A DNA stretch of 38,869 nucleotides from the NCBI GenBank assembly GCA_017882165.1, contig JADGPZ010000011.1:1-38869 (forward strand), written 5' to 3'. Made by a program: the position numbers and the translations under genes. Of this stretch, positions 1 through 38,869 are shown piece by piece (the first letter of the stretch is position 1; each line of letters begins with the position of its first letter). Source of the DNA: Candidatus Kapaibacterium sp. (GTDB lineage Bacteria; Bacteroidota; Ignavibacteria; Palsa-1295). The notes below the pieces were generated by a model, which ran no database searches, was not told the origin of the DNA, and saw only the letters and a list, made by a program, of their open reading frames with translations.

Positions 1-234
1 GATGCTCTCAAGTGCTTCGGGTTGCAAGTATTTACGTACAGTCGGCAGCACTCGCTCCAGCTCCGCAATCTCGCTTTCGAGGATCGGGGCGCCGGCATCA
101 GCCGGCATCGTGCAGCATGCACCATGGCATACTTCGAGATCGCACGCAAACTCCACGCGCCCCAAAGCGAGATCGACTTCGAAGTGAGCCTGCTCGCCGT
201 AGATCGGAAGCTCGATGGATTTAGGGTCGGTCAT
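1..234 (-). CDS. DUF3109-like cysteine-containing protein, N-terminal part (gene continues off the left window edge)
   Basis: Not in the ORF track. The reverse complement from ATG at 234 reads openly to the edge: MTDPKSIELPIYGEQAHFEVDLALGRVEFACDLEVCHGACCTMPADAGAPILESEIAELERVLPTVRKYLQPEALESI. The C..CHGACC motif followed by GAPILESEI resembles the N-terminus of DUF3109 proteins. Confidence 0.75.
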   Translation of the reverse strand, partial: MTDPKSIELPIYGEQAHFEVDLALGRVEFACDLEVCHGACCTMPADAGAPILESEIAELERVLPTVRKYLQPEALESI

Positions 235-342
235 GAGAGCCGCACAAGTGGAATTCAATTAGGTGAGTTCCATACTCGGGATTTAGCGGGGACCTCGCCG
301 GCCTTGCGCAACCTTAACTACCTTCGGGTGTTAACTCCTCAC

Positions 343-777
343 ATGAGAAGATTGACATTAGTTCTACTGCTTGCTGCATTGGCGACAGGCTGCCATTCGT
401 CCTCAACGGAGGTGAAGAATCCGGTCCCGGACACTGGACTGTTCGGGAAATGGAAATGGGTCATGAGCGCCGGTGGTTGGGGCGGACAAACGATTTTCCC
501 AGACAGCGGCACCGCCCAGTTTTGTACATTCAGCCCGGACAGCTCCATCGATTATAAATATGTACCTGATACTTCAAATCAAAGTTGGCATTGCCGATTC
601 TCCTTGCCGCGCCGTTATTCATTTATTTGGGGTGACACGGTTGCGTTCCTCTATCTGTCGGACACGACGCGCTATTGGGGTCGACCGCAGAGCTTAGTCC
701 AGCGGTCGCGCGATACGTTAGTAATGGCAGATGAAGCTTATGATGGATGGTTCGACTATTATGCGAGGACGAGGTAA
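343..777 (+). CDS. Putative small lipoprotein, unknown function
   Basis: Internal ATG of the 22..777 ORF gives MRRLTLVLLLAALATGCHSSS: signal peptide with a lipobox-like ATGC. The upstream part of the ORF overlaps the DUF3109-like gene. Confidence 0.6.
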   Translation: MRRLTLVLLLAALATGCHSSSTEVKNPVPDTGLFGKWKWVMSAGGWGGQTIFPDSGTAQFCTFSPDSSIDYKYVPDTSNQSWHCRFSLPRRYSFIWGDTVAFLYLSDTTRYWGRPQSLVQRSRDTLVMADEAYDGWFDYYARTR

Positions 778-793
778 TCCATTGAATCGTCCC

Positions 794-2377
794 CTATCTC
801 GCGAGCGCGACCTTGGCCGTTGCAGACTTATCCCCATTTAACCGAACAATGTAGGCACCGTTCGGGACATCAGGCGGAATCCCGATCCGGTACTCCCCTG
901 CCCCATACTCCCCACTCAGCAACGATGCAACGCGCCGGCCAAGCATGTCGAACAATTCGATCGACACCCGCTCGTGATCCGCAAGTTGAAACGCTACCGA
1001 CGGACGGAGCCCATCACCCGTGATCCATAAACGGTCCTGGGCGGCGGGGATGCCACCCACCACGCCTGCGCTGGAAGCCGTATCCACAATTTGCGCCGTC
1101 CATACGCTGAGCAGCGAATCGTCCATCCGCATCCAGACCGGATACACGTGCCGGTCATAGGCGGTGATGCCAATGTAATCGCCAATGAATACTTTGGAGA
1201 ACGGCTCGAACGCGTTTTCGCTGATTTTCTCGTTGGTAAACGATTCGCCGCCATCGGCGGATCGAGCCAGATACACGTCGGTCATCGACACACTCCACGG
1301 CTGGCCACCGATATAATTGCGGCGGTCGTAAAAGACGATGTAGATCCGGCCTGTCACCGGATCGAGCGCCATGCTCGGGAAGAAGTGATGGTTCAGGGAC
1401 GAGTCATCATTCACGCGAATTTCCTTGCTCCATGTCGCGCCGTCGTTGGTCGAGCCCATGAAATAGACATCGGTCACGCCGCGCCGCTGATCGGACCACA
1501 TGATGTAGAGTCTGCCATAGTATGGAGATTGCGGATTGAGATCGGACGCCAGCATCGCGAATCCATTCGCACGCGAAATGCCCGGAACATCAAAGTTCCA
1601 GCCACCGGGCTGCTCGGCGATGATCCGGTCCTTGCCGAACGTTCTACCGCCATCGGTCGAGCGATCAAAATAAATATGCTGCCGCGCTTGCCAGGCGATG
1701 TTGATAGAGCCATCGGGGCTTGCGGCAGTTGTGATTCCCTCGACGGTATTACTGCTGTCAAGACAATCCCCGGCCGTGTCATCGACCCGAACGCGACCGG
1801 ACCAATTCTTACCACGATCGCTGCTCAAAGAGAAGTACATACGCGAGCTATCCAAGGGCAATGTGCTCGCATACTTATCAAACTCCGTCCATGAGGTGTA
1901 AAGCATACCTTTGGAAGCCGTCTGCGAGCGGTCGAGCGCAAGCCAGGCTTTATCCTGTTGTGTAGGCGGATCAAATCCAATCTCTGCCCCGTTATCGAAT
2001 GTGCGTCCGGCGTTGCTCGATCGTTGCACGACAATGCGCCAGAGGAATTGGGTATCCACCGGAGGCCAACCATGACCAGAAAGATGCTCGTAGTATAGGA
2101 TCCCCGAATCGTCAAACATCAGACAGGGATCGCCCCACACGCCAAGCGGCTGATCGATGTGCGTCATATCCCACGTCGCTCCGGCATTCGAGGATGTGAA
2201 GAGATAGCTGATGTTCGCGCCGACGGCAAGCTGATTCAGATTTTTAGGATTAAGGGCGATCGAGACCTCTTCAGGATCGCGCAGGCTCGGCTCGCTAATG
2301 CGAATATTTACCGGCTGGGCACGGAGTACCGGCACGCAGAGTATGAGAGCGATGAAAAACGAGACAAGCCTTAGCAT
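794..2377 (-). CDS. Secreted BNR/Asp-box (sialidase-like propeller) protein with T9SS type A C-terminal sorting domain
   Basis: Signal peptide MLRLVSFFIALILCVPVLRAQ; repeated Asp-boxes (SSNAGATW, SSDRGKNW, STDGGRTF, STNDGATW, SADGGESF); C-terminus VSIELFDMLGRRVASLLSGEYGAGEYRIGIPPDVPNGAYIVRLNGDKSATAKVALAR. Confidence 0.85.
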   Translation of the reverse strand: MLRLVSFFIALILCVPVLRAQPVNIRISEPSLRDPEEVSIALNPKNLNQLAVGANISYLFTSSNAGATWDMTHIDQPLGVWGDPCLMFDDSGILYYEHLSGHGWPPVDTQFLWRIVVQRSSNAGRTFDNGAEIGFDPPTQQDKAWLALDRSQTASKGMLYTSWTEFDKYASTLPLDSSRMYFSLSSDRGKNWSGRVRVDDTAGDCLDSSNTVEGITTAASPDGSINIAWQARQHIYFDRSTDGGRTFGKDRIIAEQPGGWNFDVPGISRANGFAMLASDLNPQSPYYGRLYIMWSDQRRGVTDVYFMGSTNDGATWSKEIRVNDDSSLNHHFFPSMALDPVTGRIYIVFYDRRNYIGGQPWSVSMTDVYLARSADGGESFTNEKISENAFEPFSKVFIGDYIGITAYDRHVYPVWMRMDDSLLSVWTAQIVDTASSAGVVGGIPAAQDRLWITGDGLRPSVAFQLADHERVSIELFDMLGRRVASLLSGEYGAGEYRIGIPPDVPNGAYIVRLNGDKSATAKVALAR

Positions 2378-2387
2378 TCACAAGACT

Positions 2388-2395
2388 GAACTTTG
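2388..2395 (+). promoter_or_regulatory. Possible Bacteroidota-type -7 box (GAACTTTG, near TAnnTTTG) for the metH leader
   Basis: gaactttg matches TAnnTTTG at 5 of 6 fixed positions and lies ~25 nt upstream of the SAM-II-like element. Confidence 0.3.
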
Positions 2396-2419
2396 AACAC
2401 CGCACTGCCGTTTCCCGAA

Positions 2420-2480
2420 CCGCGTGGTGCTTTGACCGATAGCTTGCCGCCACGATAAATAATGAGCTAAAGCGTCGACG
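2420..2480 (+). ncRNA. SAM-II (SAM-alpha)-like riboswitch upstream of metH
   Basis: cgcGTGGTGcTTTGACCGatAGCTTGCcGCCACGaTAAATaatgaGCTAAAGcgtcg resembles the SAM-II core as recalled from the metX riboswitch and the SAM-alpha family (GUGAUUU..CCG..GCUUGC..CCACGuUAAA..GCUAAAG). P1 is cgtggtg (2423-2429) with cgccacg (2448-2454). It sits in the leader of a methionine synthase gene. Confidence 0.78.
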
Positions 2481-2491
2481 CAAAGAATATT

Positions 2492-2538
2492 GAACCCGGA
2501 GCGTCGGCCTGTGCGGTCGCCTTCGGGTTTTTCTATTT
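2492..2538 (+). terminator. Intrinsic terminator-like hairpin in the metH leader
   Basis: aacccggagcg ... cgccttcgggtt stem followed by tttttctatttt, ending a few nt before the metH ATG at 2542. Confidence 0.6.
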
Positions 2539-2541
2539 TCA

Positions 2542-4473
2542 ATGTCAGAACAAGAGCTTACCTGCACCTACGATCCGCTGAAGGAATTCCTCGCGCACTA
2601 CGCCGATGCGAAATCGGTGAAAAGCGAGACGTCGTCCTACGCGAACATGACGATCGAGGAGAAGCTCAAGCAGCGGATCATCGATGGCGATCGGCTTGGA
2701 CTCGATGACGATCTCCGCGCGGCAATGGGGATCGGGTCGGCGGTCAGGCCGGAGGCACCGACCTACTCCGCACTTCAGATCATCAACGACATTCTGCTCG
2801 GCGGCATGAAGGTCGTCGGCGAGCTGTTTGGCGCAGGCGAAATGCAGCTTCCGTTCGTGCTCCAATCGGCCGAGACGATGAAGGCCGCCGTCCGATTCCT
2901 TGAGCCCTTCATGGAAAAGTTGGAGGGTGAGCAGTCGAAAGGTGTGATGGTCCTCGCAACGGTCAAGGGCGATGTGCATGACATCGGCAAGAACCTCGTC
3001 GATATTATCCTCACGAATAACGGTTACCGCGTTGTCAATCTTGGCATTAAAGTCGCGCTCGAACCGATGCTGGATGCCGTCACGCGCGAGCGTGCGGACG
3101 CGCTCGGTATGTCCGGCCTGCTCGTGAAATCGACCGCCATCATGAAGGAAAACCTCGAAGTGATGGAGTCGCGGAACATCCGGATTCCGGTCGTGCTCGG
3201 CGGTGCGGCTCTCACGCGGAAATTTGTCGAGAAAGACTTGCGCGCGCTTTACAACGGCCCTCTCTCCTACGCGCAGGATGCCTTCGATGGTCTTCACTTC
3301 ATGGAGCAACTAAAGAACCCGGCAGCGGTCGCAACCGCGTCCATTTCGTCCATCGTGTCCACTCCGTCCACTGAGAGCGCCGATGATTTCGAAGAAGAAC
3401 TCGACAACGCCACCGGCGCCGATTCCAAGATAGTGATGGCCAGCCGCGTGCTGCCGTGGTTGCAACATCCGAAGCAAACAACCTCTGGAGCGGAGAAGAG
3501 CGTCGAACTCGAAGCGATGGAAGAAGAGATCGCGGTTTTCCCGATCGCCGTCCGCACGATCGAGACTGCTGAAGGCACCGAGAAACTTGTCCGCACCAGC
3601 ATGACGCCGCACGATAATCTGGTACCCACTCCGCCCTTCTGGGGCTCCCGTGTCGTCGAAGACATCAAGCTTGAGAAGGTCTGGGAATACCTGAACGAAG
3701 TTGCCCTCTTCCGCGGACAGTGGCAGATGAAGCGCGGCAAGAAATCGCCGGAGGAATTTGCGAAGCAGGTCGAGGAAGTCGCCCGGCCAAAGCTCGCGGA
3801 GTTCAAGCTCCGCGCCAAACGCGATCGTGTGCTCGCGCCGAAAGTGGCCTATGGATATTTTCCCTGCTATTCGGAAGGCGAGGATCTGGTGGTTCTCCGA
3901 CCAAAAGACCAATCGGACCTATTCGACCGATGGGACCAATTTGTCCTATCTGACTTGGAAGAGTGGACTCGCTTCACCTTCCCGCGCCAGCCAACGGCGC
4001 GGCGGCTCTGCATTTCCGACTTCTACCTGCCGAAAGAAGAAGCCGAGCGGCAAGGCCGGACGGATGTGGTTGCGTTCTCCGCCGTCACGGTCGGCCGAGA
4101 GGCCAGCCTTTACACGGCAAAGCTCTTCGAGGCAAATGAATACTCCGACTACCTCTTCATGCACGGGCTTTCGGTTGAGACGGCCGAGGCACTGGCTGAG
4201 TATTGGCACAAAATCGTCCGCACCGAACTTGGCATTGCCGATCACGATGCCCCCGAAATTACCCGGCTCTTCAGCCAGGGCTACCAAGGCTCCCGCTTCT
4301 CCTTCGGGTATCCGGCGTGCCCGAATCTGGAAGACCAAACTAAGCTTTTCGAACTCATCCGGCCCGAGCGCATCGGCATCACACTCACCGAGGAGTACCA
4401 TCTGGAGCCGGAACAATCGACGACGGCCATCATCGCCCACCACCCCAGCGCGAAGTATTTCGCCATTAAATGA
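2542..4473 (+). CDS. metH: Cobalamin-dependent methionine synthase, C-terminal half only (cap + B12-binding + AdoMet activation domains)
   Basis: Cap domain YSALQIINDILLGGMKVVGELFGAGEMQLPFVLQSAETMKAAVRFLEPF; B12 motif VKGDVHDIGKN; activation domain YGYFPC, RFTFPRQP, RFSFGYPACPNLEDQ, GITLTEEYHLEPEQSTTAIIAHHPSAKYF. No homocysteine or pterin domain is present. Confidence 0.92.
   Translation: MSEQELTCTYDPLKEFLAHYADAKSVKSETSSYANMTIEEKLKQRIIDGDRLGLDDDLRAAMGIGSAVRPEAPTYSALQIINDILLGGMKVVGELFGAGEMQLPFVLQSAETMKAAVRFLEPFMEKLEGEQSKGVMVLATVKGDVHDIGKNLVDIILTNNGYRVVNLGIKVALEPMLDAVTRERADALGMSGLLVKSTAIMKENLEVMESRNIRIPVVLGGAALTRKFVEKDLRALYNGPLSYAQDAFDGLHFMEQLKNPAAVATASISSIVSTPSTESADDFEEELDNATGADSKIVMASRVLPWLQHPKQTTSGAEKSVELEAMEEEIAVFPIAVRTIETAEGTEKLVRTSMTPHDNLVPTPPFWGSRVVEDIKLEKVWEYLNEVALFRGQWQMKRGKKSPEEFAKQVEEVARPKLAEFKLRAKRDRVLAPKVAYGYFPCYSEGEDLVVLRPKDQSDLFDRWDQFVLSDLEEWTRFTFPRQPTARRLCISDFYLPKEEAERQGRTDVVAFSAVTVGREASLYTAKLFEANEYSDYLFMHGLSVETAEALAEYWHKIVRTELGIADHDAPEITRLFSQGYQGSRFSFGYPACPNLEDQTKLFELIRPERIGITLTEEYHLEPEQSTTAIIAHHPSAKYFAIK
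3337..3372 (+). repeat. 9-nt-period degenerate tandem repeat (4 units) inside metH
   Basis: gcgtccatt tcgtccatc gtgtccact ccgtccact; encodes part of ASISSIVSTPSTES in the linker between the B12 and activation domains. Confidence 0.75.
3907..3954 (+). repeat. 9-nt-period degenerate tandem repeat (5 units) inside the metH activation-domain coding region
   Basis: gaccaatcg gacctattc gaccgatgg gaccaattt gtcctatct gac; encodes roughly DQSDLFDRWDQFVLSD. Confidence 0.8.
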
Positions 4474-4611
4474 ACACCCCATGTGTGTTTTTGGGGTGAC
4501 CGCCCGATTTTCTTCGTAAATTTACAGTCCGGGATTGGAGCGCTACTGACCAATCCGCAACGTCAATATGAATTTTTTGGGATTCCGGCACACCGGAGTT
4601 CCTACCCCCAC

Positions 4612-5256
4612 ATGATTCGCATCCTGATTGCGGACGATCACGCAATCGTCCGCGAAGGCTTGAAGCAGATCGTCGCGCAGACGATGGACATCGTTGTTGC
4701 CGGCGAAGCTTCGAACGCCGCCGAGACGCTCGAAATGGTGCGCAAGCTGCCGATCGACTTGCTGCTCCTCGATATTTCCATGCCCGGCCGCTCCGGGCTG
4801 GATGTGCTCGTCGAGATCAAACGCGACCTGCCAGAGATCCCCGTGCTGATCCTGAGCCTCCACCCGGAAGATCAATACGCGCTCCGGATGCTAAAGGCCG
4901 GCGCATCGGGATACGTCACGAAGGAAAGCGCTTCCGATCAGCTCATTCATGCCATTCGCAAAGTCGCGAGCGGCGGAAAGTACATGTCCATGCCGCTGGC
5001 CGAGAAGCTCGTATTCGGAATGGTTAAGGACAAGGGACTCGCTCCGCACGAGATTCTATCAAACCGCGAGTTCCAGGTCTTTCGCATGATTGCAGGCGGC
5101 AAAACCGTCGGCGAAATCGCGGACGAACTCTCCTTATCGGCAAAGACGATCTCCACGAACCGCGCTCGTATCATGGAGAAGATGGGCCTCCGCAACAACG
5201 CAGAGTTCACGCAGTACGCGATCAGCCACAAGCTACTCGAGGCTTCGATGGCCTAA
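4612..5256 (+). CDS. NarL/FixJ-family response regulator (REC + LuxR-type HTH)
   Basis: MIRILIADDHAIVREGLKQIV, LLLLDISMPGRSGLDVL, YVTKESA; HTH LSNREFQVFRMIAGGKTVGEIADELSLSAKTISTNRARIMEKMGLRNNAEF. Internal ATG of the 4483 ORF. Confidence 0.92.
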   Translation: MIRILIADDHAIVREGLKQIVAQTMDIVVAGEASNAAETLEMVRKLPIDLLLLDISMPGRSGLDVLVEIKRDLPEIPVLILSLHPEDQYALRMLKAGASGYVTKESASDQLIHAIRKVASGGKYMSMPLAEKLVFGMVKDKGLAPHEILSNREFQVFRMIAGGKTVGEIADELSLSAKTISTNRARIMEKMGLRNNAEFTQYAISHKLLEASMA

Positions 5257-5357
5257 GCGAGCGCTTGAGCATGTAGGACAAAGCCCTACAAATTGTTGCC
5301 CAAAATCCTACTGAATTTACCGTAATACGCCGATTTCAAAACACGGGCCTAATCCGT

Positions 5358-5365
5358 TATATTTG
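5358..5365 (+). promoter_or_regulatory. TAnnTTTG-type -7 promoter box
   Basis: TATATTTG at 5358-5365 is an exact match to the Bacteroidetes -7 consensus TAnnTTTG, intergenic, with a structured segment and terminator downstream. Confidence 0.45.
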
Positions 5366-5530
5366 TAACGCAAGAAACATTCGGTACCCCCGAGTCGCCT
5401 TGTTCACGCGAAAGCGTGAAGGGATCAGCTCCGGCGGCAACGCTTGGGATGATTTCACTTTTCTCTTACCCATATTGACGGACCAGGCCCCCGGCTCGCT
5501 CCCCAAGTGAGAGCCCGGGGTCATTTTTTT
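5366..5530 (+). ncRNA. Candidate structured small RNA of unrecognised family
   Basis: Non-coding gap between a TAnnTTTG box and an intrinsic terminator. Nested helices: cccgag (5389-5394)/cttggg (5443-5448), cgcc (5396-5399)/ggcg (5433-5436), ttcacgc-GAAA-gcgtgaa (5403-5420). Confidence 0.45.
5481..5530 (+). terminator. Strong intrinsic terminator
   Basis: gcccccggctcgct ccccaa gtgagagcccggggtc followed by attttttt. Confidence 0.75.
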
Positions 5531-5600
5531 AAAGCATTTTTCGCGAACGCGAATGCCAGGGCAGCTTTGCCCTGGCGAATCGCTCCAGCAGTCTGCGCGC

Positions 5601-5888
5601 TTATTCGGGAATCTCTTTCGGTCCGCCCGGAGTAGGCGCAAAGGCCAGCTTGAAGCCAAGCAATCCCAGAATCTGCTCGAGCTTTTCGAGTGAGAAATGC
5701 CTGCGCTTCGCCAGAACGTTCGAGAGCGTCCCGCTATCAATGCCCATCTGCTTGCAGAGGCGGTAGCGTGTCAAGCCACGCTCGTTGTGGGCGCGGTCAA
5801 GTAGTTCGCGGAGATCGTCGCGGTAATCGCGGCCACCCGTGCCGATCGGGCCTTCGGTTGCTGGTGCTGTGGTTCCTTGTGCGTTCAT
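5601..5888 (-). CDS. Xre-family HTH regulator
   Basis: LRELLDRAHNERGLTRYRLCKQMGIDSGTLSNVLAKRRHFSLEKLEQILGLLGFKLAF: compact HTH_3/XRE domain. Confidence 0.85.
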   Translation of the reverse strand: MNAQGTTAPATEGPIGTGGRDYRDDLRELLDRAHNERGLTRYRLCKQMGIDSGTLSNVLAKRRHFSLEKLEQILGLLGFKLAFAPTPGGPKEIPE

Positions 5889-6199
5889 TGTAGGTGTAGA
5901 GTATAAGTAATGCAGTTATAGTGCATGGGCCTGTCCCCACGCAAAATTACAAACACGAACTTTGCACAGAAAAAGCCCTTTCACGAAAAATATTTCTCTC
6001 CATCTGCTTTGCCGTAAGACACGCGGACTCGTGCGGACGTTTGCGCTTCATGATTCTCCTTCACATAGACAGAACTTTCTTCCGCCAGAAAGAAATGCCG
6101 AATTTCTTTAATTTCTCTCTTTTGAATTGTCATTTCATGAACGCCCAAAACCGCGTTCCCGAAATTTCAAAATATCCTAAGATTCTCTCGCATCGAACC

Positions 6200-8971
6200 T
6201 CACCGCTGGATTGAGATGCTCCGTGTTTGGACAAACCCGCCGGAGGAAATCCGCAGGTAGTAGATTCCCTCGGCCAATGAACTGACATCGAGCGTCACCG
6301 GATCATGTAGGGACGTACTGCGCACGTCCTGCACCGGAATAACAGCGCGCCCCAGGGCATCGTACATCTTGACACTGAGGGCGGCGGGAGCATCGCCTAC
6401 GATGCCGCCACCCACCACGCGCACCTCAATCTCCGACTGCGCCGGATTTGGCCGGATGCTCTCGATTGTAAACGAACCTGACGAGAGGAGTCCCTGCACC
6501 GGACGATCGCCACACGACGCAATGTAATAGAACACAGCGCCGGAGTCGTCGATCGAGTTGATGCAGTCTGCGGCGGGTCCGGGCACTTTGTCGAACGTCA
6601 CATTCGAAAGCGTGAGTGCGCTGCTGCTCGAATCGGCGAGATAGACTTTGAATGTCAGCACGCCGATCGTATCGCGTGGCGCAGTGCTTCCAGCCTGCGG
6701 AATGGGGGAAAGGTCGAAATGCTGCACTTGCGCGGTGGTGGGCCCGCTCGTACTTGTCGGCATCAGTCCGGTGCCAGCGAAGCTCAACAGATCGTCATCG
6801 TGCGTGAGATCGAAGTGCAACCCCGATATGGGTAGGGCTGCACCGCTGGGAAGGCCGTCATCGAGGATCACATAAACCGTCACGATCTGTCCAGGCTTCG
6901 CGCTGTCCGGATGAGAAAGCACGAGTGAAAGCTGGCCCGGATAGGCGATGCTCGTCGTTAGCGGAATCGGCGAAAACGCGCTCTGCGAGTTGCTGCGGAA
7001 AGTGAGTAGCGCGTTGATATTCGCGGGCTTCCCCGTCGTGTCTGGGATGGCTGTCAGCCGAACTTTCGTCGAAGTGCCGCCCAGGATCACAAGCGGATAG
7101 GTCGTATCGATCCGGTAGGTCCCGTTGGTCCCGCTGATGGTGTCCCCGTATACGAACAACGTATCGCAGCCAGCATTGTAGAGCGTGATCGTCGTATCAA
7201 GCTGCTCGCAGGGGTAGATCGTGTCGAACGCAAGAGCTGAGTCCAAAGAGAGCAGCGAAACACGCGGCCCTGCAGACATCCGGATCGGAATCCGCCGATA
7301 GAAAAATCCGAAATTTGTATCCTGACCCCAGGCGTGCGGGAAGTAATAGTAATCGTTCAGCGTGGAGTCGAGTCCGATATAATGACCAAAGATTGTCACA
7401 CTGTCCGAGACGTTGCTGGCGGCTCCCGACGAGTCGAACGAGAAGAACAGCGAATCATGGTAGCCTCTGCGTGCGGTATCCGGAGTCGACGTTACTAAGT
7501 GTAGCCGCCCAACGAGTGCATCAGGAATGCCGACCGAGTCGATCACAAGCGTCTGGCACGAATCGAGCTTCAGGAGTGCAGCCTCGGTATCGGGCCTGCA
7601 ATTGACAGTGAATGCGGGCGGCGGAACGATCCCTGCCGTTGGAATCGCGACGACGTGGACCGTCCGCGTTTCCGACCAGTCCGAGCACTGCCAATGATTG
7701 TCGAACTTGAGGACAACATTGCTGACCGGATGGTGCGGGTTATACGCGAGCCAAAAGGTATCGGCGACCTGAAGGGGCAAAGTGATGGACGTGGGACCTA
7801 CCAGAGAAAAATCACCGAAACTATCGCTCACGATGCTTACTTTTTCGGACACACTATCGACATCAGCCCAAAATGGAATCGGAATCCGCATCGCACTGCA
7901 CGTGGAGGTCAGTTCGAGCGGGATGTTGAATGTATCGTCCTGCATCAGCGGCGCGCCGTTCGAATCGGTCATACTCGGGCCACTATGGAGCATGTCATCG
8001 CCACCGGTGGTCGTCATCCACGGCTCCGTCCAGACAATCCAGGGAAAATTCGGAGACGGCCGAAACGTCCAGGGCATCACAACATGCTCCCCCATTGGAC
8101 CCCAGACGCACAGTGGAAGGTGGGCGCCCAGATCATCCCATCCCGCAGTGACGGTAATAATCGACTTCCAGGTGAGCCCATCATCTATCGAGCGATAGAG
8201 TCCCGGCTGGGAAACGATATAGGTCGTCGTGCTTGCGCCATACAGATACTCGGTCCCCGCACCGGAGCCAGTAACCACCGTCCGCCACGTTTGCCCCACA
8301 TCTGTCGAACGCCATGCGGTACCCCAGGAATTGGGACAGAGATAGACGTTCTGGCACCGATCGGCGAATGCGCCGGTACTGAACGAATCGACCATTGGAA
8401 CTCCGCTGGTGGTCCACGTCAGGCCCCCATCGCTGGAAATGAAAATATTTGCAGTGCCTTGTGCAATGCAGTGCAGTGTATCCAATCGAGCGAACACCTT
8501 CATGGGATTGGAGAGAATCCGAATGTTGCCCGAGGCATCGGCATAGACGTCGTTGGCGTTCGTGAGTTGGAGGCCCGAATAACTCCAGCTCTTACCGGAG
8601 TCCGTGGAGATGATGACATCGGCGTCCGTTGCGGCATAGAGCTTTCCCTGAATCGGGCGGATGGCTCTGACATTGGTGAAACCCGGCGGAATCATCGCGT
8701 CTTTCCAGAGACCAAATTTGTTCGCGATGTAGTAGATTCTTGCCCCACTCCCGGCAGTGGCCGCGACGCCATGCCTGGGGTCGAAGAAATGGATCGCGGT
8801 AAATATATTTGGGTAAACGTGATGACTGCTGTCACCGAGTCCACCGACTTCCTGCCACTCCGGCCAGGCGATGTCGCCCTGCGCTCGGGCGTTCTCTACT
8901 CCGAAGCTCGCAGCGCAAAAAAGCGCAGCGAGAGTCAGAAAAACACGGTTAACCCACATCGATTTTGCCAT
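6200..8971 (-). CDS. Large secreted Asp-box/cohesin-like repeat protein with T9SS type A sorting domain
   Basis: Signal peptide; Asp-boxes STDSGKSW, SSDGGLTW, STDVGQTW, SIDDGLTW; cohesin-like segment LSLVLSHPDSAKPGQIVTVYVILDDGL; C-terminus PNPAQSEIEV..VKMYDALGRAV..SLAEGIYYLRISSGGFVQTRSISIQR. Confidence 0.8.
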   Translation of the reverse strand: MAKSMWVNRVFLTLAALFCAASFGVENARAQGDIAWPEWQEVGGLGDSSHHVYPNIFTAIHFFDPRHGVAATAGSGARIYYIANKFGLWKDAMIPPGFTNVRAIRPIQGKLYAATDADVIISTDSGKSWSYSGLQLTNANDVYADASGNIRILSNPMKVFARLDTLHCIAQGTANIFISSDGGLTWTTSGVPMVDSFSTGAFADRCQNVYLCPNSWGTAWRSTDVGQTWRTVVTGSGAGTEYLYGASTTTYIVSQPGLYRSIDDGLTWKSIITVTAGWDDLGAHLPLCVWGPMGEHVVMPWTFRPSPNFPWIVWTEPWMTTTGGDDMLHSGPSMTDSNGAPLMQDDTFNIPLELTSTCSAMRIPIPFWADVDSVSEKVSIVSDSFGDFSLVGPTSITLPLQVADTFWLAYNPHHPVSNVVLKFDNHWQCSDWSETRTVHVVAIPTAGIVPPPAFTVNCRPDTEAALLKLDSCQTLVIDSVGIPDALVGRLHLVTSTPDTARRGYHDSLFFSFDSSGAASNVSDSVTIFGHYIGLDSTLNDYYYFPHAWGQDTNFGFFYRRIPIRMSAGPRVSLLSLDSALAFDTIYPCEQLDTTITLYNAGCDTLFVYGDTISGTNGTYRIDTTYPLVILGGTSTKVRLTAIPDTTGKPANINALLTFRSNSQSAFSPIPLTTSIAYPGQLSLVLSHPDSAKPGQIVTVYVILDDGLPSGAALPISGLHFDLTHDDDLLSFAGTGLMPTSTSGPTTAQVQHFDLSPIPQAGSTAPRDTIGVLTFKVYLADSSSSALTLSNVTFDKVPGPAADCINSIDDSGAVFYYIASCGDRPVQGLLSSGSFTIESIRPNPAQSEIEVRVVGGGIVGDAPAALSVKMYDALGRAVIPVQDVRSTSLHDPVTLDVSSLAEGIYYLRISSGGFVQTRSISIQR

Positions 8972-9093
8972 TCTTCCGGTCTATGGTAAAAGAAGCCTAC
9001 CTTAAGAAGACCCACGAACTCCCAAAAGGTTACAGCCTAAGTAGAAAAAAAGTAAGCAAAGGCGCAATTTCCATGAACGGCTTCAATATTCCT

Positions 9094-9101
9094 TAGTTTT
9101 G
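9094..9101 (+). promoter_or_regulatory. TAnnTTTG-type -7 box upstream of pfkA
   Basis: TAGTTTTG at 9094-9101, about 43 nt before the pfkA ATG. Confidence 0.4.
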
Positions 9102-9104
9102 TGC

Positions 9105-9130
9105 AGATGAGATCATCGATGATCTCATCT
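9105..9130 (+). promoter_or_regulatory. Perfect 26-bp palindrome upstream of pfkA
   Basis: agatgagatcatcgatgatctcatct equals its own reverse complement; 13 nt before the ATG at 9144. Confidence 0.8.
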
Positions 9131-9143
9131 CGGATTTGCACAT

Positions 9144-10124
9144 ATGATAGGAATGAACAGAATAGCAGTATTGACGAGCGGCGGGGACGCGCCGGGAATG
9201 AACGCCGCCATCCGGGCCGTAGTCCGGGCCGGCAGCGAGAAGGAAATGAAGATGTTCGGGGTCCGCGAGGGCTTCGAAGGGCTCATCGCGGGCAACGTGG
9301 TGCGGCTGCGCGCGCGCGATGTCGGCGGCGTGATCCAGTTCGGCGGGACCTTTCTCGGCAGTTCGCGCTCGGAAGCCTTCCTGACGGTTGAAGGCCGCGA
9401 GCGAGCGGTCCACAACATGCGCGAGTATAACATCGACGCGCTCGTCGTCATCGGCGGTAACGGCTCGCAGTGCGGCGCGTGGGAGCTTTCGAAGATGGGC
9501 TTTCCGGTCATCGGCATCGCATCGACGATCGACAACGATCTCTATGGGAGCGAAGTAACGCTCGGTGTTGACACCGCGCTGAACATCGCGCTCGAAGCGA
9601 TCGACCGGCTGAAGGTCACGGCGTCTTCGCACAAGCGCGCGATCTTGGTCGAAGTGATGGGCCGCAAGTGTGGCTATCTGGCGCTCATGTGCGCCATCGC
9701 CGGCGGCGCGGAGGCGGTCGTTATTCCCGAAGCTGAGACGACTCCCGAAGAAATTACAAGAGACATGGTGGATGCCTACCGTCGCGGGAAGAATCACGCG
9801 CTGGTCGTCGTGGCAGAGGGCGCGACGATGAACGCGACTGCACTGACCGCATACATTGATAAGCACAAGGAGGCGCTGGGCTTCACAACACGAACGACGA
9901 TCTTAGGTCATGTGCAGCGCGGCGGCGTCCCGAGCGCGTTCGATCGCATTCTCGCAGCGCGCTTCGGCGTGGCTGCCGTCGAGTGTCTGGCACGCGAGGA
10001 GAGCGGCGTGCTCATCGGTCTCAGCAAAGACGAGATCATCACGACGCCGCTCGAACACGTCGCAACTCGGAAGAAGGAGCTGGATCTGAGCTTATTCCAG
10101 ATGGCGCGGGTACTATCGACCTAA
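9144..10124 (+). CDS. pfkA: ATP-dependent 6-phosphofructokinase
   Basis: MNRIAVLTSGGDAPGMNAAIRAVVR; QFGGTFLGSSRSE; GGNGSQCGAWEL; STIDNDLYGSEVTLGVDTALN; EVMGRKCGYLA. Confidence 0.96.
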   Translation: MIGMNRIAVLTSGGDAPGMNAAIRAVVRAGSEKEMKMFGVREGFEGLIAGNVVRLRARDVGGVIQFGGTFLGSSRSEAFLTVEGRERAVHNMREYNIDALVVIGGNGSQCGAWELSKMGFPVIGIASTIDNDLYGSEVTLGVDTALNIALEAIDRLKVTASSHKRAILVEVMGRKCGYLALMCAIAGGAEAVVIPEAETTPEEITRDMVDAYRRGKNHALVVVAEGATMNATALTAYIDKHKEALGFTTRTTILGHVQRGGVPSAFDRILAARFGVAAVECLAREESGVLIGLSKDEIITTPLEHVATRKKELDLSLFQMARVLST

Positions 10125-10143
10125 GCCACAGAGGATGGATAGA

Positions 10144-11103
10144 TCATCCAGGTGATCGGTCATCCACCAGCATCGCTGCGCCGATCACACCGGCGTGGTT
10201 GCCCAGCGCGGCCTTGCGGACTTCAACATGTGGCTTGATGTTCGCCAGCACATTCGCGCGAAGCGTGCCCAGCGCGGAGTCGAATAGCACCGGACCCGCT
10301 TCGGCAACTCCGCCACCAAGAATGAAGACGTGCGTGTCGAGCAAATTCGCGACGTTCGCAAGCGCGCGACCAAGCAAAGTGCCTGCCTCCTCAAAGACGC
10401 TTCGGGCAAACGCGTCGCCCGCATCCATCGCATCAGCTATCAGTCTTGGCTTTAGCTCGCCTTGTGCCGCACGGAGCGTGGACACGATGGATGGATCCGC
10501 ATCGAGCTTCTTCTTGGTCCGCTCGGCGAGGTAGTGCAGGCCAACATAAGCCTCGATACATCCACGCGAGCCGCAGTTGCATGGCGGACCATTGAGATCG
10601 ATCGAGGTGTGGCCGAACTCCCCTGCCCCGCCGGATGCGCCGCGGTAGATTCCGGAGAACTCGCCTTCCGTTGACCACACGCAGCCACCAACACCGGTGC
10701 CGAGCGTCACGAGAAGGAAATGCGAGACTCCTTTGCCTGCGCCAAATCGCGCCTCGGCGAGCGCGGCAACTTTCGCGTCGTTATCCACTTCGATCCTCTC
10801 GAACTCTGGCAATGCTTCGGCGAGGTATGCTTTCAGCGGCTCCTCCTTCCAACCGACCAAGTTCGGCGGATAGCGGACGAGCGAACGATCGCGGTTCATC
10901 GCGCCGGGCACACCAACGCCCATACGAGCAATCTCAGGATATGCGCTTCGAATTTCACGAACTCGCTCGGCAAGCACATGCACAAGTTCTCGCGCGGAGC
11001 CTTTCGGCGTCGGGATTGCGGACTCTGCTTCGATCACGCCCGCGTCGGAGACCACGGCGAGCTTGATCGTCGTCGCGCCAATATCAACGCCGAGAGTTCG
11101 CAC
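10144..11103 (-). CDS. ROK-family glucokinase
   Basis: GTG start at 11103 gives VRTLGVDIGATTIKLAVV; GVGVPGAMN; DNDAKVAALAEARFGAG; TLGTGVGGC; EFGHTSIDLNGPPCNCGSRGCIEAYVG zinc motif. Confidence 0.93.
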   Translation of the reverse strand: MRTLGVDIGATTIKLAVVSDAGVIEAESAIPTPKGSARELVHVLAERVREIRSAYPEIARMGVGVPGAMNRDRSLVRYPPNLVGWKEEPLKAYLAEALPEFERIEVDNDAKVAALAEARFGAGKGVSHFLLVTLGTGVGGCVWSTEGEFSGIYRGASGGAGEFGHTSIDLNGPPCNCGSRGCIEAYVGLHYLAERTKKKLDADPSIVSTLRAAQGELKPRLIADAMDAGDAFARSVFEEAGTLLGRALANVANLLDTHVFILGGGVAEAGPVLFDSALGTLRANVLANIKPHVEVRKAALGNHAGVIGAAMLVDDRSPG

Positions 11104-11108
11104 GGTGG

Positions 11109-11465
11109 TTATTTGTGCAGCTTCTCGATTGCCGAGACGATAAACGTCCCGGTCGCAGGCTCCTGCAGTGTAAACTTGACGGAATCGCCGGCAACGAGGC
11201 CATGCGCCAGCTCTGGCCGCGCGAGCGTGTACTCCATCGACATCGCTTCCATGATGCCCGGAATGTCGTTGTGGTTCAGCGTAATCGTGTGCAGCGTGGT
11301 ATCGAAGCCTTCCACTTTGCCTAAGCCCGTGCCCTGCTTGACGGGTGCTGCTGGCACCGTAGGCACTGCGGTGGAGTCTGTCGCGCTCGATTGGCCGGTG
11401 TTCTTCGAACATGCAGCAAGCGTCAGCAACGTAGCTGCCGCGAGTAATATGGTGAGTTTATTCAT
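11109..11465 (-). CDS. CusF-like copper-binding lipoprotein
   Basis: MNKLTILLAAATLLTLAACS lipobox; GKVEGFDTTLHTITLNHNDIPGIMEAMSMEYTLARPELAHGLVAGDSVKFTLQ is CusF-like (conserved H, M..M, W/F positions). Confidence 0.8.
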   Translation of the reverse strand: MNKLTILLAAATLLTLAACSKNTGQSSATDSTAVPTVPAAPVKQGTGLGKVEGFDTTLHTITLNHNDIPGIMEAMSMEYTLARPELAHGLVAGDSVKFTLQEPATGTFIVSAIEKLHK

Positions 11466-11659
11466 GCGCCACATAAAAGCCAAGCGGGGAGGATAGTTTC
11501 ACAACACCCGTCAGTCATGCGCCAGTAGCATCCTGTCCGCGCTCCTAGGGATCATGAAGCCGCTTGCGGATTGTTACACCTTATTCATCCTGGCCGTAGG
11601 CGAAACAGTGGCGAGCCGGAGCGGAAGCGACCCTCCCGGCGTTTGATGGCACTTGATTC

Positions 11660-11711
11660 GGGATGGTGAGCATCGCAGGCGATGAGATTCGTTGGCGATG
11701 CGGGTCATCCC
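11660..11711. repeat. Nested intergenic stem-loop
   Basis: gggatg (11660-11665)/catccc (11706-11711) enclosing gcatcgc (11670-11676)/gcgatgc (11695-11701). Confidence 0.45.
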
Positions 11712-11829
11712 GGTGGATTCATTTTCCTGCTCACTGGCGTAACAAATCCGGCGTTTTTCGTCTAAAAGCACGAACTCGCAACTCTATCCGTCAAAAGTGC
11801 TCGAAATCTCGACTTCATGCGCAGCTCTT

Positions 11830-11847
11830 AGATCATCGATGATCTCA
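11830..11847 (+). promoter_or_regulatory. Second copy of the agatcatcgatgatctca palindromic motif, abutting the tolC-like start
   Basis: agatcatcgatgatctca is identical over 18 nt to 9110-9127; the ATG begins at 11848. Confidence 0.75.
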
Positions 11848-13290
11848 ATGAAAGCAGTTCTCTCCATTCTCCTTCTGTCCGTGTTCAGCTCACTGGCCGC
11901 CGCACAGGTGACGTCAAGCGGGGGCGCTGGCCCGAGCCAATCGACACCGAGCGCGTCGGCCGTACCGCAAACGCTGACGCTCGACGCGGCGATCACGGCC
12001 GCGATCCAGCGCAACTACACCATCCGCACCGCTGCGAACACTTCACGACGCGATGAGTTGGAAGTCAACCGGTCGAAATCAAATTTGCTTCCAAGCGTCA
12101 ACGCTTCGGGGAGTTGGGGATATAACTACTCGCTCGCTCCACTCGCTACGCGGACCTATATCGCGGGAGGCGATACGGTCCTCATAAGCGGAGTCCCGTA
12201 TGGGGTTCCTGTCAACCAAGTTATCACACCGGCCGGTTCGCATTCGCTCAGCTATAATGCGGGCGCCAGCTTCAATATTTTCAATGGCGGCTCGGACGCG
12301 GCGCGCATCAATGCAGCCGAAGCCTCACTCGAAGGCTCGCGCAATACCCTCCAATGGACCCGGCAGGAGATCGCATTCAATGTTACAAGCGCATTCCTCA
12401 ACGTGCTTCGCACGAACGAACTTGTCGACGCCGCGAACAAAACGCTTGCCGAGGGCCTCGCGCAGTTCGATCTCATTCACGGTAAGTATCAGGCAGGCGT
12501 GGTTCCGATCGGGCAGGTCTATCAGCAGCAGGCCATCGTCGGGCAGGACTCGCTCGGACTGATCCAGGCGCAGAACAATTACGAGAATGCCAAGGCCGAC
12601 GTGCTGTTCCTCCTCAATGTTTCCCCGAACGAGTACAACAACTATAGCTTTTCGGTCGCAGGCATCGACACCTCCATCTCTCCGGCTGCGCGCGCGGAGG
12701 TTGACATGAATGTGACGAATACCCGGCTGAACGGGGTGATCGATAACCGTCCGGACATCCTTGCAGAGCGGCAGACGATCCAAGCGCTTGAATACAATAT
12801 CGACATCACGCGGGGCGCACTGCTACCGCGGCTCGACGCGACGGCCGGCTTTGGCGGCTCAGGGGCAGACGCCGACCTCACACGAGTCCATATAGATAAC
12901 CGGCTGAATGCCGGACTCACTCTCTCCATTCCCATCTTCGACAAGATGCAGAATCGGCTCGCGATCGAGGAGCAGGAGGTCGATGTCGAAACGCAGCGCA
13001 TTCAGCTCGAGCAAGCCGTGCAACAGATCCGAAGCGATGCGGCAAAAGCGGTGAACAATCTTCAGGCGGCCAGCAAGGCGCTCGATGCAACAGAGACTGG
13101 AATGACCGCCGCCGACGAAAGTCTTCGCCTTGCTCAGGAGCGAATGCGCGTAGGTGCCGGCACGCAGGTCGATGTCATCATTGCCGAGGCTGCCTCCGAG
13201 ACCGCGCGGACGAACCGCGTCAATGCCAAGTATAATTACGTACTGGCACAGCGTCAGCTTGCCTACACACTCGGGCAGTGGAAGTATTAA
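11848..13290 (+). CDS. TolC-family outer membrane efflux protein
   Basis: MKAVLSILLLSVFSSLAAAQ signal peptide; LTLDAAITAAIQRNYTIRTA; NIFNGGSDAARINAAEASLEGSRN; RPDILAERQTIQALEYNIDITRGALLPRLDA. Confidence 0.93.
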   Translation: MKAVLSILLLSVFSSLAAAQVTSSGGAGPSQSTPSASAVPQTLTLDAAITAAIQRNYTIRTAANTSRRDELEVNRSKSNLLPSVNASGSWGYNYSLAPLATRTYIAGGDTVLISGVPYGVPVNQVITPAGSHSLSYNAGASFNIFNGGSDAARINAAEASLEGSRNTLQWTRQEIAFNVTSAFLNVLRTNELVDAANKTLAEGLAQFDLIHGKYQAGVVPIGQVYQQQAIVGQDSLGLIQAQNNYENAKADVLFLLNVSPNEYNNYSFSVAGIDTSISPAARAEVDMNVTNTRLNGVIDNRPDILAERQTIQALEYNIDITRGALLPRLDATAGFGGSGADADLTRVHIDNRLNAGLTLSIPIFDKMQNRLAIEEQEVDVETQRIQLEQAVQQIRSDAAKAVNNLQAASKALDATETGMTAADESLRLAQERMRVGAGTQVDVIIAEAASETARTNRVNAKYNYVLAQRQLAYTLGQWKY

Positions 13291-13319
13291 CGTAGAGTAT
13301 TAAACGATCGGGTAGAAGT

Positions 13320-14684
13320 ATGGCAGTCGGTACAAAACGCGGAATGGAAATGCCAGCGGCGGGAGCGAACGGTGCGAGCGCGCAGCCAGTGCTCAACCAA
13401 ACGCTGGAAGCCAGACGGAAAAAGCGCCGCCGCACGCGGACGATTATCATGATCGCGGGCGGAGTCGTCCTCATTATGATCATCGTGGCGCTTGCGACTG
13501 GCGGCAAGGAGAAGCCGATCACGGTGCAGACCGAGAAAGTCGGGCGACATACGATCACAGAGGTCGTGCAGGCAACCGGCAAGATCCAGCCGGAGGTGCA
13601 GGTAAAAGTCTCGCCAGAAGTACCGGGCGAGATCATCGAGTTGCCGTTCAAAGAAGGCGACCACGTGAAAAAGGGCGATCTGCTGGCCAAGATTAAGCCG
13701 ACGACGTTTGAATATCAATATGCCGGCGCCGAAGCGCAGCTCAATTCCGCTAAGGCGCAAGCCGAACAGCAGCGCGCTACAATGATCCAGGGCGAGCAGG
13801 ACCTCAAGCGTGGCCAGACGTTACTTGCACAGCACTTGATCTCCGAGCAAGATTTCGACGCACTCAAAGCGAAGCACGATGCCGCCGAGGCCGGCATGAA
13901 TTCCGCGAACTACCAAGCCGCCGCTGCCACGAGCCAAATGCGGCAATTCCAGGAGGCACTTCGTAAGACCAGTGTGCTTTCGCCGATGAACGGCGTCATC
14001 ACCTCGCTCGTGTCGCAGCTTGGCGAGAAGGTTGTCGGAACCAGCTCCTTCGCCGGCACCGAAATGATGACCGTCAGCGACCTGACCGTGATGAACGCAA
14101 TGGTCGATGTCGACGAGAACGACGTGGTCAACATCAAGCTTGGCGACAACGTAAAGATCTCCATCGACGCGTTTCCAAAACAGATTTTCAGCGGCAAAGT
14201 TGTCGAGATCGCCAACAGCGCGAAGCTCACCGGCACAGGCACACAGGATCAGTCAACTAATTTCACGGTCAAGGTTCGGCTCGATGATTTCGGCGCTGCC
14301 GATCTTCGTCCGGGTATGACCTGCACCTCACGTATCGAGACGCAGACAAAAGAGAATGTGATCGCGGTCCCGCTGCTTTCCGTGACGCGGCGCGATAACG
14401 ATGATGCAAAGGCCGCCGACTCCGTGAAGAAAGTCCGTGAATCAAACAAGGGCGAGTTTCACGAAGGCGATGAGACCCCGACAATTGTCTTCTCCGTCGT
14501 GAAGGGCGAAGCCAAGAAAGTGCATGTCAAAACCGGTATTTCAGATAATGCCTATGTCGAAATCCTCTCGGGTCTGCAAGGCGGCGAAGAGGTCATCAAG
14601 GGCAACTTCCGAGCCGTCTCGAAGGACTTGGATGACAGCAAAAAAGTGAAAGTCGATAATTCGGGGAAAACCGTCGGAGATTAG
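13320..14684 (+). CDS. Periplasmic adaptor/membrane fusion protein (MacA/HlyD type)
   Basis: TM segment; VQATGKIQPEVQVKVSPEVPGEIIELPFKEGDHVKKGDLLAKIKP; coiled-coil; VLSPMNGVITSLVSQLGEKV; DLRPGMTCTSRIET. Confidence 0.92.
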   Translation: MAVGTKRGMEMPAAGANGASAQPVLNQTLEARRKKRRRTRTIIMIAGGVVLIMIIVALATGGKEKPITVQTEKVGRHTITEVVQATGKIQPEVQVKVSPEVPGEIIELPFKEGDHVKKGDLLAKIKPTTFEYQYAGAEAQLNSAKAQAEQQRATMIQGEQDLKRGQTLLAQHLISEQDFDALKAKHDAAEAGMNSANYQAAAATSQMRQFQEALRKTSVLSPMNGVITSLVSQLGEKVVGTSSFAGTEMMTVSDLTVMNAMVDVDENDVVNIKLGDNVKISIDAFPKQIFSGKVVEIANSAKLTGTGTQDQSTNFTVKVRLDDFGAADLRPGMTCTSRIETQTKENVIAVPLLSVTRRDNDDAKAADSVKKVRESNKGEFHEGDETPTIVFSVVKGEAKKVHVKTGISDNAYVEILSGLQGGEEVIKGNFRAVSKDLDDSKKVKVDNSGKTVGD

Positions 14685-14696
14685 CTTCGGAATCGG

Positions 14697-15443
14697 ATGC
14701 AAACAGAGATCGAGCATACAGCAGAGAACTCCGTAATTTTTCTGGAGAATATCCAGAAAATTTACAAAATGGGACAGGAATTCGTCTATGCCTTGCGCGG
14801 AGTGACGGTCGGCGTGCAGCGCAATGAGTACGTCGCGATCATGGGTCCCTCCGGCTCCGGCAAGTCCACGCTGATGAATATCATCGGCTGCCTCGACACG
14901 CCAACAACCGGAAATTACTTTTTCAACAAGGTGAACGTCGCGGGCCTCGACGATAACGATCTTGCCGAAATTCGAAACCGCGAGATTGGCTTCGTCTTCC
15001 AGACGTTTAACCTGCTCCCCCGCTCCGATGCGCTCCACAACGTCGAACTCCCGCTCATCTATGCCGGCGTCGGCAAAGACGAGCGCCGCGAGCGCGCGCT
15101 CGAAGCGCTCGATCACGTTGGTCTCGCGGATCGGGCCTCGCACAAGCCAAACGAACTCTCGGGCGGCCAGCGGCAGCGCGTCGCCGTCGCCCGCGCGCTC
15201 GTCACGCGCCCCTCCATCATTCTGGCCGACGAGCCAACCGGCAATCTCGACTCGAAGACGGGCGAGGACATCATGCGCCTCTTCAACGAACTGCGCGAGC
15301 AGGGCAATACCTTGCTCGTTGTCACGCATGAGGAAGACGTTGCACGTCATGCCGAACGGATTGTCCGTATCAAGGACGGCCTCGTTGAGCGCGACGAAAT
15401 GATCCCCGCAAGCGAGCGTATCGTCCCCGGCTCCCATACCTGA
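14697..15443 (+). CDS. ABC transporter ATP-binding protein (MacB/LolD type)
   Basis: Walker [10 protein letters not shown], signature [16 protein letters not shown], Walker [17 protein letters not shown]. Confidence 0.95.
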
Positions 15444-15450
15444 TTTTCAC

Positions 15451-16701
15451 GTGGCGCGCTTTTTCCAGGACTCTGTCGAAGGACTTCGCATGGCGCGCGC
15501 TGCGCTGCGCGCGAACCCGCTGCGCTCGGCCCTTACGATGCTCGGCATTATTATCGGGATCGTAACGGTCACGCTGATGAGCTCCTTCGTCACGGGCCTC
15601 CACGATTCGTTTCACAACGCGATGAGTTTCATGGGCGCCGATGTGTACTACGTCGACAAGCACTCGTGGCAAGGCGGCAACTGGATGATGCAGCGGAACC
15701 GTCCGAACATTACGGTTCAAGAGGCACGCGATCTGGAACGACGCATGACAACCGCGCGTGCAATCAGCGTCGGCGCGAGTGAATGGAGCGTCAAGCTTAA
15801 GTATGGGACGAACGAGCTCGAGAATATTCGCGCTGCCGGTGCCGACCGGCAATACGAAGTGACAAATTCGCTCGACATGGATCAGGGCCGGTTCTTCGGC
15901 GAGCAGGAGCTTACAAGTGCGCGACCCGTCTGCATCATCGGGTATGACGTATGGGACCAGCTATTCCATAAGAGCAATCCGATCGGCAAGACGATGCGCG
16001 TTAATGGGTATCCGCTTGAAGTGATTGGCGTGGCGAAGCGAGCCGGCGGAATGTTCGGCTTCTGGTCCGTCGATCATGAGATCATTATGCCGCTTCAGAC
16101 CTTCTTCAGTGCGTTTGGCGACCCCAATCGAACGCTGACGATTGCCATTAAGGCAAAAAACGTTCTGACGAAAGAAGATACGAAAGCCGAGGCGATCTAT
16201 CAGATGCGGATGGTCCGAGGACTGAAGCCGGGTGAAGATGACAACTTCGGCATCAACAGCGAAGATGCGTTTAATACGGAATTCGATAAGCTCACTGTGA
16301 CACTCCAGATGATCGGACTCGTCATTACCGGACTTTCGCTCCTTGTCGGTGGTATCGGCATCATGAACATCATGTTTGTCAGTGTGAAGGAGCGAACGCG
16401 AGAGATTGGAATTCGCAAAGCAGTTGGCGCCAGACGCCGGATGATTCTCTCGCAGTTTCTGACAGAGGCCTCGATGCTCTGCATCATCGCCGGCTCGATC
16501 GGACTCATGCTCGCATTCGGCGCCGCGCTATACATCAATCACAACGTGCTTGGAACCGACTCGACCGTGCAGCTTCACTTCTCGCTTGTGCTGATCCTCT
16601 CCGGCCTTGGGATTTCGCTTGGGATCGGTGTCGCGAGCGGTATTCTTCCGGCCTGGCGCGCGAGTAAGCTCGATCCGGTCGATGCACTGAGATATGAATA
16701 G
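15451..16701 (+). CDS. ABC transporter permease (MacB/FtsX type), GTG start
   Basis: LRANPLRSALTMLGIIIGIVTVTLM; GIGIMNIMFVSVKERTREIGIRKAVGARRRMILSQFLTEA; ILPAWRASKLDPVDALRYE. Confidence 0.92.
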   Translation: MARFFQDSVEGLRMARAALRANPLRSALTMLGIIIGIVTVTLMSSFVTGLHDSFHNAMSFMGADVYYVDKHSWQGGNWMMQRNRPNITVQEARDLERRMTTARAISVGASEWSVKLKYGTNELENIRAAGADRQYEVTNSLDMDQGRFFGEQELTSARPVCIIGYDVWDQLFHKSNPIGKTMRVNGYPLEVIGVAKRAGGMFGFWSVDHEIIMPLQTFFSAFGDPNRTLTIAIKAKNVLTKEDTKAEAIYQMRMVRGLKPGEDDNFGINSEDAFNTEFDKLTVTLQMIGLVITGLSLLVGGIGIMNIMFVSVKERTREIGIRKAVGARRRMILSQFLTEASMLCIIAGSIGLMLAFGAALYINHNVLGTDSTVQLHFSLVLILSGLGISLGIGVASGILPAWRASKLDPVDALRYE

Positions 16702-16873
16702 AACCTGGATTACACGGATTTGGACGGATTTCGCAGATTGATTTTTAGGATTATGGACAACCCCTATTTACGAGTCACATTCAGACGATGGAACGGTTAT
16801 TCGGAATCCAGAAGCCACTATGAATCCTATAATCAATCCACGTAAACCTCTGAAATCAGCGTAATCCTGGTTC
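16701..16873. repeat. Long imperfect inverted repeat between the two permease genes
   Basis: Arms 16701-16756 (gaacctggattacacggatttggacggatttcgcagattgatttttaggattatgg) and 16818-16873; the reverse complement of the latter is gaaccaggattacgctgatttcagaggtttacgtggattgattataggattcatag. 61-nt loop. Confidence 0.85.
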
Positions 16874-16880
16874 GCATTTT

Positions 16881-18116
16881 ATGCAGACTTCTGAAAACAT
16901 CCGGCAAGCCTTCAGCTCCATCCGCGCTAATAAGCTGCGGAGCAGCCTGACGTTGCTCGGCATTGTCGTAGGCGTCTTTTCCATCATCGGCGTGATGACT
17001 GCGCTCGGCGCGCTGACAAACAGCGTGGACGAATCGCTCTCGCAGCTTGGTGCGAATACGTTTACGATCAAGAAATGGCCGTCCATCCAAATGGGTGAGG
17101 GCGATTGGATCAAGTACATGAAGCGCAAGCGGATCACCTACGAGGAGATCCGGTTCGTGCGTTCGAATGCGATACTTCCGCTTGCCGTCAGCGCCGAGCA
17201 TACCTACGCCCCACTCGCCGCTGCCTACGAAAATGAGAAAAGTGACCCCGAATTCTCTCTTCAGGGATCCGACGATAATTATGCGATCAACCATAATCGC
17301 GACGTGGCGAAAGGCCGGATGCTCTCGCCGGACGACGTCCAGTATGCGCGCGATGTGACCGTCATCGGGCAGGACATCGTCGATCGTATCTTTAAGCATG
17401 GCGAGGACCCAATCAACAAGACGATAAAACTCAACGGACAGAACTACACGGTGATCGGCGTCTTGGACAAGAAGGGCGGCGGCATGGGGGCGAGCCAGGA
17501 TGGCTTCGCTCTTATTCCAATTACAAACGAGCTGAAACACTTCATTCAGGGCGAGTTCACATCGCTCCAGATGACCGTCCGCGCTCGGACCAAGGACCGC
17601 TTAGACGATACACAGGACGAGGTGATCGGCGCGCTCCGCACGGCACGCGGCGTGAAGCCCGGCGTCGAAAATGATTTTGAGGTCGAGAACAATACCAGCC
17701 TCACCACGCAATTCGAGTCCTTCTCAAAGTACCTATCGTATGCTGGCTTCGGCATCAGCGCCATCGCACTGCTCGCCGCTTCGATCGGCATCATGAACAT
17801 CATGCTCGTCAGCGTGACCGAGCGGACCAAGGAGATCGGCATTCGCAAAGCAATGGGCGCGACGAAGGCCGACATTACGGGACAATTCCTGATGGAAGCC
17901 ATCGTCCTCTGCGAACTCGGCGGCGTGATCGGAATTGCGATTGGCATTGGCCTCGGCAATCTCATTGCGGTGCTCATTCACGCGAATGTCTATGTCCCGA
18001 CCATGTGGATCGGGATCGGACTCGGCGTCTGCTCGCTGGTCGGCATTGTCTTCGGACTATATCCGGCTCTGAAAGCTGCAAATATGGCGCCGATTGATGC
18101 GCTAAGATTCGAGTGA
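16881..18116 (+). CDS. Second ABC transporter permease (MacB/FtsX type)
   Basis: SIRANKLRSSLTLLGIVVGVFSIIGVM; SIGIMNIMLVSVTERTKEIGIRKAMGATKADITGQFLMEA; LYPALKAANMAPIDALRFE. Confidence 0.92.
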   Translation: MQTSENIRQAFSSIRANKLRSSLTLLGIVVGVFSIIGVMTALGALTNSVDESLSQLGANTFTIKKWPSIQMGEGDWIKYMKRKRITYEEIRFVRSNAILPLAVSAEHTYAPLAAAYENEKSDPEFSLQGSDDNYAINHNRDVAKGRMLSPDDVQYARDVTVIGQDIVDRIFKHGEDPINKTIKLNGQNYTVIGVLDKKGGGMGASQDGFALIPITNELKHFIQGEFTSLQMTVRARTKDRLDDTQDEVIGALRTARGVKPGVENDFEVENNTSLTTQFESFSKYLSYAGFGISAIALLAASIGIMNIMLVSVTERTKEIGIRKAMGATKADITGQFLMEAIVLCELGGVIGIAIGIGLGNLIAVLIHANVYVPTMWIGIGLGVCSLVGIVFGLYPALKAANMAPIDALRFE

Positions 18117-18129
18117 GCAGATCCGAAGA

Positions 18130-18207
18130 ATGGACAGCATGGACTTCATGGACAAGATCGACCAAAAGGAACGCCCATTGAGTCCATCTTGTCCGTGAAG
18201 TTCATGC
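18130..18207. repeat. 9-nt-period repeat forming an inverted repeat over the lnt start
   Basis: Units atggacagc atggacttc atggacaag atcgaccaa. Arm gcatggacttcatggacaagatcga (18137-18161) pairs with tccatcttgtccgtgaagttcatgc (18183-18207), 22/25 by eye. Confidence 0.8.
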
Positions 18208-19862
18208 CATTCCGCCGCCGCTCGCGCTATCTTCTCGCCATTCTTTCCGGCGTACTTCTTGGCTTTGCCTTCCCCCCTACTGGCCTCGCTGGTGGCCTGC
18301 TCGCGTTCGTGGCGCTGGTGCCGCTCCTGATCGCCCTCCAGTCTGCCGATTCGCTTCGCAAGACGTTTTACACCGCGTATGTCGCGATGTTTGCGCTCGG
18401 CCTTGTCTCGAATTACTGGGTCGGCGGATGGAAGTCCATGAGCGAGGTCGATCCATTCTTGATGGTGGCTGGCGTGCTGCTCGCGATTGTCCATCCCTTT
18501 TTCCTCGTCGCGCCGTTTTTGCTCTACGATATGACACGGCGCCGGTTTGGAAAGACCGTTGCACTTTACTCACTGCCGATCTTTCAAGCTGGGTTCGAAT
18601 ACGCCCACTCCTTCGGCGATGTCTCCTACCCGTGGCTGAACCTCTACAATACGCAAAGCTACAATCTCGCCTACGTCCAGTTCATCGAGTTCAGCGGGCC
18701 GTATCTGCTCTCGATCGCGATCGTGCTCGTGAATGTGGAGATATTCCAGTTGGTTCGAAGATCACAAGGCAAAAGTGTTCTTTCTCATGGGTTTGCGCTG
18801 CTCCTCCTCATCCTCGTCCCCTACCTCTACGGCGCTTACGCGATGAACCAGCACGAGCCCTCGCGCTCCTCATTGCGTGTGACGGTCGTGCAACCCAACA
18901 TCGATCCCTGGGCGAAGTGGTCTGTGGACAATCAGCGCATTCTCGATACGAATTTCTCCGCGACCAGGACTGCCTTGAATCAAGTCCACGACTCCACCGA
19001 TTTGGTGCTCTGGCCCGAGACTGCGATCACATTCTATATCACGACCCCAGCCAAGAACTACGAACTCGGCCAGCTCTATCACTTTATTGCCGAGACGGGG
19101 CGTCCCATTCTTACTGGATTCCCGGACCGCATGGACTATCAGACCGGTCGCGACTCGATCCCGTCCGATGCGAATTATTCGGGAATGGGTGGCTTCTATT
19201 ATCGAAGCTGGAATGCCGCGATGATGGTCTATATGGATTCCAGCGGCCACATGCACCGCGAGGCGTATCACAAGCAAAAACTCGTCCCGCTCGGTGAGCA
19301 CGTTCCATTCGTGCAATACTTCCCGTTCATTGGCAGGCTCTTTCAGTGGGGCGTGGGACTTGGAAGTTGGAATTATGGCGACGGATACGAGCCACTCGAA
19401 CTCCCGCTCCCCTCGCAACACGATACTTTGCGTATCCCGCCGATGATCTGCTATGAGTCGGTCTATCCAAGTTTTGTTCGGCACTTCGTGGATCACGGCG
19501 CGAATGCGCTCGCCGTCATTACGAATGATGGCTGGTATGGCCGCTCTTCGGGTCCGTATCAGCACAAGCAATTCGCGGTCCTGCGAGCAATCGAGAACCG
19601 TCGCTGGGTCGTCCGCTCCGCGAATACCGGAATCTCAACGGTGATTGACGACCGTGGCCGGTTTGTGAAGTCGCTGCCGCTCTTCACCAGCGGCTCGATC
19701 ACCGAGCGCGTACCGCTCATCGAGCGCAAAACGCTGTATGTCCGTTTGGGCGATTTCATCGCGATTCCGGCGATGCTGTTTGGGCTTGTGGTGTGGCTCT
19801 ATGCTTTGGGAACGTGGCTCTCTCAACGACGCAGGAAGCCTGCCATCGGCATCAACGAATAA
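18204..19862 (+). CDS. lnt: Apolipoprotein N-acyltransferase
   Basis: LLGFAFPPTGLAGGLLAFVALVPLL; VTVVQPNIDPWAKW; LVLWPETAI; HKQKLVPLGEHVPF; MICYESVYPSFVR; ITNDGWYGRSSGPYQHKQFAVLRAIENRRWVVRSANTGIS. Confidence 0.95.
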   Translation: MPFRRRSRYLLAILSGVLLGFAFPPTGLAGGLLAFVALVPLLIALQSADSLRKTFYTAYVAMFALGLVSNYWVGGWKSMSEVDPFLMVAGVLLAIVHPFFLVAPFLLYDMTRRRFGKTVALYSLPIFQAGFEYAHSFGDVSYPWLNLYNTQSYNLAYVQFIEFSGPYLLSIAIVLVNVEIFQLVRRSQGKSVLSHGFALLLLILVPYLYGAYAMNQHEPSRSSLRVTVVQPNIDPWAKWSVDNQRILDTNFSATRTALNQVHDSTDLVLWPETAITFYITTPAKNYELGQLYHFIAETGRPILTGFPDRMDYQTGRDSIPSDANYSGMGGFYYRSWNAAMMVYMDSSGHMHREAYHKQKLVPLGEHVPFVQYFPFIGRLFQWGVGLGSWNYGDGYEPLELPLPSQHDTLRIPPMICYESVYPSFVRHFVDHGANALAVITNDGWYGRSSGPYQHKQFAVLRAIENRRWVVRSANTGISTVIDDRGRFVKSLPLFTSGSITERVPLIERKTLYVRLGDFIAIPAMLFGLVVWLYALGTWLSQRRRKPAIGINE

Positions 19863-20760
19863 CTCTCAGCGCAACCGGCTGAAGCTCAACCGTAATGCTT
19901 CGTACACCATCCACAGGCACCGCCAGAATCTCCCCATCGGCATGGATGACAAGCGACCGATCAGAAGTGAGATTCATGCGATGAAACGACCGAAGAGAGA
20001 ATTCCGGTGAACCGAGGTGTGTCCCCTTGAGCACCCGCAACAACAGCGAAAGCATCCTGAGGCGCGACATAGGCTTTCCGATCAGCATCTCGAACTGCCC
20101 ATCGTCGATGCGCGAGTTTGGGGTCGTGTAGAATCCTCCACCCTCCCGCGGGCCGTTGCCGAGCGTCATCATGAGTATCGGCTCGTGGAAGCTCTCCCCA
20201 TCAACTGTGATCTCCGCTTCGAACGTCTCGTGCTCCTTCATCAGTGTTAGCAACGTCGCGGCGACATACATCGCCGTGCCGCGCAGTGCGCGAATGCGCC
20301 TGCTCCGCACTGTGACCTTCGCGTCGAAGCCGATGCCAACGGTATTACACCAGTAGCTTCTCGCAGTGCCAATCTCGATGGAGCCGACATCCCCCGCAAG
20401 TGTCTCGCCGCGCAGAACAACTTCGAGAGCCTTCTTTAGATCAGTCGGAATCCCGGCTGCAAAAGCAAAATCATTGCCGCTGCCGACAGGCAGAATTCCA
20501 AGCTTGGGCCGCTCGACTTGTGGCAAAGTCATCAGCCCGTTCACAATTTCGTGGACCGTCCCATCGCCGCCAACTGCAACGACTACCTCCGCCCCTTCGA
20601 GCGCTGCCTCGCGCGCGATTGCCGTCGCCTCTCCCGCTGTGCTTGTCTGTCGCCAGGGATAGCGGTCGGCCAACGTGCGTTCGAGCGCTTGCACGTCATC
20701 TAAGCGCGCGCCGTGATTCGAGTGGGGATTATGGATGAAGATCAGCGCTGGACGACTCAT
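19852..20760 (-). CDS. Diacylglycerol kinase/lipid kinase family protein (DAGK_cat)
   Basis: MSRPALIFIHNPHSNHG; VVVAVGGDGTVHEIVNGLM; LGILPVGSGNDFAFAAGIP. 3' end overlaps lnt by 11 nt. Confidence 0.93.
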   Translation of the reverse strand: MSRPALIFIHNPHSNHGARLDDVQALERTLADRYPWRQTSTAGEATAIAREAALEGAEVVVAVGGDGTVHEIVNGLMTLPQVERPKLGILPVGSGNDFAFAAGIPTDLKKALEVVLRGETLAGDVGSIEIGTARSYWCNTVGIGFDAKVTVRSRRIRALRGTAMYVAATLLTLMKEHETFEAEITVDGESFHEPILMMTLGNGPREGGGFYTTPNSRIDDGQFEMLIGKPMSRLRMLSLLLRVLKGTHLGSPEFSLRSFHRMNLTSDRSLVIHADGEILAVPVDGVRSITVELQPVALRVIR

Positions 20761-20810
20761 GTGGGCAATCTTAGGGACTGCAAAATACAAACAGAAACAG
20801 ACGCGCTACG

Positions 20811-21824
20811 CTATGCCGCCATTGCCAGATCGCTCACATTTCCGGTTGCATCCTCCCCTGCGCCATGCTCGCCGAAATGCTCTATACGCTCGACAACCGC
20901 TTCGAGCGAGGTGATCTGCATGAGGTCCGAGCGCAGGCGCGACGATCCGGGAATTCCACGGAAATATCCGGAATAGTACTTCCGGAACGCGAAGACGCCG
21001 CGCTTCTCACCGCGAATCTCGCACGAGTGTACTAAGTGCCGGACGCAAACGCGGACACGCTCCTCCAGACTTGGCTGCATATAACTTCCGGTATTGCGAA
21101 GCTCTTTGATCTGCCGGAAGAGAAAAGGATTGCCTATCGCCGCGCGGGCAATCATCACACCATCGGCGCCGGTCTCGCGGAAGGCGCGCTCGGCGTCCTC
21201 GGGAGTCTTCACATCGCCATTCAGGAAGACCGGGATCGAGACAACCTGCTTGATCCTCGGAATCCACGACCAATCGGCGTCACCGCTGTGGCCTTGCACG
21301 CGCGTGCGACAGTGGATTGTGAGCGCCTGTGCACCGGCTTGTTCGAGCATCGGCGCGATCTCCAAAATGTTGATCGAATTCGCGTCCCAGCCGATACGCG
21401 TTTTGACCGTGACCGGAAGTTTCACAGCGTCGACAACCGCGCGGACCATCCGCTCCATACGCGGCGGATCCTTGAGCAATCCCGCTCCGGCGTTGTGACG
21501 GACAACATTCTTAACCCAGCAGCCGCAGTTAATGTCAATAAAGTCGGGACCGGCGGCTTCAGAAATGCGCGCCGCTTCTTGCATCACAGCCGGATCGCCG
21601 CCATAAATCTGGATCGCCACGGGCCGCTCCTGGGGACTGGTTACGAGCTTCTTCATCGACTTCGCCGCCGCGCGGATGATCGCTTCGCTCGAAATAAACT
21701 CGGTATAGACGGCGTCCGCCCCCAGTTCGCGCGCAAGCAGACGGAACGAGACATCCGTCACGTCCTCCATCGGCGCAAGCAGCAAAAGCTGCTCTCCCAG
21801 TTCCAGATTTCCGAGTTTGACCAT
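20811..21824 (-). CDS. dusB: tRNA-dihydrouridine synthase
   Basis: LLLAPMEDVTDVSFRLLARELGADAVYTEFI; FIDINCGCWVKNVVRHNAGAGLLKDP; VTVKTRIGWD; ALTIHCRTRVQGHSGDADW; GADGVMIARAAIGNPFLF. Confidence 0.95.
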   Translation of the reverse strand: MVKLGNLELGEQLLLLAPMEDVTDVSFRLLARELGADAVYTEFISSEAIIRAAAKSMKKLVTSPQERPVAIQIYGGDPAVMQEAARISEAAGPDFIDINCGCWVKNVVRHNAGAGLLKDPPRMERMVRAVVDAVKLPVTVKTRIGWDANSINILEIAPMLEQAGAQALTIHCRTRVQGHSGDADWSWIPRIKQVVSIPVFLNGDVKTPEDAERAFRETGADGVMIARAAIGNPFLFRQIKELRNTGSYMQPSLEERVRVCVRHLVHSCEIRGEKRGVFAFRKYYSGYFRGIPGSSRLRSDLMQITSLEAVVERIEHFGEHGAGEDATGNVSDLAMAA

Positions 21825-21869
21825 CAGAATTGCTTCAACTCTCGCCGCCGCCGAGACGTTCTCCGCCCG

Positions 21870-23432
21870 CTAATCGATCCGTTTCAGGATGGTGTAGCCG
21901 CCAATTGTCGTGTCCGGGCGATAATGCGAGAGGATTTCGCTATCGAAGCCGGGAATCTCGTGAATGCTCTGCGCCGGCGACTCAGGAAAAAGATCGGTTG
22001 AATCGACGACTTCATGACTGATAACCAGAAGTCGGGGGCGTGCCGAACGCAGGGAATCGATGTATTCTCTCCGCCAAACTTGTTGGAATTCGGGATGCGT
22101 CCCATTCGGCGCAAAGGTTGTTAGCGCATAAAATGTCGTAAAACGGCTGGCGCTCATTCGCTCCGAACGCCATCGGATCCCAGCCTGGCGCGAGGCGCAT
22201 TCGTATCGATCATTCGGCAGCGTGTTATGATTAACGTATGATGCGACGGACGCATACATATTCAAGAGGGAATCCGTCGCACCCACGTTCGAATGCTCTA
22301 CCCGATTCGCGGCAAAGGAGTAAAACATTCCGATCGGCAACTCGCGGAGGAGGCAATACAGCAACAAGACAGTAAGGGCCATCCAACGAGCGCTCCCCCA
22401 CGGGATCAGACGCCCAACAATCTCGAAAAAGACAACTCCGAACGGAGCCAACACAAGGATCACGGGCTCAAATTGATATGGCCAATACTTCCCCATTGCG
22501 ATCAGCGAAGCGACCCCAAGCAGACCATATCCCCCTATCAGAAGCTTCTCCCCGGCGGTTGGGGATGAGACCTGATCCAGAACCGCGCGCACCACCCTAT
22601 GCTTACGAATCGAAGGCGTCGCGGCAATCAACACACCGAGGCTTCCAGAAATGAGGAACAACTTCCTCAGGCTCAACTGGTGATAAATCCACGGAAGATG
22701 CCTCTGATATTTCCCATATATTTCAAGATTATACAACACGACTGATTGGTACGCTTGATCGAGTCCACCTGGGGCTGATAGGTAAGGCATTGTGAGCAGG
22801 AGCGACAACAGGGCCACTCCCGAAAGAAACGCCAAAGACCACTTCCACTCACCGGAAGCAATCCGAAGATATAGCAGGACGAGTGGAATCACAGCCACAT
22901 ACGTCGGCCGCAGGGCCATCATCCCAGCAGCGCACAACCCGGCACCCATTACTTTGCCAACAGACCATCGCCTCGATCCTTCGGTCGAGTATCGGGAGTT
23001 GAAAAGAAGCAGCGTCGCCAAAAGGAAAAGAACATTGGCATAGCCATCGCGCTGCCCGGCAGTCCCCAACGTCTCGGAAATATAGAACAGATTGTAGAAG
23101 AGGATGGCGAGGCAAGCCGTGCGTGGCGAGAGCCACCGGCGAAGAACGATGAATAGCATTCCACTCATCGCAATGTGGACGATGAGATCGAAGACCCGAA
23201 AGCTGAGTGTGGAATTACCCAAAAGGATGATCGAGAACCAATGAATATAGACGATGCCCGGAAAATTCTGGTCCCATGTACCAAGGTACGGCCACGAGTG
23301 GAAGCGGATCAGATCGCTCGCCATCGACTGATAGAGTTCGTTGTCGCCGCTGAGCGGCTCGACCAATCCGAAGGCCAGAAGGAAAGACGAACTCGCGAGT
23401 GTTGCGAGCAGATACTTGCGATGGGAAGACAT
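21870..23432 (-). CDS. Multi-TM GT-C/ArnT-like glycosyltransferase-family membrane protein
   Basis: Multiple TM segments; LSGDNELYQSMASDLIRFHSWPYLGTWDQNFPGIVYIHWFSIILLGNSTLSFRVFDLI. ATG at 23432 preferred over the TTG at 23438. Confidence 0.7.
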   Translation of the reverse strand: MSSHRKYLLATLASSSFLLAFGLVEPLSGDNELYQSMASDLIRFHSWPYLGTWDQNFPGIVYIHWFSIILLGNSTLSFRVFDLIVHIAMSGMLFIVLRRWLSPRTACLAILFYNLFYISETLGTAGQRDGYANVLFLLATLLLFNSRYSTEGSRRWSVGKVMGAGLCAAGMMALRPTYVAVIPLVLLYLRIASGEWKWSLAFLSGVALLSLLLTMPYLSAPGGLDQAYQSVVLYNLEIYGKYQRHLPWIYHQLSLRKLFLISGSLGVLIAATPSIRKHRVVRAVLDQVSSPTAGEKLLIGGYGLLGVASLIAMGKYWPYQFEPVILVLAPFGVVFFEIVGRLIPWGSARWMALTVLLLYCLLRELPIGMFYSFAANRVEHSNVGATDSLLNMYASVASYVNHNTLPNDRYECASRQAGIRWRSERMSASRFTTFYALTTFAPNGTHPEFQQVWRREYIDSLRSARPRLLVISHEVVDSTDLFPESPAQSIHEIPGFDSEILSHYRPDTTIGGYTILKRID

Positions 23433-23434
23433 GT

Positions 23435-25036
23435 TCAATGGCGTCTCCTGAGGATCGTGTACCCACCCATCGCCGTATCGAACTGGTATTGAGGGAGGAC
23501 CAGACGATCGAATCCTGGAATCTCATGGATCGTCTCCATCGGGGTCTTGTGGATCCAGCTAAAGATTTCCATTGGCTCGTCGCTGATCACAATGTAATAC
23601 GGGCGCGCCGATAGAAGTGAATCGATGTACTCCTGGCGCCATCGTTGTTGGAACGCAGGGTGTTCGCCATTCGGACTGCTTGCGGTCAATGGGTAGAACG
23701 TCGTGAAACGGCTTGCGGACATTCTCGCGGTGCGCCATCGAAGCGCCCCGTTCAACGTGGCGCTCTCGAAACGTTCACCGGATGGAGCAGTCTCGTCAAC
23801 ATACCTTGCGACGGCTGCATCGGTGCTTCGCGGGTACCCGGAATCGGTCTGGAGCATATTCTGAGCCGCCTCCAGTGGATGGGGAACGCCATCGAGCACG
23901 TCCGCAATGACCGGCTGCACGAGATAAAGCGGGAATACGCGCACGGCATAGAACCCAAGAATCGCGAGTAGGGCCGCAACCTGAACGGCGGGCCGTCGCA
24001 GTCCGGCAATCGAACTCTCGAACGCAAGTGAAGCGAATGGCAAAAGCACCAGCATGACGGGCTCGAAATGGTATGGATAGTACTTTCCCATCACGAGCAG
24101 CGAAATGAGTCCAGCAACAGCATATCCAACGATAAGCACTCTCTCGGCCGCAATGGGTCTTGTTATACCATCCCAAACTCTGCGAATACTCGCAAGAACA
24201 CGGAGCCGAGGAACAAGTGCGAGAGCAATTCCAGCAAGACCGGGAATGAGGAAGAACTTCATCAACCTGAGCGCGTGGAGAAACATCGAAGGAATTCGCG
24301 CCTGGCCATAGAGGTCGAGGTTGTATCGAAATGTGCTGAGATAGGCCTGCTCCAATCCACCGGGAGTGAGCGCATAGGGCATCACCAACGCCACCATGAG
24401 TATGAGTGCTCCACCCAGGAATGACAGTAGAAGAATGGGACGCCGCTGCGGAATGGTCCAAAGAAATCCGAGCGCAGGAAACAGGAAGAGGAGATACGTT
24501 GGCCGGATGGCTGTCATCATTGCAATCGACATCCCCGCTCCGAATGCCAACAAATGAGACTTGGATGGTCGGGACGTGCCGTCTCTAAGAACAAATAGCA
24601 GGCAGGTCCCGAGAAGCAGAAATCCAACTGCAAACGGATCTTTGAGGCCAGCCAGCCAGAAGTTTGAAATGTAGTGGGCGTTGTAAACGATGACCGCAAG
24701 AGCAGTCGATCGCGCTGAAAGCCATCGCCGCAACAGGACGAACAGCAACCACGACATGCCGAGATGGAAGATGAGATCGAAGACCCGAAACCCAATCGCC
24801 GAATCGCCAAAGAGCACGATCGAAAGCCAATGAAGATAAATCGTGCCCGGGAAATTCTGATCCCATGTCCCCAGGTATGGCAAGCGGTGGAACCGATACA
24901 GTTCACTGGCCATCGACTGGAAAATCTCATTGTCAAAGCTCAGCGGAAAAAGCAATTGAAACGACAAGAGGAATGCCGACGCGACGAGCGAGATCGCGAG
25001 GTACTTTCGCTCGATCGTCTTAGCGGAGGTACTCAT
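23435..25036 (-). CDS. Paralogous multi-TM GT-C/ArnT-like membrane protein
   Basis: LSFDNEIFQSMASELYRFHRLPYLGTWDQNFPGTIYLHWLSIVLFGDSAIGFRVFDLIFHLGMS closely parallels the neighbour; shared MSASRFTTFY in the C-terminal domain. Confidence 0.7.
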   Translation of the reverse strand: MSTSAKTIERKYLAISLVASAFLLSFQLLFPLSFDNEIFQSMASELYRFHRLPYLGTWDQNFPGTIYLHWLSIVLFGDSAIGFRVFDLIFHLGMSWLLFVLLRRWLSARSTALAVIVYNAHYISNFWLAGLKDPFAVGFLLLGTCLLFVLRDGTSRPSKSHLLAFGAGMSIAMMTAIRPTYLLFLFPALGFLWTIPQRRPILLLSFLGGALILMVALVMPYALTPGGLEQAYLSTFRYNLDLYGQARIPSMFLHALRLMKFFLIPGLAGIALALVPRLRVLASIRRVWDGITRPIAAERVLIVGYAVAGLISLLVMGKYYPYHFEPVMLVLLPFASLAFESSIAGLRRPAVQVAALLAILGFYAVRVFPLYLVQPVIADVLDGVPHPLEAAQNMLQTDSGYPRSTDAAVARYVDETAPSGERFESATLNGALRWRTARMSASRFTTFYPLTASSPNGEHPAFQQRWRQEYIDSLLSARPYYIVISDEPMEIFSWIHKTPMETIHEIPGFDRLVLPQYQFDTAMGGYTILRRRH

Positions 25037-25045
25037 GAAAGGAGA

Positions 25046-26071
25046 TCACATCGGGAGCAGCAATCCCATTTTCCGCTTCACATCAGCGAGGCGCGGCTCG
25101 CTGATGGCTCGAGCCTTGTCGGCGCCGATGCGCATGATCCGTTCGAGCTCGCCGCGATCGGTTGCAATCTCGGCAAACCGCTTGCGAACCGGTTCGGCTT
25201 CCGCAATCACAACTTCCGCGACGCGCTTCTTCAGATCGCCATAGCCACGCGCCGAAGCAAAATCCTGTTCGACTTCGTCGCGCGTTTTCCCCGTCAGCAC
25301 CTGGTAGATCGTCAGCAGATTATTTACCCCGGCTTTCGCTGGGTCCGCAGAGAAACGAATCTCGGAGCCGGAATCGGTTTTCGAGCGCATGATCGCCCGC
25401 TCGATCTGCTTCGGCTCATCGAGCAGACGAATGGCGTGGCCCTGGACGTGCGCCATGCTCTTGGACATCTTGACCGTGGGATCGTCCAATCCCATGATGC
25501 GCGCGCCTGCTTTCGCGATCACCGGCTCCGGTACGATGAACGTCTCGCCGTAGTGATAGTTGAACCGCTCGGCGATGTTGCGCGCAAGCTCGACGTGCTG
25601 TTTCTGATCTTCGCCGACGGGCACCTCGTGCGTGTCGTAAAAGAGAATATCTGCTGCCATAAGTACTGGATAATCCAGCAGCCCGGTTAGGACCGTTCCC
25701 TCGCGCCCACGCTCAGCCTGCTTTGCGGATTTATCTTTGTACTGCGTCATCTTTTTCAACCAGGACTCTGGCGTGACGCAGTTCAGCAGCCACGCGCCCT
25801 CGGCATTCGCGCTGACGTGGCTCTGCACGAAGAGCGTACTCTTCGCTGGGTCGAGTCCCACCGCAAGGAAGAGCGCGAGCAACTCCAGCGTCCGCTCCCG
25901 CAGCACCTCGGGGTCCTGCTTGACCGTCAGCGCGTGGAGATCGACGACGCAGTAGATGTTGTCCTTCGCCGGATCGTCCTGGAGCGCGACCCAGCGCTTC
26001 ACCGCACCGATGTAATTACCGATGTGGATCACTTCCGATGGCTGGATACCGCTAAAGACTCTGCGTTTCAT
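25046..26071 (-). CDS. trpS: Tryptophanyl-tRNA synthetase
   Basis: MKRRVFSGIQPSEVIHIGNYIGAVKRWV; YPVLMAADILFYDTHEVPVGEDQKQHVELARNIAERFN; KMSKS motif TVKMSKSMAHV. Confidence 0.96.
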   Translation of the reverse strand: MKRRVFSGIQPSEVIHIGNYIGAVKRWVALQDDPAKDNIYCVVDLHALTVKQDPEVLRERTLELLALFLAVGLDPAKSTLFVQSHVSANAEGAWLLNCVTPESWLKKMTQYKDKSAKQAERGREGTVLTGLLDYPVLMAADILFYDTHEVPVGEDQKQHVELARNIAERFNYHYGETFIVPEPVIAKAGARIMGLDDPTVKMSKSMAHVQGHAIRLLDEPKQIERAIMRSKTDSGSEIRFSADPAKAGVNNLLTIYQVLTGKTRDEVEQDFASARGYGDLKKRVAEVVIAEAEPVRKRFAEIATDRGELERIMRIGADKARAISEPRLADVKRKMGLLLPM

Positions 26072-26163
26072 AGCGCGGAATAGCAAGCAGGAAGCGAAGA
26101 AAGTTCAATCTAAGGCTCTCGGGACCCTGCTTCGTCCTCCTCCGAAGCCAGACCGGTTAACCT

Positions 26164-26195
26164 GCGAGAGATTGCTTCGCTCCGCTCGCAATGAC
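26164..26195. repeat. Probable dispersed repeat (gcgagagattgcttcgctccgctcgcaatgac)
   Basis: gcgag ... ctcgc stem; intergenic; agattgcttcgctccgctcgcaatgac is a string I recognise as recurrent in bacterial genomes (recall, not searched). Confidence 0.55.
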
Positions 26196-26361
26196 TTTAT
26201 TCAATTGACTGGACCCCAGTGACGGGCGAATGTCCCATTGAAACATTTGCGATTTAGCGAAGAGAACCCCTTCCACCTATTACAACGCGGTTCGAGCCAC
26301 TCGGCATCTCAAATTTTTGATGAATTCTTGATTTACGAAAATTTATTCATCAAATATACCT

Positions 26362-28485
26362 CTAATCGCCTACAATCATTAACTTCAGGCTCTCCACCCG
26401 CCCATTCATGCGGACAATGCATTGGTACATCCCTGTAGCGTCCGCCGCGGCGGATCCCCCGGTTGCTGCATTCCAAGTGAAACTATGCTCCCCCGCCGTT
26501 AGCTCACCGGCAAACAGCCGCGCCACCTCCACGCCCAGCAGATTCACTATCGAGACTCCCGCATACCCGCTGGACTCCGGCGTGAAGGAGATGGTTGTTG
26601 ATTGAGAGAATGGGTTGGGGTAGGTGCGAAGTTCGTGCGTCGGCGCGGGCGGTTGTGCCACCGATGCCGGGCCGATCATCTCGAAGAGTGGACGGCGCCA
26701 AAAGCCCATTGCCCCGTTGGCGTAAAGATAACCGTCGGCTACGAAAAGATTGTTTATCTGAGTATCAGCTAATCCCGTATTAATGGGCCACCACGAATTG
26801 CTGGTAGCCGACAAAATAAAGATTCCACTATCGTATGTGCCAGCGAAGATGCTCGATCCTGAGGCAGCCCAAACGATTTGAGAGTTCGAAGGCAAACCGC
26901 TGCTAACCGGAGTCCAGACATTACCTTCATCGGTCGAAAGATATACTCGCTGGTTGCTTATGCCGAAGAGATTATTTCCACTGACAGCGATGGGATATGG
27001 GTTATTAGGGTTGTCTAACCAGGTGACGCCACTGTCGGTTGACCGAAGACCATTTGCGAAAAGATTTGTCTCGCTTGCAAAAAGATTGATTTGCCAAACG
27101 GAATCCCCTGCTCCCAAAAAGTCCTTGACTTCGGACCAACTTCCCCCATTGTCGGTCGATCGAAAGATACCACTACCAAGCAGCCACACTTTAGGCGGGC
27201 GTCTTGGATCGGGATTTGAAACCCCAGTGTCCTTTATCGCTCCCGCAAAGAGATAAGAACCGACTGTTGCGAGAGACTGAACCACGTTGCACGACAGACC
27301 GTCGTTCGCCGCATTCCAAGTCGCACCTTCATCAGAGGAAACATACACTCCTGCATCAGTGCTTGTCCCTGTCCCTGCGAAAATACAGTTACCAATTCGC
27401 GTCAATGCAACTACGGCGCTTAGTAGCGTTCCGCTGTCAGTCCGTGACCATGTTTCACCACTATCCAACGATCTCCAAATATGATAACCGCCCATTAAAA
27501 GACTTTTGGCCGTCGCAATGAATGGTGTTTTGGACGCGAACCCGATTGGCGCACTAATCAAACTCCAAGTTGTTCCGCTGTCGGTTGAGCGACTGATTGG
27601 GCCGCTAAACTCTCCTGCGGCAAAGACGCCCAACCCGCCCACATACAAGCATGAGGATAGCTCCCCAGGGACTGACCAGTGTAGTCCATGATCATGACTC
27701 ACTTCGAGATGAAGGTCACTTCGATTGGCTGCAAAAAGCTTGGTCCCTAAAATTGCGATCGCCTGAGGGGACATAAAACTATCAACTACGACCCAGGTCT
27801 CTCCCTGATCTGTAGACCGACTGAGACCATACCACTCATAATGAATTGTATAGCCATGACTCGCAGCAAAAATTGTGTCGCCATCAACTGCGAAGGGCGA
27901 CCCAAGTTGCGAATCCTTTAGTGTCCAACTTGCACCGCTGTCCGTTGTAACGAAAAGACCTTGCGGTTCTGCAGCGAAGAGCTTGGAGCCAACGGCAGCA
28001 AGACCGCTGACGCTGGAACGGGGCAAACCATTATTAACTGCCACCCAACTCTGGCCTCCATTCGTCGAGCGGTAAACACCTCTGCCCACCGTCTCAAACG
28101 GGAATCCGGTTCCAGCAAACAGGATTGAGCCAATAGCCGCCACCGACCAAACAGAACCGACCACCGTGTCACTCTTGAGCATCCAATGTTCACCATGATC
28201 TGTCGAAAGGAAGATGCCTTTCGATGTCCCTGCGTATAATTGCGAATCATTAGATAAAAATGCAATGACATGAATCCCTGGTGACGTGACACAGGACCAT
28301 GTCTTGCAAGTGTCCTTCGAAAGCAAGATTCCAGAATAAGTACCAGCGATGAAATTGTTTCCGCTCATGGTAAGGGCTGCCGACCGTGGTGAACCCATCA
28401 GATACCACTGCGCGTGCGCAGAACTAGCGATGGAGAACGCGACAGCGGCGAAGACGAAGAATGCAATGAGTCGCTTCGGAAGCAT
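26362..28485 (-). CDS. Secreted multi-Asp-box propeller protein with T9SS type A sorting domain
   Basis: Signal peptide MLPKRLIAFFVFAAVAFSIASSAHAQ; about 11 Asp-boxes (STDHGEHW, STNGGQSW, TTDSGASW, STDQGETW, SHDHGLHW, STDSGTTW, SLDSGETW, SSDEGATW, STDNGGSW, STDSGVTW, STDEGNVW); C-terminus TYPNPFSQSTTISFTPESSGYAGVSIVNLLGVEVARLFAGELTAGEHSFTWNA. Confidence 0.87.
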   Translation of the reverse strand: MLPKRLIAFFVFAAVAFSIASSAHAQWYLMGSPRSAALTMSGNNFIAGTYSGILLSKDTCKTWSCVTSPGIHVIAFLSNDSQLYAGTSKGIFLSTDHGEHWMLKSDTVVGSVWSVAAIGSILFAGTGFPFETVGRGVYRSTNGGQSWVAVNNGLPRSSVSGLAAVGSKLFAAEPQGLFVTTDSGASWTLKDSQLGSPFAVDGDTIFAASHGYTIHYEWYGLSRSTDQGETWVVVDSFMSPQAIAILGTKLFAANRSDLHLEVSHDHGLHWSVPGELSSCLYVGGLGVFAAGEFSGPISRSTDSGTTWSLISAPIGFASKTPFIATAKSLLMGGYHIWRSLDSGETWSRTDSGTLLSAVVALTRIGNCIFAGTGTSTDAGVYVSSDEGATWNAANDGLSCNVVQSLATVGSYLFAGAIKDTGVSNPDPRRPPKVWLLGSGIFRSTDNGGSWSEVKDFLGAGDSVWQINLFASETNLFANGLRSTDSGVTWLDNPNNPYPIAVSGNNLFGISNQRVYLSTDEGNVWTPVSSGLPSNSQIVWAASGSSIFAGTYDSGIFILSATSNSWWPINTGLADTQINNLFVADGYLYANGAMGFWRRPLFEMIGPASVAQPPAPTHELRTYPNPFSQSTTISFTPESSGYAGVSIVNLLGVEVARLFAGELTAGEHSFTWNAATGGSAAADATGMYQCIVRMNGRVESLKLMIVGD

Positions 28486-28650
28486 AATGTCAGTGCCATT
28501 CGAAGGATTCGGGCGCGGGAATGGTGCCCAGCGGCGGAGGTCAAAAATATCTGCCCACGGCTGGCTGTTACCTTTTTCATTCTCGCGAGTCTTCTCATTA
28601 TGCGCATCATTTCAATGGAGGAATATCGCGTTTTGGAGAACCCGTGATCC

Positions 28651-29994
28651 ATGTCAAGAACAAAACCTCGTCCTGTGATCCTCGGGGCCGGTCTGGCCGG
28701 ACTCAGCGCGGCGTATCATTTGCATGGGGCCTACGACATTTTCGAGTCAAGCGGCTCGGTCGGTGGCGTGGCGCGCTCGGTCGTGCGCGATGGCTTTACG
28801 TTCGATCATGCGATCCACGTCCTCTACACGAAAGACCCGTACGCCTCACGCCTGATTACTGACCTGCTCGGCGATAACTTCGCCGAGCACGAGCGGATCT
28901 CTTGGATATACTCGAACGGCGTCCATACACGCTATCCGTATCAGGCAAACATGCTGGGTCTGCCGCTCGCGACGGTTCGCGAGAATCTTCTCGGGCTGAT
29001 CGAGTCCCGCTATGGAGCGACTGCCGGCCCGATCCGTAACTTCGAGGACTGGATACACGCCATGTTCGGTGCCGGCATTGCAAAGAACTTCATGCTCCCC
29101 TTCAATCGCAAGGTGTGGGCCACAGAGCCATGCTCTATGGGGTTTGACTGGATCGCCGACCGCGTGATGCTGCCGGACATGGATGAGATCTTCTCAGGCG
29201 CTTTCCGCGATTCCAAAATCCACCACGGCCCGAATGCGGTCTTCTGGTATCCGGAACAAGGCGGTACGGCGGCGCTCCCACAAGCATTCGCTGAACGGAT
29301 TCGGCCTGTCCAGTTCGGTATGCGTGCCGTTTCAATCGATCCCTGCGCACGGTTGGTTCAATTCGAGAACGGCGAGACTCATTTATTTGAAACGCTGATC
29401 AGCACGCTGCCACTTCCAACGCTGATAGGGTTGACGGAGCATGTCCCGGCACGCATCCGCCAATTAGCTGCACAACTTCGCGCGAACCGGGTTATCAACG
29501 TCAACCTTGGTATTGCAAGGCCAAACATCAGCGAGCGCCATTGGGTCTACTATCCAGAAGAGGAATTTGAATTCCATCGCGTGAGTTTTCCCGGAAACTT
29601 CTCGGCATCACTTGTGCCCAGCGGCATGAGTTCGATGATGATCGAAATCTCGGAATCTCCTACTCGACACATCGAGCGCAAGGGCCTTGTGCGACGAACG
29701 ATCAAGCAGTTATGCCGGGCTGGTGTGCTCGCGAAGCAGGACCAAATCGTTCACGAGTCAACAACTGAGATCGACCCTGCGTATATCATTCCAGGCATCG
29801 ACCACGATTCCATCGTTGGCGAGTTGCAGGCGTATCTTCGTTCGCTCGGGATTCTCTCGTGTGGCCGGTTTGGAGAGTGGAAATACCTCAACATGGACCA
29901 AGCCATCCTGAGCGGCAAGCACGCAGCGGAAATGGCAATGGGTTGCAGGGTGCCAGAATCGAGCCTCAATCTAGCTGTAGTAAATAATGAGTGA
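28651..29994 (+). CDS. FAD-dependent amine-oxidase/UDP-galactopyranose-mutase-like oxidoreductase
   Basis: VILGAGLAGLSAAYHLHGAYDIFESSGSVGGVARSVVRDGFTFDHAIHVLYT; NFMLPFNRKVWATEPCSMGFDWIADRV. Confidence 0.8.
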   Translation: MSRTKPRPVILGAGLAGLSAAYHLHGAYDIFESSGSVGGVARSVVRDGFTFDHAIHVLYTKDPYASRLITDLLGDNFAEHERISWIYSNGVHTRYPYQANMLGLPLATVRENLLGLIESRYGATAGPIRNFEDWIHAMFGAGIAKNFMLPFNRKVWATEPCSMGFDWIADRVMLPDMDEIFSGAFRDSKIHHGPNAVFWYPEQGGTAALPQAFAERIRPVQFGMRAVSIDPCARLVQFENGETHLFETLISTLPLPTLIGLTEHVPARIRQLAAQLRANRVINVNLGIARPNISERHWVYYPEEEFEFHRVSFPGNFSASLVPSGMSSMMIEISESPTRHIERKGLVRRTIKQLCRAGVLAKQDQIVHESTTEIDPAYIIPGIDHDSIVGELQAYLRSLGILSCGRFGEWKYLNMDQAILSGKHAAEMAMGCRVPESSLNLAVVNNE

Positions 29995-30670
29995 AGAGAA
30001 GTCCGCGACTGCAAACGGCCTCTGCTTTCACTCGGACTCGATGGAGTACCGGGATGCAACATTCTATCGGCGCACCGGGAAATGGCTGCTCGACTTCACA
30101 CTCGCCTCCCTCCTATTGGTTGCGCTCCTCCCCTTTTTTCTGCTTATCGCTGCGGCGATTGCGCTCACAAGCAGAGGCAGGGTCATTCTCGTGCAACCTC
30201 GTATTGGTCAGGATGGACACCGATTCGGATTCCTGAAATTTCGAACCATGACGACCGGACAGCGAGCAAGCGAAGTGGATCAGCGAGCGGCGGAACTTGC
30301 ACTCACAGGCATTCTGCTCAAGCCCGAGAACGATCCGCGTGTCACGCTGGTCGGTCGATTTCTTCGTCGGCATTCGTTGGACGAGTTGCCGCAACTTATT
30401 AATATCATCAAAGGCGAAATGAGCCTTGTTGGTCCGCGACCGTTGCTACCTTTTATGGTCGAGCCACACCCGCAGGAGAATCGTCTGCGGACGAGCGTGC
30501 TTCCGGGCCTTACGGGATACTGGCAGATTTACGCACGCAGCGAAAGCAATTCACTCCCGCAGATGATCGAGCACGACATGAAGTACATCGAAAGCATCTC
30601 GCTCTGGACGGACTTGCGCGTTCTCGCGGCTACGCTGCCACGGATTGTTACGGGTGATGGGGCGAAATAA
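29987..30670 (+). CDS. Bacterial sugar transferase (polyprenyl-phosphate glycosyl-1-phosphate transferase, WcaJ/PglC type)
   Basis: KWLLDFTLASLLLVALLPFFLLIA; FGFLKFRTM; RVTLVGRFLRRHSLDELPQLINIIKGEMSLVGPRPLLPFM. Overlaps the previous gene by 8 nt. Confidence 0.92.
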   Translation: MSEEKSATANGLCFHSDSMEYRDATFYRRTGKWLLDFTLASLLLVALLPFFLLIAAAIALTSRGRVILVQPRIGQDGHRFGFLKFRTMTTGQRASEVDQRAAELALTGILLKPENDPRVTLVGRFLRRHSLDELPQLINIIKGEMSLVGPRPLLPFMVEPHPQENRLRTSVLPGLTGYWQIYARSESNSLPQMIEHDMKYIESISLWTDLRVLAATLPRIVTGDGAK

Positions 30671-30695
30671 TCAGTAGCCTCTTGACTCGCCCGCG

Positions 30696-33600
30696 CTACA
30701 TAATCTTCAACCGCACATCAAACCCCGCCGTGATAAGGCGTGTAGGCGGGCTTATGAGACCACTCGAGGCTGGAGTGGTGCGCTCGTAGTGGTAGAAGGC
30801 TTCGACGGAGACTTGTGTCGAGATGGTATAGGAGACGCGCGGCTCGATGGTCGTCTTGGTCAGGCCGCCGTTGCTGGTGCCCGCCGGGTTCGATTCGATC
30901 GTCCAGAAGTTGTAGTAATCATCCGAAGAGATCGTCTGGCTGAACATGAACTGCGCGCCAAACTGATTCTTGAGATTCAGCTTGAGGAACGGGATCGAGA
31001 GGCCACCGGCCCGCGTGTAATGCGCGTTGATCCCAAACGTTGTGGAGAGCCGCTTCGTGATGCGCGTCGAGGCATAGTCGGCGGCCCACTCTGTTTGGGT
31101 ATCGTAGTTCAGGCTGGTCGTAAGCGTGCCGTTCCAAAGTTTATCCCACGACATATCGAACGCAATGAGCGGCCGGAAGCCGTAGACGATTGTTTGCAGC
31201 GAAGTCAGGTTGAGTGAATCGCCAGGGTCCTGACGGAATGAGCGCTTGTATGTTCCGTTGTATGCGTTGCGAACACTGGCGTGATCGGCAAACCAGAAGA
31301 GCGGGAATTTTTCGAGGCCCGACCAACTGAACGAGTAATTCAGTCTCGGCAGATACTCGCGCAAGAAACCGCTGAAGAACGGCAGCGTTTCAAAGCCCTG
31401 CATAAATGCCTGCTGCTCGATCTTATTATGCACATCGGCCGGAAGCGAATCGTGCGCGTTGGCGACGGAATAGCCGAGTGCCTGAACTGCCTCGCGATAC
31501 TTGACGCCGACGTTCAGGATTCCGCTCTGTAATGCGCTCTCGCCAACGAAAGGCAGCGGCGGAATGGAGAGGAAGGTGCGGGAGACATCGCCCGACTTGA
31601 TCTGGTACAGCAGATTCGGGTCGCCGGCGCTATTGATTTGCAATGCATCCCGCTCGTCGTAGCCAAACGAGACCTTCCAGTTCAAACTGATAGACGCGCC
31701 GTTCCACAGGGGCCGGCTCGTGGCAAGTTCGAAGTTGTTCGTCTGCGTGAAGGCATCAGTCACATCGACCGAACCGCCGTACGGATCACCTTCGCGCAAG
31801 CCGTGCCGCACGGAGTACCAAAGGAACGGGAAGTGATTTTGCCAATGGAAGATGAGCCGGCCACTCGGGTCGGTAATAAGGCCGAGTTGATATGCGCGCG
31901 ATGGGCCATTCTGATCGTCCTCCGGCGTGCCGAATCCGCGCGCCAGGAAATTCGTGATACCCGAGCCATCGCCCGCGATTGCATTGTTCAGGCTCTGGTT
32001 CGTTTGTGTGAAGTTGAACCGGGTGCCATTCCAATCGAAGAGTGGCTTCTGCACGAACATTTGGAGTAGCCCCTTGACGGTGACCGAGGGCGCCACCTCC
32101 ACGAACTCCGGCTGCTCCGGCATCGGGGCTTCGGGTGTGAGTACGGTATCGACGGCGTATTCGCCACCCTTCTCTCCTTCCGTGCCCATACCGGGCGTGT
32201 GGATCTTGCCAACGGTGTCTATCCTCACCACCGGCTCCGTGTGGCGCATCGTATCGAGGATGTGCGGCTTGCGGCCCAACGGATTACCGGGCGATTGAAT
32301 GCGCATCTCCTCACCCCGTTCAACGGGATTGCGCGGCTGCTCTCTCGGTCTGGCCCCGGGCGACTCGCGGTCCTCACCAGCTCGTCCACGAAATTCCTCA
32401 GGCACAACTCCCACTTCGCCGCGTCCGCGACCGAGCCCGCGCTGCTGCGGCCCCTCCTCGCCGATCGGCTTGCCGAAGATCATCATGCCCAAGTCGCGCA
32501 CGTTGAGTTCGATGCCGGTCGTAATCACATTATTCCACGCTGCTTGCTTCGCGTTCTGGAAGTTGGTCTGTGTGTTGAGCCAGCGATACTCGACCCGGTA
32601 ATCGAATACCGGCTTCAGCAGTTTTTCGAGACCGAAGAGTCCCGGCAATTTGGGCTGTGTCCCCATGTGAACTTTCTGACTCGCGTTGAAATCGACGCCG
32701 GGCCGCGCGAGCGCACCGTCCTTGAAGAAAATATCGTGGAGAATATCCTGCGTGCTCCGCTGGTAGTAATACACGCTGTCGTAGTTGTAAATGGGATTTC
32801 CATTCACATCGTATGTGACCGGTTTATCGAACTGTGCCTGTGTTTCGAGCGGTATGAGATTGCTCGTGACATCGAGCGAGTAATCGAACGCCGGCGAGAG
32901 CATGCCGCCTTCGAACGGCTTCCAGTTAATCTGCATGCCACGCGTGGCCGTAAAGACCCGGTTGATGAGTGGCACGAGGCTGTTCACCACATCCATCGTA
33001 TCCTGAGTACTACTTCCCTCACCCGGCAAGCTCAGAGTCGAGAGCCGATTGAGCGAATGCTCGCGCCCGCGCGTGGCGCTGACGGCAAACGAGACTTGCG
33101 TTGGCAAGGGCGTGATCTTCCACTGCGAATATGGCCCGACCAGGAATGTGCTCGTTCCGAGCATCCAGGACAATGGGGAAACACTCCACTGTGGCAGCGG
33201 TGGCAGGCTATAGCGCGCGGAGCCAGTCCAGGACCAGGTGCGATCGAACTCGTATTGCGGCGATCGGAGATAGGACTCGCCATACCCGAAACCAAAATTC
33301 AAACGATTGACGAATCCCGGAATAAGGAAGAACGAGCCGGGAAACCGGAGCGCGATGTCGCTTGCGCCGAAGGAGTTCTTCACTTGCAGCGTCTCATTGT
33401 TCAGTTGTAGCGAATCAATCAGCGCCTGTCCGGAATCGGCGCGCATCTGACCGGCATTCATCAGATTCTGGATGTCGGAGACGGTCGAACTCAGATTGAC
33501 ATCCGTATTCACAATGTACTTCGGCCGGAGTACAGCCTCGGAATGCGAAATCGTGATCGGCAGTTTGGAGCCGCGATCTTCCATCCACTTGGGCAGGACT

Positions 33601-36600
33601 TTTTGCATCGCAAACTCGCCGGTCACGTTCCAGAGCAGGTTCAGCGAGCGCCCGTAGTTGAAGCGCTCATCCACACGGTGGAAGTCTGGGCGCTCGTTGG
33701 TCATGCCGCCCATGATGCGTCCGAACTCCGCGAGTTTCAACTCGGCCGCAGCGGTGTAGGCGTAATCGATTTGATCGTTCGCGTCGAGCAGTCGCAGTTC
33801 GTCCCACCAGATGTCGGTAAAGAGTGAGTCGACCGTGCGGTCCTCATGATCGGCGCCGAGTACGAAGTATTGCGCGTTCGTAAGCGTCGGGCTACCGACC
33901 ACTGTGTACATCGAACCGGGCACCCCATCGCCAACCGGCATCGAGATCGCGTCGGCTCTTGCATTGCGCCGGGCCTTCAGCGACGTGAGCGTACCAAAAT
34001 CGACATGAATATTCTGCCATCCCTGCATGAGCGGCCGCCGGTATTCGTAGTAATTGAACTGATCGGTCCCGAACCGGAAGTAGACCCACACGCGGTTGAT
34101 CGTATCGTTGATGGTGTTCAGCGGACGCGAGGAGATTTCCGTACCCGAATTCACATCGCCGTGAACCCAGATCGCCATCGAGCGATAGTTGAAGAGATCG
34201 TTCGGCGAGGGGAATATGCGCTGTGCCTCGCGACGGCTTCCCGCCGGGACCTTCCGCAACATCATGTCGAGCGATTGCTCGTTGCCGAGCAGTGTGGTCG
34301 CGGTCTGTCCCGGAATAATATCGCGCTGGACTCCGTCCGGGCCATTGTAATTCGTTGTTGTTCCGACGCCATTATCTTCGATACTGACGTATCCTATGCG
34401 GAGCGAGGTATCGCCGATGGGGTTCGTCGTGCTGAGTCCGACGAGCCCGCGCGTCCACTGGCTGCCGACAAGCATCAACTCATATAATTCGAGCTGCAAA
34501 GACTTCTGCATACTATCGATCCAGAACCGATAATAGGACACATTGCTGAACGTGCTATCCTGCGTACCAATGATCCGCTTGAAATCGGCCAGCGGAATCC
34601 GAAGCTGATACCAGCCTTTCGACGGGTTGCCACCGATCACGTAGCGATTGCGGTTGTTCGTGAGGTCGAGCGGGATCTCGTATTCGTAGTACGCATTGTC
34701 GAGATTGACCGCGCCGTTGCCATCGAGATCTTCGTTGTCGGGCTTCTGTCCGGCATAGGCATCGTTCGCGTTGCCTTCCTGCCCGTTGAGGTGGTCGGGG
34801 TCGATCCCATAGTCATCATTGTTCGGGTCGCTCGGATTCCAGGGCGTAATGCCGAGACTCTGGAATTTTGCCTGTTCTCCCGCATCGTTCAATCCGTCAA
34901 GTCCAATGTCCTCGCCATCATCGTACCGGCCACTGTTGTTAATATCCTCATTGTCCAAGCGGCCGTTGGGGATCACATCCTCAGAGACGCGGCCAATATC
35001 GAAGCGGAGTTTCGCATTCTGTGCGTCAGCCCCATCCATATTGTCGATCTTAATATACAGTTCGATGGCATCGGTATTCGTCGCCGCAACGTTGAGACCC
35101 GGCGCATACTGGACCATGCCACCCCACATATCCATCGGCGGTGCGTTCGCCGGGTTCGGATTGTAGATACCGGGCCGGCTTGGATCGAACGCAACGTTCA
35201 TGATTTGCGCGGTCGTACCGGGCGCGACACTCTTGTTCGGCTTCATGTCCGTGATCGACGGGAGTCCCTGCGGGACGTACCATATCATCTTTCCCTTGAC
35301 ACGGTTGATCGGGTTCGACCAGTAGTTCGTGTCCGTGCCGGGATACTTTGCCATGAGCGTGCTATCGGTCGGCTGCGAAGAGGGGTGCCAGCGGCCATAG
35401 TTCATATAGAGCGGAAACTGGTTGAGTCCGCCTTCGAAGTCATCGAGATAGGCGATGGATTTTCCGTTATCGACGGCCATCGGTGATAACTCGGTGTTCG
35501 GATTCGGCAGCGAGATTGCCGCGTCCGCCTTGATGTTCAACTCCGATTTGTCCTTCAGGTTGAAGATCGGCAGCGCGTTCAGCGCGTCGGTAATCATCGG
35601 CATGTCGAACTTGTAGCCGCCATCGAATCCCCATATCCAGTTCGAAAGCGGTTCCTCGCCCTGCCGCGTCTTGAGCGTGGGCAAGTGCATCGAGTAGTTC
35701 ATAAACGTGGTGCCGATCACGCCACGCACCTGGTTCGCGGCATCGAGCATCGGCACTTCGGCGCGGAAGCCGAGCACGTTCTTCGTCGCGTTCGTGAAGA
35801 TGTCATGCACGTCATACTCGACGTTGAGCGAACTCGCGCCGCTCACGTAATCGGGATTCAGGATCGTCACAGTCCCGCTCGCATAATCAACTCGGTAGTC
35901 CTTCCCTTCCGTCAGCGCCGTAGCGCCGCTGGTCACTTTCACGCTTCCCTCGACCAAATTGAATGCGTTCAGAACGAGCGTGGAGGAGACTCCGCCAGCG
36001 AATTTGACATTGATCGAGGTTTGCTTCGTCTCGGTCAGGCGCAAACTCTCCTGCTGTGTGTTGTAAATTTCCGGCAGGTAGAAATTGGAATCGAACGTAA
36101 ACTTCGGTTTGAGTACCTTCTGCGCATCATCGAAGACCTTGACGCGTTGGCCGAACGGCTCGACATACGGAAAGACCAGCGTTCCGGTTTTTGGATCGAT
36201 GATGAAATCATCCGAATTGAACTGCTGCCCGAAATCGACAAGACCATCCGACGTCTTATCGCTCTGGCCGTTGCTATTATTGTACCGATCGAGTCCAAGG
36301 ATGGAAATGGCCTTCATGATCTTTCCGGCCGTCATCATGTACTCGTCCTGCCCGCCACGCGGCGTCTGGTACATGATTCGGAGTGAGAAACCCTGATCCG
36401 TGAACGACTGCCCACCAACATAGTAGGTGTTCTTGACAATGTTGCGCCAGGCTGGGCTGGTCGGATTCCTAAACGTGCCGAATGGTTTGAGGAGCTTCAA
36501 AACAAGAGGTGTCGCGCCTCCAAGCCCATCCTCTCCATAACGGCCTAAGGGGGCGTTGTTCTTATAAACAGGATAGCTAACCGCCAGCGCGAACTGATTG

Positions 36601-38051
36601 TCGTCCGGCTCCTGATTGAGAATGAGAATACCGGTGATCGGATCGTATGTGTACCGCGTCGAGTCCATCTTCAGCCAGAATCCTGTCTGAACTGTGTCAT
36701 GGCTGTATCCTGAGTTCGTCGGACCGTTACGATAGATTGGATCGTAACCGCCCGGCGGCTGGATTGGGAGATTGTACCAGGCTGTTGCCTTGGTGGTGTA
36801 ATCTCCAGTGATATTCGCGGTCTGCTGCCACACCTGTATCGCCTTGCCATTCAATCCACGCGGGATATACTCCCCGCCTTTGGAAATGATGGCATCATCA
36901 TTGCCAGTTCTGGGAATCGTCGAACAATATGGCTCATAGTATTTAATGTATGCCGTATCGAGCCAGAACCGGTTGCGGCGGTACTCCCACGGTTTGATGA
37001 TGTGCTCGACAGCGGCTCCGGTGCCGCCGCCGAACGAGCGGTTCTGACGCTCGCCCTTCTTTTGCGCGGCCAGCATGGTGACGTAAAGAGGGCCGAACCG
37101 CGTCACGGCCTTCAAACCGAAGAGATCATTCTGAATACCGATGTATTTCGATGGCGTGTTGAATGTGACGTTACCGGCGTCGAACGTTTGCAGAATCTCA
37201 TCGGGATAGCCGACATAATTGAACTTGAGGAGATTATCGAACTGGAACATCCGGTCCGAACCCCAGTCGGCGCCGATCTTCAGCTTATCGCCGATCGTCC
37301 CGTTGGTCGAGATGTTGATCTCCTGCTTGAAGTCGAGTCCGGTTTCGGACCCATAGAAATTCGTCCCGGTCGTCTGATACGTTTGCTGATCGCGATAGGC
37401 CAGATGGATGGCGACATCGCCATTGACGCGCAAATTGATCGAGGGTCGGCCAAAGATCGTCGGCACGATCGAAGGCGGTATCGGAATCGAGATGTTACCG
37501 TAATCGCCGAGGATGCCGGTACTCGCCTCGACCGACTTTCCGGTATCGAGTTGGGTGTGCAGTGTTTTCTCGAATCCGGTCGAGATCGCATTCTCCTGAC
37601 TCTTTCGCAAGTAATCATCGAATGTATAGCTTGACGGCAAGCGGACATCGGAGCCTAAGAATACATCGCGCTCCGTGACTTTGCCGCTCGTATCGAATTC
37701 CGTCTTGCGCTTGATCTCGGGCTTCAGGAATCCCGGTTCCGTGGGCGGCTGGCCCGCGACGACAGGTCCGGGCGTCTCGGGTGGCGGCGGAGCGGTGACA
37801 GGATACCCCTTCGTCGTGTCCTTGCCGAAAATCGAATTGAATAGGTTGGTGGCCTTGTGTGAGAGCGAGTCGTATTTCTGCCCGAGAGTGTTCTTGGTTT
37901 GATCGAAGATGCTCTTGCTGGTGTCCTGCGAGGTGCTGGTATCGACGACGCCGGCGGTAGTCTCCGATTTTTGCGCCTGCTTCGCGTGCTTGCATGCGCT
38001 GAGTCCGAGCATCGCCAGAAGAACGAGCGCAAGCACCAATCGCGGCGCCAT
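30696..38051 (-). CDS. sprA: SprA-like T9SS outer-membrane translocon (gliding/secretion)
   Basis: About 2450 aa; signal/lipobox MAPRLVLALVLLAMLGLSACK; SprA-like segments NINVKFAGGVSSTLVLNAFNLVEGSVKVTSGATALTEGKDYRVDYASGTVTILNPDYV, IAYLDDFEGGLNQFPLYMNYGRWHP, RYKNDMQ-type membrane repeats, C-terminal YHYERTTPASSGLISPPTRLITAGFDVRLKIM. Start chosen at the signal peptide; the ORF extends to 38150. Confidence 0.9.
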   Translation of the reverse strand: MAPRLVLALVLLAMLGLSACKHAKQAQKSETTAGVVDTSTSQDTSKSIFDQTKNTLGQKYDSLSHKATNLFNSIFGKDTTKGYPVTAPPPPETPGPVVAGQPPTEPGFLKPEIKRKTEFDTSGKVTERDVFLGSDVRLPSSYTFDDYLRKSQENAISTGFEKTLHTQLDTGKSVEASTGILGDYGNISIPIPPSIVPTIFGRPSINLRVNGDVAIHLAYRDQQTYQTTGTNFYGSETGLDFKQEINISTNGTIGDKLKIGADWGSDRMFQFDNLLKFNYVGYPDEILQTFDAGNVTFNTPSKYIGIQNDLFGLKAVTRFGPLYVTMLAAQKKGERQNRSFGGGTGAAVEHIIKPWEYRRNRFWLDTAYIKYYEPYCSTIPRTGNDDAIISKGGEYIPRGLNGKAIQVWQQTANITGDYTTKATAWYNLPIQPPGGYDPIYRNGPTNSGYSHDTVQTGFWLKMDSTRYTYDPITGILILNQEPDDNQFALAVSYPVYKNNAPLGRYGEDGLGGATPLVLKLLKPFGTFRNPTSPAWRNIVKNTYYVGGQSFTDQGFSLRIMYQTPRGGQDEYMMTAGKIMKAISILGLDRYNNSNGQSDKTSDGLVDFGQQFNSDDFIIDPKTGTLVFPYVEPFGQRVKVFDDAQKVLKPKFTFDSNFYLPEIYNTQQESLRLTETKQTSINVKFAGGVSSTLVLNAFNLVEGSVKVTSGATALTEGKDYRVDYASGTVTILNPDYVSGASSLNVEYDVHDIFTNATKNVLGFRAEVPMLDAANQVRGVIGTTFMNYSMHLPTLKTRQGEEPLSNWIWGFDGGYKFDMPMITDALNALPIFNLKDKSELNIKADAAISLPNPNTELSPMAVDNGKSIAYLDDFEGGLNQFPLYMNYGRWHPSSQPTDSTLMAKYPGTDTNYWSNPINRVKGKMIWYVPQGLPSITDMKPNKSVAPGTTAQIMNVAFDPSRPGIYNPNPANAPPMDMWGGMVQYAPGLNVAATNTDAIELYIKIDNMDGADAQNAKLRFDIGRVSEDVIPNGRLDNEDINNSGRYDDGEDIGLDGLNDAGEQAKFQSLGITPWNPSDPNNDDYGIDPDHLNGQEGNANDAYAGQKPDNEDLDGNGAVNLDNAYYEYEIPLDLTNNRNRYVIGGNPSKGWYQLRIPLADFKRIIGTQDSTFSNVSYYRFWIDSMQKSLQLELYELMLVGSQWTRGLVGLSTTNPIGDTSLRIGYVSIEDNGVGTTTNYNGPDGVQRDIIPGQTATTLLGNEQSLDMMLRKVPAGSRREAQRIFPSPNDLFNYRSMAIWVHGDVNSGTEISSRPLNTINDTINRVWVYFRFGTDQFNYYEYRRPLMQGWQNIHVDFGTLTSLKARRNARADAISMPVGDGVPGSMYTVVGSPTLTNAQYFVLGADHEDRTVDSLFTDIWWDELRLLDANDQIDYAYTAAAELKLAEFGRIMGGMTNERPDFHRVDERFNYGRSLNLLWNVTGEFAMQKVLPKWMEDRGSKLPITISHSEAVLRPKYIVNTDVNLSSTVSDIQNLMNAGQMRADSGQALIDSLQLNNETLQVKNSFGASDIALRFPGSFFLIPGFVNRLNFGFGYGESYLRSPQYEFDRTWSWTGSARYSLPPLPQWSVSPLSWMLGTSTFLVGPYSQWKITPLPTQVSFAVSATRGREHSLNRLSTLSLPGEGSSTQDTMDVVNSLVPLINRVFTATRGMQINWKPFEGGMLSPAFDYSLDVTSNLIPLETQAQFDKPVTYDVNGNPIYNYDSVYYYQRSTQDILHDIFFKDGALARPGVDFNASQKVHMGTQPKLPGLFGLEKLLKPVFDYRVEYRWLNTQTNFQNAKQAAWNNVITTGIELNVRDLGMMIFGKPIGEEGPQQRGLGRGRGEVGVVPEEFRGRAGEDRESPGARPREQPRNPVERGEEMRIQSPGNPLGRKPHILDTMRHTEPVVRIDTVGKIHTPGMGTEGEKGGEYAVDTVLTPEAPMPEQPEFVEVAPSVTVKGLLQMFVQKPLFDWNGTRFNFTQTNQSLNNAIAGDGSGITNFLARGFGTPEDDQNGPSRAYQLGLITDPSGRLIFHWQNHFPFLWYSVRHGLREGDPYGGSVDVTDAFTQTNNFELATSRPLWNGASISLNWKVSFGYDERDALQINSAGDPNLLYQIKSGDVSRTFLSIPPLPFVGESALQSGILNVGVKYREAVQALGYSVANAHDSLPADVHNKIEQQAFMQGFETLPFFSGFLREYLPRLNYSFSWSGLEKFPLFWFADHASVRNAYNGTYKRSFRQDPGDSLNLTSLQTIVYGFRPLIAFDMSWDKLWNGTLTTSLNYDTQTEWAADYASTRITKRLSTTFGINAHYTRAGGLSIPFLKLNLKNQFGAQFMFSQTISSDDYYNFWTIESNPAGTSNGGLTKTTIEPRVSYTISTQVSVEAFYHYERTTPASSGLISPPTRLITAGFDVRLKIM

Positions 38052-38120
38052 GAGGCTCCGTCCAAAAAACCGCGCAAGCAAAGTATGTCGCACCAAAAAC
38101 GATCGACCGTATTTCAATTC

Positions 38121-38154
38121 TAATAGGCCCATTGGACCTATTCGTCCCATTCTC
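38121..38154. repeat. 9-nt-period degenerate repeat upstream of sprA
   Basis: taggcccat tggacctat tcgtcccat tc; shares ggacctattcg with the metH repeat. Confidence 0.65.
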
Positions 38155-38387
38155 TTCCGGCTTACGCCGGTACTAAGCAGTTACAAGGAGTCGATAGCGT
38201 ATTCGGTTAGTGATCGGATTCGGGAGTACTCCACCGCAACGGTATACCGGCACGGGGAAGAAAAGCGGCTCTCGGTACATGAATTGAGGATTCGTCACGG
38301 ATAAATGCGGTACGAGAGCAAATTCATGCTGTTTCAACAGGCCGGTTTTCCGGGTTGTTCCAAATTCGGGGATTTAGGGGGAAATCC

Positions 38388-38502
38388 AGTGGCACAGCCG
38401 TTCTCGGCTGTGGGAGCGGACTTTCAGTCCGCGTCTTCCCCGGCAACTAGCACTCAGTCGATCTAAAAGATCGACCACACAGCCGAGAACGGCTGTGCCA
38501 CT
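38388..38502. repeat. Nested inverted repeat (REP/REPIN-like) upstream of sprA
   Basis: Perfect 25-bp arms agtggcacagccgttctcggctgtg (38388-38412)/cacagccgagaacggctgtgccact (38478-38502); each arm self-pairs (cacagccg-ttct-cggctgtg); internal hairpins gcggac-tttca-gtccgc (38416-38432) and gtcgatct-aaa-agatcgac (38457-38475). Confidence 0.92.
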
Positions 38503-38518
38503 ACCCTCTTCCGCCCCT

Positions 38519-38869
38519 CTACTCCACAATCACCACTCGCGCCATGCGGACGCACGGCTCTTGCGCGAGCACGAGATAGTATTCTCCGGAAGCAAGTCGT
38601 GGCAAATCGAGGCTGAAGCTCTCGATGCTGCCGGTCGTCTGGCGTGTCTCGTGAAATACCTCGCGGCCGAGCGGATCGAACAGGCGCAGCACCACGTAGC
38701 CCGAACACGCCGATTCCCACGTCACCACGCTATGCCGCGAACACGGATTCGGAGCAAGACCGATAGAGTCACCGCTCATGATGGCGGGAGCAACGGAGGC
38801 CCAGCGGGGGTTAATCCTGACTGGAATTTTCGTTGAGCCATGCAAGATCCGTATGGTCCCGTATCCGGA
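38519..38869 (-). CDS. C-terminal end of a secreted T9SS-sorted protein (continues off the right window edge)
   Basis: Frame open to the edge; LAPNPCSRHSVVTWESACSGYVVLRLFDPLGREVFHETRQTTGSIESFSLDLPRLASGEYYLVLAQEPCVRMARVVIVE is a T9SS type A sorting domain. Confidence 0.75.
   Translation of the reverse strand, partial: SGYGTIRILHGSTKIPVRINPRWASVAPAIMSGDSIGLAPNPCSRHSVVTWESACSGYVVLRLFDPLGREVFHETRQTTGSIESFSLDLPRLASGEYYLVLAQEPCVRMARVVIVE

Follow-up and report, generated by a model that had tools for sequence, protein, structure and literature searches.

Genes of the locus

The window, that is, the whole stretch of DNA analysed here (38,869 nucleotides), contains at positions 2542..4473 of the plus strand a gene for the C-terminal half of the B12-dependent methionine synthase MetH, a protein of 643 aa. 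It matches the metH model TIGR02082 at positions 612–1182 of 1182 only, and its Pfam domains are the cap (PF02607), the B12-binding domain (PF02310) and the activation domain (PF02965), the latter encoded by a single gene in this 97%-complete genome. The N-terminal half, a protein of 607 aa with the S-methyl_trans (Hcy) and Pterin_bind domains, is encoded on contig C27 and covers positions 3–613 of the same model. Since the two proteins divide the model between them and are encoded on separate contigs, the methionine synthase is split in two, and the initial annotation was right in describing the gene downstream of the leader as only a half-MetH.

Genomes of the Kapaibacterium, Kryptoniota and Ignavibacteriae types often carry a C-half that stands alone, while MetH is full-length in other relatives. 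Because the near relatives that have names are MAGs bearing the label Ignavibacteriae or Bacteroidetes bacterium, the host is placed as an uncultured lineage in this part of the Bacteroidota.

The gene upstream of metH is divergent. It encodes a BNR-repeat-like protein (794–2377, minus strand), and its start is separated by about 10 nt from the putative promoter element of metH described below. A similar protein is encoded 5' of metH in the loci L003 and L012.

The leader of the C-half gene

The whole 38.9 kb window was scanned against 4227 Rfam families with cmscan. The scan yields a match to RF00521, SAM_alpha (SAM-II), at 2414..2490 of the plus strand, with the score of 42.0 bits against the gathering score of 36, the E-value of 2.7e-6 for the whole window and all model positions, 1–79, covered. 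At the gathering threshold none of the 4227 families has a second match in the window. Hence the SAM-II class, originally proposed from the letters alone, is upheld by the Rfam model.

The P1 stem-loop, formed by 2423–2429 and 2448–2454 of the plus strand, has seven pairs in the window sequence, one of them G·U; it lies exactly where it had been described before, as does the other sequence mentioned there. In the alignment of 17 relatives, 94% of the P1 cells are paired, and a double change between G-C and C-G is seen among them. The pseudoknot P2 is formed by the 5' strand at 2437..2443 (CGAU followed by AGC) and the 3' strand at 2466..2477 (GCU AAAGC GUCG, the conserved GCUAAAGCG), both on the plus strand: 2437–2440 pair with 2474–2477, and 2441–2443 pair with 2466–2468. 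P2a is paired in 17/17 sequences, yet it is invariant, and P2b is paired in 78% of cases across the same 17 sequences. P2b is complete in the window, where it comprises about 4 bp, compared to 2 bp in the N-half copies. The pairing of the aptamer structure exceeds that of all slid controls, while the covariation support for P2 is modest. The cores UUUGA, AGCUUGC, UAAA and GCUAAAG show little or no variation among the 17 sequences, and the element precedes a gene of methionine/SAM metabolism, the ATG of the C-half metH being at 2542.

Between the aptamer and this ATG there is an intrinsic terminator hairpin (2493..2529, plus strand). Its part 2494–2528 folds at −20.2 kcal/mol (z −3.2), only 1 of 200 shuffles being as good, and is followed by the U-rich tract TTTTTCTATTTT (2528..2539, plus strand), read directly from the sequence, which ends just 5' of the start codon. 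The intrinsic terminator recognised earlier by eye is therefore confirmed. A generic terminator scan of 2300–2700 reported none; its rule permits only loops of 3–8 nt after the stem, and the miss is probably due to this rule together with the internal bulges that interrupt the stem. A hairpin with a U-tract is situated close before the start codon in every SAM-II leader of the family that we examined, these terminators being found by the search or read by eye, with two non-family leaders added by eye. The hairpin sequence varies between the family leaders, while the hairpin and the U-tract persist. Relatives whose metH is full-length likewise have terminators in their SAM-II leaders. Judged from these features and from the antiterminator considered below, which is also conserved, we regard the element as a genuine riboswitch of the SAM-II class that is followed by a terminator; its ligand would be SAM.

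Upstream of the aptamer, GAAC (2388–2391) and CGTT (2409–2412) are separated by 17 nt on the plus strand. This pattern is conserved in the family leaders, and we take it to resemble promoters of ECF sigma factors. The strict form is present in 10 of the 18 SAM-II leaders of the family and a looser one in 15 of the 18, with chance expectations per leader of about 0.0009 and 0.004, respectively. It is situated 34–40 nt 5' of P1, and other spacings produce at most one match each. Hence GAAC-N17-CGTT is a putative promoter that would put the transcript start just 5' of P1. Inspection by eye found no such pattern in the leaders of family f3 or of full-length metH. The longer variant GAACT-N15-CCGTT, which is the form present in the window, is rare and not enriched genome-wide (four matches versus four in the control), thus it is no general promoter, and a scan of 2300–2700 for sigma-70 promoters yields nothing. 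The initial annotation had suggested a TAnnTTTG promoter. The box GAACTTTG is indeed found at 2388–2395, with one mismatch, but it is not conserved in the relatives; it starts with the −35-like GAAC, and the conserved element is GAAC-N17-CGTT, so that the promoter role of the box was rejected.

Proposed coupling of the terminator to the pseudoknot

The segment GUCGACGC at 2474..2481, which overlaps the 3' strand of P2b, is complementary to GCGUCGGC at 2501..2508 within the 5' arm of the terminator, both on the plus strand. The energy of this duplex is −16.0 kcal/mol in the window and between −13 and −18 kcal/mol in six C-half leaders of the same genus. As this antiterminator overlaps both P2b and the terminator arm, the pairings are mutually exclusive. 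Exclusive folds of pseudoknot and terminator had been named earlier as a point to check; the choice, however, is not simply between these two, as an antiterminator made by the 3' strand of P2 with the 5' arm of the terminator intervenes. In the antiterminator fold GACCG (2434–2438) is able to pair with CGGUC (2514–2518). In the predicted folds of the nascent RNA, which leave out the pseudoknot and the ligand energy, transcripts with 3' ends at 2510–2524 have the antiterminator as the minimum free energy structure, which is joined by the latter pairing once 2514–2518 are transcribed, and from 2528 on the terminator is formed.

The coupling was assessed in 26 leaders by the best duplex of the terminator 5' arm with short leader segments, compared to shuffled segments. 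For the C-half leaders, the P2 3' strand with its extension yields a mean of −14.3 kcal/mol against −9.2 kcal/mol for shuffled segments, z −6.3, with the reservation that this and the following z-scores ignore the shared ancestry of homologues. The P2 3' strand is also complementary to the terminator arm in the leaders of full-length metH and of the family f3 N-halves (z −6.4). In genera g1 and g4 the P2 3' strand of the N-half leaders shows no such complementarity (z −0.2), and it is the P2 5' strand that pairs with the terminator arm, GACCAAC with GUUGGUC (z −7.6). The P1 5' segment, the P1 3'/L3 segment and the upstream segments produce no clear terminator-arm signal in the 26 leaders. Matched aptamer–terminator pairs from the C-half leaders have the mean energy of −15.9 kcal/mol, compared to −5.9 to −10.4 kcal/mol with the aptamers of other groups. 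A generic, less specific test, which takes the share of the terminator 5' arm that pairs with upstream sequence, gives a marginal difference: 0.58 versus 0.51 for shuffled leaders, with 1 of 30 shuffles as high. The strands of the antiterminator hardly vary in the genus of the window, which limits real covariation.

The aptamer, the terminator, the exclusive pairings and their conservation are direct results of the computation, and from them we infer SAM binding, SAM-dependent termination and co-regulation of the two halves. The region 2388–2541 would then be a SAM-II transcriptional OFF switch in the leader of the stand-alone C-half metH, and we assign to this reading the probability of about 85%. 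At low SAM, 2474–2481 would pair with 2501–2508 in the terminator 5' arm, assisted by the pairing of 2434–2438 with 2514–2518; the antiterminator so formed would block the terminator, and metH would be transcribed. With SAM bound, P2 (2437–2443 with 2466–2477) would sequester GUCG at 2474–2477, the hairpin 2493–2529 would form, and RNA polymerase would halt before the ATG. Since the N-half gene also has a SAM-II terminator switch of its own, both MetH halves would respond to SAM jointly. SAM-controlled termination, as proposed at the outset, is thus likely, but it is no exception among SAM-II elements, for which transcriptional control is the usual mode (PMC1273637, PMC2258182).

Three other explanations have to be considered. 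The SAM-II element could govern the translation of metH, the hairpin merely occluding the start codon: the ATG is 12 nt past the hairpin end, some SAM-II elements, one from a Sargasso Sea metagenome and that of S. meliloti metA, target the ribosome-binding site (PMC9373788), and in the more distant class members L015, L017 and L021 weak SAM-II-like matches come with AAGGAG beside an ATG. However, the window has no Shine–Dalgarno sequence from the aptamer to the ATG, the complementarity targets the terminator 5' arm, and all family leaders have kept the hairpin and the U-tract despite the sequence change; translational control of this metH is unlikely. That the terminator works apart from the aptamer, as a constitutive attenuator yielding a small RNA, has a parallel in S. 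meliloti metA, where a terminator 3' of SAM-II could not be tied to a riboswitch-driven antiterminator (PMC9373788). This is quite improbable here, given the specific complementarity between the aptamer and the terminator, which tracks the group-specific sequence changes.

Specificities for SAM and SAH differ among riboswitch classes, and P2b is short in some of the paralogues, as might be expected if the aptamer had drifted to another ligand, such as SAH, or had lost binding. But the core sequences are invariant or nearly so in the 17 sequences, and the downstream gene produces methionine, the precursor of SAM; such a drift is very improbable. The preferred reading remains that of SAM-dependent transcription termination, which is also the most likely mode of action of SAM-II on metH in these deep relatives of the Bacteroidota.

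SAM-II leaders in the related genomes

The second SAM-II of the genome is situated 5' of the N-half gene. Its RF00521 score, 30.7 bits, is below the cut-off, and the lineage covariance model, built from sequences that include this element itself, assigns it 75.5 bits. This leader (L002) also carries a terminator, with which, as in the N-half leaders of its genus, the P2 5' strand instead of the 3' strand would pair. In the genus of the window, SAM-II precedes the N-half in 7/7 genomes, one of them by a partial match combined with sequence reading, and the C-half in 6/7. In genera g2 and g3 of the same family it is found on the C-half only, and in family f3 before the N-half (L009, L014). Since GAAC-N17-CGTT is shared before both halves in the family and is unseen in the f3 and full-length leaders, the comparison of the leaders suggests that promoter, aptamer and terminator were copied as a unit to both MetH halves. 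We lean slightly towards a scenario in which this copying let SAM switch both halves off, two antiterminator wirings evolved, which use the 3' and the 5' strand of the same pseudoknot, respectively, and some copies accepted a hairpin in the loop. The paired copies form a natural experiment, in which one type of aptamer is coupled to the terminator via either pseudoknot strand.

The extra hairpin is situated between the P1 3' strand and UAAA in three leaders of the genus, the C-half leaders of genomes G001 and G004 and the N-half leader of G005; the three inserts all fold as hairpins. The insert-bearing aptamers are at L023:1356-1438, L024:1344-1426 and L138:1500-1585; sequence reading and the lineage model revealed the G001 and G005 variants. 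A strict insert pattern applied to 396 genomes of the phylum retrieves G004 only. For the G001 variant (L023), RF00521 recovers only the P1 part, with 19.6 bits, below the threshold. Hence loop-insert variants of SAM-II can escape the current Rfam model. Barrick and Breaker describe variable insertions of this kind for riboswitches in general (PMC2258182), and in the open-access literature that was searched we found no description of an insertion at this position of SAM-II.

The lineage model also yields SAM-II matches 5' of full-length metH in MAGs of the Ignavibacteriales, Pyrinomonadaceae/Acidobacteria and Neomarinimicrobiota and in other relatives. The matches in the Ignavibacteria, Acidobacteria-type bacteria and Neomarinimicrobiota suggest that the control of metH by SAM-II extends beyond the Alphaproteobacteria-centred view. 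SAM-II-like matches before full-length metH in the Acidobacteria-type and Neomarinimicrobiota MAGs are at L073:1048-1109, L114:828-874, L084:970-1016 and L117:1099-1160. The weak matches in L015, L017 and L021 are at about 1501–1577, where AAGGAG beside the ATG suggests a translational layout.

Relation to known systems

SAM-II aptamers with downstream terminators are well documented (PMC1273637, PMC2258182; also PMC9373788). The window element shares with the known SAM-II (SAM-alpha, metA element, RF00521) the P1 stem, the H-type pseudoknot P2, the conserved U-rich loop, the GCUAAAG tail, the terminator between P2 and the ORF, and a methionine gene downstream. The differences are the host, an uncultured Bacteroidota/Ignavibacteriae-type bacterium instead of the Alphaproteobacteria, the target, a half-metH, and the hairpin that some members of the genus add between P1 and UAAA. 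A 2014 survey of the Proteobacteria lists metY, metA, metX and related genes as targets of SAM_alpha (PMC4239095). For the SAM-II of S. meliloti metZ (sRNA RZ), too, binding of SAM is predicted to lead to Rho-independent termination (PMC9373788), but this element controls another gene, whereas here each of two loci of one split enzyme would be under such control, the antiterminator strands differing between them.

Split methionine synthases are already known. In the three-part MetH of Phaeobacter the domains are also encoded at separate loci (PMC5764234); here the split is into two parts, Hcy with pterin and cap with B12 and activation, PF02965 is kept, and each half has its own SAM-II leader. 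In the open-access literature that was searched we found no earlier account of a split metH in which each half has a SAM-II and the two differ in their antiterminator strands. The window element is largely an ordinary SAM-II; of most interest is the pair of copies with their different wiring.

A survey of 2007 did not find SAM-I and SAM-II together in any species, and tandem SAM-II/SAM-I arrays have been reported since then (PMC9481103). SAM-I (RF00162) is absent from the search results for the genome of the window, but it co-occurs with SAM-II in 10 of the 13 genomes of the family (loci L170-L177), and in most of those checked it precedes a cystathionine-gamma-synthase-like gene. At L066:567-683, 5' of metH, two P1-like stem-loops precede one GCUAAAGCGUCG tail, possibly a tandem or partly duplicated SAM-II.
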